Under the pieces are notes generated by a model that was not told the origin of the DNA, did not search any database, and was given only the letters and a program-made list of their open reading frames with translations. A program made the translations under genes and the position numbers. From Tanticharoenia sakaeratensis NBRC 103193 (GTDB taxonomy: Bacteria; Pseudomonadota; Alphaproteobacteria; Acetobacterales; Acetobacteraceae): 64,000 bases of DNA. The stretch spans positions 124,001-188,000 of the forward strand of contig NZ_BALE01000048.1 of NCBI RefSeq assembly GCF_000963885.1, given 5' to 3'. How positions within the stretch are numbered: the stretch's first letter is position 1; every line of letters starts with the position of its first letter. This document shows, piece after piece, positions 1-64,000 of the stretch.

Positions 1-635
1 AGCTCCACGGCAATCTGCGCCTGATCGATATCGATCAGGCCGCCCATGAACACGAGCTGTTTCGCAAGCCCCGGAAAGGATGGATCGAGCGTAGTCGCCA
101 GCGCCAGATCCGTCAGAGGCCCGCCCGCCACGATCGTGACCTGATGGGGATAGCGATGCACCGCCTCGATCATGGCGCGTGCAGCGGATTCGGGACGCAT
201 CCGGATCGACGGCGCGCCCTCGACCAGCGTCGGCACAAGACGCGGGTCGTCCGGATGCGCGAAACGCTTCGGCGATGACGGCTGCCAGGCCCCTTTCCAC
301 AGAAGGGTGCCGTATTGTGCCTCCCACGCCGTCATCTCGGATCGCGTTCGCAAAAGCGGGTGATCCGCGCCCGGATAAACCGCAACCGCGCCATGCCCGC
401 TCAGTTCCAGAAAGCGCAGGAGATGGGCCGCGCCCTCGTCGCGCCATGCATCTCCCGTGACCGCACCGATCCCGACGATCGTGACGTCCGGATCGCCGAA
501 TGCGGGATAGAGCGACTGGATGTTCGTCTCGCCCGGCCCCGAAAAATCGTTGTCCAGAAAGACCAATTCCCGCGCATGCGCGGGCATCGCCCACGCCATG
601 CCGAACAGGGCAACACAAACCAGAAATTTTCGCAT
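1..635 (-). CDS. Secreted nucleoside-hydrolase-like protein (3' end cut by window)
   Basis: The visible 211 residues start at an ATG that overlaps the TonB receptor stop (ATGA, 4 bp), so the two genes are translationally coupled. Residues 1-21 form a signal peptide ending AHA, which places the product in the periplasm. The N-terminus LDNDFSG resembles the Ca-binding motif of inosine-uridine nucleoside hydrolases, and GGPLTDLALA and LVFMGG further on match two more conserved blocks of that fold. The family cleaves N-glycosidic bonds of ribonucleosides. One oddity is that the usual DD does not follow LDND at the classical spacing (PG is found there), so the substrate may differ. The family call is good, but activity on nucleosides is inferred. 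Confidence 0.8.
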   Translation of the reverse strand, partial: MRKFLVCVALFGMAWAMPAHARELVFLDNDFSGPGETNIQSLYPAFGDPDVTIVGIGAVTGDAWRDEGAAHLLRFLELSGHGAVAVYPGADHPLLRTRSEMTAWEAQYGTLLWKGAWQPSSPKRFAHPDDPRLVPTLVEGAPSIRMRPESAARAMIEAVHRYPHQVTIVAGGPLTDLALATTLDPSFPGLAKQLVFMGGLIDIDQAQIAVE

Positions 636-2941
636 CAGAAATTATACTTCAGGGAGCCGCCGATGATTCGGGGGTCGTTGATATATCCGGTGTAGTTGTC
701 GAAATCGAGCGCGCCGATCCCCACGACCTTGTTGGTGATGTTGCGGACGAAGACGGAGGCCTGATAATGCCGCTTCGTGTCGTCGAACGTCAGGCTGGCG
801 CCCCCCAGAAGAAGGGCCTTGCCCTGAAACTCAACCGACTTGTAAAGCGTGAAATAATCCGTGCTGCGCCATGACCAGTCTGTCGCGAGGATGAGCCGCT
901 GGGTCTGGTTCAGCGGGATGCGATAGCTGGCGTTCAGGTTCGCAACGAAGCGCGGAGCATAAGGCAGCGGATTGCCGTTGATCTCGGCAAGGCCTGTCTT
1001 GGAATCGACCGGATTGCGCAATGTGCAGCCAATGCCGCAATAGCTGGTTTCCAGACCCGGCGACTGGATCTCCGTGAAATTGTAGCTCATGTTACCGGCG
1101 ATCATCAGATTTTCGATCGGGTACGTTTCGATATTGAACTCGAAGCCACGGCCGATCGCATGCCGCGCATTCAGCAACTGGATCTGGTTGGACGTGCCGC
1201 CGGCGGCGGTCAGCTGCAAATTCTTGGTGTTCCACATGAACGCATCGCCTGAAAGCTGGACGCGCCCATGGGCAAGATTCGCCTTGTAGCCGAGCTCGAA
1301 GGACGTGTTTCGCTCGGCGGCGGCTTCCGAAATGTAGTTCTGGCTCGTCAGGCGGCCCTGGAAGCTGGGCGCCAGGAAGCCGGTTGCGGCCCGGAAATAG
1401 GCGCTCATGTTGGGCGTGATGTGATAATTGACGCTACCGTCCCAGCTGACGTTGTTCGATTCCGTGCTGTTGCCGAGCGAAAGTGGGCCATCCCCGCCGA
1501 AAATCCGGGTCGCTCCGAACCTCTTGAAATCGTATGTGTAGCGAATGCCGCCTGTCACGCTCAGGCTTTTGAGAATATTGTAGGTCAGCGAGTCGAAGAC
1601 GCCGACCGAATTCTCGTTCTGGCGCTGATTGGCAAGCTCGGTGGTCTTCATCGTCGTCGTGGAATAATCCGCGTCATAGTCGTCCAGAAATTCGTTGAAG
1701 TAATAGATTCCGCCCTGATTGAAGAATTTCCCGGTGTTGATGGTGTAGGCCCGGAGCTCTTCCGTCACCTGGCTGATTTTCGGCGCGGCCGTGCCTGTCT
1801 CCACGCTGAACGGCACGGTGCCGGGACTGCCGCCATCGATCGATCCGATCGATCCCAGCGATCCCTCGTCCCATGAACTGATGAACTGCAGACCGACATG
1901 GTCGAAATTCTTGGTGGCCTTGATATGACCGCCTGCGGTGGTGAGGTTCTGCGCGTTATCGCCATTCTGGGACACGTCGTTGATATCGTATCCGGACCGG
2001 ATGTCCGGGCTGCCGTGCTGATACAAATTGGCGCGGAAAAGGGTCGCGGTCCCTTCGAGATGACGCGCATTGATTTCGAACAGGATATTCGCGCTATCGT
2101 CGAAGGTGTAAAGCCCCTGCAGGCGACCGGCTATATCTTCATAACCCTCGAGACCCTTGCGCCAGCGAAACCCGTCATAGGTGTTCTGGACCCAGTTGTC
2201 GCGGCGCTGGTTGATCACCGAGAGCCTGATCGCGAACCGGTGCGGTATGAGCGAAAGATTGACGGCCGCCTGGGTTACGGCCGAATCGAACGTGCCGTAA
2301 CTCTGGCTGAGATATCCCGTATTCTTGTCGGCCGGCGCGTTCGAATGGATCGTGATCACCCCGGCCGGGGTATTGCGGCCGAACAGGGTGCCCTGCGGGC
2401 CGGACAGAACCTCCGTATCGGCAAGATCGAACAGCGGAAACGAGCGCAGGACGGGATTATCCAGAACCACGTCGTCATAATACATCGCGACTGGCTGGGC
2501 GGAGTTCGTGTCATAATTGGGATTGCCGAGGCCGCGTATGTAGATACGGGGGAACGTCCGGCCGAACGAGGATTCGATGTTCAGGCTCGGCGTGCGGGCC
2601 GCCAGTGCGCGGATGTCGTCGCCCGCGACAGTCAGGGCCGATATCTCGGACGATTTGATCGCATAGACCGCCATGGGAACGTCCGTTGCTTTTTCGGAGC
2701 GACGGCGAGCGGTGACGGTCAGAGCTTCCGCAGTCGGGCGCGACGGCGAGACGGCCCGCGGTACGGGTTTCGATCCGGCCGAGCGGCTCCGGGGCTGGCC
2801 AGGGATTTGAGCCTTGCTGGAAACCGGGCCGTGCGCAGGATTATTTTTCATCGGGACGGTCTGGGACCAGGCCGGACAGGCTGCGATGACGGAAACCGTC
2901 AGGCAGAGAACCAGAGAACGGGACGCGATATATCCGGACAT
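635..2941 (-). CDS. TonB-dependent outer-membrane receptor
   Basis: A 768-residue receptor if started at the ATG at 2941. That start gives a clean signal peptide (MSGYIASRSLVLCLTV to PAWSQ), while an in-frame ATG at 2998 would add 19 unlikely residues. A TonB-box-like stretch (ALTVTARRR) precedes the plug domain, which carries RIYIRGLG and the conserved SGPQGTLFGRNTPAG. The rest is a beta-barrel ending in the terminal aromatic residue (LKYNF) expected of outer-membrane proteins. The family imports scarce or large ligands using TonB energy. The ligand cannot be read from sequence, but the coupled nucleoside-hydrolase-like gene and the adjoining LacI regulator suggest a nucleoside or glycoside rather than iron. 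Confidence 0.93.
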   Translation of the reverse strand: MSGYIASRSLVLCLTVSVIAACPAWSQTVPMKNNPAHGPVSSKAQIPGQPRSRSAGSKPVPRAVSPSRPTAEALTVTARRRSEKATDVPMAVYAIKSSEISALTVAGDDIRALAARTPSLNIESSFGRTFPRIYIRGLGNPNYDTNSAQPVAMYYDDVVLDNPVLRSFPLFDLADTEVLSGPQGTLFGRNTPAGVITIHSNAPADKNTGYLSQSYGTFDSAVTQAAVNLSLIPHRFAIRLSVINQRRDNWVQNTYDGFRWRKGLEGYEDIAGRLQGLYTFDDSANILFEINARHLEGTATLFRANLYQHGSPDIRSGYDINDVSQNGDNAQNLTTAGGHIKATKNFDHVGLQFISSWDEGSLGSIGSIDGGSPGTVPFSVETGTAAPKISQVTEELRAYTINTGKFFNQGGIYYFNEFLDDYDADYSTTTMKTTELANQRQNENSVGVFDSLTYNILKSLSVTGGIRYTYDFKRFGATRIFGGDGPLSLGNSTESNNVSWDGSVNYHITPNMSAYFRAATGFLAPSFQGRLTSQNYISEAAAERNTSFELGYKANLAHGRVQLSGDAFMWNTKNLQLTAAGGTSNQIQLLNARHAIGRGFEFNIETYPIENLMIAGNMSYNFTEIQSPGLETSYCGIGCTLRNPVDSKTGLAEINGNPLPYAPRFVANLNASYRIPLNQTQRLILATDWSWRSTDYFTLYKSVEFQGKALLLGGASLTFDDTKRHYQASVFVRNITNKVVGIGALDFDNYTGYINDPRIIGGSLKYNF

Positions 2942-2993
2942 TAGCGGGGAGACCTGCGCAATAAAGCTTGTTGCAAATTTTACCTTCTGATCT

Positions 2994-3005
2994 CGCAACG
3001 TTGCG
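2994..3005. promoter_or_regulatory. Perfect 12-bp palindrome upstream of the TonB receptor
   Basis: CGCAACGTTGCG is fully self-complementary with a central CG, the style of LacI/PurR-family operators. It lies about 55 bp upstream of the preferred receptor start. It is not identical to the operator at 4220-4235: it shares GCAA/TTGC half-sites but with a shorter centre, so the neighbouring LacI protein may or may not bind it. Confidence 0.4.
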
Positions 3006-3063
3006 TTGTCGGACTGTAAAAAGCAAGGCCATTCTTGATTACGAACGCGTGCCTCCGCCTCGC

Positions 3064-4107
3064 TCAGGTCGACTCGCGCAGGACAAGTTCCGTTGGCAGC
3101 GCGATGTGTTGCGGATCCGCGGAACCACGTCCCATGCAGCGTTCGATCAGGAGGCGTGTGCCCATACGCCCGATTTCTGCCGAGGGTTGCCGAAGCGTCG
3201 TCAGGCTCGGCGTCGAGAATTCCCCATAGTCCAGACCATCATATCCGGTAACGGCAACGTCCTGCGGCACGCGCAGGCCCGCTTCCATCACGCCGCGCAT
3301 GAATCCGAGCGCCAATGTGTCGCTGCACGCAAGAACCGCGGTAGGTCGCCCTGCCAGTCCCGTAAATCGTTGCGCTGCACGACGACCGGCTGCCATATCG
3401 AATGGCCCACCCTCGAGCCGGACACACGATCCGGCCAGCCCGCGCGCGGCCAGATGCGCGCGCACGGCGTCGAAGCGAATGACGTCGTGATCGACCCCTT
3501 CCGGGCCGCCCAGAAAACCGAAGCGGCGATGGCCACGGATCAGCAGATGATCGACCAGCATCCGAAATCCCTCGGCCTCCTGCGCGATCACGGACGGGAA
3601 CCCCAGGCGCGTCTGATCGTGGAGGGTCGCGACGACCGGCAGGCCGGAGACGGACAGCAGATCCCCGGGCGCGGGATGATCCTCGACAGGGATCAGCAGA
3701 AGCGCACCATCGACCATGCCGTTGCGCACCAAATGCGCGACATCGGCCAGGCGCACCTCGTCATCCGGCAGGCTCTGCATGAACACGCCGTATCCCTGCG
3801 CCGTTGCCTCGGCGGATACGCCGCGCAGAACTTCCGTCAGCACCTGCGAGATCGCCTGCCCTGCAAGACCGGAGAGCATGACCATCAGCGTTTCCGCACG
3901 GCCGCGACTGAGGCTGCGAGCCGCAAGGTTGGTCGCATATCCCAGTTGGCTCGCTGCGTCCTGGACACGCTGGCGGGTCTCGGCATTGACGCGCCCCGGC
4001 CGGGACAGCGCGCGGCTGACGGTCGAGAGATTGAGCCCCGTCAGTCGCGCGATATCGGCCAGGGTCACGCGTCCGCGCGCGATACTTCCCGTCTCTTCAG
4101 GTCCCAT
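3064..4107 (-). CDS. LacI-family transcriptional regulator
   Basis: A 347-residue regulator with an N-terminal LacI helix-turn-helix (VTLADIARLTGLNLSTVSRA, then a YATN hinge region) followed by a periplasmic-binding-protein-like sensor domain (VTGYDGLDYGEFSTPSLTT near the end). The ATG at 4107 is used. A GTG two codons upstream (4113) lies about 10 nt after a GGAGGGAGG Shine-Dalgarno run and is equally possible, and longer in-frame ATGs exist. It is divergent from the GMC oxidoreductase and co-directional with the TonB receptor and nucleoside-hydrolase-like gene. A perfect LacI-type palindrome lies in the divergent intergenic space, so it probably represses both sides in response to a sugar-like effector. 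Confidence 0.93.
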   Translation of the reverse strand: MGPEETGSIARGRVTLADIARLTGLNLSTVSRALSRPGRVNAETRQRVQDAASQLGYATNLAARSLSRGRAETLMVMLSGLAGQAISQVLTEVLRGVSAEATAQGYGVFMQSLPDDEVRLADVAHLVRNGMVDGALLLIPVEDHPAPGDLLSVSGLPVVATLHDQTRLGFPSVIAQEAEGFRMLVDHLLIRGHRRFGFLGGPEGVDHDVIRFDAVRAHLAARGLAGSCVRLEGGPFDMAAGRRAAQRFTGLAGRPTAVLACSDTLALGFMRGVMEAGLRVPQDVAVTGYDGLDYGEFSTPSLTTLRQPSAEIGRMGTRLLIERCMGRGSADPQHIALPTELVLREST

Positions 4108-4219
4108 TCCCACTGCCGGGTTTCCTCCCTCCTGGCGCGCGGTCATGTTCCATGCCCGGCTTGTTGCGTCAAAACGCCTGCCCGGCCCTTTCACGCGGGA
4201 AGACGATGCGATAGCATAA

Positions 4220-4235
4220 TGGCAAGCGCTTGCCA
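4220..4235. promoter_or_regulatory. LacI-family operator (perfect 16-bp palindrome)
   Basis: TGGCAAGCGCTTGCCA is a perfect inverted repeat with the central GCGC and AAGCGCTT core typical of LacI/GalR operators. It sits between the divergent LacI gene (start near 4107) and the GMC oxidoreductase (GTG at 4251), only 15 bp before the latter start codon. Bound repressor would block GMC transcription or early elongation and could also act on the regulator's own promoter. Confidence 0.8.
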
Positions 4236-4250
4236 CACCTGGAGATAACT

Positions 4251-5912
4251 GTGCCGGATACCCGCCTGTTTGATGCGATCGTTGTCGGTTCCGGTGCCGC
4301 CGGGGGATTTGCAGCCCGCGAGCTGACAGCCCGGGGCCTTTCGGTCCTGATGCTCGAGGCTGGCCCGGACATCGGCAGAAAGGATTTCGAGGGCGCACCG
4401 AAGACGGCGGCGCGCAAGGACATCAATATCTGGGAGCGCGTGCGAGCGACCCTGAAAGGGCAGCCTGTTCAGGCGCGCGCTGCCTTCTTTACACAGAAAT
4501 TCGCGAAGTTCTTCGTGCATGACGGCAAGAACCCCTACACCACGCCGCGGAACGCACCGTTTCTCTGGATCCGGGGGCGCCAGAGCGGCGGGCGACTGCA
4601 CAGCTTCGGCCGCGTTCTGCTTCGCTGGACGGATTATGACTTCAAGCGGCACAGCAGAACGGGCTCTGGCATCGACTGGCCGATCAGCTACGCGGATCTC
4701 GAACCATTCTACCGCCAGATCGAGGAACATCTCGGCCTGTACGGCAATGACGACCACGCGCCGACCCTGCCGGACGGCATCTATGCAGCGCCTGCAAAAC
4801 TGACGGCGGCGGAAGAGGATTTCCGTGATCGCATCCAGGCGCGCCATCCCGACCGCCATGTCGTGTCGTGGCGCTACATTCCGCCGGATCCCACGCGTAT
4901 TCCGCGCCCGCTCCGCGACGCGCTGGCGACGGGCCGCCTGACGGTCCGCCACAACGCGATCGTGCGCCGCATCGCGACCGATCCGCAGACGGGACGCGCC
5001 ACCGGAGCGGTCTTCACGGATCGCCTGACACGAAAAACCTTCATGGCACGTGCGAAGAGCGTGGTCCTGTGCGCGTCGACCATCGAAAGCGTGCGTCTGC
5101 TGCTCAATTCCGCGACGGCGCGGCATCCGAACGGCCTCGGCAACAGTTCAGGCATGCTGGGCCGGTATTTCATGGATCAATGCCCGTCGCTGGCCTTTGG
5201 TGCCTATCCTCCGACACATGGGTGGACGCACGACGATTCAGCGCCCGCCGACCCGTTCTACAATCCGTCAGGTGGTGTCTATATCCCGCGCTTTTCGGAT
5301 CGGGACGGACAATCCCATGTAGGCGGCTTTACATTCCAGGGGGCAATCGGCCGGTCGGAGATTCCCGATGACCAGCCGGCCCGGCTGTCTCTGTTCGGGT
5401 TCGGGGAAATGCAGCCCTACGCCGACAACCGGATCACGCTCGACCGTCATCGGCGCGATGCATGGAACGTGCCCGTCCCGCGCATCCGGTGCGTCCTGCA
5501 TGACAACGAGAAGAAACTTCTGGCCGCGCAGGAAAAGACGCTTGTGGACATGGTGCATGAAGCGGGCGGTGAGATCGAGTTCATCGGATCGCCGGAAGGC
5601 CTGCGGGAAATGGGGCGCGGCGCATTTCCCGACGCGAACTGGCTGACGCGGCTCGTCTTCCGAAAGTGGTTTCGCAAAACCATGTGCATGGGCGCAGCCA
5701 TTCATGAGAGCGGCGGTGCGCGGATGGGTGACGACCCGGCGAATTCCGTTCTTGATCGGTGGAACCGCTGTTGGGACGTGCCGAACCTGTTCGTCACCGA
5801 CGCCAGCGCGTTTCCGACCGGCGGCAGCGTCGGGACGACATTGACCGTCATGGCGCTGACGGTGCGCGCCTGCGGCCATCTGGCCGATCAGCTTGAAGCG
5901 GGGACCCTGTGA
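4251..5912 (+). CDS. GMC-family FAD-dependent sugar oxidoreductase
   Basis: A 553-residue flavoprotein. The GTG at 4251 is preferred because GGAG sits 6 nt upstream, whereas an upstream TTG at 4230 would lie inside the operator. The N-terminus has the FAD dinucleotide-binding motif VVGSGAAGG and LMLEAGP, followed by GGRLHSFGRV. The C-terminal half has HESGGARMG (His485) and the GMC closing block beginning LFVTDASAFP. Relatives such as glucoside 3-dehydrogenases and pyranose oxidases oxidise sugar hydroxyls. The family's closing NPT motif reads VGTTLT here, so the usual second catalytic Asn is Gly528. No signal peptide or gamma subunit gene is visible. It is coupled by TGATG to the next gene. 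Confidence 0.88.
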   Translation: MPDTRLFDAIVVGSGAAGGFAARELTARGLSVLMLEAGPDIGRKDFEGAPKTAARKDINIWERVRATLKGQPVQARAAFFTQKFAKFFVHDGKNPYTTPRNAPFLWIRGRQSGGRLHSFGRVLLRWTDYDFKRHSRTGSGIDWPISYADLEPFYRQIEEHLGLYGNDDHAPTLPDGIYAAPAKLTAAEEDFRDRIQARHPDRHVVSWRYIPPDPTRIPRPLRDALATGRLTVRHNAIVRRIATDPQTGRATGAVFTDRLTRKTFMARAKSVVLCASTIESVRLLLNSATARHPNGLGNSSGMLGRYFMDQCPSLAFGAYPPTHGWTHDDSAPADPFYNPSGGVYIPRFSDRDGQSHVGGFTFQGAIGRSEIPDDQPARLSLFGFGEMQPYADNRITLDRHRRDAWNVPVPRIRCVLHDNEKKLLAAQEKTLVDMVHEAGGEIEFIGSPEGLREMGRGAFPDANWLTRLVFRKWFRKTMCMGAAIHESGGARMGDDPANSVLDRWNRCWDVPNLFVTDASAFPTGGSVGTTLTVMALTVRACGHLADQLEAGTL

Positions 5913-6835
5913 TGAAATTCGCTGTCGATCTGGTCACATTCTATCATCCGGGTTTCTGGGGCGTTGAATCCTACGAGGCGGTCGCGGCGATCGCGGCCGC
6001 CGATCCCCGCGCGTTCTGGACGAAGCTCCTCGATTCCGTGGCAGATGCCGGGGTAACGGGCATCGAGCTGACCTTCCCGCCGTTCGACTGGCGCTCGGCG
6101 GTTGCCGCATTCGGATCCGTGGACGGGGTCGCCGCAGCCCTGTCGGCGCGCGGGCTCGTCGTGGCGAGCGGCTTCGTCGTCGATCTCGACCGCGCGCCGG
6201 ATCTGGCAGGTTCCGCTGCCCAGGCGCACATCGTGGCCGAGACGGAAGCCTATGCGCGCTTCGTGAAGGCGTGCGGCGGCGATGTACTCGTGATCGGCCT
6301 GCCCTGCCGCCAGACGTTCAATGAACAGCCCCCGCGCTTCGTCGATCTGGCGTCCATGGGGCCTCTTGCGGATCTGCTGAATCGGATGGGCGCTGCCACG
6401 GCACGCATCGGTGTGCGCTGCGCATTGCATACGGAGGCGCACAGCGTGTTCTGCGCGCCCCGCGACGTCGACCTGCTGATGCTGCTGACCGATCCGCGCT
6501 ATGTCTTCTTCTGTCCTGACCCGGCGCATATCATTCTGGAAGGCGGCGATCCGCTGGTCGTCGCACGCCGTCATACCGAGCGGATCGTCATCGCGCACTG
6601 GAAGGACGCAACCGGTCCCATGCCGCGCGAGGTCGTGATCGACCATGGCATCTACGACCGCCACAAGCCCTATTTCTGTCCGATGGGCGACGGTCGGGTC
6701 GACTGGCCTGCCTGGGCCACGCTCATGGGTGCCGTGACGGATGCGTGGTCCGTGCTGGAACTGGATGCGGCCGCCGATCCCGTTGCCGCCATTCGTGACG
6801 GGCGGGCGTTCGCGCAATCGATGATTTCTGCGTGA
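5912..6835 (+). CDS. Sugar phosphate isomerase/epimerase-like TIM-barrel protein
   Basis: A 307-residue protein of the xylose-isomerase-like / AP endonuclease 2 TIM-barrel superfamily. The ATG shares its A with the stop of the GMC gene (TGATG), so translation is coupled. Metal-ligand-like positions appear in order along the barrel: TGIELTF, ALHTEAHS, CPDPAHI, VIAHWKD and a late VLELD. Members isomerise or epimerise keto- and aldo-sugars and often sit next to sugar dehydrogenases in keto-glycoside pathways. A role in processing the product of the GMC enzyme is therefore inferred, and the substrate is unknown. Confidence 0.82.
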   Translation: MKFAVDLVTFYHPGFWGVESYEAVAAIAAADPRAFWTKLLDSVADAGVTGIELTFPPFDWRSAVAAFGSVDGVAAALSARGLVVASGFVVDLDRAPDLAGSAAQAHIVAETEAYARFVKACGGDVLVIGLPCRQTFNEQPPRFVDLASMGPLADLLNRMGAATARIGVRCALHTEAHSVFCAPRDVDLLMLLTDPRYVFFCPDPAHIILEGGDPLVVARRHTERIVIAHWKDATGPMPREVVIDHGIYDRHKPYFCPMGDGRVDWPAWATLMGAVTDAWSVLELDAAADPVAAIRDGRAFAQSMISA

Positions 6836-6838
6836 CGC

Positions 6839-7780
6839 TTACGATGTCCGGGCGCGATGACGGCCCGGCCAGTGCAGGAAATACGGTGCGCGGCCGCCAT
6901 GTCCGAAATAGGCGCGACGCGCTTCGTGCAGATGCACCTTGCCGAACACTTCCAGCCGGACCAGTGCCACGATGATCGCGACCCCGCACCAGGGTCCCAC
7001 GACATAGACCCAAAATCCGCCCCAGCTTCCGGCGAACGCCGCAGGTCCGAAGCTGCGGGCCAGATTGGTGCTGTCTCCCGACAACCATGACTCGAACGGG
7101 TTGAGCAGGAAGAACAGCGGTCCCGCGAGCCATGCAGTCAGCGGGCGCAGCCGTTCCTTGGCGCCGCAGAACAGCAGAAGTCCGACCAGGATCGCGGTCG
7201 TGCCGGCTTCTCCCACCGCCGCCCACCAGGTGGGAGACAGCGGATCGGGCGTGGTCGCGGCAAACAGGTCGGCATGGCACCAGGTCCCCCAGATCGGCCA
7301 GATCCAGCCGGCCAGCGCGACCAGTGCCGTGCCTGTCAGGGCGCCTGCGATCTGCACCAGCATATAGAAGACCATGTCGGTTACCGCGAGCCGTCGTCCG
7401 AGCGCGAAGGCGAGGCTGACGGACGGGCTGACATGCGCGCCGCTGACCCGGCCGAATGGAGAGAACGCGGCGATCGTGGAACTGAAGCCGAACAGGAAGC
7501 CCTCGCAGGCCGACAGCAGCGCCGGATAATGCGCCATGAACCGCCCCGCAGGGCTGAGAGGCGAGCCGATGGCCACGTTGCTCGAAATGCCAAGCACCAG
7601 CAGGATCACGGTCGCACAAAACTCGCACACGTAGAGGCGCGGGTGCAGCGGGCGCCCGGCGGATGGCAGACCCAACAGCGGACGGTCGTCGGGATGCGGG
7701 TAATAAGCCCGCAGATCGACCGTGTCCGGGATATCGTTGACGAGGGATGTGATCCCCTGTTCGAGTGTCTTGGGCCGCAT
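6839..7780 (-). CDS. Aquaporin/glycerol-facilitator (MIP) family channel with altered NPA motifs
   Basis: A multi-spanning membrane protein of about 313 residues with the two half-repeats of the MIP fold: SGAHVSPSVSLAFAL in the first half and STNLARSFGPAAFAGSWGGFWVY in spread-out form in the second (quoted motif pieces are SGAHVSPS and TNLARSFGPA). The canonical NPA triplets are replaced by SPS and NLA. An in-frame ATG at 7885 would add 35 poorly conserved residues and has no ribosome site; the ATG at 7780 is preceded by GGGG, and the start remains uncertain. The stop lies 4 bp from the convergent TIM-barrel gene. Substrate (water, glycerol or another small solute) is not predictable. Confidence 0.85.
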   Translation of the reverse strand: MRPKTLEQGITSLVNDIPDTVDLRAYYPHPDDRPLLGLPSAGRPLHPRLYVCEFCATVILLVLGISSNVAIGSPLSPAGRFMAHYPALLSACEGFLFGFSSTIAAFSPFGRVSGAHVSPSVSLAFALGRRLAVTDMVFYMLVQIAGALTGTALVALAGWIWPIWGTWCHADLFAATTPDPLSPTWWAAVGEAGTTAILVGLLLFCGAKERLRPLTAWLAGPLFFLLNPFESWLSGDSTNLARSFGPAAFAGSWGGFWVYVVGPWCGVAIIVALVRLEVFGKVHLHEARRAYFGHGGRAPYFLHWPGRHRARTS

Positions 7781-8002
7781 GGTCCCCATACTGGCGGCAA
7801 CGTCGCCCGGCTGAAAGGCTGGCCCGTGGCATGACGCCCATGCGAGCACGCGATCACCCAAAGGAACTGGCGTCTGCCTGATCATGGCATGGGGTTACAG
7901 CCAGTCGGCATGCGGCCGATACAGTCCATCATCCGGAGCGGGCGCTGTCCCTATGCATGGAAGATCCGGCCATTCCGATCACGCGGAGCCGGATCCGGAC
8001 GG

Positions 8003-8016
8003 ACATGACGTCATGT
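8003..8016. promoter_or_regulatory. Perfect 14-bp palindrome between MIP channel and TetR genes
   Basis: ACATGACGTCATGT is fully self-complementary and lies about 84 bp upstream of the TetR start and on the 5' side of the divergent channel gene. Length and symmetry fit a TetR-family operator. No regulator binding can be shown from sequence alone. Confidence 0.5.
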
Positions 8017-8099
8017 TGTACGACGCAACGTGTCTTGTCGCCCGAGTTGAACGCGGTCCGATATTGTCAACGACTCCGCGACCCATCAAAAATGCTTCC

Positions 8100-8822
8100 A
8101 TGACCAATGCTGGTGCCCAACGTCGCGCGGCCCGCGCCGTCTGGGAGCGTCCCGAACCGATCCCGCGCCCCAATCCTCCGCCGATCTGCCGCGATGCCAT
8201 CACGCGCGCGGCCATCGTGCTGGCCGACCGGGAAGGACTGAATGCCGTGTCGTTGCGGAAGGTGGCGGCCAGCCTCGATACGGGCGCCATGCGGCTTTAT
8301 TCCTATATCGCGACCAAGGCCGAACTCCTCGAGACCATGGTGGATGCGGTCTATGGCGAGATGGACACGGCAGTCCTCGGCCCTGGCTGGCGCGCGGGGC
8401 TTGCCGGGTCCGCACACAGGCTCAGACAGGCCGTGCTGGCCCACCCATGGCTGGTCAGCCTGCTCGGCGCGCGCCCCAATCTTGGACCTCATGCACTGGC
8501 CCAGACGGAGGCGGTCTTCGCGACACTCGGACCCATTCCGATCGAGACCGCGATGGACGCGGTGCGCACCGTCCAGGCTTATGTCATCGGCGCCCTTCGA
8601 ACGGAGGTGAGCGAACGCCGGGCGGAGGCCGAAAGCGGGCTCGATACGGCTGCATGGCAGGCCATGGCCGCGCCATACATCCAGCGGATGATTGCAACCG
8701 GCCAGTATCCCAACATCGCCCGCATCGTCGCGGGCGCGTCCCTGCCCGGCATGGCGGAGATTTTCGAGCGCGGTCTGGACTGCGTTCTCGACGGGATCGG
8801 GCAACGGCTCGCCCTGCCGTGA
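8100..8822 (+). CDS. TetR/AcrR-family transcriptional regulator
   Basis: A 240-residue regulator. Residues of roughly 28-75 form the TetR helix-turn-helix (AITRAAIVLADREGLNAVS, then LRKVAASLDTGAMRLYSYI with the characteristic LYSYIATKAELLE end). The C-terminal half is helical and resembles the TetR_C domains of drug- and small-molecule-responsive members. It starts at the ATG at 8100. It is divergent from the MIP channel gene with a palindrome in between, so the channel or its own gene are the likely targets. The ligand is unknown. Confidence 0.9.
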   Translation: MTNAGAQRRAARAVWERPEPIPRPNPPPICRDAITRAAIVLADREGLNAVSLRKVAASLDTGAMRLYSYIATKAELLETMVDAVYGEMDTAVLGPGWRAGLAGSAHRLRQAVLAHPWLVSLLGARPNLGPHALAQTEAVFATLGPIPIETAMDAVRTVQAYVIGALRTEVSERRAEAESGLDTAAWQAMAAPYIQRMIATGQYPNIARIVAGASLPGMAEIFERGLDCVLDGIGQRLALP

Positions 8823-8943
8823 AATTTTTTATGCCTGCCCGGTTGCCATCCGCATCGCAGGCTGATAACTCGCTCGCACCGCACGGTTGGAGGGGTTTCG
8901 GACCTCGAAGACAAGCGGTCCACGAACCGCCCAGGCGGTTCAT

Positions 8944-9020
<77 letters not shown>

Positions 9021-9135
9021 CTTCTCGAAAAATTTGATGGTTCAGGTTTTCGCGTGTCGGGGCACCCCGTCTCATGACGTCTGAACTGACAGTTCCGCGC
9101 CCTGATCTCCTGACGCCACCGAATGTAAAGCCTCC

Positions 9136-9165
9136 TTGACATACCCATGCCTGCCTTTGTAAGGT
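9136..9165 (+). promoter_or_regulatory. Candidate sigma-70 promoter for the membrane protein/XRE pair
   Basis: TTGACA (9136-9141) is followed after 18 nt by TAAGGT (9160-9165), then AGGAG and the ATG at 9192. TGTAAAG lies just upstream of the -35 and CTTTTACA just downstream of the -10, an imperfect dyad the downstream XRE regulator might use. Confidence 0.5.
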
Positions 9166-9191
9166 TTCTTTTACATCCGCAGGAGAATCCT

Positions 9192-9572
9192 ATGTTCAAG
9201 GCAGACCGCTACGCGTATGAACTGGGCGGCGCGATCGCACTCTATGCCGTGCTGGTGCTCGCCTCATCCACACTGATGCACCGCTTTCCCCTGACCGGGG
9301 TCGCAGCTCTGGGCGTATCGCTTTCGCCCACGCTCGGGGCGGCCTTCGGCGCATGGGCCATCCTGCGCGCACTCTGGCGGATGGACGAGTTGCAACGCCG
9401 CGTGCAGTTCGATGCGATCGCGATTGCGTTCATGGGCACGGCCCTGCTAACGCTTGGCTGGACGTTCGGGGAAAATGCGGGACTACCGATCCTGCGGGCT
9501 GGGTTTGTCTGGCCGATCATGGGCACGCTGTGGATCCTCGGCCTGCTGGTCGCGCGTCTGCGCTACCGATGA
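9192..9572 (+). CDS. Small four-helix membrane protein, partner of XRE regulator
   Basis: A 126-residue hydrophobic protein with about four membrane segments: the N-terminal ALYAVLVLASSTLM, then VSLSPTLGAAFGAWAIL, AFMGTALLTLGWTF and a C-terminal IMGTLWILGLLVA. A basic/acidic patch WRMDELQRRVQFDA lies in the middle. AGGAG ends 6 nt before the ATG. The stop overlaps the start of the XRE gene (ATGA). Small membrane proteins coupled to short Cro/CI regulators are common in bacteria, but no function is established for this one. Confidence 0.85.
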   Translation: MFKADRYAYELGGAIALYAVLVLASSTLMHRFPLTGVAALGVSLSPTLGAAFGAWAILRALWRMDELQRRVQFDAIAIAFMGTALLTLGWTFGENAGLPILRAGFVWPIMGTLWILGLLVARLRYR

Positions 9573-9799
9573 AAAACCGCATCCGCGAACTGCGGTTGAC
9601 CCGCGAATGGAGCCAGAGCACCCTGGCCGACGCGCTGCAGGTCTCACGCCAGACAGTGAACGCGATCGAGAACGGCCGTTATGATCCCAGCCTGCCGCTC
9701 GCCTTTGCCATCGCCGCCCTGTTCTCCCTGACGATCGAAGAGATTTTTCAGCCCTGCGCCCAGGGGCAGGACCGACCGTGCCGGACAAAAAACGCCTAG
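9569..9799 (+). CDS. Short XRE (Cro/CI) family regulator
   Basis: A 76-residue protein that is almost entirely a helix-turn-helix: RELRLTREWSQSTLADALQV followed by SRQTVNAIENGRYDPSLPLA, the form seen in the YozG-like subgroup. It is translationally coupled (ATGA) to the preceding membrane protein and probably autoregulates the pair. The C-terminal tail is short and rich in polar residues. Its stop overlaps by 4 bp the end of the convergent ABC ATPase gene. Confidence 0.92.
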   Translation: MKNRIRELRLTREWSQSTLADALQVSRQTVNAIENGRYDPSLPLAFAIAALFSLTIEEIFQPCAQGQDRPCRTKNA

Positions 9800-10557
9800 C
9801 GCGCGAGATAGGCCGGCAGGACCATGTCCGGCGGACCATCCATGCGGATCGCTCCGCCATCCAGCCAGAGTACCCGTGTACACCACGCCTGCATCACCTC
9901 AGGCTGATGCGTCGAGACGACGAGGATCTCGGCCCGGTCCACGAGGGCTTCGAGACGATGGCGCGCCTTCGTCATGAAGGCCGCATCGCCCGCGAGGAAC
10001 CACTCGTCCATCAGCAGGATCTGCGGAGTAATGGCGGTCGCAAGCCCGAAGGCCAGCCGCACCAGCATGCCCGAGCTGTAGGTCTTGACCGGCATGTCCA
10101 TGAACGTGCCGAGCTCGGCAAAATCCTGCACATCCTGTTCGACTGCGGCAATGCGCGTGCGCGTCAGCCCATGGAACAGGCCGCGTAGCCGGATGTTCTC
10201 CCGCCCCGACAGATCGACGTTCATACCCAGATTGGTGTTGAGCAGGGCGCCTACAGTGCCTGATACCCTCACGCGTCCCGCAACCGGCTCGTAGATTCCG
10301 GCCAGCGCGCGCAGCAGGGTCGTCTTGCCTGCCCCGTTGCTGCCGATCAGGCCGAGCCTGTCGCCGGGATTCAGGCGAAAGCTGATGTCGTGCAGGACCT
10401 GAACCACGACCCGATCGCGCGCGTCCTGCTGCAGATGGGCCGATGGCGCATTGCGCGCCGGCTGGACGGCGGCAGCCAGCGTGCGCTTCAGACTGCGGCT
10501 GTTGCCGTGATAGAGCGGGAACGTGATGTCGAGGCCTTCGACCGAAATCAGCGCCAC
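9796..10557 (-). CDS. ABC transporter ATPase, polysaccharide-export type
   Basis: A 253-residue ATPase. Walker A is GSNGAGKTT (residues 72-80), the signature is YSSGM, and Walker B is ILLMDEWFLAGD, a form shared with Wzt/KpsT/TagH ATPases of O-antigen, capsule and teichoic-acid exporters. The N-terminal HGNSRSLKRTL stretch is also typical of that group. The GTG at 10557 is chosen because it starts 4 nt after the permease stop, and a longer frame would lie inside the permease gene. With the permease it would move a lipid-linked glycan across the inner membrane. No glycosyltransferases adjoin, so the substrate is unknown. Confidence 0.9.
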   Translation of the reverse strand: MALISVEGLDITFPLYHGNSRSLKRTLAAAVQPARNAPSAHLQQDARDRVVVQVLHDISFRLNPGDRLGLIGSNGAGKTTLLRALAGIYEPVAGRVRVSGTVGALLNTNLGMNVDLSGRENIRLRGLFHGLTRTRIAAVEQDVQDFAELGTFMDMPVKTYSSGMLVRLAFGLATAITPQILLMDEWFLAGDAAFMTKARHRLEALVDRAEILVVSTHQPEVMQAWCTRVLWLDGGAIRMDGPPDMVLPAYLAR

Positions 10558-10561
10558 GGCA

Positions 10562-11410
10562 TCAGATCCAGTATGCGATGCGCGCGCGCATCCGACAGAA
10601 CAACCCGAGCGCCAGCGCCCACAGCACGACGCTGTGGACCCCGGCCGCAAGCCAGATCGATGCCCGCACGCTCTCGCCGAGCAACGGCCCGCGCAGGATT
10701 TCCAGCACCGGAAAGAACGGGTTGAGCAGCATGTATTGCCGCCCGACGAAAATCATTTCCGGCGGCCAGATGATCGGCGTCACGAAGAAGAAGATCTGCA
10801 TGAGAGAGGCCACGATCGGGCCGATATCGCGAAACCGCGCGCCCAACGTGCCGAACAGGAGGGCGATCGCGCCCGCATCCAGAAGCCACAGGGCCAGGAC
10901 CGGCGCAATCGTGAGCGTCTCGTGCGGTCGCGTGCCGTAGAGCGCGAACACGACCACAATCACGATCACATTGTGCAGCAGGACCAGCACGTTCCGCACG
11001 ACCATGCGCAGGACATGCACGAAAAGCGGCATCCGGATCGACATGACCAGAGGCGCTGCCTGCGTGAAGACGGTCGGCGCATCGTTGACGACACCGCCGA
11101 TGAACCCCCACAGGACCAGTGACAGCGACAGGAACGGCAGGAACTTGTGCAGGTCCATGTGGAAGAGCGTGGCATAGAGCACGCCCATGGCGCCGACCAT
11201 GACGGCCGTTGAAATCGTCAGCCACAGGGGCCCCAGGATCGAGCCGCGATAACGCAGCTTGATGTCGAGCCAGCCCAGCGCCAGACCGAGGCGCCAGAGC
11301 GCAAGCCCCGCGCCGATATCCCGCAGCGCCGCCGTGATCCGTCCCGGACCGCGCTGCGGTGCCAGATCCATCACGGGCTCGGCGGGCGCGCCCGCTCCGG
11401 ATACCGCCAT
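10562..11410 (-). CDS. ABC-2 type permease for polysaccharide export
   Basis: A 282-residue integral membrane protein of the Wzm/KpsM type: LDIKLRYRGSILGPLWLTIS before the first spanning segment, six hydrophobic segments in all, and the LMQIFFFVTPIIWPPEM motif before the last pair. It is the first gene of a two-gene unit with the ATPase 4 nt downstream. It forms the membrane channel for a glycan precursor. It is isolated from any recognisable capsule or O-antigen cluster. Confidence 0.9.
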   Translation of the reverse strand: MAVSGAGAPAEPVMDLAPQRGPGRITAALRDIGAGLALWRLGLALGWLDIKLRYRGSILGPLWLTISTAVMVGAMGVLYATLFHMDLHKFLPFLSLSLVLWGFIGGVVNDAPTVFTQAAPLVMSIRMPLFVHVLRMVVRNVLVLLHNVIVIVVVFALYGTRPHETLTIAPVLALWLLDAGAIALLFGTLGARFRDIGPIVASLMQIFFFVTPIIWPPEMIFVGRQYMLLNPFFPVLEILRGPLLGESVRASIWLAAGVHSVVLWALALGLFCRMRARIAYWI

Positions 11411-11468
11411 CAGCTCCGATCCAGTTTCGCCTTTGCGCCCTGCTGCGAAAACAGGGCGTCATAAACAC

Positions 11469-11496
11469 GACACGCCGGCGTTTCCGCCGGCGTGTC
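11469..11496 (-). terminator. Strong hairpin downstream of the ene-reductase gene
   Basis: Perfect 12-bp arms GACACGCCGGCG/CGCCGGCGTGTC around a TTTC loop, 32 bp after the OYE stop and 58 bp before the ABC permease start. The U-tract is poor on the minus strand, but the position fits termination of the OYE transcript. Confidence 0.6.
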
Positions 11497-11528
11497 GGTC
11501 CTTAAAGCATCGAAGCGGAAGAGTGAAA

Positions 11529-12602
11529 TCAGGAGGCGGCAGGATAATCGACGTAGCCCTGCGGCCCCTGGGAATACCACGTCTTCATCTCGTCCCTGTT
11601 AAGCGGCAGACCGGACTTGAAGCGGTGCGGCAGGTCCGGATTGGCCAGAAACTTGCGTCCGAAGCTGATCGCATCGGCCCGATCTTCCAGCACCGCCGTC
11701 TCGGCTTCCTCGAGCGTGTAGTCCGAGTTCAGGACCAGCGGCGCCTTGAAGACCTGCCGGATCTGCGGCGACAGCTTTGGCTGGTCGGTCCGGCCGAACG
11801 TGCCGTTCGGGCCGGGCTCGCGAAGTTCGAGCCAGGCGAGGCCGAGATCGTACAGCATCTTCGCTGCCGGCACGAAGACCGAGATCGGATTGCTGTCGAT
11901 CGTGCCCTGCGTCTCGCCGTTCGGGCTGAGACGAACAGCCGTGCGATCGGCACCGGCGACCGAGATCACCCGCTCCGTCACTTCGCGCAGCAGACGGATG
12001 CGGTTTTCCGGTTCGCCGCCGTAGGCATCGGTCCGCTTGTTGGTGCTGTCGCGCAGGAATTCGTCGATCAGGTAGCCGTTGGCTGCATGGATCTGGACAC
12101 CGTCGAAGCCCGCCGCCAGCGCGTTGCGGGTCGCGTTCTCGTAATCCGCCAGAAGCCGCGGGATTTCCGAAATGTCGAGCGCACGCGCCTGCTCGTAGGG
12201 CTTCTTGCCATCATAGGTGTGCGCTTCGCCCGGCGCGGTCGTCGGCGACGCCGAGACAGGCTGCAGGCCGGTCACATTCGAATGCACCATCCGGCCCATG
12301 TGCCAGAGCTGCATGACGATCCGGCCGCCCTTGTCATGAACCGCGCGCACGATGGGCTTCCAGGCCTCCACCTGCTCATCCGACCAGATGCCCGGTGCAT
12401 AGGGCCAGCCAAGGCCTTCCTGCGAAATGCCGGTCGCTTCGGTGATGATGAGACCGGCACTGGCCCGCTGCGCGTAATATTCCGCCATCAGGGCGCTGGG
12501 AACATGGCCACGACTCGAACGACCGCGCGTCAGCGGTGCCATGATGATCCGGTTGGGAGCGGCGATTGCGCCAAGCTTGATCGGGTCGAACAGGGTCGTC
12601 AT
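11529..12602 (-). CDS. Old-yellow-enzyme family alkene reductase (NemA-like)
   Basis: A 357-residue FMN-dependent NAD(P)H:flavin oxidoreductase. It shows PNRIIMAPLTR at the start of the barrel, the substrate-binding pair in VQIHAANGYLIDEFL (His and Asn), DAYGGEPENR, and the phosphate-binding FGRKFLANPDLP. The family reduces activated C=C bonds and nitro compounds such as N-ethylmaleimide, quinones and nitrate esters. AGGAG lies 7 nt before the ATG at 12602. It is divergent from an ArsR-type regulator across a perfect dyad, so it is probably induced by electrophiles. Confidence 0.93.
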   Translation of the reverse strand: MTTLFDPIKLGAIAAPNRIIMAPLTRGRSSRGHVPSALMAEYYAQRASAGLIITEATGISQEGLGWPYAPGIWSDEQVEAWKPIVRAVHDKGGRIVMQLWHMGRMVHSNVTGLQPVSASPTTAPGEAHTYDGKKPYEQARALDISEIPRLLADYENATRNALAAGFDGVQIHAANGYLIDEFLRDSTNKRTDAYGGEPENRIRLLREVTERVISVAGADRTAVRLSPNGETQGTIDSNPISVFVPAAKMLYDLGLAWLELREPGPNGTFGRTDQPKLSPQIRQVFKAPLVLNSDYTLEEAETAVLEDRADAISFGRKFLANPDLPHRFKSGLPLNRDEMKTWYSQGPQGYVDYPAAS

Positions 12603-12642
12603 AAGATGCTCCTGACTGGTCGGCCCCGTCTGAAGGGCGCCG

Positions 12643-12670
12643 ATATTGTTCGATTGGTTTCGAACAATAT
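12643..12670. promoter_or_regulatory. Perfect inverted repeat, likely ArsR operator
   Basis: Arms ATATTGTTCGA (12643-12653) and TCGAACAATAT (12660-12670) are exact complements separated by 6 bp. It lies 41 bp from the ene-reductase start and 79 bp from the ArsR-type gene start. The AT-rich dyad in a GC-rich genome and the divergent gene pair point to the regulator's binding site. Confidence 0.82.
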
Positions 12671-12748
12671 GTTTGGATATTCTGTCTGCCGATATCAAGG
12701 GCCTTCGGTGCCCTCGATTGCTCCCGCCATCATCGAGGACGAGCGCGC

Positions 12749-13054
12749 GTGCGCCAATATGACCATCCTGCTCCCGAGACCCTGGCCATGACGGAAGTGC
12801 TGCGCGCGCTCTCCGATCCGTTGCGTCTTGCGATCGTGCGGCGGCTCGACCGTGAAGGCGCGCAGACCTGCGCGGCCCTGATCGGAGAACGTCCGAAATC
12901 CAGCATGTCGCATCACTTTCAGGTCCTGCGCGATGCCGGCGTCATCCACACCCGGATCGAGGGCGTCACGCACTACAACACAGTGCGCCGTGACGTGCTC
13001 GACACCCGGTTTCCGGGCCTGATGGACGCGATTCTTATCGCTCGCGCGGATTGA
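12749..13054 (+). CDS. ArsR-family winged-helix regulator
   Basis: A 101-residue regulator starting at GTG 12749, with GAGGA 9 nt upstream. It has LRALSDPLRLAIVRRL at the N-terminus and a recognition region SSMSHHFQVLRDAGVIHTRI followed by the wing. Only one Cys (TCAALIG) is seen and there is no metal-binding ELCVCDL motif, so it probably senses an organic electrophile or oxidation instead of a metal. It is divergent from the ene-reductase and probably represses it. Its 3' end overlaps the convergent tspO by 20 bp. Confidence 0.92.
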   Translation: MRQYDHPAPETLAMTEVLRALSDPLRLAIVRRLDREGAQTCAALIGERPKSSMSHHFQVLRDAGVIHTRIEGVTHYNTVRRDVLDTRFPGLMDAILIARAD

Positions 13055-13526
13055 GACGCACGATCTCTTCCTGAAGCAGGGTCGCGAACAGGAGCCACGC
13101 CAACATCGGCAGCATCGCAAGGGCCGCGCGACGATCGACCTTAGCCGCGCTCCACATCGCGCCCGTCGTGGTGACGATCAGGCCGACCGCCACACCCAGT
13201 GCCCCGACCACACTTTTTTCGCGAAACATCACCCACGGGTATCCGCCGATCCCGGCGACACTCAGGGACCAGGCGATCAGGGCGCGCTCCCGTGCCTGGG
13301 AACACGGCGCCTGCAGGAGCCGATATCCGGCATAGCCGACCAATGAGTCGATCGCCGTCCATACGATTCCATAAACCGGCGGCGGGGGAGAAAAGGATGG
13401 CTTCTCCAGGGAGCGATACCAGCGCAGGGTTTTCGGCCGATCCGGGTGCGGTGCTCCGCGCGCTCCCAGATATTGCGCGCCCAGCACGGCGGAGACGGCC
13501 GTAAACGCGGCCAGAGTCTGTCTCAT
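13035..13526 (-). CDS. tspO: TspO/MBR family tryptophan-rich sensory protein
   Basis: A 163-residue, five-helix membrane protein with the family motif WYRSLEKPSFSPPPPVYG and IVWTAIDSLVGYAGYRL, and a central GYPWVMF. TspO proteins bind porphyrins and other tetrapyrroles and influence stress and photosynthetic gene expression. The ATG at 13526 is used; the frame extends upstream without coding character. It tail-overlaps the ArsR gene and lies 40 bp downstream of a small membrane protein gene on the same strand. Confidence 0.92.
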   Translation of the reverse strand: MRQTLAAFTAVSAVLGAQYLGARGAPHPDRPKTLRWYRSLEKPSFSPPPPVYGIVWTAIDSLVGYAGYRLLQAPCSQARERALIAWSLSVAGIGGYPWVMFREKSVVGALGVAVGLIVTTTGAMWSAAKVDRRAALAMLPMLAWLLFATLLQEEIVRLNPRER

Positions 13527-13566
13527 TCCAAAGCCCCCAGTTGTCCTTGGAATAAGGAACGGATGC

Positions 13567-13938
13567 TCAGGGCGCGGGTTGCAGCATAAGCGTCGCCACG
13601 ATCCGCCTGGCATCCGGGTTCCAGATCACGAGCTGCTCACGCCCGACGGCTTCGATCAGGATTGCCAGTGTCCCGTCCTGCCGTGCCGTGACGGATGCGA
13701 TCCGTGCGCCCGAAGGCACTGGCAGTGTCGTCTCGAGCGGCATGCCGGACGAAGCAGCCGGTCCGGACACGGCGGTGGTCGTGGCCGCCGAGATGGCTGC
13801 CGGAGGTGACGACATGCGATGGATCAGGATGCCGGCCAGCGCGGCGACGCCAAGCACGATCGCGACCCCCATGCCGATGACGGCGGCGATCAACGCGCGC
13901 GGAACCGTGGCGAAGGCGGAGGGAGCGGTTTCGGACAT
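13567..13938 (-). CDS. Small single-span membrane protein (possibly DUF6476)
   Basis: A 123-residue protein with a cytoplasmic N-terminus, one membrane segment (ALIAAVIGMGVAIVLGVA), an Ala/Ser/Thr-rich linker and a small C-terminal domain ending QLVIWNPDARRIVATL. It starts 45 bp from the divergent pseudouridine synthase gene. Short proteins of this architecture next to an RluA-type gene and rpoH occur in other alphaproteobacteria, from memory under DUF6476. No function is known. Confidence 0.75.
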   Translation of the reverse strand: MSETAPSAFATVPRALIAAVIGMGVAIVLGVAALAGILIHRMSSPPAAISAATTTAVSGPAASSGMPLETTLPVPSGARIASVTARQDGTLAILIEAVGREQLVIWNPDARRIVATLMLQPAP

Positions 13939-13983
13939 GGGGGCACGTTCCCTTTACGCCTCGCCCGCGCTAGATGCGGACGA

Positions 13984-15018
13984 ATGATGACTGACGATGC
14001 GCCCGAACCCGGTCGAGACGCGCCCGACCACTCGCAGGGGCCCGGCGTGCATCACCGCCATGCGGTTCCCGAAGGCGGAGCGTCCCGGGCCGACCGATTT
14101 CTGGCGGACGTCATCGGCACGATGTCGCGCTCGCGTGTCAAGGCGCTGATGGAAGCCGGCTGCGTCCTACTGGACGGCACGCCGCTGCGCGAACCGGCGC
14201 AGACCCTGCGTGCCGGCAGCATCGTGGACCTGATCGAGCCGCCGTCCGCACCGGCCCGTCCCGCAGGCGAGGAGATTCCACTCCCCATTCTCTACGAGGA
14301 CCGGGACCTGATCGTGCTGGACAAGCCGGCCGGGCTCGTCGCGCATCCGGCACCCGGCAACGAGACCGGCACGCTGGTGAACGCGCTGATCGCGCATTGC
14401 GGCGACAGTCTGGAAGGGATTGGTGGCGAGCGCCGTCCGGGCATCGTGCACCGGCTCGACAAGGACACGAGCGGCCTGATGGTGGTGGCCAAGACGCCGC
14501 TCGCCCATCAGGCACTGTCGGATGCCTTCGCCGCGCGGGATATCGATCGTGCCTATCTGGCGCTCGCCTGGGGCGCGATCACACCGACCTCCGGCGAGTT
14601 CGACGGTCCGATCGGCCGGGACCCACGCGATCGCAAGCGGATGACGGTCGTCAAAAGCGGCGGCAAGACCGCTCTTACGCGCTACCGTGTCCTGCGGATC
14701 TCGCATGCCGCGACATCGCTGATCGAGTGCAGACTTGCGACAGGACGCACCCATCAGATCCGCGTGCATCTCTCGCAGGCAGGCCATCCTCTCCTGGGCG
14801 ATCCTGTCTATCTGAGACGCATTCCCGCAGCGGCTCGCGCATTGCCAGAGCCCGCACGGGCCGCAGCCCTCGACTTTCCCCGACAGGCCCTGCATGCCGC
14901 GCGACTGGGTTTCGTCCATCCGCGCACGGGCAAGCCGCTTCTGTTCGAGACAGCGCCGCCCGCCGATTTCCGAACCCTTGAATCCGCCATTTCAGACGGC
15001 ATTGGTACGGATTGTTGA
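13984..15018 (+). CDS. rluD: RluA/RluD-family 23S rRNA pseudouridine synthase
   Basis: A 344-residue protein with an N-terminal S4 RNA-binding domain (SRSRVKALMEAGCVLLDGT) and a C-terminal pseudouridine synthase domain with the catalytic loop HRLDKDTSGL and the family motifs LYEDRDLIVLDKPAG and GRTHQIRVHL. It isomerises uridines in rRNA, in the RluD case in helix 69 of 23S rRNA. Two adjacent ATG codons (13984, 13987) could serve as start. The rpoH promoter -35 overlaps its stop. The exact target (RluC or RluD type) is inferred from domain order. Confidence 0.92.
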   Translation: MMTDDAPEPGRDAPDHSQGPGVHHRHAVPEGGASRADRFLADVIGTMSRSRVKALMEAGCVLLDGTPLREPAQTLRAGSIVDLIEPPSAPARPAGEEIPLPILYEDRDLIVLDKPAGLVAHPAPGNETGTLVNALIAHCGDSLEGIGGERRPGIVHRLDKDTSGLMVVAKTPLAHQALSDAFAARDIDRAYLALAWGAITPTSGEFDGPIGRDPRDRKRMTVVKSGGKTALTRYRVLRISHAATSLIECRLATGRTHQIRVHLSQAGHPLLGDPVYLRRIPAAARALPEPARAAALDFPRQALHAARLGFVHPRTGKPLLFETAPPADFRTLESAISDGIGTDC

Positions 15019-15043
15019 CACGGATGCGGCTTTATGGTGTATT
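15015..15043 (+). promoter_or_regulatory. Sigma-70 type promoter for rpoH
   Basis: TTGACA (15015-15020), a 17-nt spacer and TGTATT (15038-15043). Transcription from here would give an rpoH leader of about 200 nt. TTGACA overlaps the end of the pseudouridine synthase gene. Confidence 0.7.
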
Positions 15044-15250
15044 GAAGGCCTATCCGACGAGCTGACGCGCCGCCGGAATGGACGTACCGCCTTGTGTTGC
15101 CTGACAGATAGGGACGCGCGGCGGGGACGTAAAGTCCTTCCTATTGCGTCATCCGGAACGGCCTGATGCGGAACCCTTGGCGGGATTGCATCGTATGTTG
15201 GGTCCAAGCGACCGCAACGCAAGGCGTTCTGGCCGAAAGGAGTCTGATCC

Positions 15251-16141
15251 ATGGCCTCTTCTGCCGCTATTTCGGTGGGTCCCGAGAGCAACCTGACCCG
15301 CTATCTGCAAGAGATCCGCAAGTTCCCGCTGCTGTCGCCGCAGGAGGAACTCGATCTGTCCCGCGCGTGGCGCGACCGCGAGGACACCGCTGCCGCGCAC
15401 AAGCTCGTCACCTCCCATCTCCGTCTCGTGGCCAAGATCGCCATGGGCTATCGCGGATATGGCCTGCCGGTCAGCGAACTGATCAGCGAAGGCAATATCG
15501 GCATGATGCAGGCCGTGCGCCGGTTCGATCCCGATCGCGGTTTCCGTCTTGCGACCTATGCGATGTGGTGGATCCGTGCTGCGATGCAGGAATACATCCT
15601 GCACAGCTGGTCGCTGGTGAAGATGGGCACGACCGCCGCACAGAAGAAGCTCTTCTTCAATCTGCGCCGCCTGAAGGGCCAGATGCAGGCGATCGACGAT
15701 GGCGATCTCAAGCCCGAGCAGGTCGATAAGATTGCGACCACGCTTGGCGTCAATGAGAGCGACGTCGTGTCCATGAATCGCCGGCTTGCGGCGCCCGATC
15801 ATAGCCTGAACGCGCCTCTGCGCGTGGATGGCGAGGGCGAATGGCAGGACTGGCTGGTCGACGAGCACGAGAATCAGGAAGAGGCTTTTGCCGAATCCGA
15901 GGAATTCTCGGGCCGCAAAGCGCTGCTGACCGAAGCGCTCGAGACGCTGAACCCGCGCGAGCGCAACATCCTGACGGAGCGTCGTCTGAAGGACGAACCG
16001 TCGACGCTCGAGGATTTGTCGCACCATTACGGTGTATCGCGCGAGCGCGTGCGTCAGATCGAGGCGCGGGCCTTCGAGAAGCTGCAGAAGGCGATGGCGG
16101 CTTCGGTCGCTCAGCGCCGCGCGGCCTCGGCGGCATCCTGA
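15251..16141 (+). CDS. rpoH: RNA polymerase heat-shock sigma factor RpoH
   Basis: A 296-residue sigma-32 with the RpoH-specific box QKKLFFNLR (131-139), region 2 (LRLVAKIAMGYRGYG, FRLATYAMWWIRA) and region 4 helix-turn-helix (LSHHYGVSRERVRQIE). It directs transcription of chaperone and protease genes. AAGGAG lies about 8 nt before the ATG. A leader of about 200 nt separates promoter and start, which leaves room for translational control, and a strong terminator hairpin follows 6 bp after the stop. Confidence 0.97.
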   Translation: MASSAAISVGPESNLTRYLQEIRKFPLLSPQEELDLSRAWRDREDTAAAHKLVTSHLRLVAKIAMGYRGYGLPVSELISEGNIGMMQAVRRFDPDRGFRLATYAMWWIRAAMQEYILHSWSLVKMGTTAAQKKLFFNLRRLKGQMQAIDDGDLKPEQVDKIATTLGVNESDVVSMNRRLAAPDHSLNAPLRVDGEGEWQDWLVDEHENQEEAFAESEEFSGRKALLTEALETLNPRERNILTERRLKDEPSTLEDLSHHYGVSRERVRQIEARAFEKLQKAMAASVAQRRAASAAS

Positions 16142-16147
16142 TACGGG

Positions 16148-16170
16148 ATGCCGCAGGTCGCCTGCGGCAT
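16148..16170 (+). terminator. Rho-independent terminator after rpoH
   Basis: Perfect 10-bp arms ATGCCGCAGG/CCTGCGGCAT with a TCG loop, followed by TTTATG. It separates rpoH from the convergent membrane protein gene. Confidence 0.8.
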
Positions 16171-16182
16171 TTATGGATGAGT

Positions 16183-16653
16183 TTATGTCGGTTCGGCCGG
16201 AGCGGCCTCCGGCTCGGGTATCTGCCACTCCGCCCGTAACATGCGGGCCTCTTCCATCAGTCGCGCGGCCTGAGCCTTGCGTGCACGCAGGTGCACGAGG
16301 CGAAGCGCCATGGTTGCCAGATCCACGATCACCCAAGCCGAAGCACCCGCGAGATAGACCGCGCAGAGCGATCTGACGTCAGTCAGCATGGCGCGCCCCG
16401 TCGCCCAGTCTCCGCCCTCAAGCCACAAGGCATGAAGAGGGTGCAACGCGACCGCCAGCACGAAGAACAGCGCCGGCATGGCCGCCGACTCGCCTACATC
16501 GGGTCGCAGCGCATAAATCACCAGCACAGGCGCGAGATAGGCCAGCGACACGAGGCTGTATGCCGGAAATACCACCAGCACGATGGCAAGACCGATCACC
16601 TGCCACCATTTGACGGTTGCCAGGGCCTTAGAGGTTACGGTCGCGCCGGTCAT
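16183..16653 (-). CDS. Small multi-span membrane protein coupled to the pseudokinase
   Basis: A 156-residue protein with about four hydrophobic segments (WWQVIGLAIVLVVFPAYSL; AYLAPVLVIYAL; MPALFFVLAVALHP; CAVYLAGASAWVIVDLATMA) and a charged cytoplasmic tail RKAQAARLMEEARMLRAEW. Its ATG overlaps the stop of the upstream pseudokinase gene (4 bp), so the two are probably made together and may interact at the membrane. I do not recognise the family. Confidence 0.8.
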   Translation of the reverse strand: MTGATVTSKALATVKWWQVIGLAIVLVVFPAYSLVSLAYLAPVLVIYALRPDVGESAAMPALFFVLAVALHPLHALWLEGGDWATGRAMLTDVRSLCAVYLAGASAWVIVDLATMALRLVHLRARKAQAARLMEEARMLRAEWQIPEPEAAPAEPT

Positions 16654-18635
16654 CGGATGAATTCAAGCCAGCAGCCGACGAGTGCTGCGACGATGCCGCT
16701 CGTCAGCGCCAGGAAATTGCCGGTTTCCCGAAATCGCGCCTCGGCACTTGGCGCCTGCGTCTCCAGAGATTCCAGGGCATCGTTGATTCGCGCGATCGCG
16801 TCGATCGCACCTGTCGCCCCGGCCGCATCGCGCGCCAGCGCATCCGGGTCTTCGATCAGTCCGATCATGCGCTCCAAATCGCCACGGGCTGCGGCCTGCT
16901 GCACCTGCCCGCGGCGCGTCTTCTGCGTGGACAGGCTGCGCCAGACGGTCAGCCGGGACAACGCATCGGGCAGCAGACGTGCCGCAATGGCGGGCAGTGG
17001 CCCCGTGCCGAAACGGGTCTGCATGCCGGCCAGGAGACTGAGATCCGCAAGCCATGTCGGCAATGCCGCGCGCTGGGCGTGAGACAGGACGGGAATGGCG
17101 CGCCGCTGGATATTGCTGTCGAAGAAGATGCGCATCGCGGCATCGAGCAGGCCGGATTGCCCGACCTGCTCGGATGTCGGCAACTTGGACCCATCCAGCC
17201 AGACGAGCAGCGCCTGCGGCTGCGCGATCCGCGCCTTCGCACATCGGGGCGAGAGACACGGCAGAAACGGATTTTCGTCGAACGGCAGACGCAAGACCCG
17301 GTCACGCCCGCGCGCAACCGAACGTCGTGCCAGATGGACGAGCGCCATGATCTGCCGCGCGATGGCAGGCGGCGTTCCGCGCTGGAACGAGTCCCCGTTC
17401 GTCACGAGATAGGACAGGATCGACGTGAGCTGATGCTCCTCCGTATTCGGATCCGTCCGGCCCGCCAGTGCATGGGAAAGCTGCGCATAGGCCAGCATCG
17501 TGGGCAGGGCTTCGGGCCAGAACCAGCGACCGCCGAGGAAGAGCGGGGCCGCCGGGTCGAGCACGTTGATGATACGCGAGAGCATGGGGGTCGCACTGTC
17601 GCTCGACTTGGTCAGGCCCGCAGCACTCGACAGCGTCATGTCCGACACCACGTGCTCGATCGCATGCACGAGACCGCCCATTTCCAGCTCCCGCTGGAGC
17701 CAGCGTGCAATCACCCTGCGCTGCATCAGGGCCGAAAATGCCGTAGGCTCCCGTGCTGCATGCCAGGCAAGGGCACGGACCGTCCGCACCTTCGCCGGTC
17801 CCACGGAAAGCGGCAGGCGCGCGTGGATATCCGGCGGTGTCGAGAAGACCGTGCGCTGCGAGACATTGACCAGATCGTTGGGCGAAGGCCGCAGGTCCGG
17901 ATCGTCGGACAGGAGGGCTGCAATCAGCGTCGACAGCGCGCTCGGCAACGGGTGCCCGTCGGTATAGGCGAGAAAACTGCCCGTCTCGAAACGCCTTTGC
18001 AGGATCTCGTCGTCCGACAGCCCCGCAAGAGGCTGTCGTCCCAGCACGAGAGACAGGATCAGCACGCCAAGCGAGAACATGTCGCAGGCAATGGTCCCCG
18101 CACCGCGTCCGATCGGCTGACAGACAGCCGAGGACAACGGCTCGAACAGGACCGGCTGATGCAGCGCCGGCGGCGTCAGGCCCAGGGGACCGAGAATGAG
18201 CTGATGAGAGCCGGGAACGCAGAACACGTTGTCCGGCCGGATGGCGCGCGCGGTGAGCCCGGTTCGCTCGAGAAGCTGCAGCAGGCCCGCGAAGGGCCTG
18301 ACGACCCCTTCGATGACGTGATTCTCGCGCCATGGCGAAAATCCTTCGGCAAGGGCCGCCGGCCCCGGCGGTCCATTGCAGATGGCCCATAGCGCACCAC
18401 CCTGAATGTCCTGAACGATGATCGGCATCAGGGCCGGATGACGCAGCGCCGCGAAATCCTGAAAGTCCGGCGGGGGCATGACCGGCGCGAGACCCAGAAG
18501 GGCAGCGCCCGGGGCCAGCGTATCGGCGGCGCGATAGGCCGGACAGCCCGACAGCATCGGCTGGGATGTGCGCAGATCGATCAGGTAATGGCCCCCGATC
18601 GTCAGTCTCGTGTTGTCGGCCGTCGAACCCGACAT
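16650..18635 (-). CDS. Membrane-anchored serine/threonine pseudokinase-like protein
   Basis: A 661-residue protein whose first 250 or so residues follow a Hanks-type kinase fold. RAIRPDNVFCV (130-140) stands where HRDxKPxN belongs, ACDMFSLGVLIL (183-194) matches subdomain IX, and a YxAPE-like turn precedes it. The glycine-rich loop, the VAIK lysine, the catalytic Asp of HRD and the DFG Asp are not visible, so it is probably catalytically dead. A large helical region follows, and a single membrane span (FLALTSGIVAALVGCWLEF) ends the protein, leaving the kinase-like domain in the cytoplasm. The role is unknown and perhaps scaffolding. It is coupled to a small membrane protein downstream. Confidence 0.8.
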   Translation of the reverse strand: MSGSTADNTRLTIGGHYLIDLRTSQPMLSGCPAYRAADTLAPGAALLGLAPVMPPPDFQDFAALRHPALMPIIVQDIQGGALWAICNGPPGPAALAEGFSPWRENHVIEGVVRPFAGLLQLLERTGLTARAIRPDNVFCVPGSHQLILGPLGLTPPALHQPVLFEPLSSAVCQPIGRGAGTIACDMFSLGVLILSLVLGRQPLAGLSDDEILQRRFETGSFLAYTDGHPLPSALSTLIAALLSDDPDLRPSPNDLVNVSQRTVFSTPPDIHARLPLSVGPAKVRTVRALAWHAAREPTAFSALMQRRVIARWLQRELEMGGLVHAIEHVVSDMTLSSAAGLTKSSDSATPMLSRIINVLDPAAPLFLGGRWFWPEALPTMLAYAQLSHALAGRTDPNTEEHQLTSILSYLVTNGDSFQRGTPPAIARQIMALVHLARRSVARGRDRVLRLPFDENPFLPCLSPRCAKARIAQPQALLVWLDGSKLPTSEQVGQSGLLDAAMRIFFDSNIQRRAIPVLSHAQRAALPTWLADLSLLAGMQTRFGTGPLPAIAARLLPDALSRLTVWRSLSTQKTRRGQVQQAAARGDLERMIGLIEDPDALARDAAGATGAIDAIARINDALESLETQAPSAEARFRETGNFLALTSGIVAALVGCWLEFIR

Positions 18636-18827
18636 TCCACCGTGCGCCTTCCTGCAGATCTCAAGGCGGACGGGCTGATACCGGGTCGTAGCCGGTCGCC
18701 CGTCCGCGATGCAGGATGGCAGCCGCCGGTTAACGCTCTCCTAATATCGAGCTGCATTCAGCGAATTCGTCGCGGGGAAGACGCCGGAGCGTCCATCCCG
18801 CCGCTTAAATCGCCCGGGCCGTCTCCA

Positions 18828-18868
18828 CGATCGGGCCTTCAGGTCGCGTATTCCCGAAGGCCCGATCG
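18828..18868. terminator. Large inverted repeat between purA and the pseudokinase gene
   Basis: Arms CGATCGGGCCTTC (18828-18840) and GAAGGCCCGATCG (18856-18868) are exact 13-bp complements with a 15-nt loop. It lies about 60 bp downstream of the purA stop on the minus strand. No clear T-run follows, so it could be a terminator or an mRNA 3' stabiliser. Nothing else stands out between 18636 and 18926. Confidence 0.55.
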
Positions 18869-18926
18869 CCGAGCGCGCCCTGCCGCCCGCAATTCGAGCG
18901 GAGACGGCTTTCAGTCTGGATGACTG

Positions 18927-20216
<1,290 letters not shown>

Positions 20217-20252
20217 CAGAAGGATTCCCCAAACTTCGAAATGACAGCGGTC

Positions 20253-21440
20253 TCAGACCGGAATGATACGATCGCCAAGCAGAACGCGGGCGCAGTCCAG
20301 CGCACGGGCCTGCTCCGCAAGAGCGGCTTCGCCCGACACCGCGTCGAGGGCCGCAACCGTCGCGCAACCCTCTTCGCGCAGGCGGGCCGCGACGGTGCGG
20401 TCGGCGTCGGGCGCGAGATAGACACGCGGGCGCCGCGCCGGAAGCCGGGCCGCGCGCAGCAGCGCCTCGGGGCGCAAAGTCAGGCCGCAGGCGGGCTCGC
20501 CGTCGCCCACGAGATAACGGCCGCCTCGCCCCAGCTCCTCGCGCTGGCCGGGCGCGAACACGGTCACGCAGACGCCGACGTGATAGTGCCAGCCCCGGAA
20601 CTCGACCGGATCGATGGTCAGCGCCAGATCCGGATGATGGGCGCGGATGACGGACACGACGGTGCGCAGGCGTTCCACGATCGGGCGCAGGGACACCGGA
20701 AGATCGAGTGCGGCGAGAGCCGAAAGCGCCGTATCGGCGGGCCCGGCTGCCTGCAGAAGCGCGATCAGCAGATCGGACAGCGCGCCACCGCCCTTCGCCA
20801 GGGCCGCCGCATCCTTGCGGTCGAGCGCATGCGCCAGACGGCCGCAGGCTTCCGCTCCAAGGCCGGATTCGGCCAGCAGCGTTCGTGCCAATTGCGGGAC
20901 GGTCAGGTCGAAGCTCGGACGTGCAATGCCAAGTTGTGCCATTGCTTCGGCTGCGACCAGGACGACTTCCGCATCGGCCTGCGCGGAATCCGGCCCGATG
21001 AGCTCGATCCCGGCCTGGCTGATCTGGCGTTCCGTCTCACGGCCCGGCGTTCCGATCACGACGCACGCACCGGCGTAGGAAAGACGCAGGGGACGCGGCG
21101 CGCGGGACAGACGGGTGGAGGCGATCCGTGCGATCTGCGTCGTCATATCCGGGCGCAGGCCCAGCATGCGCCGCGAATGCGGGTCCATCAGACGGAAGGT
21201 CTGCTCGGCCAGGGCATTGCCGGCCCCACTCAGGAGACTCGTTTCGAACTCGAGCAGAGGCGGACGGACACGTTCGTATCCGTGCGCCCCGAAGACGCCC
21301 ATCAGCGCCTCGATCCCCTGTGCCTCGGCCTCGGCCTCGCCCGGCAGGAGATCCACGAAGCCGGACGGCAGCAGGGCCGGGCTGCTGGCTTCGTCATTCA
21401 GGCCGGACAGGAGGGCCGAGATATCGACAGGCGGGCTCAT
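20253..21440 (-). CDS. hisZ: ATP phosphoribosyltransferase regulatory subunit
   Basis: A 395-residue class II aminoacyl-tRNA-synthetase-like protein related to HisRS but without tRNA-binding motifs: LPSGFVDLLPGEA at the N-terminus, LRPDMTTQIARIASTR as motif 2, and LGRGGRYLVGDGEPACGLTLR as motif 3. It pairs with short-form HisG to make the allosteric first enzyme of histidine synthesis. Its presence predicts a short hisG elsewhere. It overlaps serC by 4 bp (ATGA). Confidence 0.93.
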   Translation of the reverse strand: MSPPVDISALLSGLNDEASSPALLPSGFVDLLPGEAEAEAQGIEALMGVFGAHGYERVRPPLLEFETSLLSGAGNALAEQTFRLMDPHSRRMLGLRPDMTTQIARIASTRLSRAPRPLRLSYAGACVVIGTPGRETERQISQAGIELIGPDSAQADAEVVLVAAEAMAQLGIARPSFDLTVPQLARTLLAESGLGAEACGRLAHALDRKDAAALAKGGGALSDLLIALLQAAGPADTALSALAALDLPVSLRPIVERLRTVVSVIRAHHPDLALTIDPVEFRGWHYHVGVCVTVFAPGQREELGRGGRYLVGDGEPACGLTLRPEALLRAARLPARRPRVYLAPDADRTVAARLREEGCATVAALDAVSGEAALAEQARALDCARVLLGDRIIPV

Positions 21441-22636
21441 GCCGCGAACTCCGCCCGCGCCACCTCATGGGCCCAGTCCAGCCACGGCAGCAGCGCTTCG
21501 ATGTCCGCCGTCTCGACCGTGGCGCCGGCCCAGACGCGCAGCCCCGCAGGGGCATCGCGATGCGCGCCCAGATCGAAGCCCGCGCCCTCGTCGGCGACCA
21601 GCGTTGCGATCCGCTTGGCGGCCTTCGTCTGCGTCGCCTGATCGAGTGCCGCAAACCATGGCGCCACGATCTTCAGGCACACCGATGTCGTGGAGCGCGT
21701 ACGCGGATCGGCTGCAAGGAAATCGATCCAGTCCGCGCGCTCGACCCAGTTGCTCAGGACCGCGAAATTGGCCCGGACACGGTCGATCAGACCAGGCAAT
21801 CCACCGACCCGTTCAGCCCAGGCGAGACTGTCGAGCGCATCCTCGACGCAGAGCATCGACGGCGTGTTGATGGTATCTCCGCGGAAGATCGCCTCGTTCA
21901 GCTTGCCCTTGGACGTCAGGCGGAACACCTTCGGCAGGGGTCGCAGCGCGGCCGCCTCGAGACGCGCGACCGCACTCGGGCTGAGCGCCAGCATGCCGTG
22001 AGCCGCCTCTCCGCCCAGCGCCTTCTGCCAGGACCAGGTCACGACATCGAGCCGGTCCCAGGGCAGATCCATGGCGAACGCCGCAGAAGTCGCATCGCAG
22101 ATCACAAGGCCTGCGCGATCGGCCGGGATCGCGATGTCAGCGGGCACGCATACGCCTGCGGTCGTGCCGTTCCAGGTCAGCACGACGTCGCGCGACCAGT
22201 CGACCGCCTCGAGATCCGGCAACGCGCCATAGGGTGCTTCGAGCACGCGCACGTCGTCCAGCGCGAGGACAGATCTCAGGTCATGCGCCCAGGTCGCGGA
22301 AAAGCTCTCGAACGACAGCACGTCGATCCCGCGTGCGCCTGCGATCGCCCACAGCACCATCTCGACGGCACCGGTATCGGATGCCGGCACCACGGCCACG
22401 CGCCAGTCGGCCGGAATGCCGAGCAGCGCATGGGAGCGATCGATCACATCGCGGATTTTCTCGCGCCCCTCCGCCGAACGGTGCGAGCGACCCAGCAGCG
22501 CGCCCTCAAGCGCGGACAGGCTCCAGCCCGGCCGCTTGGCGCACGGCCCCGACGAGAAGAACGGACGCGCGGGTCTGGCTTCCGGCTTGGCGGGAAGGGC
22601 GTGCGCATCAGGCGAAAGGGCAAGCTGGTCAGACAT
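21437..22636 (-). CDS. serC: Phosphoserine aminotransferase
   Basis: A 399-residue PLP enzyme of the class V fold, in the SerC variant found in alphaproteobacteria (FFSSGPCAKRPGW at the start, HRSAEGREKI, WSWQKALGGEAAHGM with the PLP lysine, RGDTINTPSM). It converts 3-phosphohydroxypyruvate and glutamate to phosphoserine. The ATG at 22636 has AGGA 5 nt upstream, and a longer frame runs into the tRNA-proximal spacer. No serA lies next to it, although serC-serA pairs are frequent in this class. tRNA-Leu lies 84 bp upstream on the same strand. Confidence 0.95.
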   Translation of the reverse strand: MSDQLALSPDAHALPAKPEARPARPFFSSGPCAKRPGWSLSALEGALLGRSHRSAEGREKIRDVIDRSHALLGIPADWRVAVVPASDTGAVEMVLWAIAGARGIDVLSFESFSATWAHDLRSVLALDDVRVLEAPYGALPDLEAVDWSRDVVLTWNGTTAGVCVPADIAIPADRAGLVICDATSAAFAMDLPWDRLDVVTWSWQKALGGEAAHGMLALSPSAVARLEAAALRPLPKVFRLTSKGKLNEAIFRGDTINTPSMLCVEDALDSLAWAERVGGLPGLIDRVRANFAVLSNWVERADWIDFLAADPRTRSTTSVCLKIVAPWFAALDQATQTKAAKRIATLVADEGAGFDLGAHRDAPAGLRVWAGATVETADIEALLPWLDWAHEVARAEFAA

Positions 22637-22720
22637 GGCGTCCTGCGGTCCGGGCGATGGAAATCCGGGCATTGGTCGGCCGGGTGGGCCAGGAGGCCGC
22701 GCCAGGAAACGGACGCGACA

Positions 22721-22804
22721 TGGTGCGAGAGAGGGGACTCGAACCCCTATGCCTTGCGGCGGTCGATTTTGAGCCGACTACGTCTACCGTTCCGTCACTC
22801 TCGC
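22721..22804 (-). tRNA. tRNA-Leu (CAA)
   Basis: On the minus strand the acceptor GCGAGAG pairs with CTCTCGC. The anticodon stem GTCGG/TCGAC holds the loop CTCAAAA with anticodon CAA, the long variable arm typical of tRNA-Leu follows, and the T arm has GGTTCGAGT. CCA is encoded at 22721-22723. Confidence 0.96.
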
Positions 22805-22849
22805 ACGGCCTGTGAAAAGGCGCCGGGACTGACCCGGCGGGTGTCCTTA

Positions 22850-24043
22850 TCAGAGATCGGAGGCGGAAGCCAGATTGCGCGCCATGGCCCGCACGCTCAG
22901 CCATGCGACACCCGCGCCCAGTGTCGCCACGAGAAATGGTGCCGCATATCCGAACAGGCCGGCGACCACGCCCTGCACGGGCCCGGTCAATCCCAGACCG
23001 ATATCGACGAACGCCACATAGGCCCCCATCGCGGCACCCCGGTTCTGTGGCGGCACGCGACGCACGACCTCGACGCCGAGTGCCGGGAACGTCATGGAGT
23101 ACCCGAAGCCCACCAGGGCCGCGCCCGCAAAGGCTACCAGCGGGCCCGGGGCCAGACCGAGCAGAAGCGTGCCGAGCGCCTGGGTCGGGATCGTGACAAG
23201 GGCCACGCGACGCCCGCCGATCCGGTCCGGCAGATGGCCGAAGAACAGGCGCGAGAGCACGAAGCCGACGGCAAATACGCTGAGCGCGAACGATGCGCCA
23301 TGCCAGTGGCCTTGTGCGAAATAGAGCCCGACGAACGCCGACAGTGTGCCGAACCCCATGGTGCAGAGCGACAGCGACCCGCCCAGACGCCACACCAGCC
23401 CGACCACCCGGAAGAACGAAAGCCGCGTTCCGCCTGCCACCGGCACGCCGGGCAGCATGGCCGCGAGCACCGCACCCAGCAGGGGGGCTGCGAACAACAG
23501 GACGGAAACGGCGGAAAGTCCGCCCTGGCCCGAAAGCCAGGTTCCGATCGGCGCACCGATCCCGACCGCACCAAACATCGCGATCCCGACCCAGACCATG
23601 GCGCGGCCCGCGTGGCTTGGGCCGACACGCGCCAGACACCAGCCGAGCGCGCCGGTAATCAGGAAGCCTTCCCCGATGCCGGATGCGATCCGTCCGGCAA
23701 GCACGCAGGCCAGCGCGAGACCAGGGGCGCCGATGCACCGGGACGCCGCGAGATAGGCGAGCGCCGATCCCGCGCAGCCCAATGCCCCGATGAGCGTCGC
23801 GAAGCGGCCGCCCCGATGATCGGCGGTGTGACCCGCAAGCCCGCGGATCGACAACGTGCTGAGCGACTGCAGCCCGATCGTCAGCCCGACGACGAAAGGG
23901 CCGAAACCGAGCGTTGCATGCACGAAACCCGGCAGGACACCGAACGGCACGCCCACGGCGAGATAGCCGAGAAAGACGACGCTTGCGAAGCCGAGCAGCA
24001 GCTTCGTCGCCGCCGCATTGGAAAGCGGCGCGGCTGGCGTCAT
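22850..24043 (-). CDS. Major facilitator superfamily transporter (YfcJ/YhhS-like)
   Basis: A 397-residue protein with about 12 membrane segments. The loop between helices 2 and 3 has RGLAGHTADHRGGR, and that between helices 8 and 9 has GHLPDRIGGRR, both matching the MFS motif A pattern. Overall likeness is to the YfcJ/YhhS drug/sugar efflux group. The ATG at 24043 overlaps the argC stop (ATGA), so it is expressed behind argC. The substrate is unknown; export of an arginine-pathway metabolite is only a guess from context. Confidence 0.88.
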   Translation of the reverse strand: MTPAAPLSNAAATKLLLGFASVVFLGYLAVGVPFGVLPGFVHATLGFGPFVVGLTIGLQSLSTLSIRGLAGHTADHRGGRFATLIGALGCAGSALAYLAASRCIGAPGLALACVLAGRIASGIGEGFLITGALGWCLARVGPSHAGRAMVWVGIAMFGAVGIGAPIGTWLSGQGGLSAVSVLLFAAPLLGAVLAAMLPGVPVAGGTRLSFFRVVGLVWRLGGSLSLCTMGFGTLSAFVGLYFAQGHWHGASFALSVFAVGFVLSRLFFGHLPDRIGGRRVALVTIPTQALGTLLLGLAPGPLVAFAGAALVGFGYSMTFPALGVEVVRRVPPQNRGAAMGAYVAFVDIGLGLTGPVQGVVAGLFGYAAPFLVATLGAGVAWLSVRAMARNLASASDL

Positions 24044-24957
24044 GCGAGGTCGAGCATCAGACCGATATTCTGCAGCGCCGCGCCGGATGCACCCTTGCCG
24101 AGATTGTCGAGACGCGCCGTCAGCAGCGCATGACCCAGCGATTCTTCTCTGTGCACACGCAATTCCATCCGGTCCGATCCGGCAAGTGCCGCTGCATCCA
24201 GCCGCGCCTCCGCCTCGCAGACCGAGATCACGTCGCTGCCCGCATAGGCATCCGACAGAGCCTCGTGCAGACGGGCACTCGTCGCACCCCATGACAGCTG
24301 GGCGAGGTGAACCGGGATCGAGACAATCATGCCTTGCGGGAAATGGCCGACCGAGGGGACGAACAGGGGACGGCGATCCAGAGCCGCATAGCGCTGGATC
24401 TCCGGCACGTGCTTGTGGGCAAGCGCCAGGCCGTACAGCTCGAAAGCGGGGCCGCCGGTGCGTTCATGGGCCTCGATGTCGGCGCGGCCGCCGCCGGTAT
24501 AGCCGCTGACGGCATTGATCGAGATGCAGGCATCGGGCGACAGCAGCCCGGCCTCGACCAGCGGCCGCAGCAGGGCCACGGCACCCGTCGGATAGCAGCC
24601 GGGATTGGAGACGCGGCGGCTGTGACGGATTGCCTGCGCCTGTCCTGCGGTCATTTCGGGGAAGCCGTAGGTCCAGCCTTCGGCAACACGATGGGCTGTG
24701 CTGGCATCCAGCAGACGCGGTCCGCTTTCGCCCAGTTCGTCGGCGATCCGTGTGGCTGTCCGGGCCGCATCGTCCGGCAGGCACAGGACCGCCAGATCGG
24801 CCTGCGCCATCATGTCGCGCCGCGCAGCCGGATCCTTGCGGTGTTCATGGGCGATCGACAGCAACTCGATCGCACCGCGCTCGCGCAATGGCGCCAGGCG
24901 CTCGCGAATGCCGAGCCCCGTCGTCCCCGCTTCGCCGTCGATAAAGATGCGTGGCAT
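24040..24957 (-). CDS. argC: N-acetyl-gamma-glutamyl-phosphate reductase (type 2)
   Basis: A 305-residue enzyme of the shorter AGPR class: N-terminal IDGEAGTTGLGIRERL nucleotide-binding region, the active-site cysteine in SNPGCYPTGAVALL, and SVGHFPQGM near the C-terminal part. It reduces N-acetylglutamyl phosphate with NADPH in arginine synthesis. The ATG at 24957 follows a GGGAGGGAG ribosome site. argD and argF sit far away at 61.3-63.4 kb, so the arginine genes are dispersed. Confidence 0.95.
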   Translation of the reverse strand: MPRIFIDGEAGTTGLGIRERLAPLRERGAIELLSIAHEHRKDPAARRDMMAQADLAVLCLPDDAARTATRIADELGESGPRLLDASTAHRVAEGWTYGFPEMTAGQAQAIRHSRRVSNPGCYPTGAVALLRPLVEAGLLSPDACISINAVSGYTGGGRADIEAHERTGGPAFELYGLALAHKHVPEIQRYAALDRRPLFVPSVGHFPQGMIVSIPVHLAQLSWGATSARLHEALSDAYAGSDVISVCEAEARLDAAALAGSDRMELRVHREESLGHALLTARLDNLGKGASGAALQNIGLMLDLA

Positions 24958-25302
24958 CACTCCCTCCCGCTCAGGTTCATGTCCCGCACAGGCGCCGCTC
25001 GCCGACGGGGCGGCACCATGCCAGATCGGGGCCGTCATGGGTAGATCGCGCGTTCTCCGGGACGATTGCGCCGCCGGCAGGGCGAGCATGATTTTTCACA
25101 AACGTCGCAGCGGCGCGTGAGCCGGATGCGCCAAATGCGGGAAGAGGTGCGGCCGAATACGAAGAATCAGGCCGCCTCGCCCGCAATCGTTCAATCGTTC
25201 GGGGCGCCGGATCATCAATCAGGCAACCCAGAGCGAACGTGAGATTGGGACAACCTCAAATGCCACCTGCGAGGTTTTCGAAACGCGCCCTGAGGGGACA
25301 GA
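24958..25302. other. Gene-free interval between argC and the AI-2E family gene
   Basis: About 345 bp. It must hold the argC promoter (minus strand) and the 3' end of the downstream-facing unit. I see no convincing reading frame, hairpin terminator or operator here. Confidence 0.6.
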
Positions 25303-26397
25303 CTATTTCGAGACAACAGGGGTTCCTTTTTGAGTGTCGCCGGCCGGGACAGAGTCCTCACCCATCCAGGATTTTATGAGGGTATAGGTTACGGCAAGAA
25401 TGACCGGTCCCACGAAAATGCCGATGAGGCCGAACATCGACAGCCCACCGATGACGCCGACCATGATCAACAGCATCGGCACGTCGGCCTGTCGCCGGAT
25501 CAGATAAGGCCGCAGCAGGCAGTCGATGAGAATCGCGGCCACTGTGAACACCAGCAGCATCACGGCATGGCCCATGTCCCGAAAGACATACACCCAGACG
25601 ATGGCCGGGATGAGTATGATGCCCGGACCGGCCTGAGCCAGGCAGACGATGAATGTCATCGCGGTCAGCACTGCCGGCCATGGCGCACCGGAAAGCTTTA
25701 TGCCGATACCGCCCACGATGGCTTCGACCAGTGCGGTCACCATCACGCCGACAGCCACGGCACGAATGGCGCGCCCCGCCAGACTGACCATCTGCCTGCC
25801 CTCGTCACCCGCGAGGCTGTCGCCGAATTTCATGGCCAGACGCGAGGCGGCTTCACCCTTCGTGTGAATGATCGCCGTCATGATCAATGTCAGGAAAAAC
25901 TGGAGGGCAAGCATGCCGAAGCTGCCGAGATAGCCGATGGACCAACCGATGAGCCGCCCTGCATACGGCGTCAGACGCGGTGCGAGCTGCGACAGGCTGA
26001 GATTTTCGACCTGTTGCCAGACCTCCGTAATTCTCGACCCGATGAGGGGAAAATGAGGGAGCCATTGCGGCTCCGGCGGAACGCGGAAAGCCAGTGCAGC
26101 CCGTATGAGATATTTCAGGTCGTCCCCATGCGCGATGACCGTGGTTGTCGCCAGCCAGAACGGCATGACGAACACTAGCAGCGCGATCAATGTCGTCACC
26201 GTGACGGCCAGGGCGCGGCTTTTCCACAGCAGTGCCTGGATACGCAGCAGAAGAGGCCACGTGGTCACGACAATCGTAATTGCCCAGATCGTGGCAGGAA
26301 GAAACGGACGGACGACCCAGAGCGAACACACCACCATGGATGCGGCAACGAGGGCCGCCATAACCGCATGGGTAGTCCGATAAGGGGAAGTGCTCAT
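25303..26397 (-). CDS. AI-2E family transporter (YdiK/PerM-like)
   Basis: A 364-residue membrane protein with about eight spanning segments. It shows the family traits: two N-terminal spans, a long loop, a cluster of spans with GIKLSGAPWPAVLTAMTFI, then FRDMGHAVMLLVF and the final GGLSMFGLIGIFVGPVILAVTYTL region (a conserved end motif GxxGxFxGP). Members include the autoinducer-2 exporter TqsA but also Na+/H+ antiporters and proteins of unknown role, so the substrate is open. It stands alone between two gene-free stretches. Confidence 0.9.
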   Translation of the reverse strand: MSTSPYRTTHAVMAALVAASMVVCSLWVVRPFLPATIWAITIVVTTWPLLLRIQALLWKSRALAVTVTTLIALLVFVMPFWLATTTVIAHGDDLKYLIRAALAFRVPPEPQWLPHFPLIGSRITEVWQQVENLSLSQLAPRLTPYAGRLIGWSIGYLGSFGMLALQFFLTLIMTAIIHTKGEAASRLAMKFGDSLAGDEGRQMVSLAGRAIRAVAVGVMVTALVEAIVGGIGIKLSGAPWPAVLTAMTFIVCLAQAGPGIILIPAIVWVYVFRDMGHAVMLLVFTVAAILIDCLLRPYLIRRQADVPMLLIMVGVIGGLSMFGLIGIFVGPVILAVTYTLIKSWMGEDSVPAGDTQKGTPVVSK

Positions 26398-27509
26398 TCC
26401 TGTCCTCGCTCCCGGAACCCCAGACAGGCTCCCCGGAGATTTTCTTGTTCATGGCGCTGCCGCGTCGTCGCCGTACCGATCCTCCATACACGAGAACGGC
26501 CATCCGGGCGTTTGCAGCCAACATCTGCTCGACGGTGCATGGCGGTTGGGGCCGAAAGCGGCCCGGTCGCCTTCGAGACGACGCAGGTAGAAAGAATTCG
26601 ATGCAAAGAAGAGGATCTGACGGCTTCTCACCTCCCGGAAGGCGCAGCTTCAGGCTGCTGCTCGTCCGCGCATCGACGTGTCGTATCGAGGACGTAAAAA
26701 TGTCACTGATGGCGAATGATGCCGATGTGGCGCCCGCCGATCATATGCAGTCCCGCGCGCATCTCCGAAGAAGGCGATCTGGTTTGCGGTCCGGGGCGAC
26801 GGATGCAGGCATGTTCGCAGACCCGGACTGGGCGGCAAATTCCTGCGTGCGGCGATGGACGATGACGATTCAGGCTGCGATATGGCGCCCGTGACAGTGC
26901 CTGTCGGTTTTCCGATCGGATCTCCCGGGTATTCCGCCCGGCTCGATCCTGGGGAGATGCCAACGGTGCAGGCGCGATCAGCGCCGGGCATCCGCCGCCA
27001 TCGTCGCCGACATTTGCGATACGATCGCGCAGGTGGAAACGGCAGGAAAACGGGTAAAGCCTCGCTGCAGGCAGGCTGGAGCCGGGGCGAGGGACACATA
27101 TATCGCAGGTCCTGCCGGCATTCCCACCGCGTCGATGCCGCCATCTGGACCGGAACAAGCTGATCCGGAGCGTTCTTCGCTGTCTTGTTGCCTGGCTGTT
27201 GCCTCTGAAGCCAGCAAGAGAAGATGTCGCGCCCCGACCGTTCCGATCGTTTGCGCGGCTCCGTCTCATGCAGGCCCGATAGGCCGGCAATAATGCCACC
27301 ATCTCGTCGGATTTTTTCGCGGAAGGCACACTCACCTTCAGGCAGGCAACCGTCTTCCTCGCACGGCTGGAGGGTGAAGTCCGCAGGAAACACGCGTCTG
27401 GACCGGGAGTGCCCGCGATCCCGACATCCGGGACAGACCCCGCGCTTGAACCGATCGACACGCGCATGTCACATCGTTGCGAGACCAACACCGATGGATG
27501 CCGGACGAC
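26398..27509. other. 1.1-kb gene-free stretch
   Basis: Several open frames exist on both strands, as expected at this GC content, but none shows a ribosome site, domain-like composition or consistent codon use. No tRNA, strong hairpin, repeat or insertion-sequence end was recognised. It may be decayed coding sequence or hold an undetected RNA. It contains the promoter of the downstream permease. Confidence 0.5.
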
Positions 27510-28877
27510 ATGACCGATCAGACCGACGCGGCCACGCCCCGAACCGGCACGCTGCGCAGCCGACATATCGTGATGATCGCGCTTGGCGGCGTCATCGGGG
27601 CGGGGCTGTTCGTCGGCAGCTCGGCTGCCATCGAACAGGCCGGACCGGCCGTTCTGCTGGCCTATGTCGCGACCGGCGCGCTGGTCGTGGTCGTCATGCG
27701 CATGCTCGGCGAGATGCTCCTCGCGCATCCGGGCATCGGCTCGTTCGTCGACTGCATCCGGCTGGCCCATGGCGGCGGACCCGCGTTTCTCGCGGGCTGG
27801 CTCTACTGGTTCTTCTGGGCGATCGCGATCGGATCGGAGGCGATCGCGGGCGCCATATCCCTGCATGACTGGATTTCCCTGCCCGTCTGGGTACTGGCGA
27901 TCGGACTGATCCTGGCCGTGAACCTGCTGAACCTGATTTCGGTCAACCTGTTCGGCGAATGCGAATTCTGGCTGTCGCTTGCCAAGGTCGCCTGCATCGT
28001 CGGGTTCTGCGGGCTGGGGCTCCTGTGCGTGACCCATCTCGTGGGGCCGCCGCCAGCCATTCTGGCCAATCTCGACGCAGGCGGCGGTCCGGTGCCGCAT
28101 GGACTTGCCGTCGTGATCGGGACGATCCCCACCGTGCTGTTCTCGATGATCGGTTCCGAGGCCGCGACCGTCGCCGCCGCCGAGTCCGAAGATGCGGGCA
28201 CGAACCTCGCCCGCGTGACCCGCAATACCGGGCTGCGGATCATGGTGTTCTATCTGCTGTCGGTCGCGCTGATCCTGTGCATCGTGCCCTGGACCACGAT
28301 CCGTCCCGGTCATTCCCCGTTCGTGAGCGTGATGGAGGCCATCGGCGTGCCGGGGGCGTCCCTCATCATGCGGATCGTCGTCCTGAGTGCCATCATCTCG
28401 TGCCTGAACTCCTCGATCTACATCACGTCGCGGACGCTGTGGGGCATGGCCCGGCGAGGGGATGCCCCTGCGGCTTTCGCGCATCTGTCCGGGCATCATG
28501 TGCCGCAACGGGCGGTTGCCGCGTGCAGCCTGTTCGGGCTTCTCGTTGCGGCCTGTTCGATCCTGTCGCCGGGGCTGATCTTCGCGTTCCTGCTGGGTGC
28601 GTCAGGCGCCGTGATTCTCGTGGTCTATGGGTTGATCGTCAGCGCGCATGGCGCCCTGCGGCGCGCCGGTTCCGCGCGCGCCTCGGGGCGTTTCACGCTC
28701 CCGCGCTGGCTGAACAGCGCAACGCTGGGCGGTATCGCACTCGTGCTCATCGCCATGCTGGCGTCCCCTGACGGACGCGGGACCGTGCTGGCCAGCAGCC
28801 TGAGCGTCGTCGTATTTCTCGCAGCCTACGTCGTCAGGCGCGCTAGCCGCGCCCGCCCCCTTCCCGATCCGAGCTGA
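27510..28877 (+). CDS. Amino acid permease (APC superfamily, AAT/GabP-like)
   Basis: A 455-residue, 12-span permease. LRSRHIVMIALGGVIGAGLFVGSS at the first helix (motif core GGVIGAGLFVGS) and the later MIGSEAATVAAAESEDAGTN stretch (core GSEAATVAAAES) are hallmarks of the AAT family that includes GabP and the aromatic amino-acid carriers. It imports amino acids by proton symport. An ATG at 27498 could add four residues, and no strong ribosome site marks either. It is followed 14 bp later by mazG. Confidence 0.93.
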   Translation: MTDQTDAATPRTGTLRSRHIVMIALGGVIGAGLFVGSSAAIEQAGPAVLLAYVATGALVVVVMRMLGEMLLAHPGIGSFVDCIRLAHGGGPAFLAGWLYWFFWAIAIGSEAIAGAISLHDWISLPVWVLAIGLILAVNLLNLISVNLFGECEFWLSLAKVACIVGFCGLGLLCVTHLVGPPPAILANLDAGGGPVPHGLAVVIGTIPTVLFSMIGSEAATVAAAESEDAGTNLARVTRNTGLRIMVFYLLSVALILCIVPWTTIRPGHSPFVSVMEAIGVPGASLIMRIVVLSAIISCLNSSIYITSRTLWGMARRGDAPAAFAHLSGHHVPQRAVAACSLFGLLVAACSILSPGLIFAFLLGASGAVILVVYGLIVSAHGALRRAGSARASGRFTLPRWLNSATLGGIALVLIAMLASPDGRGTVLASSLSVVVFLAAYVVRRASRARPLPDPS

Positions 28878-28891
28878 AGGCCCCCGTTTCC

Positions 28892-29740
28892 ATGTCCGAG
28901 CCGACCGACCCGACTGTTCCCGCCGCACCGGCCGCCGAGCGCGAGATTGCGCGACTGCTGTGGGTCATGAAGCGTCTGCGCGATCCCGAGACCGGCTGCC
29001 CGTGGGACCGCGTGCAGGATTTCGCCTCGATCGCACCCTTTGCGATCGAGGAAGCCTACGAGGTGATGGACGCGATTGCGCGCGAAGACTGGGACGCGTT
29101 TCCAGACGAGCTGGGCGACCTGCTGCTTCAGGTCGTCTATCAGGCGCAGATGGCCGACGAGGCCGGACGGTTCGATTTTGCAACCGTCGCACGCACGATC
29201 GCCGACAAGATGATCCGCCGTCATCCGCACGTATTCGGCGATGCCGCCATGGACGACGATCTGTGGGAACGCAGCAAGGCGGCCGAGCGCGCGAGCCGGG
29301 CCGAGCATGGCGCGCTCGCGGGGATCGCGCGCGACCTGCCCGCACTCCTTCGCGCCCGCAAGCTCTGCGCGCGTGCCGCACGCGTGGGGTTCGACTGGGC
29401 GAAGCCGGTCGAGGTGCTGGACAAGGTGTCGGAGGAGATCGCCGAGCTTCGTGTCGAGCTGGTGGCCATGGACCGTGACAAGATGGAAGACGAGCTGGGC
29501 GACGTGCTGTTCACGGTCGCGAGCCTGGCCCGCAAGCTCGATCTGGATCCCGAAGCCTGCCTGCGCCGGTCGAATGCCAAGTTCACGCGGCGCTTCGAGT
29601 GGATGGAACGCGCCGCCGCCCGCGAAGGACGGATATTGTCCGAATATGATCTGGCAGCACAGGAGGCACTGTGGGCCGCGGCAAAACGGGATCTCGCAGG
29701 TCAGGCGCCGGGCACCGCCGATCAGACGGATGGATCGTAA
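28892..29740 (+). CDS. mazG: Nucleoside triphosphate pyrophosphohydrolase MazG
   Basis: A 282-residue protein with two tandem MazG domains. The first has LRDPETGCPWDRVQ and the metal-binding EEAYEVMDAI with DELGDLLLQVVYQA; the second repeats EEIAELRVEL and DELGDVLFTVASLA. It hydrolyses NTPs and dNTPs to monophosphates and can lower stress nucleotides or remove damaged ones. The start is at the ATG at 28892, 14 bp after the permease stop. Confidence 0.95.
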   Translation: MSEPTDPTVPAAPAAEREIARLLWVMKRLRDPETGCPWDRVQDFASIAPFAIEEAYEVMDAIAREDWDAFPDELGDLLLQVVYQAQMADEAGRFDFATVARTIADKMIRRHPHVFGDAAMDDDLWERSKAAERASRAEHGALAGIARDLPALLRARKLCARAARVGFDWAKPVEVLDKVSEEIAELRVELVAMDRDKMEDELGDVLFTVASLARKLDLDPEACLRRSNAKFTRRFEWMERAAAREGRILSEYDLAAQEALWAAAKRDLAGQAPGTADQTDGS

Positions 29741-30283
29741 AAGCACGTTCAGGACGTCGGGACCGCATGCGGTTCAAGGCACTTCGCCGAATCCCGCCGA
29801 AGGGCCTCCTCCTGTGGCGTTGAACCGTCAATCGGTTCCGTTCCGTCAGGCTGCTCCGCACGAGGCGTTCTAGTCCGGCATGCGGCTTTGGTGACGTCCG
29901 GAATGGATGCGGCACGGTCTGCCTGACAGGCTGACGAGACGCTCTGCAGGCTGTGACGCCTGTATTTCCTGCCTGACGCTATCCTGATCGGTCTGTCACT
30001 GTGCAGTAACGAACGCCCCTTCGCGACGATGCAGTGGCGTTCTGATGGAGACGCCGGATGGCCTGCTCCGTACATCCTGCTCTTCTGATCGGGCCGGGAC
30101 ACCGATCGGTTGAGCCAGATGACGTGCGGTTCCTGGCCTGCTGCCAGAATCACGCCGACTGTACCTCCCGCGCCACATGATTCACGAAAACGCGCCGCTT
30201 GCAGGCAACCCGGCAATAGTTCGCAACCTTTGTAGGCACATCGTCGACATGTCGGCTTACCCGTCGCCCAAGGAGCGCGTTGA
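29741..30283. other. Gene-free interval upstream of glucose dehydrogenase
   Basis: About 540 bp. The 3' part must hold the dehydrogenase promoter, and AAGGAG lies 8 nt before its start. A palindrome ACCGCATGCGGT at 29762-29773 lies just after mazG and might be part of a weak terminator. No frame here looks coding. Confidence 0.5.
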
Positions 30284-32728
30284 ATGGTCCACGCTCGATC
30301 CAGACCGATACTCATAACATTGACCGGTGTTCTGACCGTGCTCCTGGGCCTCGGCCTGCTGTTGCCAGGCATCTGGCTGCTTACGCTGGGCGGCTCGGCT
30401 TACTATGCCATTGCAGGTGTCGCGCTCGTCGCCGCAGGCGCGTTGCTTGCGACCGATCGGCGTGCCGGAATCTGGCTCTATGCGCTCTATCTGATCGGAT
30501 CGGTGGTCTGGGTCATCGCAAGTGTTGGCTTCGATGGATGGCGCATGATCCCGCCGCTCGCAGCGCCAGCCGTGTTCGGAATATGGATTTTCAGTCCGTG
30601 GATCGCCGGCAAGATGCACGACAGCGCGGGCCGGAGCCGCTTCAACGGCGTGAGTCTCGGTGGGATGGGCGCGTGCGCTGCGCTGTTCGTGTTCATGTTC
30701 GTGTGCGGCTGGACGATCACCTCGTCGCGTTTCATCCATCCGAGCCCATTCCCCGATCGTGCGGCGACCGGCGCGGTTCCCGGCGTCGAAGCCAACGGCA
30801 ACGCAACACCCGGCTCCAATGAATGGCGCTACTATGGCGGCACGCCGGCAGGTGATCGCTATGCGACGCCGAGCCAGATCACGGCCGCCAATGTCGGCCA
30901 TCTGACGCGAGCCTGGACATTTCACACCGGCGACCTGCCGCGTCCCGGCGAGAACTCCCGTGGCCGGGAATTCAGCTTCGAGGCGACCCCGATCAAGGTC
31001 GGCGACCGGCTATATTTCTGCACGCCGCATCGTGACGTGATCGCGCTCGATGCGACGACCGGCAAGCAGGTCTGGCGCTATTCTCCGCGCGGCGAATATG
31101 GCGCGAACATCTATCAGGCCTGCCGCGGTGTCTCCTATTTCGAAGCGCCTGAAGGCGCGCCCTGTGCGCATCGGATCGTCTCGACCGATTCCGGCTCGCC
31201 GCCGACGCTGTTCGAGCTGGATGCGGACACCGGCCAGCTCTGCCAGAGCTTCGGTCATAACGGCGTGGTGGACCTGCGTGACGGCATGGGCGACGTGCCG
31301 CCGGGCTTCCACTTCATCACCTCGCCGCCGATGGTGATCCACAACCGGATCATGACCAGCGGCTGGGTCTACGACAACCAGAGCGTGGGTGAGCCTTCGG
31401 GCGTGATCCGTGGGTTCGATGCGACCACGGGCCAGCTGGCTTGGGCATGGGACATGGACCGCATGCCGACGAACAAGCCGCTCGATCCGGGCGAGACGTT
31501 CACGCGCGGCACGCCGAACGGCTGGGGCGTCTACACGGCGGATCCCAAACTCAACATGGTCTACATCCCGCTCGGCACGCCAACACCGGACTATTTCGGC
31601 GGCCAGCGTCGGCCCACGGATGAGAAATACGACAGCTCGGTCGTGGCGCTGGACATCGAAACCGGCCTGGAGCGCTGGCATTTCCAGACGACCCATCATG
31701 ATTTGTGGGATTTCGACCTGCCGATCGGGCCGTCTCTGGTCGACCTGCCGGATGCACAGGGCAACATGGTTCCGGCGCTCGTCCAGACCAACAAGCAGGG
31801 CGAACTGTTCGTTCTCGACCGCCGGACCGGCAAGCCGTTCTATCGTGTCGATGAAGTGCCGGTGCCGAAAGGCGACATCCCCGGCGAACATTATTCGCCG
31901 ACGCAGCCGCTGTCGGTCGATATGCCGAACCTGCGTCGCCCGAATCCGACGGAAGACGACATGTGGGGCGCGACCCCGTTCGATCAGCTGGCCTGCCGGA
32001 TCGTCTATCACCGCGAGCGCTTCCAGGGCCTCTACACACCGCCGAGCCTGAATGGCACGATCGGCAATCCTGCATTCGACGGTGTGGCCGACTGGTATGG
32101 CGCGACGATCGATCCGACACGCCGTGTCCTCTACGTGAACACGACGTACATCCCGTTCCTGATGAACATGGTCACGCAGAAACAGGGCCTGAGTGAAGGG
32201 CTCTACAAGCCATGGGCCGGCTGGGGTCACCCGTATCCGGAGCCAGTGTTCACGAACAATCCGCAGCATGGCCTGCCGTACGGCATCGTGGTCAAGCCAT
32301 GGCTCGGGATCTTCGGGGCGCCCTGCCTTGCGCCGCCGTGGGGTCTGACCCAGGCAATCGACCTGCAGACCCGCAAGGTGATCTGGCAGCGCGCACTCGG
32401 TACCACGAAGAACGTGGGCCCGGGCGCGTTGCGGATGCCGCTCGGCCTGCCGACGGGCATCTTCAGCATGGGTGGCAGCCTGATCACGAGCACCAACCTG
32501 CTGTTCATGGGCGCAACAGCCGATCAGGCGTTTCGTGTTCTGGATGCGCGCAATGGGTCTGTGCTCTACGAGACCGAGCTTGATGCAGGCGGCAATGCAA
32601 CGCCGATGACCTACACTGGCAAGGATGGGCGCCAGTACGTCGTGATCGCCGTTGGTGGCCACGGCGGTCTCAAGACGCGCAACGGCGATGAAGTGGTTGC
32701 CTTCGCCCTGCCGAAGCAGGGTCAGTAA
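30284..32728 (+). CDS. gcd: Membrane-bound PQQ-dependent glucose dehydrogenase
   Basis: An 814-residue quinoprotein. Five N-terminal membrane segments (about residues 10-150) carry the ubiquinone site. The rest is the periplasmic eight-bladed PQQ propeller with repeated DxxTGxxxW motifs. HHDLWDFDLP holds the aspartate equivalent to the E. coli catalytic Asp466. The C-terminal GGHGGL has a His at 793, 21 residues from the end exactly like E. coli His775, a residue linked to glucose specificity. It oxidises glucose to gluconolactone in the periplasm and passes electrons to ubiquinone, as is typical of acetic acid bacteria. AAGGAG precedes the ATG. Confidence 0.96.
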   Translation: MVHARSRPILITLTGVLTVLLGLGLLLPGIWLLTLGGSAYYAIAGVALVAAGALLATDRRAGIWLYALYLIGSVVWVIASVGFDGWRMIPPLAAPAVFGIWIFSPWIAGKMHDSAGRSRFNGVSLGGMGACAALFVFMFVCGWTITSSRFIHPSPFPDRAATGAVPGVEANGNATPGSNEWRYYGGTPAGDRYATPSQITAANVGHLTRAWTFHTGDLPRPGENSRGREFSFEATPIKVGDRLYFCTPHRDVIALDATTGKQVWRYSPRGEYGANIYQACRGVSYFEAPEGAPCAHRIVSTDSGSPPTLFELDADTGQLCQSFGHNGVVDLRDGMGDVPPGFHFITSPPMVIHNRIMTSGWVYDNQSVGEPSGVIRGFDATTGQLAWAWDMDRMPTNKPLDPGETFTRGTPNGWGVYTADPKLNMVYIPLGTPTPDYFGGQRRPTDEKYDSSVVALDIETGLERWHFQTTHHDLWDFDLPIGPSLVDLPDAQGNMVPALVQTNKQGELFVLDRRTGKPFYRVDEVPVPKGDIPGEHYSPTQPLSVDMPNLRRPNPTEDDMWGATPFDQLACRIVYHRERFQGLYTPPSLNGTIGNPAFDGVADWYGATIDPTRRVLYVNTTYIPFLMNMVTQKQGLSEGLYKPWAGWGHPYPEPVFTNNPQHGLPYGIVVKPWLGIFGAPCLAPPWGLTQAIDLQTRKVIWQRALGTTKNVGPGALRMPLGLPTGIFSMGGSLITSTNLLFMGATADQAFRVLDARNGSVLYETELDAGGNATPMTYTGKDGRQYVVIAVGGHGGLKTRNGDEVVAFALPKQGQ

Positions 32729-32788
32729 GGGCGTCGGTCCTGAATGCTCCTTCGGGACGGGGCCTTCAGGACTTTCCAGTTTCAGAAG

Positions 32789-32820
32789 AGCGCCGGCAGC
32801 CCAGGCTGCTGGCGCTTTTG
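32789..32820 (+). terminator. Rho-independent terminator after glucose dehydrogenase
   Basis: Stem AGCGCCGGCAGC/GCTGCTGGCGCT (12 bp with one G-U) and a CCAG loop, followed by TTTTG. It sits between the dehydrogenase and the convergent chemoreceptor gene. Confidence 0.85.
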
Positions 32821-32849
32821 CTTTGTACGGCGTCGTTACGGCGCGCCTG

Positions 32850-34781
32850 TCACATGAAATCGGCCCAGCCTGCATCGTCCGGCATGGATGAGTCAGCCCC
32901 TGCGAGGGCCAGATGGCGCGGCGCCGTTGCAGCCCGCGAAAATGACAGGGCACCCTTCGCCGGAGACGTCTTTTCGTTGGGAGCGTGCCCGGTCGCACCG
33001 TCATCGCCCAGGCGGAAGAACGCGACGCGCTCGCGCAAGGCCGATGCCTCCCCGTCAAGCGATGCAATGGCGGCGGTGCTCTGTTCAACCATGGCGGCAT
33101 TCTGCTGTGTCGCCTTGGTCATTTCGCCGACCGCGATATTGATTTCCTCGACAGCCGCGGACTGTCCCGCCGACGCATGCGCGATATCGGCAACGAGCTT
33201 GTTGATTTCCGCAACCTGCCCAAGGATGACCTCGAGCGCTGCCCCGGCATCACGGACCAGCCGAACACCGTCGGTCACGAAATGACCCGAGTTCGACACC
33301 AGATCCTTGACCTGACGGGCGCCCTCCGCGGACCGTTGCGCAAGCGTTCGCACTTCCGTTGCGACGACGGCAAATCCGCGACCTGCGTCGCCGGCACGGG
33401 CCGCTTCGATTCCAGCGTTCAGGGCCAGCAGATTGGTCTGAAACGCGATGTCGTCGATCAGGCCGATCACCTGACTGATCTGCGAGAAGCTGCTCTCGAT
33501 ATGACTCATGGCATTCACCGCTGCATGCACGATGGTGCCCGATTTTTCCGCGCCGTCTCGTGCCGCGTCGGTCACGCCAGCTGCCTTGCCGGCGCTTTCG
33601 GCTGAATCGCGCAGCATCCCGGCCACGCGGCCAAGGGCGACCGATGACTGTTCGATGCTTGCAGCCTGCTGTTCCGTGCGGCGCGACATGTCGGCGGACG
33701 CGGTCGAAATTTCGCTGGCGCCGGATCCGATTGCCATGACCGCATGCTGAACCGCCGAGAACGTCTGTCGCAGCTTGGCGAACGATTCGTTGAAATCGAT
33801 CTGCATGACCTGCAGACGTTCCGGGAACGCGGCTTCGATACGATAGGCCAGATTGCCGTTGGCTGCGGCTGCGAGGCCCCGGCGGATCGCCTCGATCGCA
33901 ACGCGTTCCTCGGCCGCGTCCCGCGCAGCATGCTCCTCGGCGCGCGCTCGATCATGTTCGGCCTGGACCCGCGCCTCTTCCTGTGTCGCCTCGAGCGCAC
34001 GGCCGCGCTGCATGCTGGTCTGAATCGTACGCAAGGCCTTGGCCATGGCGCCGGCCTCATCGCCGCGCTCCGCGAACGGCACATGGATATCAAGCTCGCC
34101 ATTGGCGACCGAAAGCATCCGGTCGCGCACGACGAGCAACGGGTTGACGATGCTGCGACTGCTCATGACAAGGGCCGCGACCAGGACAACGCCGATCAGT
34201 GCAACGACGACGAGAAAGCACCACAGAATGGCCGCGGTCACACCATGAGCGATGGCGCCTGCCTGGGCCTGCACTTCGGCTACACGCGTGCCTCCGAGTG
34301 CGCCGAGATCAATGGCGAGCCGCAGGCCACTCTCGTCCACACGCTGCTTGAACACAGTGACCTGCGCCACGTCATTGCGCTGCGCTGCGATCACCAGCTG
34401 ATCCATCGCGGACTGAACGACGTCGAAACGCGCTGTCAGCTCCGAAAGCCGACCGGTCAGACGAGGGTCGACTCTCGACGCCTCGGCGAAGAGGGCCCGC
34501 AGTCCGGCGGCATCCCGCCGGTAACGACTCACTGTCTCGCTGAGAGAAGGTGTATTCGTCTCGTCGGCGATACGGTGCGTCGCATACAGGAGCGCGTTCA
34601 TCTTGTCGGCCGCACGCGCGAGCAGGATCGTGCCCTGATCGTCCACGTTGATGAATGACATGTAGCGCGCGCCGGTCGCCGTTTCGCTGTAGGCCAGGAA
34701 CGCATTACCCGCGAGCGCCACGAAGGACAGCGCGATGACCACGAGCGCGATCTTCGTCTTGAAGCGCAAATGTTGAAGCAT
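32850..34781 (-). CDS. Methyl-accepting chemotaxis protein
   Basis: A 643-residue receptor with an N-terminal membrane span (IALVVIALSFVALAGNAFLA), a periplasmic four-helix type sensor of about 150 residues, a second span (ILWCFLVVVALIGVVLVAALV), a HAMP linker and a long coiled-coil signalling domain. The hairpin tip has DDIAFQTNLLALNAGIEAAR (core FQTNLLALNAGIEAARAG), which contacts CheA and CheW. There is no C-terminal pentapeptide for CheR docking. No chemotaxis or flagellar genes adjoin. The ligand is unknown. Confidence 0.95.
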   Translation of the reverse strand: MLQHLRFKTKIALVVIALSFVALAGNAFLAYSETATGARYMSFINVDDQGTILLARAADKMNALLYATHRIADETNTPSLSETVSRYRRDAAGLRALFAEASRVDPRLTGRLSELTARFDVVQSAMDQLVIAAQRNDVAQVTVFKQRVDESGLRLAIDLGALGGTRVAEVQAQAGAIAHGVTAAILWCFLVVVALIGVVLVAALVMSSRSIVNPLLVVRDRMLSVANGELDIHVPFAERGDEAGAMAKALRTIQTSMQRGRALEATQEEARVQAEHDRARAEEHAARDAAEERVAIEAIRRGLAAAANGNLAYRIEAAFPERLQVMQIDFNESFAKLRQTFSAVQHAVMAIGSGASEISTASADMSRRTEQQAASIEQSSVALGRVAGMLRDSAESAGKAAGVTDAARDGAEKSGTIVHAAVNAMSHIESSFSQISQVIGLIDDIAFQTNLLALNAGIEAARAGDAGRGFAVVATEVRTLAQRSAEGARQVKDLVSNSGHFVTDGVRLVRDAGAALEVILGQVAEINKLVADIAHASAGQSAAVEEINIAVGEMTKATQQNAAMVEQSTAAIASLDGEASALRERVAFFRLGDDGATGHAPNEKTSPAKGALSFSRAATAPRHLALAGADSSMPDDAGWADFM

Positions 34782-34982
34782 TGCTGAAGATACCTTAAGG
34801 CCGAATGTGGGCCGATGGTCTCATGCAATGGTAAAGACGCTCCTAACGCGCCTTCGAAAACAACAGGCCGCGTTGATGTGTGATGTCACCAATCGTTACA
34901 TCGCATCACCGTGGTATTCAGAATTCGTTAACGCTGCACGACTAACCTGAGTGCTTCCGTATCAAGCAGGACAGGTGATCAG

Positions 34983-35300
34983 ATGTCTGTTTCTCTCTCC
35001 GGTCTTTCGACCGGAACGGCGGCGTTGTCCTCATTGAGTGCGGCTTCGGCAACGTCCCAAGCCGGTTCGGCAGCGGGTTCACAATCGTCCACGTCGTCGT
35101 CTTCGTCAGGCACCAGCAGCAGTCAGGATACGACCACCATGACGACCAATGCGGATGGATCGATCACCACGACAGTGACCGACGCGCAAGGCGATGTCGT
35201 CTCGCAGGTCACCACGGCCGGACAAGGCTCCACGAGCAGCGGCGGGACGTCCAGCGGGTCCAGAAGCGGCTCGATCACGTCGCTGTCCATGACAGCCTGA
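34983..35300 (+). CDS. Small Ser/Thr/Gly-rich protein of unknown function
   Basis: A 105-residue protein of very low complexity, with long runs rich in Ser and Thr and a middle part with more ordered SITTTVTDAQGDVVSQVTT. A weak ribosome site (GCAGGACAGG) lies upstream of the ATG. There is no clear cleavable signal peptide. It could be a secreted or surface protein, or a flagellar hook-length-type fragment. I do not recognise it. The steady third-position GC and the isolated position support a real gene. Confidence 0.55.
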   Translation: MSVSLSGLSTGTAALSSLSAASATSQAGSAAGSQSSTSSSSSGTSSSQDTTTMTTNADGSITTTVTDAQGDVVSQVTTAGQGSTSSGGTSSGSRSGSITSLSMTA

Positions 35301-35580
35301 GCCTATCCGGCTCCTGCGTCTCCAGCGGAAGGCCCGTCCCATCATCCGGCACAGGTGTTGCATGTGGTCCACACTTGCAGTGTGATCGTGCCGCACGCCG
35401 ACGGACGCAGGCCACCCCGGCGTGACCAGCGCGTTGCGCTCGCGGCCTGTTTCGGTGATGAAGACAGGCTCGCTGCCGTGCCGACCTGGCATCCGGCAGC
35501 CATATTCTTTCGCCGGTATCGGCCCGTCTGTCGCGCGGCAGGCAGGTACGCGTCGTGGCAGACGCATGGAGATTGTGACG

Positions 35581-36723
35581 ATGACGCTAAGTTCCCGGTT
35601 GGCCGGCATTCTGGCGTTCGGCGCCGGGACAGCGATGCTGCTGTGCGCGTCGACCGCACTCGCACAGCCCGTGAGGGGCCTTTATATCTCGGGCGAAGGC
35701 GGCGCGAGCTTCAACCAGGAACAGGAAGTTCGCCTTTCGCCGATCTTTCCGAGCGGGCAGGACGAATACAAGACCGGCGTCACCGGGATCGGCGCGATGG
35801 GCTGGGGCTTCGGCAACGGTTTCCGCGTTGAAATCGAAGGCAACTATCGCAACAACCAGCTCGGCGAATTCAGCAACTCGCACTTCCCCAGCAGCGCGGG
35901 CGGACGCCAGCAGAGCTACGGCACCATGGTCAACGGCCTGTTTGACATGGATATCGGCAAGAGCTGGCTGTACCCCTATTTCGGCGGCGGCATCGGCTAT
36001 GCCTGGCAGCACAGCACAGCCAACATCGTCGCGCCCAACGGGGTGTTCAGCCAGCAGTCCGGCGGCACCTATGGCGCCATGTCGTGGCAGGGCATCTTCG
36101 GGCTTGCCTTCCCCGTTCCCTGGGTCGTCGGGCTTTCCGCGACGGCGGAATACCGGTTCTGGTCGATGCTCGGACCGCAGAGCCACCGTGCGACCTCCTA
36201 CGGGACGATCGGCGGCTATGACGTCAGCCGCCCGGCCCAGTTCGCCGTGGGCAACCGCGACGACCGCACCGACTACAATCATTCGCTGATGCTCGGCCTG
36301 CGCTATGAGTTCAATCCGGCACCTCCACCGCCCCCGCCGGCGCCAGTCGTGGAAACAGCCCCGGCCCCGGCGCCCGCCCGCACCTATCTCGTATTCTTCG
36401 ACTGGGACAGGGCGGCACTGACCGAGCGCGCCCGCGCGATCGTTGCGGAAGCAGCACGCGCCTCGTCCCATGTGCGCGTGACGCGCATCGAGGTGAACGG
36501 CTACACCGACAACAGTGCCGCTCATCCCGGACCGCGCGGGGCTGCCTATAACATGGACCTGTCCAACCGGCGCGCAGCGGCCGTGAAGGCCGAGCTGGTC
36601 CGCGATGGCGTCCCCGGAGGCGTGATCGATACGCGTGGCTTCGGCGAGACGCATCCTCTGGTGCCGACAGCAGCCGACACGCGCGAGCCCCAGAATCGCC
36701 GCGTCGAGATCATCCTTCGCTGA
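35581..36723 (+). CDS. OmpA-family outer-membrane porin with peptidoglycan-binding domain
   Basis: A 380-residue protein. Residues 1-28 are a signal peptide ending STALAQP, and about 200 residues follow of an eight-strand OmpA-like barrel (YISGEGGASFNQ, YPYFGGGIGYAW). A Pro/Ala hinge (APPPPPPAP) comes next, then a C-terminal OmpA domain with VNGYTDNSAA and SNRRAAAVKAELV and the closing PQNRRVEIILR. It anchors the outer membrane to peptidoglycan. The ATG at 35581 is chosen for the signal peptide, and an ATG five codons upstream is possible. Confidence 0.92.
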   Translation: MTLSSRLAGILAFGAGTAMLLCASTALAQPVRGLYISGEGGASFNQEQEVRLSPIFPSGQDEYKTGVTGIGAMGWGFGNGFRVEIEGNYRNNQLGEFSNSHFPSSAGGRQQSYGTMVNGLFDMDIGKSWLYPYFGGGIGYAWQHSTANIVAPNGVFSQQSGGTYGAMSWQGIFGLAFPVPWVVGLSATAEYRFWSMLGPQSHRATSYGTIGGYDVSRPAQFAVGNRDDRTDYNHSLMLGLRYEFNPAPPPPPPAPVVETAPAPAPARTYLVFFDWDRAALTERARAIVAEAARASSHVRVTRIEVNGYTDNSAAHPGPRGAAYNMDLSNRRAAAVKAELVRDGVPGGVIDTRGFGETHPLVPTAADTREPQNRRVEIILR

Positions 36724-36740
36724 CCAGACGCGTCCAGACC

Positions 36741-36765
36741 GACTGGCCGCCAAGAGCGGCCGGTC
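36741..36765 (+). terminator. Hairpin after the OmpA-like gene
   Basis: GACTGGCCGC and GCGGCCGGTC pair over 10 bp (one G-U) around CAAGA, 18 bp after the stop. A T-run is lacking. The remaining sequence from 36766 to 37129 shows no gene. Confidence 0.5.
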
Positions 36766-37129
36766 GTCGGTCCGTTATATCGCTGCCATCGACCATATGA
36801 CCCCAGGGCCATATCTGTCGGCTGAGTGATGCGGCTTTCCTGCTGGAGTTACGCCGCTGGCGCGCGCTCCACGAGTGCTGCGTAAAATGCGCAACATGAC
36901 GCATCGCCGGGCTGACACAATTTTCCTGATTTTCTCGAAAATCCGGCGTTGCGGCAGTATCGACGTCTCGTTTCGGGCGATGATCGATCAGGGGGCAGTC
37001 GCCGCCATCCGTTGCCTGTGAACGGTCAACGCTGACGACGGGCTCCAATGCTGCCTTTTTATAACCCGGGCATCGGCAAGGCCAGGCCGTTGTCTGGCAC
37101 GTGCCGTTCAAGGTCCAGACATCAGACCC

Positions 37130-38022
37130 TCAGGACGGCGCGCTTACCTTCTTCGTGCTCAGCACATTGCCGACCGACGCAATCACGATGCACGCAACGC
37201 CGGTCCAGCGCAGGGCGGACAGGGACTCGCCGAGGAAGACCAGCCCCGACATCGCGCCGAGCATCGGCTCCATGGACAACATGATGCCCAGATCGCGCGG
37301 GGTCAGGCGGCGCATGGCCAGCATGTCGAGCACGTAAGGCACGGCCGAAGACATGATCGCGACACTCAGCGCCATCGCGCCATAATACGGATGCGTGATC
37401 GCCGGCATCAGAGCCGGGATAAGGCAGGGCAACAGCAGAATCCCGGCCGTCGCCATGCCATAGGCCGTGGCATAGCCAGCATCGAGTCGTGGTGCGATGC
37501 GTGTTCCGGTCAGGATATACACGATCCAGCCGCAGCCGCTGAGAAGCGCCACGCAGACGCCCAGCGGATCTAGATGGCCCACTGCTCCATGCTCGGGACG
37601 CAGAAGCAGGACGATTCCGGCGATCACCAGGAGTGCCCAGGCCAGATCGAGCAGGCGGCGCGATCCGACCAGCGCCAGCGTCAGCGGCCCCAGAAACTCG
37701 AGTGCCACGACGATCCCGAGCGGCAGGCGGGTCAGTGCGATGTAGAACGCGGTGTTCATCACCGCGATCGAGGCGCCATAGGGCAACAGCACGCGCCAGA
37801 CGCCGCCGCGCAGCCGCGCGGCACTCGGTCGCCAGATCATGAGCAGGATCAGGGCAGCGAGACCCACGCGCAAGCCGACCATTCCGCTGGGCCCGAACAG
37901 GCCGAACAGGCCCTTTGCCAGTGCTGCTCCGATCTGGAACGAGGAGATGCCCCCGACCAGACATGCGACCGCACCCAGCCTCTCGCGCCCCGCATCGGGT
38001 GCGCGCGCCTGACCCGCCATCA

Positions 38023-38023
<1 letters not shown>
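37130..38023 (-). CDS. DMT-family exporter (EamA/RhtA-like)
   Basis: A 297-residue membrane protein with ten hydrophobic segments in two EamA repeats. YIALTRLPLGIVVALEFLGP (core LPLGIVVALEFLGP) and the second-repeat SMEPMLGAMSGLVFLGE (core EPMLGAMSGLVFLGE) match the RhtA threonine/homoserine exporter subgroup. Its ATG shares a base with the parE stop (TGATG), so it is translated behind parE. Amino-acid or small metabolite export is likely, with the specific substrate inferred only. Confidence 0.88.
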
Positions 38024-40071
<2,048 letters not shown>

Positions 40072-40133
40072 ACGACGTTCTCGCCGACCGGATCACGCCG
40101 CGTCAAGCGCCGTCCGTCGGACGTGAGACGCGA

Positions 40134-40673
40134 TCAGGCCCGTGTGCGATGATGGGCGATCACGCGACGACGCACGACACCCTGGCGGCTTTCCGCAACC
40201 GGCGCGGCGCAGGTCTCGAACGAGGCGGGCTGAACGATGTCCTTGGCTTCGGCGTAGTGCGAGAGGTCCGCGCCGTCCTCCAGCGCATTCACCTCGTCGA
40301 ACATGGCGACGCGCTGCATGCAGAAGATCGTGCCGGCGCGCAGGCCGCCTTCAGACTGCACGTTGGCAAGCTGGGTGATGTAGTCATCGTGCTCGCGCTG
40401 GGCGTTGCGGCCATAGGCGGAGCGGAAATAACCGTTCAGCTCGGCATCCTCGCTCAGAAGCTTCGGGCGGAACTTCTCGACGAACGCATTGTAACGGTCC
40501 TGGGCGCTGCAGGAGAGCGCGGTGACCATCAATTCGCTCTTGAGGCCCTGTACGTCGAATGCCTCATGGGCCGAGTTACTGCCGCATCCGGCAGCAAAAG
40601 CGGCCGGGGCGGCCGAAAGACCAAGGCAGGACGCGGCAAGCACGGCCAGACCGCGACGAAGCGGGAACGGCAT
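40134..40673 (-). CDS. Secreted protein of unknown function
   Basis: A 179-residue protein with a signal peptide (MPFPLRRGLAVLAASCLGLS to AAFA) and a mature part beginning GCGSNSAHEAF. The mature domain is helical with several Cys residues (GCGSN, LSCSAQD, FCMQRV, ETCAAP), which could form periplasmic disulfides. The ATG at 40673 is the start that gives a signal peptide. It lies 63 bp upstream of parE's start, on the same strand but beginning after it. I do not recognise the family. Confidence 0.8.
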   Translation of the reverse strand: MPFPLRRGLAVLAASCLGLSAAPAAFAAGCGSNSAHEAFDVQGLKSELMVTALSCSAQDRYNAFVEKFRPKLLSEDAELNGYFRSAYGRNAQREHDDYITQLANVQSEGGLRAGTIFCMQRVAMFDEVNALEDGADLSHYAEAKDIVQPASFETCAAPVAESRQGVVRRRVIAHHRTRA

Positions 40674-40995
40674 CGGGGGACTCCGGTTAGGCGAGAGCCG
40701 CACGGCGCGGCGAAGGTGAAACGAAACGGGCGATCACACCTCCGACATCAACCGATATGCCAAGGACGTGCGACAAGGCGCTATTCTGCAACAGAAATCA
40801 TGGCCGGAAAATGTCCGAGGTGACTTTTGACGGAGAAATTTCCGTCTATGGGCCGCCTTTCCGAAACAACGCCCCTGTCAGGCGCCGCACAACCCTATCG
40901 CGCGCACGTCTCTTGTTCTAAGAGGCTCGACGGCGCGCCAAGCCGGCATCAGACGATGGTCCGCGGCGCGCATGAGACCAGAAGCGGAGTTGACG
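40674..40995. other. Intergenic region between two divergent envelope-protein genes
   Basis: About 320 bp holding both promoters. An imperfect 18-bp dyad (7 of 9 pairs matched) spans 40829-40846, with outer arms GACGGA and TCCGTC. No gene is visible. Confidence 0.4.
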
Positions 40996-41577
40996 GTGCG
41001 ACTGCAAGCCCCTGCCTTGATCCTCTCCCGCGGCACCACGCGCGCATTGACGGGCGTCTTCGCTGCAAGCCTGCTCGCCGGGTGTATGCAGAAGCCGATC
41101 ATCCGGCATGTGGCCCCGCCCAACCCGTTCGGCAACACCAAGGTTTCCGCCGTGTGCCATACGAGCCCGGTCACAACCGGTGCGCAGGGCATCATGCAGG
41201 TCGCCATGACCGTGCGCAGCGACAACGGCACCTGCGCCCTGGCCGTCCAGCAGCCGGGCGGCGGCAATTACACGACGTTCGGCGTCGATCCCGCGCCCGA
41301 TCATGGCAAGGCGTTCCTTTACAATTACGACGGCCACACCTACGTCACCTATACGCCCAGGATGGCCTATGCCGGACCGGACGCCTTCACGGCGATCCTG
41401 ATCGAGGGTGAAGGCAAGCCGCGCCTGCGCCTGCATGTTGCAGCGACGGTCGATGCGACGGGTGTCGTCCTGCCGCCCCCTTCGGCAGTCGCCGCACCGG
41501 CGCCTGCAGCGAAGAGCTCGGCCAAGAGCACGACGAAGTCGCGCACGCGGCGCCGTCACACGACCGCAGCGCATTGA
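40996..41577 (+). CDS. Putative lipoprotein with basic C-terminal tail
   Basis: A 193-residue protein. GTG 40996 has GGAG 6 nt upstream and starts a lipoprotein signal with lipobox LLAGC; an ATG at 40972 would add eight residues. The middle part has HTSPVTTGAQGIMQVAMTV and a strand-rich YTPRMAYAGPDAFTAILI stretch resembling bacterial Ig-like repeats. The C-terminus is Ala/Lys/Arg/Thr-rich (KSSAKSTTKSRTRRRH) and may bind acidic polymers or peptidoglycan. I do not recognise a named family. Confidence 0.75.
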   Translation: MRLQAPALILSRGTTRALTGVFAASLLAGCMQKPIIRHVAPPNPFGNTKVSAVCHTSPVTTGAQGIMQVAMTVRSDNGTCALAVQQPGGGNYTTFGVDPAPDHGKAFLYNYDGHTYVTYTPRMAYAGPDAFTAILIEGEGKPRLRLHVAATVDATGVVLPPPSAVAAPAPAAKSSAKSTTKSRTRRRHTTAAH

Positions 41578-41583
41578 ACCGCG

Positions 41584-41617
41584 CCGCAGCGTCCCGCCTT
41601 GTAGCGGGACGCTGCGG
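41584..41617. terminator. Bidirectional terminator hairpin
   Basis: Perfect 14-bp arms CCGCAGCGTCCCGC and GCGGGACGCTGCGG around CTTGTA, exactly filling the gap between the convergent lipoprotein and Rrf2 genes. Confidence 0.85.
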
Positions 41618-42088
41618 TCAGATCGAGAACGAGATCGGCTCGGACAGCGGGCGCCGGAGGCCGCGGGCCTCGGCATCGCGCACGAGGTCGTCGAGCGAGA
41701 TGGCCTCGAGCTGCGTGCGCAATTCGCCGTCCAGCCTGTTCCAGGTCGGCTCGACCACTTTCGCGAACAGGCCGCCCGAGGGCCCTTCATCTCCCGACAC
41801 ATCGTCGGCCGTCGCAATCGTCACGATGTCGGCGAGCGTGATGTCACGCCGCGGACGACCGAGCCGATAGCCGCCGCGTGGTCCACGCACGCTCTCCAGC
41901 AGTGACGAGCGTGACAGGGCCTGAAGGAGCGGTTCGATGCCGCGCCGGGCGAGGCCCGCGCGTTCGGCGATATCGGCGGCACTGACCGTGCCGACGCGAC
42001 CGGCATGAAATGCGATGTCGAGCATGATCACGACCGCGACCATCGCGCGGTCCCGGCGGATCAGCATGGGGCGAATTTCCTTCGTCAT
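41618..42088 (-). CDS. Rrf2-family regulator without cysteines
   Basis: A 156-residue regulator with the Rrf2 winged helix: IRRDRAMVAVVIMLDIAFHA, then TVSAADIAERAGLARRGIE as the helix-turn-helix and RGPRGGYRLGRP as the wing. There is no Cys anywhere in the protein, so it cannot ligate a 2Fe-2S cluster as IscR or NsrR do. It diverges from the cysteine synthase gene 91 bp away, an arrangement reminiscent of CymR, which senses cysteine supply through CysK. Regulation of that gene is inferred. ATG 42088 is used. Confidence 0.9.
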   Translation of the reverse strand: MTKEIRPMLIRRDRAMVAVVIMLDIAFHAGRVGTVSAADIAERAGLARRGIEPLLQALSRSSLLESVRGPRGGYRLGRPRRDITLADIVTIATADDVSGDEGPSGGLFAKVVEPTWNRLDGELRTQLEAISLDDLVRDAEARGLRRPLSEPISFSI

Positions 42089-42178
42089 GACCACAGTATA
42101 TCAGCGCGGGACGACTTGATCCACGCACAGGTTTCGTGTTTTTCCCGCTAAGCGCAGTTTTCACCCAGGCCGAGGCAG

Positions 42179-43222
42179 ATGAGCAGATCCCCCAAGCGCC
42201 CCAGAGGCGCGACAAAGACCATGCCTGACGCCGGTACGGCGACCCTTGCCGTGCCGCATGCGATCGATCTCGCGGCGCCGCGCGGCCGGGTCTATCGGTC
42301 GATCGTCGAGACGGTCGGCGGCACGCCGCTGGTTGCCCTGCCCCGACTGACCATGCTGGACGACATCAGGGCGACCGTCCTGCTGAAGCTCGAATTCTTC
42401 AATCCGCTCGGCTCGGTGAAGGACCGGATCGGCGTCGCGATGCTGGCGCGAGCCGAGGACGAGGGCCGGATCACGCGGGGCCGGACGGTTCTCGTGGAGC
42501 CGACCTCCGGCAATACCGGCATCGCGCTGGCTTTCGCAGCGGCGGCACTGGGCTATCGCCTCGTCGTGACGATGCCCGAGAATGCCTCGATCGAGCGTCG
42601 CAAGATGCTGCGCCTGATGGATGTGCAGATCGAACTGACGCCTGCGAAGCTCGGCATGGCCGGCGCGATCCGGCGGGCGCAGGATCTGCTCGACAGCCTG
42701 CCCGACGCCTGGATGCCGGCGCAGTTCGACAATCCGTCCAACCCTCTGATCCATGCCGAGACGACGGCCGAGGAAATCTGGACCGATACGGCCGGGGCTG
42801 TCGATCTTGTGGTCGCAGGGCTCGGCACGGGCGGCACCGCCAGCGGCATTGCGCACCGCCTATGTCCGCGCAAGGAAGGTTTCGCGGTCTGGGGCGTCGA
42901 GCCGCTGGAAAGCGCGATCCTGAACGGCGATGAGCCGGGACCGCACGGAATTCAGGGAATCGGGCCGGGATTCTGTCCTGCGACGCTGGACCGATCGGCG
43001 CTGGCCGGCGTGCTGGCCGTATCCGAGCGGGAGGCGATTGCGGCATCCCGCCGCTGCGCGCGCGTTGAAGGAATTCCGATCGGGATTTCCTCCGGTGCGG
43101 CGCTGCATGCGGCACTGACGCTGGCGGCCCAGCCGGAGCATGAAGGCAAGACGATCGTGGCGATCGTGCCGTCCTTCGCCGAACGTTATCTGTCCACCAG
43201 TCTGTTCAACGGGCTCGCCTGA
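42179..43222 (+). CDS. cysK: Cysteine synthase (O-acetylserine sulfhydrylase)
   Basis: A 347-residue PLP enzyme of the fold-type II family. The PLP lysine lies in FNPLGSVKDRIG, the substrate loop is TSGNTGIALA, the phosphate cup is GLGTGGTASGI, and the C-terminal part has GISSGAAL. It makes cysteine from O-acetylserine and sulfide. GAGG lies 5 nt before the ATG at 42179; an N-terminal extension of about 35 residues precedes the core, so a later start is possible. It is divergent from the Rrf2 regulator. Confidence 0.94.
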   Translation: MSRSPKRPRGATKTMPDAGTATLAVPHAIDLAAPRGRVYRSIVETVGGTPLVALPRLTMLDDIRATVLLKLEFFNPLGSVKDRIGVAMLARAEDEGRITRGRTVLVEPTSGNTGIALAFAAAALGYRLVVTMPENASIERRKMLRLMDVQIELTPAKLGMAGAIRRAQDLLDSLPDAWMPAQFDNPSNPLIHAETTAEEIWTDTAGAVDLVVAGLGTGGTASGIAHRLCPRKEGFAVWGVEPLESAILNGDEPGPHGIQGIGPGFCPATLDRSALAGVLAVSEREAIAASRRCARVEGIPIGISSGAALHAALTLAAQPEHEGKTIVAIVPSFAERYLSTSLFNGLA

Positions 43223-43506
43223 GCGCAGCCGGACAGGACAATACGAGACGCTTTCCGGCAGGATGATCCGGTGGATTGTTCGGTAGCCAAGGCGCGTGAA
43301 GTCCACACAGCACCTTGCCGACATTTTTCAGGGATCGGGCGGAGCCTCCAACAAAATCGACGCGCTCGCCAATCTCGTTCGCGATTTTCGGGGCGTTCCG
43401 AACGATCACCGGACAGGTACGGCCGCCTCAGTCAGTCTGTGCCGGCCGGTCTGGCCGGTCGGCGTGGTCCACGACGTTCATAAGCGTTTCCTTTTCCGGA
43501 TGTTTG

Positions 43507-44448
43507 TCAGTTCGGCAGGTAAACGATGCGCTGCCCCTGATCGCCCCAGGTAGCCGCGACTTCGGCGAGCGGGACGGCATGGTAATCCAGCGTGAGTTTC
43601 GCTTTAGCAGCGGCCTGGAAAACGCCGTCTATGGCGGTGATGAGGCTTTGCAGGCCGACGCTGCCCAGGCCGCTCCCCATGATCTTGATGGCAGACGAGC
43701 GCAACACTGCAGCAGGCAATGCGATCTCGCCCCCTGCTGCCGCGCCGATCTGGACGAAGCGTACCGGAATGCCCGCAGGGGAGGCTTTCGCGCCCGCGAT
43801 AAGGATCGAGCGTGCGCTGGCGCCCCACAGATAATCGAGCACGACGTCAATTCCGCTGCCGAAGTGCTCACGCAGAGCCGCCTCGAACGCCTCCTCGTCT
43901 TCGCCAAGCGGCACCACCAGGTCCGCACCGATGGTGCGAAGTACCGTCGCGTTGCGGCCCGTCGCGATCACTCGGGCCGCGCCCAGATGCCGCGCGATCC
44001 GGACCGCCAACTTTCCCGCCGCACCTGTCGCGCCGTTGATGAGAACTGTCTCACCTTTGACCAGTCTGGCCCGTTCGGTGAGCGCCGCCCAGGACGACAT
44101 ACCCGGATTGGCGATGACCGCAGCCGCCACGTCATCAAGACTGTCGGGTAACGGCAACCAATGCCCGTTGGAAACCACCGTGCGATCAGCCATGGCGCCA
44201 AACGGCGAGCGGGGCAAAAGAAAGTAGACCCGCGTTCCGTCATCCAGCCGACCGACGCCATCGACGCCGGCAACAAATGGAAAGTTGTTCTTCGCGCTGT
44301 AGTGAGTTCCGGAGGCGCGGCCACGGGCGAGCTGGCTCAGCGCGGACGCTGTCACCTGTACCGCGACCTCGCCCGCATGCGCGACCGGTTCCGCAAAATC
44401 GCCATAGACCGGCATGGAGCCGGGTTGCTGAACAATGGCTGCCTTCAT
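43507..44448 (-). CDS. Medium-chain quinone oxidoreductase family protein
   Basis: A 313-residue zinc-independent MDR protein. A GroES-like N-terminal domain (FVAGVDGVGRL) is followed by a Rossmann domain with NGATGAAGKLAVRIARHLGA (core GATGAAGKLA) and VIATGRN for NADPH binding. It has no catalytic or structural zinc ligands. Members reduce quinones or alpha,beta-unsaturated carbonyls. It is divergent from a MarR regulator with two matching operator copies, suggesting induction by an electrophile or phenolic. Confidence 0.9.
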   Translation of the reverse strand: MKAAIVQQPGSMPVYGDFAEPVAHAGEVAVQVTASALSQLARGRASGTHYSAKNNFPFVAGVDGVGRLDDGTRVYFLLPRSPFGAMADRTVVSNGHWLPLPDSLDDVAAAVIANPGMSSWAALTERARLVKGETVLINGATGAAGKLAVRIARHLGAARVIATGRNATVLRTIGADLVVPLGEDEEAFEAALREHFGSGIDVVLDYLWGASARSILIAGAKASPAGIPVRFVQIGAAAGGEIALPAAVLRSSAIKIMGSGLGSVGLQSLITAIDGVFQAAAKAKLTLDYHAVPLAEVAATWGDQGQRIVYLPN

Positions 44449-44477
44449 ATTCCCGACCTTCCGATTTCACGGTTTCC

Positions 44478-44492
44478 GTGTATAATGCACAC
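44478..44492. promoter_or_regulatory. MarR operator copy 1
   Basis: GTGTATAATGCACAC, 30 bp from the quinone oxidoreductase start. Its first 13 bases match, with one change, the reverse complement of the copy at 44525-44537. It contains TATAAT, which could be the -10 of the marR promoter. Confidence 0.75.
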
Positions 44493-44524
44493 GATAAGCT
44501 TCGTTTAGCCGGAGGTCAATATCC

Positions 44525-44537
44525 GTGCATAATACAC
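44525..44537. promoter_or_regulatory. MarR operator copy 2, over the regulator start codon
   Basis: GTGCATAATACAC is the inverted counterpart of the site at 44478-44490 with one mismatch. It begins at the GTG start codon of the regulator, so bound protein would block the regulator's own expression. Confidence 0.7.
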
Positions 44538-44980
44538 CGAGCAGGGAAATGCTCAGGCAGCTTCACGATGCCGTCCTTGATATCGTGGCCGTCATCAACC
44601 GCCCCGATCGAGATGAGCTGCTCATCCGGGAAGCCGGAATAAAGCTTGATCGGGCCCTGTTTCCGCTCCTGGTCCTGACGGAGCGATTGGGGCCGATTGG
44701 CGTGGTTGAACTCTCCGGGCGCGTGGGACGCGACCACAGCACCGTCAGCCGTCAGATCGCCAAACTTGTGCAACTTGGTCTGGTCGAACGGCAGCCGAGT
44801 CCGTCGGATCGTCGTCAGCGGGAGCTCCGCGCGACAGTGCGGGGTCATGCGATGGCCCGGCTGATAGACGACGCACGCGAGCGGCTTGCCCGTCGCGCTC
44901 TGTCGGGATGGTCCGAGGACGAAATCGCCAACCTTGCGAAATCACTACGCCGCTTCGCTGACGCTCTTGCCGCGCCGTGA
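44525..44980 (+). CDS. MarR-family transcriptional regulator
   Basis: A 151-residue winged-helix regulator starting at GTG 44525. It has GVVELSGRVGRDHSTVSRQIA as the DNA-binding helices (core GRDHSTVSRQI) and the wing VERQPSPSDRRQRELRAT (core DRRQRELRAT). A GGAGG ribosome site lies 10 nt upstream. It is divergent from the quinone oxidoreductase. Two related inverted sites in the 76-bp spacer, one on its own start, imply autorepression and control of the neighbour. Confidence 0.93.
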   Translation: MHNTPSREMLRQLHDAVLDIVAVINRPDRDELLIREAGIKLDRALFPLLVLTERLGPIGVVELSGRVGRDHSTVSRQIAKLVQLGLVERQPSPSDRRQRELRATVRGHAMARLIDDARERLARRALSGWSEDEIANLAKSLRRFADALAAP

Positions 44981-45414
44981 AGCTCCCGACTGACGGCATG
45001 GAAAGCATTCCATCAGGCAGGCCGTGGGCATGCGACGAAGCGCGAGGTCGCCCGATGACAGACTGTCAGCATCCGGTTCCGAAGGAGACAGTCTGTTCTC
45101 GCGGTCAAGACAGCCATCACCACATTGGCTGAAAGGTGCAGGCTGCGGTTCCAGAATCGTGATCCGGTCCGTCTGGGGACTATTGCCTGGGGCACTTCTG
45201 TCGAAGGCCGAGCGTACATGCCCTGTGCAATAGCCAGGATGTTCACGAGCCCCGGAACACGTCTTGGCACCAAAGGCCGATTCCTGCCGCGAAACAGACG
45301 CATGCTGAAGTCATGTCCTTCAGTCGGCGACGAGCGGCACCGGAGTCACGGTTGCAGGTGCGATTTGCGCGCCACGAAATGATGCCGGAAACCCCGGCGC
45401 CATGCGTACGCGGC
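44981..45414. other. Gene-free interval between marR and mutL with one large hairpin
   Basis: About 430 bp. Exact 10-bp arms ACAGACTGTC (45058-45067) and GACAGTCTGT (45087-45096) flank a 19-nt loop. It could be a terminator or structured RNA downstream of the MarR gene. No reading frame with a ribosome site was found. Confidence 0.5.
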
Positions 45415-47223
45415 CTACGTGCTCCGTCCAAACAGGCGTTCCAGTTCGGTCCGGCTGAGTTTCAGCCACGTCGGGCGACCGTGGGAACAGGTATTGGCGC
45501 GGGGCGTCTGTTCCATCTGGCGCAGCAGGGCCGACATTTCCTCGACGTTGAGCCGTCGTCCCGCGCGGATGCTGCCGTGGCAGGCCATGCGGGCGATGGC
45601 GGCATCGAGGCGGCGCTCGAGGCTTGCCGCCTGATCCGCACCGAGATCGGGATCGGCCGACAATTCGTCAGCCAGGTCGCGCAGAAGGGCCCCTGCGTTG
45701 CCGTCGCGCAGCAGCGCAGGCAGTGTGCGCACCAGGATGGCACCGCCGCCGAATGCCTCGATCTCGACGCCGAGCTGTGCCAGCAGGGGCGCCTGCGCCA
45801 GGATGGTGTCGGCGGCGCGCCCCAGTTCGACGACTTCGGGCAACAGCAGGCGCTGGGCCCGGATCTGACCGGACAGATGTTCGGCTCGCAGCTTCTCGTG
45901 CGTCAGGCGCTCGTGCGCCGCATGCTGGTCCACGAGTACGAGATCGCCGTCAGCCGCGACCGCGATCAGATAGGTATCAAGCACCTGCGCCACTGGCGCG
46001 CCGAGCGGATGGGCGGACGGTGCAGGTGCATCCGCAACCGGAGCAGCCGGTGCGGCGGCCTCATGCGTTCGCGCGGATGGGTGGTCGCCGAGATCGAGCC
46101 GGCGTTCGGAAAAGCCGGTGGCAGGCGAGGAGGATGCAGGCAGGGACACGGCCGGCGCCCCACGATCCGGCGGGGGATAGGCGATGCTGGCCCGGCGCGG
46201 CGTATTCAGCGAAATGCGGTTGTTGCCCGTACCCGCACCGAAGCCGAGAGCGCGTTGCAAGGCCCCGATCATCAGCGAACGCACCGCAGGCTCGTCGGCG
46301 AAGCGCAGTTCGGTCTTCGCGGGATGGACGTTGATGTCCACCTGTTCCGGCGGCAGGCGCAGATGCAGCGACAGCACCGGATGGCGGCCTGGAACGATGA
46401 CCGGGCGATAGGCGACACGGATCGCGGTCCGCAGGACCGGGTCGGTCACCGGACGGTCGTTGACCAGCAGGAACTGAGCGCCGGCGGCGGCACGCGTATG
46501 GCCGGGCCCGCAGATGAAGCCCTCGAGCTGCATGTCGCCACGCCCATCCTCGAGCGGCACCAGCAGATCAGGCGTGACATCGAGGATGGCTCGTACGCGG
46601 GACGCACGATCCTGCGGCGGCAGGTCCAGCACGGTGCGCCCGTCCATGACCAGCCGGATCGCCGTATCCGGTACGGCAAGCGCCAGACGTCGCACGACGG
46701 TCTCGGCATGGGTGGATTCGACACGGGGCGAGCGCAGGAACTTGCGCCGCGCGGGCGTTGCGAAAAACAGGTCTTCCACCAGAACACGGGTGCCGACGGG
46801 TCCTGCCACCGGCTCCGGCGGGGTGAGGACGCCGCCTTCGACCCGCAGCCGCCACGCGGTCTCGGCGCCGGGCGGCCGCGATGTCAGGCTCAGGCGGGCG
46901 GATGCACCGATCGAGGGCAGTGCCTCGCCCCGGAAGCCGAGGGTCGCGATCCGCACCAGCGTTTCGTCGGCGAGTTTCGACGTGCAGTGGCGTTCCACCG
47001 CGAGGGACAGATCGTCAGGCGTCATGCCGCACCCGTCATCCGTGACCTCGATTCGCCCGATGCCGCCACCGTCGAGGGCGACGACAATGCGGCGCGCACC
47101 GGCGTCGATCGCGTTTTCCAGCAGTTCCTTCAGCGCGGCGGCAGGGCGCTCGATCACCTCGCCCGCCGCGATCAGATCGATCACGTGGCCGGACAGGCGG
47201 CGAATCTGGGGAGAGGCCGTCAT
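45415..47223 (-). CDS. mutL: DNA mismatch repair protein MutL
   Basis: A 602-residue GHKL ATPase. The N-terminus has IAAGEVIERPAAALKELLEN (core AGEVIERP), TDDGCGM and GFRGEALPSI. A Pro/Ala-rich linker lies near residues 340-400. The C-terminal dimerisation domain carries the endonuclease motif DQHAAHERLTHEKL, together with ACHGSIRAG and the late HGRPT. It links MutS recognition to strand incision, and the motif predicts nicking activity of its own. It lies 80 bp after the lipoprotein gene in the ileS-lspA run. Confidence 0.96.
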   Translation of the reverse strand: MTASPQIRRLSGHVIDLIAAGEVIERPAAALKELLENAIDAGARRIVVALDGGGIGRIEVTDDGCGMTPDDLSLAVERHCTSKLADETLVRIATLGFRGEALPSIGASARLSLTSRPPGAETAWRLRVEGGVLTPPEPVAGPVGTRVLVEDLFFATPARRKFLRSPRVESTHAETVVRRLALAVPDTAIRLVMDGRTVLDLPPQDRASRVRAILDVTPDLLVPLEDGRGDMQLEGFICGPGHTRAAAGAQFLLVNDRPVTDPVLRTAIRVAYRPVIVPGRHPVLSLHLRLPPEQVDINVHPAKTELRFADEPAVRSLMIGALQRALGFGAGTGNNRISLNTPRRASIAYPPPDRGAPAVSLPASSSPATGFSERRLDLGDHPSARTHEAAAPAAPVADAPAPSAHPLGAPVAQVLDTYLIAVAADGDLVLVDQHAAHERLTHEKLRAEHLSGQIRAQRLLLPEVVELGRAADTILAQAPLLAQLGVEIEAFGGGAILVRTLPALLRDGNAGALLRDLADELSADPDLGADQAASLERRLDAAIARMACHGSIRAGRRLNVEEMSALLRQMEQTPRANTCSHGRPTWLKLSRTELERLFGRST

Positions 47224-47302
47224 CGGGCGATCATACGCGCGACTGTGACGGCAGGCACCCCTGTCGAAAAGGGGAGCAGCCCGTCAGGCCGCAATCCCGC
47301 GA

Positions 47303-47863
47303 TCAGAAGATGCCGAGCATCCCGCCCGAGGACTTGCCGCGCACGGTCGGCGTGGCGCCATTGGTCTGTGCCCGGCCCAAGGCTGCATTCTGACGGATCC
47401 GGCCGTTCTCGGCCTGTCCATCGACGACGGAGCCGGCCGAACCGGCCTGCCAGAACATCAGGTTGTCCACGAAGCCGGCGCCGGCCGGGCTCAGTTCCGC
47501 ATTATTCGGCGCGGAAGCGCCCTGGTTGACAGCGCCGACGAGGGCGCTCTGTCCGGCGCTGCTGCTGCCGTTGGTGTTGTTGAGCGCGGCATTGGGAGAC
47601 AGCGTCTCCAGCGCCTGCATGCGCGGGCTCTGGTCCACGGAACTCGCCATCGTCGTGCTGCCCGGTGCTCCCAGGCTCTCGGACGGCGGCATCGAGAGCG
47701 GCGGCCGCGTCGTGACGGTGTATTCGTCCGGCACGTCACGCGTGAGGCCGAAAGCCCGTGACACGTCGGCACCGGTGCAGCCGGCGAGCATGCTCACACC
47801 CACGAGGGCCGAGGCGGACATACAAAGTCGGGTCACGACAGGACGGGTAAGGAGCTTGGCCAT
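47303..47863 (-). CDS. DUF3035-type lipoprotein
   Basis: A 186-residue lipoprotein: signal with lipobox LAGC (ALVGVSMLAGC), then FGLTRDVPDEYTVTTRPPLS, the recognisable DUF3035 block (core PDEYTVTTRPPL). The rest is Ala/Ser/Asn/Gly-rich with GAGFVDNLMFWQAG. DUF3035 proteins lie next to lspA in many alphaproteobacteria and are thought to work in the outer membrane. ATG 47863 gives a proper lipoprotein signal. lspA, whose product would process this protein, ends 83 bp upstream. Confidence 0.87.
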   Translation of the reverse strand: MAKLLTRPVVTRLCMSASALVGVSMLAGCTGADVSRAFGLTRDVPDEYTVTTRPPLSMPPSESLGAPGSTTMASSVDQSPRMQALETLSPNAALNNTNGSSSAGQSALVGAVNQGASAPNNAELSPAGAGFVDNLMFWQAGSAGSVVDGQAENGRIRQNAALGRAQTNGATPTVRGKSSGGMLGIF

Positions 47864-47945
47864 GGTGCGCTCATCTCTACCGTTGCGTCTGCGACCAGAC
47901 AAGAGGCCAGAACAGGGCCGCGGTCCGGCCACGCACACGGCGGGT

Positions 47946-48461
47946 TCAGGGGGTGGGACGGGAGAACAGGCTGTCCGCCGCCCAGGCGATGACGCCGCAG
48001 ACGATAGCCGAATCCGCGACATTGAAGACATACCAGCTGTAGCCGAAGGCATGCGCGTGCAGGAAGTCGACCACGGCGCCGTAGCGCAGCCGGTCGATCA
48101 CGTTGCCGACCGCGCCGCCTGCGATCGCGCCGATGGCGATCGCGATCCAGAGCTTGCGTGCCCGCCACATCGCGGCAAGCAGGGCCAGCACGGCAATCAT
48201 CGAGATCGTCGAGAAGACAAGCGGACCGTGACGGCCCACGCCGCCGAACATCCCGAACGTCACCGCGTGGTTCCAGACCATCGTGAAGTTCAGGAACGGC
48301 AGGACCGCGACCGAACCGCGCTGCGGCAGGTCGAGACCATAGAGGATCCAGTGCTTGCTGGCCTGATCCGCGATCAGCACGATTGCCACGGCGAGAAAGC
48401 CCGCCAGAAGGCGGGCCGTCCGCCCGGCGTCGGATTCCACGGCCGGGATCGTGTCGCTCAT
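47946..48461 (-). CDS. lspA: Lipoprotein signal peptidase
   Basis: A 171-residue, four-span aspartic protease. The catalytic pair lies in GNVIDRLRYG and FNVADSAIVCG, each with the expected aspartate, and VVDFLHAH lies between. It removes the signal peptide of prolipoproteins after lipidation. The ATG at 48461 overlaps the ileS stop (ATGA), the widespread ileS-lspA coupling. Confidence 0.97.
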   Translation of the reverse strand: MSDTIPAVESDAGRTARLLAGFLAVAIVLIADQASKHWILYGLDLPQRGSVAVLPFLNFTMVWNHAVTFGMFGGVGRHGPLVFSTISMIAVLALLAAMWRARKLWIAIAIGAIAGGAVGNVIDRLRYGAVVDFLHAHAFGYSWYVFNVADSAIVCGVIAWAADSLFSRPTP

Positions 48462-51370
48462 TCTGCCACGACCGACACGCAGCGCAGGCACAGCGCGTCG
48501 TGCGCTGCGTTTGTCCCGACCTCGTCCAGCACGCGCCAGCAGCGGGCGCATTTCTGTCCCGATGCCTCGCGCACGACCGGGCCACCGTGGGGCTCGCCGC
48601 CGGGTGCATCCGGATCGTCCAGATACAGCGACGCGCTGCCCGGCATGATCTCGACTTCGGCATGCGACACAATGGCGAGTTCCGCCCAGTCGATCGTCGA
48701 GAACACGCGCGCCTCGTATTCCGAAAGCGGCAGCGACACCTGCGCCTGCAGCGACGAACCGATGGCGCCAGACCGGCGGGCCGCCTCGATCTCGGTCGTG
48801 ATCAGACGGCGCACGGCGCGGGCCGCATCCCATGTGTCGGCGAGTTCGGGATCCGACCAGCTCTCCGGCACGGTCGGGAACGTCACCAGATGCACGCTCT
48901 CATTCTCGCCGAAGCGGGCGCACCAGGCGTCCTCGGCGGTGAAGACCAGAACGGGCGCCAGCCACGCGCAGAGTGCGCGATGCAGGATGTCGAGCACGGT
49001 GCGGGCGCTGCGCCTGCGATGGCTGTCGGGCGCATCGCAATAGAGCGCGTCCTTGCGCACGTCGAAATAGAAGGCTGACAGCTCGTTGGTGCAGAAGCCG
49101 TGCAGGCTCGGATAGACGCCGACCCATTGATGCGTCTCCACGGCCTGCGCCACCATGGCCGACAGTTCCGAGACGCGATGCAGGATGAACCGCTCGAGGC
49201 CCGGCAATTCGTCGTGCGGGACGATCTCGTCCGCCGAGAAGCCGTCCAGCGCGCCGAGAAGCCAACGCAACGTGTTGCGCAGGCGGCGATAGAGCTCGCC
49301 CTGCTGCTTGAGGATCTCCGATCCGATCCGCAGGTCTTCGTTGGTGTCGGAATTGACGACCCACAGACGCAGGATATCTGCGCCGTACTGCTTGATGACA
49401 TCCTGCGGCGAGACCGTGTTGCCGAGGGATTTCGACATCTTGCGGCCCTGCTCGTCCAGCACGAAGCCGTTGGTCACGATCGCCTTGAAGGGCGCGATGC
49501 CGCGTGTGCCGACGCTCTCCAGCAGGGACGACTGGAACCAGCCGCGATGCTGGTCCGAGCCTTCCAGATAAAGGTCGGCGGGGAAGTCCAGCCCGTCGCG
49601 GTCCAGCGTGAAGGCGTGGGTCGAGCCGCTTTCGAACCACACGTCCACGATGTCGAACACCTGTTCGTAGGCATCCGGATCGCGGTCGGGGCCGAGGAAC
49701 TCGGCCGGATCGGCGCTGTACCAGATATCGGCGCCGTGTTCGCGGAAGGCCGTCACGACACGCGCCATGACGGCCGGATCGCGCAGCACCTCGCCCGTTG
49801 CCTTCTCGACGAAGACGGCGATCGGAACACCCCAGGCGCGCTGGCGCGAGATGCACCAGTCCGGACGCCCCGCGACCATCGAGGTCAGGCGGTTGCGCGA
49901 TGATTCCGGCACGAAACGGACCTGACCGAGCGCGTCCAGCGCCATCTCCCGCAAGGTTCCGTGGTTGGACGCGCGCGTTTCCACAGACGCATCGGCCTGG
50001 GTGTCCATGCCGATGAACCATTGCGGCGTCGCACGGAAGATGACGGGCGCGCGCGAGCGCCAGGAATGGGGATAGGAATGATGGATCGTGCCGCGCGCGA
50101 TCAGACCGGACGGGGCCTCGCCCGCCCGCTGGCTGCGTGTCATCGCATCCGACAGCGCCGTACAGACCGGATCGGCTGCCTTGAAGACGTGCGTCCCGGC
50201 GAACAGGGGCACGGTTTCGGCGTAACGACCGTCGTCCATGACCAGTTCGGGGACGGGGATGCCGTGCTGGCGGGTCAGCAGGAAGTCATCCTGACCGTGG
50301 GCCGGCGCCATGTGAACAAGGCCGGTGCCCGCGTCGGTCGTGACGAAATCGCCGGCCAGCAGGGGCACGTCGAAATCGAACCCCTGCCCGCGCAGCGGAT
50401 GGGCGCAGATGGCGCCTGCAAGGGCCTCGCCCGGCATCGTGTAGAGAATGTGATGCGCGGTGATGCCGGCTTCATCGCAGAACGCCGCGACACGGTCCTC
50501 GGCGACCAGCAGACGGGCACCACGCGGCACGAGGCTGCCATCGGCGATGTCGTCCACGCGCAGGACGACATAGGTGAAGTCCGGTCCATACGCGAGCGCG
50601 CGGTTGGCGGGGATGGTCCAGGGCGTCGTGGTCCAGATGACGGCCGAGACACCGTCGAGCGCATCACCCGGCGTCGGGTCGCTCACGAATGGGAAGGCCA
50701 CGTGGATCGTGGTCGAATCGATGTCGTGATATTCGATTTCGGCTTCGGCGAGCGCGGTCTTCTCGACGGGGCTCCACATCACCGGGCGCAGGCCGCGATA
50801 GAGCCCGCCATTGAGCAGGAACCGGCCGATTTCTTCGACGATCGCCGCCTCCGACGAGAAGTCCATCGTGGCGTAGCGCCCGGCCCAGTCGCCCTGCACG
50901 CCGAGACGCTGGAACTCGTCGCTCTGCACGCCCAGCCAGTGGGCGGCATAGTCGCGGCATTCGGCGCGGAACTGGAGGACGGGCACAACATCCTTGTCGC
51001 GGCCCGACTTGCGATACTGTTCCTCGATCCGCCACTCGATCGGCAGGCCGTGACAGTCCCAGCCCGGCACGTAATGCACGGCGAAGCCCGCCATGCGATG
51101 TGCGCGGTTGACGACGTCCTTCATGATCTTGTTGAGCGCGTGCCCGATATGAAGATTGCCGTTCGCGTAGGGTGGGCCGTCATGCAGCGTGAAGCGCGGC
51201 CGGCCCTCGGCTTCGCGGGCGATCCGGCCGTCGAGATCCATGGCCTTCCAGCGCGCGAGGATATCGGGCTCCCGGACGGGCAGGTTGCCGCGCATCGGAA
51301 AGGCCGTGCGGGGCAGGAAGACCGTGTCGCGGTAGCGGTCCTGGTCGGGCGTCTGGTCGGCGGGGGGCAT
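48458..51370 (-). CDS. ileS: Isoleucyl-tRNA synthetase
   Basis: A 970-residue class Ia synthetase with HIGH (NLHIGHALNK, residues 74-77), the KMSKSLGN loop and the C-terminal zinc-binding CARCWR and CLRCV pairs. The editing domain is in place (VIWTTTPWTIPANRALA). ATG 51370 is preferred because DRYRDTVFLP begins soon after; an ATG at 51439 would add 23 unlikely residues. It charges tRNA-Ile. It starts the minus-strand run ileS-lspA-lipoprotein-mutL. Confidence 0.97.
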   Translation of the reverse strand: MPPADQTPDQDRYRDTVFLPRTAFPMRGNLPVREPDILARWKAMDLDGRIAREAEGRPRFTLHDGPPYANGNLHIGHALNKIMKDVVNRAHRMAGFAVHYVPGWDCHGLPIEWRIEEQYRKSGRDKDVVPVLQFRAECRDYAAHWLGVQSDEFQRLGVQGDWAGRYATMDFSSEAAIVEEIGRFLLNGGLYRGLRPVMWSPVEKTALAEAEIEYHDIDSTTIHVAFPFVSDPTPGDALDGVSAVIWTTTPWTIPANRALAYGPDFTYVVLRVDDIADGSLVPRGARLLVAEDRVAAFCDEAGITAHHILYTMPGEALAGAICAHPLRGQGFDFDVPLLAGDFVTTDAGTGLVHMAPAHGQDDFLLTRQHGIPVPELVMDDGRYAETVPLFAGTHVFKAADPVCTALSDAMTRSQRAGEAPSGLIARGTIHHSYPHSWRSRAPVIFRATPQWFIGMDTQADASVETRASNHGTLREMALDALGQVRFVPESSRNRLTSMVAGRPDWCISRQRAWGVPIAVFVEKATGEVLRDPAVMARVVTAFREHGADIWYSADPAEFLGPDRDPDAYEQVFDIVDVWFESGSTHAFTLDRDGLDFPADLYLEGSDQHRGWFQSSLLESVGTRGIAPFKAIVTNGFVLDEQGRKMSKSLGNTVSPQDVIKQYGADILRLWVVNSDTNEDLRIGSEILKQQGELYRRLRNTLRWLLGALDGFSADEIVPHDELPGLERFILHRVSELSAMVAQAVETHQWVGVYPSLHGFCTNELSAFYFDVRKDALYCDAPDSHRRRSARTVLDILHRALCAWLAPVLVFTAEDAWCARFGENESVHLVTFPTVPESWSDPELADTWDAARAVRRLITTEIEAARRSGAIGSSLQAQVSLPLSEYEARVFSTIDWAELAIVSHAEVEIMPGSASLYLDDPDAPGGEPHGGPVVREASGQKCARCWRVLDEVGTNAAHDALCLRCVSVVAE

Positions 51371-51622
51371 GGACGAGGCAGTCTCCGGGTCGTTGCGCTG
51401 ATCTGGCGCGGGAGGATCGCCGGTTATGGAGAGCCGCATGGCCGTGGGTCAAGAGCAGGCAGCGCCGGGCCCTTGTCGCGCATAGGGATCGCACGGCCGT
51501 CGGCGCTCCCGTCGGGACCAGCCTGCCAGCGCGGGTTCGCCCCCGGGAGGCCTGACCTGCATCATGAACGGCCCGGTCGAAACAGACTGAAAACGGTCCG
51601 GGCATGTGAGCGTTGGAGGAGC

Positions 51623-52003
51623 ATGGTCGCACGCTGTCCCGCCGCCTCGATGTCCCTGCTGCCGGCCCTTGGCGCGTGTGGCGCTGTTTCTCACGAGACA
51701 GCTAGCCAGCCGTTGCGACGGATAGTGGCGCAGGGCAACCGCGCTGGAAATGCCGGGCCATTCGATCTGGTGGCCGCGCGGTGCCAGCCGTCCACCGACA
51801 ATTCCGGGAGCGCCGCGCACGGTTGGCTGGATCCGCGCAGTGATCCGGCTTTCCAGACCATGATTGAAAATTGCCGCCTGAACGATTTCGATATCCCGTT
51901 CGTCCCGCGCCTGTCCGCGGCGTCTGCCGTCAGGGGTACGGATGACCTGCAGGGCGACCTTTGGCTCGATAGTGGTGCGCGATGTGTAATCTCTACAGCA
52001 TGA
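51623..52003 (+). CDS. Possible small lipoprotein, low confidence
   Basis: A 126-residue frame starting at ATG 51623 with GGAGGAG close upstream (tight spacing). The N-terminus MSLLPALGACGAVSHE (from the second Met) resembles a short lipoprotein signal with lipobox LGAC. The body contains GWLDPRSDPAFQTMIENC. It overlaps the SRAP gene by 22 bp in another frame. No family is recognised, and it may be chance. Confidence 0.35.
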   Translation: MVARCPAASMSLLPALGACGAVSHETASQPLRRIVAQGNRAGNAGPFDLVAARCQPSTDNSGSAAHGWLDPRSDPAFQTMIENCRLNDFDIPFVPRLSAASAVRGTDDLQGDLWLDSGARCVISTA

Positions 52004-52614
52004 CCAGCAACCAGCAGGCGATCCGGGACCTTGCAGGCGCCATGCAAGACCGCACCGGCAATCTTGCGCCGCTGCCGTCCATCTATCCCGATCAGTCGGC
52101 GCCGATCGTACAGAACGGAGCGGATGGGCGCGAAATGGTCATGGCACGCTGGGGCATGCCCTCGCCCGCCTTTGCATTGGCCGGGAAAAAGACCGATCGG
52201 GGTGTGACGAACATCCGCAACACCGCATCTCCGCACTGGCGACGCTGGCTGAGCCCGCAGCACCGGTGTGTCGTGCCGTGGACCTCATTTTCGGAAATGG
52301 CGCGGCAGGAGGACGGTACATTCGAGCCCGTCTGGTTTGCGGCGGATGACGATCGGCCGCTCCGCTTCTTTGCAGGACTTCACACGACATGGACCAGCGT
52401 TCGGAAGATCAGGGAGGGCGAGATCACGGCGGACCTGTTCGGCTTCCTGACGACGGAGGCAAATGACATCGTGCGACCCTATCATCCGAAAGCCATGCCG
52501 GTCGTGCTCGAAACCGCCGATGAGGTCGATGTCTGGCTCGATGCACCTTGGGACGTCGCCAGGACACTTCAAAGACCGCTCCGAGATGCGGCCCTGACAG
52601 TCGTTCAAGCCTGA
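51982..52614 (+). CDS. SRAP domain (HMCES/YedK-like) DNA-protein crosslink protein
   Basis: A 210-residue SRAP protein. The second residue is Cys (MCNLYS), which after Met removal becomes the catalytic N-terminal Cys that bonds to abasic sites in single-stranded DNA. NIRNTASPHW holds the conserved Asn, VVPWTSFSEMA the conserved Glu, and HPKAMPVVL the conserved His. The family shields abasic sites as a stable thiazolidine crosslink. Start is certain because Cys2 is essential. It is preceded by a possible small lipoprotein frame. Confidence 0.92.
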   Translation: MCNLYSMTSNQQAIRDLAGAMQDRTGNLAPLPSIYPDQSAPIVQNGADGREMVMARWGMPSPAFALAGKKTDRGVTNIRNTASPHWRRWLSPQHRCVVPWTSFSEMARQEDGTFEPVWFAADDDRPLRFFAGLHTTWTSVRKIREGEITADLFGFLTTEANDIVRPYHPKAMPVVLETADEVDVWLDAPWDVARTLQRPLRDAALTVVQA

Positions 52615-52667
52615 CCTCGCCAGCCACCCAGACTCGCCTTTGCCGATCGGCTCCGAACCATAACCGG

Positions 52668-52689
52668 GCGGCCGATCCGGGACGGCCGC
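52668..52689. terminator. Short GC hairpin between convergent genes
   Basis: GCGGCC and GGCCGC pair around GATCCGGGAC, between the SRAP gene end (52614) and the convergent hypothetical gene (52703). There is no T-run, so it is a weak candidate. Confidence 0.35.
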
Positions 52690-52702
52690 TTACCGGAAAG
52701 GC

Positions 52703-53026
52703 TTACGGGCGTGCCGAGGCTTCCGGTGCGATTTGAGCCGGAGGCTGGCCGGCCTGCGGGTCAGGTTTGACCTGCGGCGCGGGATCGGGGCCTTTCAGGG
52801 CCTTCTGCCATAATGCGGTCAGCTCGACGCACATGTCGGCATCGATATCCAGCGGGGCGCCTTCGCTGTTGATGAAGATCCGTGCCGTTCGATCCGACTT
52901 GCCGACACGTGTCACGTTGGGTGCCGCAACGACGAGCGTGATCCGCGTGATGCTATGCGCCGCGATGGCATGATAGACGCCATCACCCTCGATGACGATC
53001 AGCGGTCCCTGACACTTTGCCTGCAT
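52703..53026 (-). CDS. Small conserved-looking protein of unknown function
   Basis: A 107-residue protein starting at ATG 53026 after GGAGAGGG. It has a compact strand-rich core (LIVIEGDGVYHAIAAHSITR, then RIFINSEGAPLDIDADM) and a Pro/Gln-rich tail. There is no signal peptide. A longer frame upstream looks non-coding. The function is not recognised; the core could be a small PilZ- or PH-like beta domain, which is a guess. Confidence 0.7.
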   Translation of the reverse strand: MQAKCQGPLIVIEGDGVYHAIAAHSITRITLVVAAPNVTRVGKSDRTARIFINSEGAPLDIDADMCVELTALWQKALKGPDPAPQVKPDPQAGQPPAQIAPEASARP

Positions 53027-53121
53027 GTATCGGCCCTCTCCAGACACTGGAGGAGTGAAAAGGCGCGGCGGAACCCCGGGTTCCGCCATACCGGACCTCA
53101 CGACATCTTCAGGTCGGTTCG

Positions 53122-53331
53122 TCAGCCCGTCTTGATACGGCCGCCGCCTGCAGCATCCGTTACAGCGTCGGCGGCACGCCGGGCAGTATCGACCAGCCTG
53201 TCGCGTGCGACCCCGGCCTGTTCGGCGGCGTTGGCTGCCGAGTGCCTGAGTCGGGCCAGATTGCGCCGCTGATGTTCGGTCGCAAGCATCCGGAACGCCT
53301 GTGACTTGTAATACTCGAGAATCCCCACCAT
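53122..53331 (-). CDS. Small amphipathic helical protein
   Basis: A 69-residue protein with an ideal ribosome site (AAGGAGGTGAAG, 8 nt before ATG). After MVGILEYYKSQAFRMLATEH it is an Ala/Arg-rich amphipathic helix with a repeating AA-D pattern (DTARRAADAVTDAAGGG). Such helices occur in phasin-like and stress-protective proteins. No family is assigned. It lies 95 bp upstream of the previous hypothetical gene on the same strand. Confidence 0.75.
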   Translation of the reverse strand: MVGILEYYKSQAFRMLATEHQRRNLARLRHSAANAAEQAGVARDRLVDTARRAADAVTDAAGGGRIKTG

Positions 53332-53523
53332 TGCACTTCACCTCCTTCTTGCTGCAAAGAAAGGTCACGCAAATATGGAAGTCGTGATGCGTGGATTCAA
53401 GATTTTTCGCACACGAGACCGATGGGCGGGCAGCAGGACCGCGCTACTGTACCTTGCCGTTTGTAACTCGAAGGGCCTGAAGTTTACGGGCAGACTGTCG
53501 TGGCTTCAGAAAGAAGGAAGGCC

Positions 53524-53901
53524 ATGACGCGGAGAACTTTCCCGGCACTCGCCTCGATTGCCGGGCTGTGTGCCGTCTGGCTTGCAGGACATGGCGCGGT
53601 CGCGCAGAGCACGACGTCCTATAATGGCGAAGTCTATTCCACGATGGCACCGACGGATGGGCCGGCCTCAGACACAGGTCCGCATGACCGGCATCATTGC
53701 GGTCGTCCGCCTCATCCCCCGAACGGCGATCATGGTCCGCCGCCCGAGCCGCCACAGCAAGGTGCACCGGACGATCGCGATATGGGTGCCGGCCATGACG
53801 GCCCGCCTCGGCCGCCCGGCGGTTTCGGGCACCGGCCGCCATGGGATTGTCCGCCACCTCCGGGCGGACCCGGTGGACAGGACCGGAATCCGCACGACTG
53901 A
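53524..53901 (+). CDS. Secreted Pro/His/Gly-rich small protein
   Basis: A 125-residue protein with a signal peptide (MTRRTFPALASIAGLCAVWL to GAVAQ). The mature part is disordered and rich in Pro, His, Gly and Asp (HHCGRPPHPPNGDHGPPPEP, later PPGGFGHRPPWDC) and could bind metals. AGAAGG lies before ATG 53524. The function is unknown. Confidence 0.65.
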   Translation: MTRRTFPALASIAGLCAVWLAGHGAVAQSTTSYNGEVYSTMAPTDGPASDTGPHDRHHCGRPPHPPNGDHGPPPEPPQQGAPDDRDMGAGHDGPPRPPGGFGHRPPWDCPPPPGGPGGQDRNPHD

Positions 53902-54051
53902 CACAACAGATCGACATGTATTGGCGAGGCACAATCAATCGTTGCACGCTGTCTCCGATGGCGACGGGCCGGACAGCGTGCCGGTCTGGCTGACATGTTC
54001 GGATACAGGGCCTGACGCAATCCGGGGTCGCGGACGTGCGTTGGCGTTCGC

Positions 54052-54381
54052 ATGACCGATTTTTCAGACCGCGCACTCAGACCGCATGACACGCAATCCG
54101 ACCGCGAACGCCGGATCGCGGCCCTTCTGACGCATCTGCCACGATGGGCACGCGACACGGTCGTGTGTCTGCGTCATCCGGAGATGCGCGTGGCGCGGAT
54201 TACGATGGGCATCGCGTTCTGCTTCGGCGGATGCCTGTTCTTCCTGCCGGTTCTTGGACTGTGGATGCTGCCCTTGGGGCTGATTCTTCTGTCGGACGAT
54301 GTGCCACCCCTGCGGGCGCTGACGGATCGCGGGCTCGTCTGGGCGGAAAGGCGCTGGCCTCGTCTATTCGCGAACGGCTGA
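54052..54381 (+). CDS. Small membrane protein of unknown function
   Basis: A 109-residue protein with an N-terminal polar region and one long or two short membrane segments (ITMGIAFCFGGCLFFLPVLG and WMLPLGLILL) ending DRGLVWAERRWPRLF. No strong ribosome site precedes the ATG. The likeness is to small putative transmembrane proteins with a conserved LPxLGxWMLPLGL block; the function is unknown. Confidence 0.65.
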   Translation: MTDFSDRALRPHDTQSDRERRIAALLTHLPRWARDTVVCLRHPEMRVARITMGIAFCFGGCLFFLPVLGLWMLPLGLILLSDDVPPLRALTDRGLVWAERRWPRLFANG

Positions 54382-54464
54382 TTGCAATCGTTGCCGATGT
54401 GATGCCGCGACACATCAGGGTCGCGGCGTCCGCACGTGCGGGGACGGCGTGCACCGGTAGCCGA

Positions 54465-54933
54465 TCAAGGGATTGGCGGATCGTCCCGGCGCGCGGCGGA
54501 GATGGGCCGCCGGAAGAAGACGACGCACTCGGTCTCGGTAAAATCCAGGGCCCGGTGCAGACTGTGTGATGCGGCATTGTCGATCGGGGCATCGGATGCG
54601 CATTCGACACAGCCCTGTGCCGAGGCCCAGGCAATCATCGTGTCGATCAATGCGCGGGCGATGCCGCGCCGTCGATGGTCAGGCGTGACGCAGATACCCT
54701 TCGAGAAACGCAGCGGGCGTCGTGGAACAGCCATTGACGTAGTCCCGGCGAAGTGCCGCTTCGCACAGACCACATGCTGTTCCATCGATCCAGGCAAGCC
54801 ATGCGGCGGTATCGGCCTTCATGAAGACGATGGCTGCCTGATGGTCGTCCGCTTCGGGCCAGAGCATCTGGCGAAGATCGAGCCAGGCCTCGGGTGTTTC
54901 GGCGGCCTGACTGATCCGCAGATCACGCGTCAT
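54465..54933 (-). pseudogene. Frameshifted GNAT acetyltransferase (aminoglycoside 6'-N-acetyltransferase-like)
   Basis: Starting at ATG 54933, the reading is MTRDLRISQAAETPEAWLDL to DYVNGCSTTPAAFLEG. It then runs out of frame, but the other frame continues exactly where expected with GICVTPDHRRRGIARALI and ends CVVFFRRPI. The shift lies at the GGG run (plus-strand CCC at 54697-54699), and removing one base restores a full GNAT of about 155 residues. It resembles AAC(6')-type enzymes with the acetyl-CoA loop RRRGIA. The start overlaps the ribF stop (ATGA). Either a real pseudogene or a sequencing error. Confidence 0.82.
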
Positions 54934-55853
54934 GCATCCAGAACGGCACGGGCCTGTACGGCGTCGAGCATGATCTGCTGCTTGAGCGCCTCGAATCCTT
55001 CGAACCGCCGTTCCTCGCGCAGCAGGGTATGCAGCGTGATCTGAAGCGTCTGGCCATACAGATCTTCGTCGAAATCGAAGAGATGTGCCTCGACGCGGCT
55101 TTCCTGGCCGTCGTCGAATGTCGGACGGCGGCCGATATTGGCGACGCCCGGGATGATGCGGCCATCGGAGAGCCGCACGGTCACGGCATAGACGCCGCGC
55201 GCGGGTTCGATATGGCGGCCGAGCGGGACGTTCGCGGTCGGGAATCCAAGCAGGCGGCCGCGCTGGTCGCCCTTGTGGACGATACCCCGGATCGACCACA
55301 TGCGTCCCAGTTCCTCGGCGGCGCGTTCGGGATAGCCTTCCTGCAGCAGGCGCCTGATTCGGGTGGAGGACAGCGGTCCGCCGACGTCGGACAGGGGCGG
55401 GACGACCGTGAGCCCGATCCCCAGCGGCTCCAGCAGGGCTTCGAGCAGGGCGACGTCGCCGCCGCGACGATGCCCGAACGCGAAGTCGGGTCCGCAGGCG
55501 ACATGCTGAAGGCCCAGCCCGTTATGCAGCACTTCGCGGACAAATTCGCTGGCCCCAAGATGGGAGAAATCCGGCTCGAAGCTGATCTGGAAGACGTGAC
55601 GGACGCCAAGCGCCGTCAGGGCCTGATAACGCTCTTCCGGCAGGGTAAGCCGCAGGGGGGGGTCCTGCGGTCGGAACAGTTCGCGCGGGTGCGGCTCGAA
55701 CGTCACGACGGACAGGGGCCGGTCGGGCCGGGCGGAGTGCAGCGCGTGCAGGAGATGGGCGTGCCCGCGATGCACGCCGTCGAAATTGCCCAGGGCCGCG
55801 ACAGCGCCGCGTGCCTCCTCAGGAATGCTGCGCCAGTCGGTATGAAGTGTCAT
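54930..55853 (-). CDS. ribF: Bifunctional riboflavin kinase/FAD synthetase
   Basis: A 307-residue protein: N-terminal FAD synthetase with ALGNFDGVHRGHAHLL and VVTFEPHPRELF and the later STRIRRLL, then a C-terminal flavokinase domain with GRLLGFPTANV and GVYAV. It converts riboflavin to FMN and FAD. It is translationally coupled on both sides, to mtnC before and the acetyltransferase after, by ATGA overlaps. The start at ATG 55853 follows from that coupling. Confidence 0.95.
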   Translation of the reverse strand: MTLHTDWRSIPEEARGAVAALGNFDGVHRGHAHLLHALHSARPDRPLSVVTFEPHPRELFRPQDPPLRLTLPEERYQALTALGVRHVFQISFEPDFSHLGASEFVREVLHNGLGLQHVACGPDFAFGHRRGGDVALLEALLEPLGIGLTVVPPLSDVGGPLSSTRIRRLLQEGYPERAAEELGRMWSIRGIVHKGDQRGRLLGFPTANVPLGRHIEPARGVYAVTVRLSDGRIIPGVANIGRRPTFDDGQESRVEAHLFDFDEDLYGQTLQITLHTLLREERRFEGFEALKQQIMLDAVQARAVLDA

Positions 55854-56563
55854 GCGGCGGACAGGGCCTCGAGATGGGCATCGCACGCAGCGAGATCGGC
55901 CACGTGCGGCAGGGTCGGGTCGACGATGGTGCCGTCCTGCGGGCGAACGATCTGGCAGATCCTGCACCCCGCGTCCCGCGCCGCATGGAGCTCGGCCGCG
56001 ATGTCGGACAGGAACAGGATTTCGCCCGGCGCAAGGCCTTCGGCCGCGGCGATCGCGCGATAGCTCGCCGCCTCCTTCTTCGATCCCATGGCGAGATCGT
56101 GGAAGGCCGAGAACAGGCCGGTCAGATCGCCCTGATCGGTATGACCGTAGAGCAGACGCTGGGATGCGGCCGAGCCGGACGAATAGACGGCCAGTCGATA
56201 CCCGGCTGCCTTCCAGGCGTGCAGGACCGGCACGACGTCGGGATAAAGCTGCGCGCGCAGTTCCCCGCGCGCAAACCCTTCACGCCAGACCAGACCCTGC
56301 AGCGTCTTGAGCGGCGCGATCTTCTCGTCGCGTGCGATCCAGTCGAGCAGCTGGCCCACCGGATCGCGGTCAGGGGCGATGTCACGCGTGGCAGCAAGGG
56401 CCGATGCGACATCGGGGCTGTCCGCATGAGTGCGCACGAAATCCGGCAGCGTCCGTGCGGCATAGGGAAACAGCGTGTCGCGCACGAATGCGATGGGGGC
56501 CGTCGTCCCTTCGATATCGAGCAGGATGAGGCGAACCGGCGGAGCCGCGCGATCGCCGCTCAT
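55850..56563 (-). CDS. mtnC: Enolase-phosphatase E1 (acireductone synthase)
   Basis: A 237-residue HAD-superfamily enzyme: LILLDIEGTTAPIAFV at the N-terminus (nucleophile Asp), VYSSGSAASQRLL in motif II, and FLSDIAAELHAARDAG with the motif IV Asp. It enolises and dephosphorylates 2,3-diketo-5-methylthiopentyl-1-phosphate in methionine salvage. Coupled by ATGA to mtnD and ribF. Confidence 0.95.
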   Translation of the reverse strand: MSGDRAAPPVRLILLDIEGTTAPIAFVRDTLFPYAARTLPDFVRTHADSPDVASALAATRDIAPDRDPVGQLLDWIARDEKIAPLKTLQGLVWREGFARGELRAQLYPDVVPVLHAWKAAGYRLAVYSSGSAASQRLLYGHTDQGDLTGLFSAFHDLAMGSKKEAASYRAIAAAEGLAPGEILFLSDIAAELHAARDAGCRICQIVRPQDGTIVDPTLPHVADLAACDAHLEALSAA

Positions 56564-57102
56564 GCGGCGGCCGGGAACCGCTCGGCGATGGCATCGCCGG
56601 TGTAATGGGCGACCCATCCGGTCGTGTCCGTGAAGACTCTCAGGGCCACGACATCGGGGGTGGGGCCGGCATCGAACCAGTGCGCCGTGCCTGTCGGCAC
56701 CGAGATCAGGTCGCCCTGTGTGCACATGACTGAAAAAACCTGACCGTCGATATGCAGCACGAACGCACCGCTGCCATGGACGAAGAAACGGACCTCGTCC
56801 TCGGTGTGGGTGTGCTCGGTGCGGAACTTGTCCCGCAGCGCGCCGAGATTGGGTGTCGCGGCATTGATCCGCACCACGTCAGCCGTGCCGGCGCCGGTCT
56901 CGCCCATCAGGGCGTCCAGATACGGCCGATAGGTGTCGAGAACGGCTTCGGGCGATGCGTCGTACGGAGGGGGCGCCACGCCGTCCCAGCGCTCGAAGCG
57001 GATGCCGTGCGGCTGCAGCGTGGTTGCGATCTCTCGCGGGTTGTCGGTATCGAGCGTGGCAATTCCGGGCGCATCGTCGCGATAGACGGTCAGTCGGCTC
57101 AT
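56560..57102 (-). CDS. mtnD: Acireductone dioxygenase
   Basis: A 180-residue cupin. HTHTEDEVRFFVHGSG supplies the two His and the Glu ligands of the Fe/Ni site and VPTGTAHWFDAG the third His. With iron it yields the methionine precursor 2-keto-4-methylthiobutyrate; with nickel it makes an off-pathway product and CO. Coupled by ATGA to mtnB and mtnC. Confidence 0.96.
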   Translation of the reverse strand: MSRLTVYRDDAPGIATLDTDNPREIATTLQPHGIRFERWDGVAPPPYDASPEAVLDTYRPYLDALMGETGAGTADVVRINAATPNLGALRDKFRTEHTHTEDEVRFFVHGSGAFVLHIDGQVFSVMCTQGDLISVPTGTAHWFDAGPTPDVVALRVFTDTTGWVAHYTGDAIAERFPAAA

Positions 57103-57752
57103 CGTGCGAGACTCCTTTCATGCAGCGTGCAGGCGAGGAGGAATTCGAGCCCCTCCATACGGGCCATGGCGCTTTTCATATTCGGCCCCCATACGTAGAC
57201 GCCGTGACCGCGAATGACATAGCCCGCCGGCATGTCGTTCAACAGCGGGGCGACATTGCGAGCCAGTCGCGGGATATCCTGATCGTTGTCGAAGACCGGA
57301 ACGCGGATGGCGGCCGTATGGGTCGTCTGGCCGGCAAAGACCTTCTGAACCTCATAGCCCTCGAGGACGATGGTATCGCGCACGAAACGCGACAGTACGG
57401 TTGCTGCAAGCGAATGGCCGTGCAGGATCGCCTGCGCTTCGGGCTCGTGTTCGTAGATCTGGCAGTGCAGCAGCGTCTCGGCGCTGGGACGATCGCCGGC
57501 GCGCACGGCCTGCCCGTCGAGTCCGACCTCGATCACGTCCGCTTCGGTCAGGAAGCCCTTGTGGCCGCCCGAGCGCGTGATCGCGAAGCGGTCGGAAGAC
57601 AGGCGGCGACTGAGATTGCCCGCCGTTGCGGGCAGGAAGCCGAGCCTGTCCATGCGCCGGCCGGCGGCGACGATCTCGCGTGCCGCGTCGGCCATGGTCT
57701 CACTGCCGGACGCGTGATCGGGCAGCGCGAACGGGGATTCCGGCCAGTCCAT
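57099..57752 (-). CDS. mtnB: Methylthioribulose-1-phosphate dehydratase
   Basis: A 217-residue class II aldolase-fold enzyme. ATAGNLSRRL and TRSGGHKGFLTEADV form the phosphate site, ILHGHSLAAT the zinc-binding His pair, and YVIRGHGVYVWG a third His. It dehydrates methylthioribulose-1-phosphate. First of the mtnB-mtnD-mtnC-ribF run. No mtnA or mtnP lies in the window. Confidence 0.95.
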   Translation of the reverse strand: MDWPESPFALPDHASGSETMADAAREIVAAGRRMDRLGFLPATAGNLSRRLSSDRFAITRSGGHKGFLTEADVIEVGLDGQAVRAGDRPSAETLLHCQIYEHEPEAQAILHGHSLAATVLSRFVRDTIVLEGYEVQKVFAGQTTHTAAIRVPVFDNDQDIPRLARNVAPLLNDMPAGYVIRGHGVYVWGPNMKSAMARMEGLEFLLACTLHERSLAR

Positions 57753-57776
57753 CAGATGGCGTTCGCTCTTGGCCGT

Positions 57777-58064
57777 TCAGCCGCGCGGGGGAGCGGACTG
57801 GGTCCCAGGCTGGGGGGCAGCCGTGGTCGTGTTCTGCGGATAGGGGCCCTGATAGCCCTGTTGCGGATAGCCCGACGGCGGCGCGATGTGACCACCGTTG
57901 GACGGGCCAGCCTCCATCGATTCGTCATCGGACATGTTTTTCTTGAACGATTTGATGCCCTTGGCAAAATCACCCATCATCGTGCTGATCTTGCCGCCGC
58001 CGCCGAACACGACCAGCACGACCGCGAGCACGATCAGCCAATGCAGGGGACTGAGACTACCCAT
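57777..58064 (-). CDS. tatA: Sec-independent protein translocase subunit TatA
   Basis: A 95-residue protein: one N-terminal membrane helix ([20 protein letters not shown]), the amphipathic helix ([18 protein letters not shown]) and a Pro/Gln-rich tail. It forms the Tat pore component for folded protein export. No tatB or tatC adjoins. It ends 24 bp before mtnB on the same strand. Confidence 0.93.
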
Positions 58065-58174
58065 GATCGATCCTCACCTCTTGGCCCCGCTCTCAGACCC
58101 GGGACATATCGGCCTCTCACATGGCCCGGTGTGAAGTGTCTTGCAAGCGCCAAGCGTGCAATCGGCCTTGAACG

Positions 58175-58627
58175 TCACGAGATATCGGGGGCGAACGGCG
58201 TGATGAAACCGAATGTCGGATAGGCTGTACGGCCCAGACCGTGGCTTGGCTTCCACCAGACCCTGACCCGGGTCCAGTCATTCTCGGGCGACACATCGAC
58301 GACAAGTGATCCGTGATCGATCCGTCCAGGCTCCCAGTTCGCCTGATCGACCAGGATGGCCCGCGTGCCCATGGTCCGGCGCACGACGGATACATGTCCG
58401 GAGGGCAGACGCCGGGTCGCCCGGAACACGAGCACGTCGCCAGGGGCCGGGCGGCTCGTGCGGGCATATCGCCCGGCGGATTGCCGCCACCACGACGCGG
58501 CCGAACCCGACAGGTGCAGTCCGGTCACCGAGCGGGCATAGGGCGCGCACTGCACGGAGCCGTTGAAGCCCGATCCGCCGCAGGCTGCCAGCCCAAGGCA
58601 CAGCAGCAGCGCGACCGGGCGTCTCAT
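58175..58627 (-). CDS. CHAP-domain lipoprotein (putative peptidoglycan amidase)
   Basis: A 150-residue lipoprotein with lipobox LAAC (LLLCLGLAACG). QCAPYARSVTGLHLSG gives the CHAP catalytic Cys and SGHVSVVRR the His; PAPGDVLVF lies between them. CHAP enzymes cut peptidoglycan peptides or hydrolyse amides. The ATG overlaps the recX stop (ATGA). Confidence 0.88.
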   Translation of the reverse strand: MRRPVALLLCLGLAACGGSGFNGSVQCAPYARSVTGLHLSGSAASWWRQSAGRYARTSRPAPGDVLVFRATRRLPSGHVSVVRRTMGTRAILVDQANWEPGRIDHGSLVVDVSPENDWTRVRVWWKPSHGLGRTAYPTFGFITPFAPDIS

Positions 58628-59361
58628 GCCGAGCGGAGCGCGATGATCCGCGCTTCCGCTTCGTCAGCGTCCATGGACAGCGCGGCCTCGGCCACATCGC
58701 GCGAGAACCCGGCCCGCGCGAAGATCGCCAGGATCTTCATCCGACCGGCCGCATCGACGTCCGGTGCATCCGCTCGCACCCATGGCCCGAGCCTGCGTTT
58801 GCGGGCCAGCACGAGGGCCGCGCCGAGTTCGGCATCCGCCCCGGCCGCATCGCCCCGCTCGCCCAGTGCCTCGTCCAGGGCTTCGACCGCGATGTCCGCC
58901 TCTACACCGCGCTGGGCCAGATGGGCCGCAACACCCCGTCGCGAACGGCCCGAGCGGGTCAGGCCGCGTGCGCGACTTTCAGCGAAGGCGCGATCGTCCA
59001 ACGCGCCGAGGGTGATCATGTCGACGGCGATCTGCGTGATCGAAGGACGAACGACCGCAATGGCCGAGGCGATCGTCTCGTCGTCCATCCCGGCCCGGGC
59101 GGCCCGCCGTCCCCATGACAGAAGGCGTCGGTTCAATACGGCTTCGAGCCCCTGCCGGGTCGTGGCGAAGCGGGCGAGATGAGCGAGGGCGGCCTCGCGC
59201 AACGCCCGTGCGTCGGGCGGGCCGGGAGGGGGCCCCGCAGGCGTTTCCGTCGTGGGCCCCGGCTGTGCGCGGCGAGACTGGCGACGCCCGCGGCGCGCGG
59301 CGCGTACAGGCGACGGGTCGTCAGGCAGTGCGGGGCGAGGATCGTCGCTGGGTCGGACCAT
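58624..59361 (-). CDS. recX: Regulatory protein RecX
   Basis: A 245-residue protein: an N-terminal basic, Pro-rich extension (about 55 residues) followed by the RecX helical repeats, with ARALREAALAHLARFATTRQ at the start of the fold and GALDDRAFAESRARGLTRSG (core DDRAFAESRA) in the middle. RecX limits RecA filament growth. Start ATG 59361 is taken; in-frame codons upstream lack a ribosome site. No recA adjoins. It is 136 bp from the divergent D-aminopeptidase gene. Confidence 0.88.
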   Translation of the reverse strand: MVRPSDDPRPALPDDPSPVRAARRGRRQSRRAQPGPTTETPAGPPPGPPDARALREAALAHLARFATTRQGLEAVLNRRLLSWGRRAARAGMDDETIASAIAVVRPSITQIAVDMITLGALDDRAFAESRARGLTRSGRSRRGVAAHLAQRGVEADIAVEALDEALGERGDAAGADAELGAALVLARKRRLGPWVRADAPDVDAAGRMKILAIFARAGFSRDVAEAALSMDADEAEARIIALRSA

Positions 59362-59497
59362 GAGGCCAGCATGCCATGAAAGCCCCGATCTTGGGATATG
59401 CCGCTCGCGATATGTCGCCCGGGATCTGGCGATCATTCCATTCGGTTTGCCCTGTCTGGTTTGCGTCCTGCCGCATGCTGGATCAGACTTCATTTCC

Positions 59498-61069
59498 ATG
59501 ACGAAGGACCATGCCCGGCTCGATGCCGCGATCGCGGATCTGCCCTCCCGATACCCCGGCCCCGGGGGCGCCGTGGCGGTGCTCCATCGCGGCGAGGTTC
59601 TGGTGCGTCATGCCTGGGGCTATGCCAATGCGGAGCGTCGGATTGCCTTCACGCCACAGACGCTGTTTCGGATGTGCTCGATCACCAAGCAGTTCACCTG
59701 CAGCCTGGCGCTCGATCTGCTGGGCGACGTATCTGCTCTGGACGATGCAGTGCGCAGGCGGCTTCCGAACCTGATGCAGGCGCCGCCCACGGCACTTCAG
59801 CTCTGCCACAACCAGTCCGGCCTGCGGGATTACTGGGCGGTCGCGATGCTTCTGGGTGCGCCCGCCGAGTCCGCGTTCGGCGATGCGGAAGCGCGCCGGC
59901 TGATCGCCGGCACACGCACGCTCCAGTTCGCGCCCGGCATGCACTATTCCTACGTGAACCAGAATTTCCGCCTGCTGTCCGATGCGCTCGAAGAGCACAC
60001 GGGACGCGGGTTCGCGGAGCTTCTGCAGGCGCGGCTATTCGACAGGTTCGGCATGAACCGTGCCATTCTCGCGGCCGATACGCGGGCGCTGCCCGACGGC
60101 ACGGAAGGCTACGAAGGGACCGAGGCTGCGGGATTCCGGCCGGCTGAAAACCGTGTCATCTGGACCGGGGACGCGGGCCTTGGTGCAAGCCTCGACGACA
60201 TGATCGCGTGGGAGCGCAGTATCGATGCCGGCCGGGACGATCCGGACGCGCTCTACAACCGGCTGTCGCAGCCCGTCACGTTCACAGACGGGGCGCCGGC
60301 GCGATACGGCTTCGGACTTGCCCGCGAGGTGCGGTTTGGCCGCGCGGTCACAGGCCACGGTGGTGCGTTGCGCGGCTGGCGCAGCCATCGGCTCCATGTC
60401 GCCGATGCGCGCGTATCCGTTGTGGTGCTGTTCAACCATATGGCCGATGCGCGTCGGGCGGCCAACGACGTACTGGATGCACTGCTGGATGTGGGGGATG
60501 CCGCCGCACCTTCAGGCCATGCACCCGATACAGGCTTGCCCGGCGTTTATCTCGAGATGGAAACCGGCTTGTCGGCCCGTGTCTCGCTGACGCCGGAAGG
60601 GCGGGTCGGCCTGCGCTATCTGGGCGGCACGGAGATGCTGGAGGTGTTGTCGGACGGGAGCGCGCAGTCGGAGACGGCGCGTCTGGCGCCTTCCGGGTCG
60701 GACCTGTCGATGGTACGGCCGGGCGAGAACCGCACGACCACCTTGCGCCGTGTCGAAGGAAGCGCCGCATCGGACATCGCGGGCACCTATGCCTGCGCCG
60801 AACTGGAGCCTGAGCTGGCTGCCACGCTGACCGTCAGTTCGGCGGGCGGTATCCTATATGGCGGCTTTTCGGGCGCGTTCGGCCTGGGACGCATGGAACG
60901 GCTTCAGCACCTCGCAGGCGACGTCTGGGTTCTGCCCTGCCCGCGCGCGCTGGACGTGGCCCCGCCGGGTGACTGGACGCTGGCCTTTGATCGCGCGCCC
61001 GACGGAACGGTAAGCGGGCTGCGCCTTGGCTGCTGGCTGGCCCGAAACCTGCGGTACGACCGGAGCTGA
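59498..61069 (+). CDS. dap: D-aminopeptidase (penicillin-recognising serine hydrolase)
   Basis: A 523-residue protein closely resembling the Ochrobactrum D-aminopeptidase. The beta-lactamase-fold N-terminus has the SxxK motif SITK (61-64), YxN-like SYVNQN (Tyr152), and HGGALRGWRS as the third motif. Two C-terminal antiparallel barrel domains follow, ending GCWLARNLRYD. No signal peptide is seen. The family releases N-terminal D-amino acids from peptides. ATG 59498 matches the start of homologues. The gene is divergent from recX. Confidence 0.93.
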   Translation: MTKDHARLDAAIADLPSRYPGPGGAVAVLHRGEVLVRHAWGYANAERRIAFTPQTLFRMCSITKQFTCSLALDLLGDVSALDDAVRRRLPNLMQAPPTALQLCHNQSGLRDYWAVAMLLGAPAESAFGDAEARRLIAGTRTLQFAPGMHYSYVNQNFRLLSDALEEHTGRGFAELLQARLFDRFGMNRAILAADTRALPDGTEGYEGTEAAGFRPAENRVIWTGDAGLGASLDDMIAWERSIDAGRDDPDALYNRLSQPVTFTDGAPARYGFGLAREVRFGRAVTGHGGALRGWRSHRLHVADARVSVVVLFNHMADARRAANDVLDALLDVGDAAAPSGHAPDTGLPGVYLEMETGLSARVSLTPEGRVGLRYLGGTEMLEVLSDGSAQSETARLAPSGSDLSMVRPGENRTTTLRRVEGSAASDIAGTYACAELEPELAATLTVSSAGGILYGGFSGAFGLGRMERLQHLAGDVWVLPCPRALDVAPPGDWTLAFDRAPDGTVSGLRLGCWLARNLRYDRS

Positions 61070-61272
61070 ACAGACATGCGCGACATGCGTATCGGCTTCG
61101 TGACGCGATAATACACACGTCCATTTGACGAAAAACCGCTCGGAACGGCATCATGGTCCGTGGCGTGTCGCATGAAGCCCGACCCGATCGCGGGCTCGGG
61201 CCGGCCCTTCGTCGTCCGCCCGAACATTCGCCTTTTTGGCTTCATTCACCCTTCAGATTGATACGAGATACG

Positions 61273-62454
61273 ATGATCGCCCCCTTGATGCCCACGTTCA
61301 ACCGCGCTGACCTCGCTTTCGAGCGGGGGGTCGGCGCCTGGCTGATCACGGCGGACGGGCGACGATTTCTCGATTTCGGCGCCGGCATCGCGGTGTCCGC
61401 GCTCGGCCACGGCCATCCCGAGCTGACGCGGGCGATCGCCGAACAGGCGGCACGCGTGATCCACGTCTCGAACCTCTACCGCATCCCACAGGCCGAGGCG
61501 CTGGCCGAACTGCTGGTCTCCAACAGCTTCGCCGACAGCGTATTCTTCTGCAATTCGGGCGCGGAAGCGAACGAGGGCATGGTCAAGATGGTGCGCCGGG
61601 CGCAGGCCGAGCGCGGCCACCCCGAGCGCACGCGCATCATCTGCTGCGACGGCGCCTTCCACGGCCGCACGCTGGCCATGCTCGCCGCGACCGGCAACCC
61701 GGCCTACCAGAAGGGTTTCGGGCCGGTGGTCGAAGGTTTCGATCATGTGCCGTTCAACAACCTGAACGCCTTGCGCCAGGCGATCACGGCCGAGACGGCG
61801 GCCGTCATGGTCGAGCCGATCCAGGGCGAAAGTGGCGTGCGTGTGCCCGATCCGCAGTTCCTGCGCGCGCTGCGCGCCGCCTGCGACGAATTCGGCCTGT
61901 TTTTGGCGCTGGACGAAGTGCAGACGGGAATGGGCCGAACGGGGCGTCTGTTCGCGCATGAATGGGCGGAGATCCGTCCGGATGTCATCTCGGTCGCCAA
62001 GGGCATCGGCGGCGGTTTCCCGATGGGGGCGATCCTCGCCTCCGAGGAGATCGCGCGCGCGATGACGCCCGGCAGTCACGGCACGACGTTCGGCGGCAAT
62101 CCGCTGGCCTGCGCCGCGGGGCTGGCTGTGCTTCGGGCCATTCTTGAGCCCGGCTTCCTGGCGCAGGTCCAATCCGTCGGCGCGGCATTCGGCGAACAGC
62201 TAGAGCGGCTCGTTCAGGTGCATCCGGCGGTGTTCGAGGCTGTGCGGGGCGTGGGCCTGATGCGCGGGTTGAAATGTCGCGTGCCGGTGGGACCGCTCGT
62301 GAATGCCGCGATGCACGAGGGGCTTTTGTGTGTGCCGGCCGGAGACAACACGATCCGGCTGATTCCGCCGCTGATCGTGGATCGCGATACCTGCGCGCAG
62401 GCGTGCGCCATGCTTGATCGGGCCGCCCGTGCCTATGATGGAGACGCCGCATGA
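61273..62454 (+). CDS. argD: Acetylornithine aminotransferase
   Basis: A 393-residue class III PLP transaminase: LDFGAGIAVSALGHGHP at the start, FCNSGAEANE, CDGAFHGRTLAMLAATG, and SVAKGIGGGFPMG with the PLP lysine. It converts N-acetylglutamate semialdehyde to N-acetylornithine in arginine synthesis. ATG 61273. It overlaps argF by 4 bp (ATGA). Confidence 0.95.
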   Translation: MIAPLMPTFNRADLAFERGVGAWLITADGRRFLDFGAGIAVSALGHGHPELTRAIAEQAARVIHVSNLYRIPQAEALAELLVSNSFADSVFFCNSGAEANEGMVKMVRRAQAERGHPERTRIICCDGAFHGRTLAMLAATGNPAYQKGFGPVVEGFDHVPFNNLNALRQAITAETAAVMVEPIQGESGVRVPDPQFLRALRAACDEFGLFLALDEVQTGMGRTGRLFAHEWAEIRPDVISVAKGIGGGFPMGAILASEEIARAMTPGSHGTTFGGNPLACAAGLAVLRAILEPGFLAQVQSVGAAFGEQLERLVQVHPAVFEAVRGVGLMRGLKCRVPVGPLVNAAMHEGLLCVPAGDNTIRLIPPLIVDRDTCAQACAMLDRAARAYDGDAA

Positions 62455-63437
62455 GTGCTGCGACCAGCCAGCCGGACGCGACCCCGATCCGGCATTTCCT
62501 CGAACTCCGCGATCTCGATGCCGCGACGCTGCGCGGGATCGTGGACCTCGCCATGAACGTGAAGGCGATGCAGCGCGGACGGACCCGTCCGCTGCATCCC
62601 GCGCGGCCGCTCGAAGGCCGCACGCTGGGTCTGCTGCTGTCCAAGCCCTCGACCCGGACGCGTCTGTCGTTCGAGGTGGGCATGCGCCAGCTCGGCGGTT
62701 CGGTATCCGTCATGCAGCCGGGCGAGATGCAGATCGGGCGCGGCGAGAGCCTGGCCGATACGGCACGCGTCCTGTCGCGCTTTCTCGATGCCGTCGTGGT
62801 GCGCAGCGGCGATGCGGAACAGGTCGCGGAACTGGCGCGCTGGAGCACGATCCCGATCATCAACGGGCTGACGCCACGCTCGCATCCAGTGCAGATCCTG
62901 GCCGACATCATGACGTTCGAGGAGCATCGCGGCCCGATTGCCGGGCGCCGCATCGCCTGGGTCGGCGACGGCAACAATGTCGCGACCTCCTGGATCGAGA
63001 CAGCCGCACGGTTCGGCTTTACCATCGCGCTGGCAACGCCCGCGGACATGGCGCCCGATCCCCAGGCGGTTGCGTGGGCACGCAGCGAAGGCGCCACGGT
63101 CGAGCTGACACAGGACAGCCGTGCTGCCGTGCGCGATGCCGATTGCGTCGTGACCGACACGTGGGTCAGCATGTCGGATCAGGCGTCTGATGCGCGCCTG
63201 AAGACCCTTGCACCCTACAGCGTCACGTCCGATCTGATGAACGCAGCCGATCCCAGGGCGTTGTTCATGCATTGCCTGCCTGCCCATGTCGGGGAGGAGG
63301 TGTCCGAGGACGTCTTCGAAGGGCCGCAATCCGTCGTGTTCGACGAGGCGGAAAACCGGCTTCACGCCCAGAAGGGGCTGCTGCTGTGGGCGCTTGGCGG
63401 TCCGGGGTGGCGGCGCTTCGGCGTCGAGCCCGCCTGA
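62451..63437 (+). CDS. argF: Ornithine carbamoyltransferase
   Basis: A 328-residue enzyme with the carbamoyl phosphate motif SKPSTRTRLSF (67-71 STRTR), HPVQILADIMT and the ornithine loop MHCLPAHVGEEV. It makes citrulline from ornithine. Coupled to argD before and followed 34 bp later by hslO, a standard alphaproteobacterial order. Confidence 0.97.
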   Translation: MSAATSQPDATPIRHFLELRDLDAATLRGIVDLAMNVKAMQRGRTRPLHPARPLEGRTLGLLLSKPSTRTRLSFEVGMRQLGGSVSVMQPGEMQIGRGESLADTARVLSRFLDAVVVRSGDAEQVAELARWSTIPIINGLTPRSHPVQILADIMTFEEHRGPIAGRRIAWVGDGNNVATSWIETAARFGFTIALATPADMAPDPQAVAWARSEGATVELTQDSRAAVRDADCVVTDTWVSMSDQASDARLKTLAPYSVTSDLMNAADPRALFMHCLPAHVGEEVSEDVFEGPQSVVFDEAENRLHAQKGLLLWALGGPGWRRFGVEPA

Positions 63438-63471
63438 AGGATCGCCCCGGAAACTCTTGGCCGATGGATAC

Positions 63472-64000
63472 ATGATCGACACACCGATCTTTCTCGATAC
63501 CGACCGCCCCGATGTGCCCGATACGGTCGTGCCGCGCGGCGTCGTGCCGTTTCACCTGCGCCACGCGCCTGTGCGCGGTCGCATGGTGCAGCTCGGTCCC
63601 TTGGCCGAGGCCCTGTTGTCGCGCCGCACGCTCGACGATGCGGCAATGCGGCTCGGGGGCGAGGCGCTGGCGCTGGTCGCAGCCCTGTCGGCGACCCTGA
63701 AATTTCAGGGCTCGTTTTCGCTGCAGATCAAGGGCGACGGGCCCGTCTCGACGCTTGTCACCGACAGTTCGGACAGCGGTGCGCTGCGGCTCTATATCAA
63801 GGCCGATACCGAGGGCGGCGCCGGACTGCCTGCGGACACGAGTGCCGGAGCATTGCTCGGCGCAGGCTATCTGGCCTTCACGGTGGATCCCGGCGGCGAT
63901 ACGGAGCGCAGCCAGGGTATCGTGGAGATCACCGGCGACAGCCTCGCCGAGATGGCGATGCACTATTTCGAAACCAGCGAGCAGCACGCCTGCTGGATCA
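63472..64000 (+). CDS. hslO: Hsp33 family redox chaperone, 3' end cut by window
   Basis: The first 176 residues of Hsp33: VRGRMVQLGPLAEALLSR near the N-terminus, LKFQGSFSLQIKGDGPVSTL (core FSLQIKGDGPVSTLV) and GIVEITGDSLAEMAMHYFE. The C-terminal zinc-binding CxC/CxxC redox switch lies beyond the window. It holds unfolding proteins during oxidative heat stress. Confidence 0.95.
   Translation, partial: MIDTPIFLDTDRPDVPDTVVPRGVVPFHLRHAPVRGRMVQLGPLAEALLSRRTLDDAAMRLGGEALALVAALSATLKFQGSFSLQIKGDGPVSTLVTDSSDSGALRLYIKADTEGGAGLPADTSAGALLGAGYLAFTVDPGGDTERSQGIVEITGDSLAEMAMHYFETSEQHACWI

Follow-up and report, generated by a model that had tools for sequence, protein, structure and literature searches.

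The described system most similar to the one analysed here is EssB/YukC, the pseudokinase of type VIIb secretion, reported not to bind ATP in vitro (PMC9600267). It joins a cytoplasmic Hanks-like head, in which the VAIK, catalytic and metal motifs are degraded, to a single membrane span, and a contact between the span and a polytopic membrane partner has been suggested (PMC9600267). Other bacterial pseudokinases are the subject of a review, which treats the ActPs1-3, GLW, CP1, DYD and DLHK families; in the GLW family, found in proteobacteria, the HRD motif is replaced by GLW (PMC12599244).

A gene pair of similar design, as judged here from sequence and structural models, is located in the window, i.e. 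the whole analysed stretch of 64,000 nucleotides of Tanticharoenia sakaeratensis. The first gene (16650..18635, minus strand) was defined by its open reading frame, family alignment and an AF2 model, and encodes a protein of 661 aa, hereafter PK, predicted to be a pseudokinase with a C-terminal membrane span. The second (16183..16653, minus strand), defined by its open reading frame, its family alignment and its homologs beside PK, encodes a putative multi-span membrane protein of 156 aa, hereafter PM. The overlap of the two genes, noticed in the preliminary description, holds: both frames are present on the minus strand and share the four bases ATGA (16650..16653, minus strand; spacing -4), which contain the PK stop and the PM start. 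Upstream of PK, on the same strand, lie purA (18927..20216, minus strand) and hisZ, while rpoH (15251..16141, plus strand) is convergent and located downstream of PM; purA and rpoH were assigned by gene calls and by their annotated equivalents in Azospirillum thermophilum. In that species the same order, hisZ-purA-PK-PM-rpoH, is found, with DEW08_RS23880 as PK and DEW08_RS23885 as PM. Elsewhere in the window, a gene at 13035-13613 (minus strand) encodes another small membrane protein, putatively of the TspO/MBR family.

Sequence searches provide a faint kinase signal for PK: the Pfam Pkinase model matches residues 181-257 of the window protein (6.4e-5, under the family cut-off), and the NCBIfam matches, LanL and MAD6, are confined to the kinase domain and fall far under the cut-off. 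The structural model is clearer. An AF2 prediction, based on an alignment of 25 relatives (pLDDT 90.3, pTM 0.85), shows a kinase fold and matches PDB kinases over residues about 6-263, with a best Z of 22.8 over 245 residues; Z is at least 8 in 1000 of 1000 re-aligned PDB chains, and ranges from 20.8 to 22.8 in the best 50 entries listed. The kinase layout read from the letters of the sequence is therefore confirmed by the very structure prediction that had been proposed as its check, and a pseudokinase domain may be placed at residues 10-263 (17847..18608, minus strand). None of the features which define an active Hanks-type Ser/Thr kinase, i.e. the beta3 Lys, the HRD Asp and the DFG motif, is found in the window protein, just as had been reported: the beta3-Lys column is occupied by Leu, HRD by A-R-A (residues 129-131) and DFG by P-L-G. 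The catalytic-loop Asn (N136) is present, closing the degenerate loop A-R-A-I-R-P-D-N (residues 129-136; 18228..18251, minus strand).

The same losses characterize the whole family. Column counts were obtained from 113 unique family members from the fetched loci, with gapped cells excluded (n=109 or 107). The HRD Asp is found in 1 of 109 proteins, being replaced by Ala in 70, Ser in 15, Gly in 9 and Asn in 8; the lone member which has HRD (L018) has no catalytic-loop Asn. The beta3-Lys is found in 0 of 107, its column being mostly Leu/Val/Ile (Leu 54, Val 27), and the DFG Asp in 21 of 109, with a complete D-F-G in 0 of those 21. In contrast to these changes, the scaffold is kept: Q160, D185 and R249 are 100% conserved, G190 is conserved at 94%, and the catalytic-loop Asn is found in 104 of 109 members. 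D185, G190 and R249, which are presumably kinase-core residues, align with residues common to catalytically complete relatives. The catalytic loop reads mostly H-R-[ASGN]-I-R-x-x-N, with His in 101 of the 109 sequences at the first position of HRD, Arg in 90 and Gly in 16 at the second, and Ala, Ser, Gly or Asn in 102 at the third. Because the scaffold is conserved while the chemistry is gone, the family is not a decaying one, and its reading as a set of pseudogenes was ruled out by the class-wide constraint on residues. One PK gene (L176, in G591:C110) is spread over two open frames, of 282 and 493 aa, and may have been disrupted or shifted in frame.

The residues listed above predict that PK has no phosphotransfer activity. 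In motif the family differs from the GLW pseudokinases, the one family of the review whose motif was compared with PK: ARA is found in the window protein and mostly H-R-[ASGN] in its relatives, in place of GLW, and the accessible part of the review mentions no partner gene for GLW, whereas PK has PM (PMC12599244).

Kinase folds may also support other reactions. SelO, which performs AMPylation, is one example, and SidJ, described as catalysing glutamylation, is another. An atypical enzyme, with some other chemistry retained or gained, might thus be proposed on the basis of six residues, Asn136, Q160, E165, R177, G178 and G180, conserved at 92-100%; the last five are specific to the family and fall at the place of the activation segment, by sequence order alone. 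Since the HRD Asp is changed to small residues, the beta3-Lys mostly to Leu/Val/Ile, and the DFG Asp persists in 21 of 109 members, the usual set of metal- and phosphate-binding residues is not conserved, and we regard such an enzyme as improbable.

Relatives with intact catalytic residues exist outside the family. Matches to PK over 100 bits were found in 8 of 299 Pseudomonadota genomes, all eight of the same class. Three further genomes, from other proteobacterial classes (G331, G555 and G570; loci L171-L173), encode kinases in which HRD, DFG and beta3-Lys are intact and in which the W/L-rich helical repeats of PK come after the kinase domain; catalytic residues distinguish the two groups, and the repeats, which constitute an unnamed kinase-associated repeat domain, unite them. 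As to the C-terminal end, one of the three proteins (L173) lacks any hydrophobic segment reaching 1.3, another (L171) has two hydrophobic stretches near the C terminus, after an extra domain, and the third (L172) runs off its contig, leaving that end uncovered. As L171 shows, hydrophobic segments close to the C terminus are not exclusive to the group without catalytic residues. PM was not found in the three genomes by a search run with no positive control, two of the three genomes being 57-67% complete. The simplest history suggested by these sequences is that, at the base of the alphaproteobacterial PK family, the chemistry was lost, and the terminal span and the PM partner became fixed.

The C-terminal part of PK was modelled separately (residues 268-661; pLDDT 89.5, pTM 0.77). 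The model shows two beta-hairpin/helix modules, further helices, and a terminal helix of 64 residues. The helical domain preceding the latter (residues 268-596; 16848..17834, minus strand) has no clear counterpart in the PDB: 0 of 198 Foldseek matches reach E <= 0.001, and the best VIA match has a Z of 5.3, over 58 residues. As helical repeats match loosely, these values do not prove that the fold is new. Designed armadillo proteins were retrieved by searching PDB sequences with the profile of this domain, at E values down to 1e-8; the matches involve short parts of the profile, nearly all of them lacking a stretch which passes on its own, and were discarded as an effect of composition. A frame of 1211 aa in another genome (L175, in G503) matches the repeats only (profile positions 260-397), and the module may therefore occur in other architectures.

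The protein ends in a hydrophobic segment (residues 638-661; 16653..16724, minus strand), identified by hydropathy at the end of the predicted helix 597-660. In the window the last 24 residues reach a KD19 of 1.93; a segment of at least 1.3 is found within the final 50 residues in 104 of 104 PKs of 600 aa or more, and one of at least 1.6 in 102. In the window protein, a segment within the kinase lobe (starts 178-182) is equally hydrophobic (2.04), and a span cannot be proven by hydropathy alone for this reason. The case for it is made by its position, since in all 104 proteins it occupies the same terminal place, closing a long predicted helix; these data agree with the membrane span predicted in the preliminary description.

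With these features, the comparison with YukC may be made precise. A degraded Hanks-like head and one span are common to both proteins, and the suggested contact with a polytopic partner has its likely parallel in PM. Unlike PK, which stops at the span, YukC continues with an extracellular domain; a helical domain of 330 residues separates head and long helix in PK, in a further difference from YukC; and YukC belongs to a secretion operon of Firmicutes, whereas the window PK lies by purA and rpoH (PMC9600267). Genes of type VIIb secretion are not named among the 23 features of one annotated Azospirillum thermophilum locus, and EssB is absent from the best 60 sequence matches and the 50 fold matches listed for PK.

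The window PM is divergent: it is only 12-32% identical to the other 46 members of a 47-member alignment, in which P42 is invariant and L139 and W143 are found in 90% or more of the sequences. The latter two residues delimit a conserved C-tail motif, L-x-x-E-W (residues 139-143; 16225..16239, minus strand). The mean hydropathy profile of the 47 proteins shows a hydrophobic stretch of 30 residues, at about 15-45, which could be long enough for a hairpin, followed by segments near 57-75 and 92-113; positive charge is concentrated in a lysine-rich N terminus, in the 46-56 loop, and in a basic C-tail containing LxxEWG. This pattern is compatible with spans even in number and with a cytoplasmic location of both ends. 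The four spans attributed to PM in the preliminary description are plausible. The absence of a known family, also part of that description, stands: no Pfam or NCBIfam family covers the 47 proteins, the stray matches being limited to one to three members each (best E 0.0028 and 0.00038, respectively), and the best E obtained with the PM profile against PDB sequences was 0.1. As far as searched, PM would constitute a family of its own.

Profile searches of one set of 289 alphaproteobacterial genomes detected PK in 99 and PM in 101, with both in 99 of the 99 PK genomes. Presence of PK was defined as a profile match over 80 bits; some match was found in 116 of the 289 genomes, and the 17 with only a weak one are taken to contain ordinary kinases. 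PM matches at E <= 0.001 were found in 104 genomes, of which three (G039, G044, G178), with matches near 22 bits and without PK, were dropped. PM unaccompanied by PK is thus limited to two MAGs, 84% and 75% complete. In one genome with a PM match and no full PK (G027), the PM frame begins at the margin of the retrieved sequence, and a contig end may explain the missing gene. As most of the sequences behind the PM profile are neighbours of PK, its matches lean towards such neighbours. The profiles reach further than single sequences: the window PK finds 27 of 60 relatives and the window PM 16 of 60, their own genome being counted in both.

Linkage is tight as well. PM lies directly downstream of PK, on the same strand, in 103 of 113 matches, where fragments are counted separately and the extra piece of one frame-split copy (G132) is excluded; of the other ten, two are fragments and two lie at contig ends, three belong to unlinked pairs and three are second copies. 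Our own gene calls, made by a simple script which missed at least one PM, found an adjacent PM for 40 of 43 PK copies in 41 loci, the 41st being recovered by profile (L117). In addition, the PK gene of another genome of the same family as the window's (G020) retrieved 39 loci, including Acetobacteraceae and Rhodospirillales records: PM is beside PK in 31. Of the eight loci without it, five retain fewer than 200 bases; among the remaining three, two resemble the G020 and G002 genes, where PM was found. Conserved co-occurrence, proposed in the preliminary description as a check, is hence borne out, and its conservation across the class indicates that the pair is not a chance arrangement.

Departures from the standard layout were also inspected. 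Tandem PK-PM-PK-PM units occur at two loci (L127 and L133), and in three genomes (G254; G206, 69% complete; G066, 63% complete) PK and PM are both present and lie apart. Second-copy PKs of three genomes (G131, G170 and G271; L139, L140 and L170) have no adjacent PM and keep the C-terminal span; each is divergent from a small gene which, by eye, resembles one for a glyoxalase/VOC protein. In G049 and G182 there are three PM paralogs each with no PK beside them, including those at L155, L156, L158 and L160; at L155, the genes preceding PM look, by eye, like those of a response regulator and of a large sensor protein. The neighbours of the PM paralogs and of the second PK copies, read mostly by eye, revealed no common theme.

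PK and PM also diverge together. At the 33 loci where all four genes needed for the comparison are available, tree distances of PK and PM are correlated (0.79), and their partial rank correlation is 0.72 given purA, while the controls give 0.29 for PK-hisZ and 0.22 for PM-hisZ, also given purA. In 300 random subsamples of 60%, the difference between PK-PM and either control stays above zero throughout the 5-95% range (0.15-0.69 and 0.24-0.70); at loci with two pairs, the highest-scoring PK and the highest-scoring PM were used, perhaps from different pairs. Correlations of this kind can also arise from shared lineage-specific acceleration.

Taken from sequences and models, the picture is that of a kinase-fold protein which has lost the residues for catalysis throughout the family, keeps its core fixed, and co-occurs and co-diverges with PM. 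PK and PM are probably two subunits of one inner-membrane complex, acting without phosphotransfer. They might instead be independent membrane-associated proteins, which are merely co-transcribed, as the occurrence of PM paralogs without PK and of PK copies without PM would allow; co-occurrence in 99 of 99 genomes, retention of both genes when unlinked, duplication as a unit, and excess co-divergence make this very unlikely.

Within the proposed complex, the C-terminal span of PK would pack against PM in the membrane, and the long helix and the helical-repeat domain would position the kinase-like head on the cytoplasmic side. The PM tail, with its LxxEWG motif, might touch PK or a third protein. 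By analogy with what has been proposed for EssB/YukC, the head could provide a docking surface, or an allosteric switch, for a cytoplasmic client.

Clues to the process served by the pair were sought in its surroundings. The recurrent neighbours at the 41 loci are purA, hisZ, rpoH and others, some carrying no identification. The order hisZ-purA-PK-PM-rpoH recurs (of 41 loci, 25 have a purA cluster, 22 hisZ and 18 rpoH), as would be expected if PK-PM regulated PurA, HisZ or RpoH; the pair relocates jointly, however, and many copies adjoin other genes, which leaves little probability for such a regulator.

A possible link with the flagellum emerged from gene content. PK-PM may be an accessory of flagellum or motility, which assembles, places or regulates a (polar) flagellum. 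FlhA-family matches are found in 89 of the 99 genomes with PK and in 77 of the 190 without (odds ratio 13, p 4e-17, phylogeny uncontrolled); for PhaC, taken as a control trait, the corresponding counts are 76 of 99 and 111 of 190 (odds ratio 2.4, p 0.002). Within the family of the window's organism the FlhA figures are 18 of 19 genomes with PK and 12 of 20 without (p 0.02), but the latter become 12 of 17 when three added genomes are left out (p 0.08). A match to FlhF was rejected as a marker, being found in 287 of 289 genomes, presumably through cross-matching of related SRP GTPases; flhF was for this reason counted only within 3.5 kb of flhA, where it occurs in 52 of 85 genomes with PK versus 24 of 65 without, among the matches listed (p 0.005, post hoc). 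At one locus (G066) PK directly follows flgI, a rod-binding gene, a flgN-like gene (below cut-off), flgK and an unnamed gene, and at another (G168) PK-PM-PK-PM is followed by flhA. These are, however, two cases among the 46 PK loci gene-called (41 plus five), a rate which may be near that of chance proximity, and purA is instead beside or near PK in 25 of 41. Moreover, FlhA is absent from 10 of the 99 PK genomes, six of them 95% complete or better, while 77 genomes have FlhA and no PK. Of the 166 genomes counted for FlhA, no more than 148 score above the family cut-off, and the protein has injectisome relatives. Given the PK genomes without FlhA, the FlhA genomes without PK and the uncorrected phylogeny, we consider a flagellar accessory possible, though rather unlikely; a motility-linked role is nonetheless the leading guess for PK-PM, and a weakly supported one.

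The genome of the window encodes, in addition to the canonical FlhA on contig C91, a second divergent full-length match to the family (G000:C60:13906-15948; 579 bits, below cut-off), possibly part of a second export apparatus of flagellar or injectisome type.

The pair had been presented as not belonging to a described system, and no description of it was found in Pfam, NCBIfam, PDB sequences or the paper listings and opening lines of abstracts searched, which leave out most subscription papers; the family searches included 25 PKs and 47 PMs for Pfam, and the window PK and 47 PMs for NCBIfam. The analysis adds to what had been noticed the spread of the pair across the class, the unassigned helical domain of PK, the relatives which share its repeats and have a complete catalytic set, and the cases in which the pair is duplicated or unlinked. 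It also affects current annotation. In two Azospirillum records, including that of A. thermophilum, where the same pair is found in the same order, PK is named 'serine/threonine protein kinase' and PM 'hypothetical protein'. As the missing residues make activity unlikely, the kinase name, carried by at least two Azospirillum genes of the PK family, is a likely misannotation.

As a broader and doubtful proposal, PK and PM may constitute an undescribed, class-wide two-protein membrane machine. It would have arisen when an active kinase with the repeats lost its chemistry, came to terminate in a membrane span and was tied to a new family of multi-span partners, and it would control a process in the envelope of swimming cells, the likeliest being how the flagellum is assembled or placed. 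Some hundred PK members can be aligned, PM is present in every one of the 99 PK genomes, and catalytically complete relatives and homologs in Azospirillum are available, so that the loss of kinase chemistry and the association with a membrane partner can be studied directly in this family.
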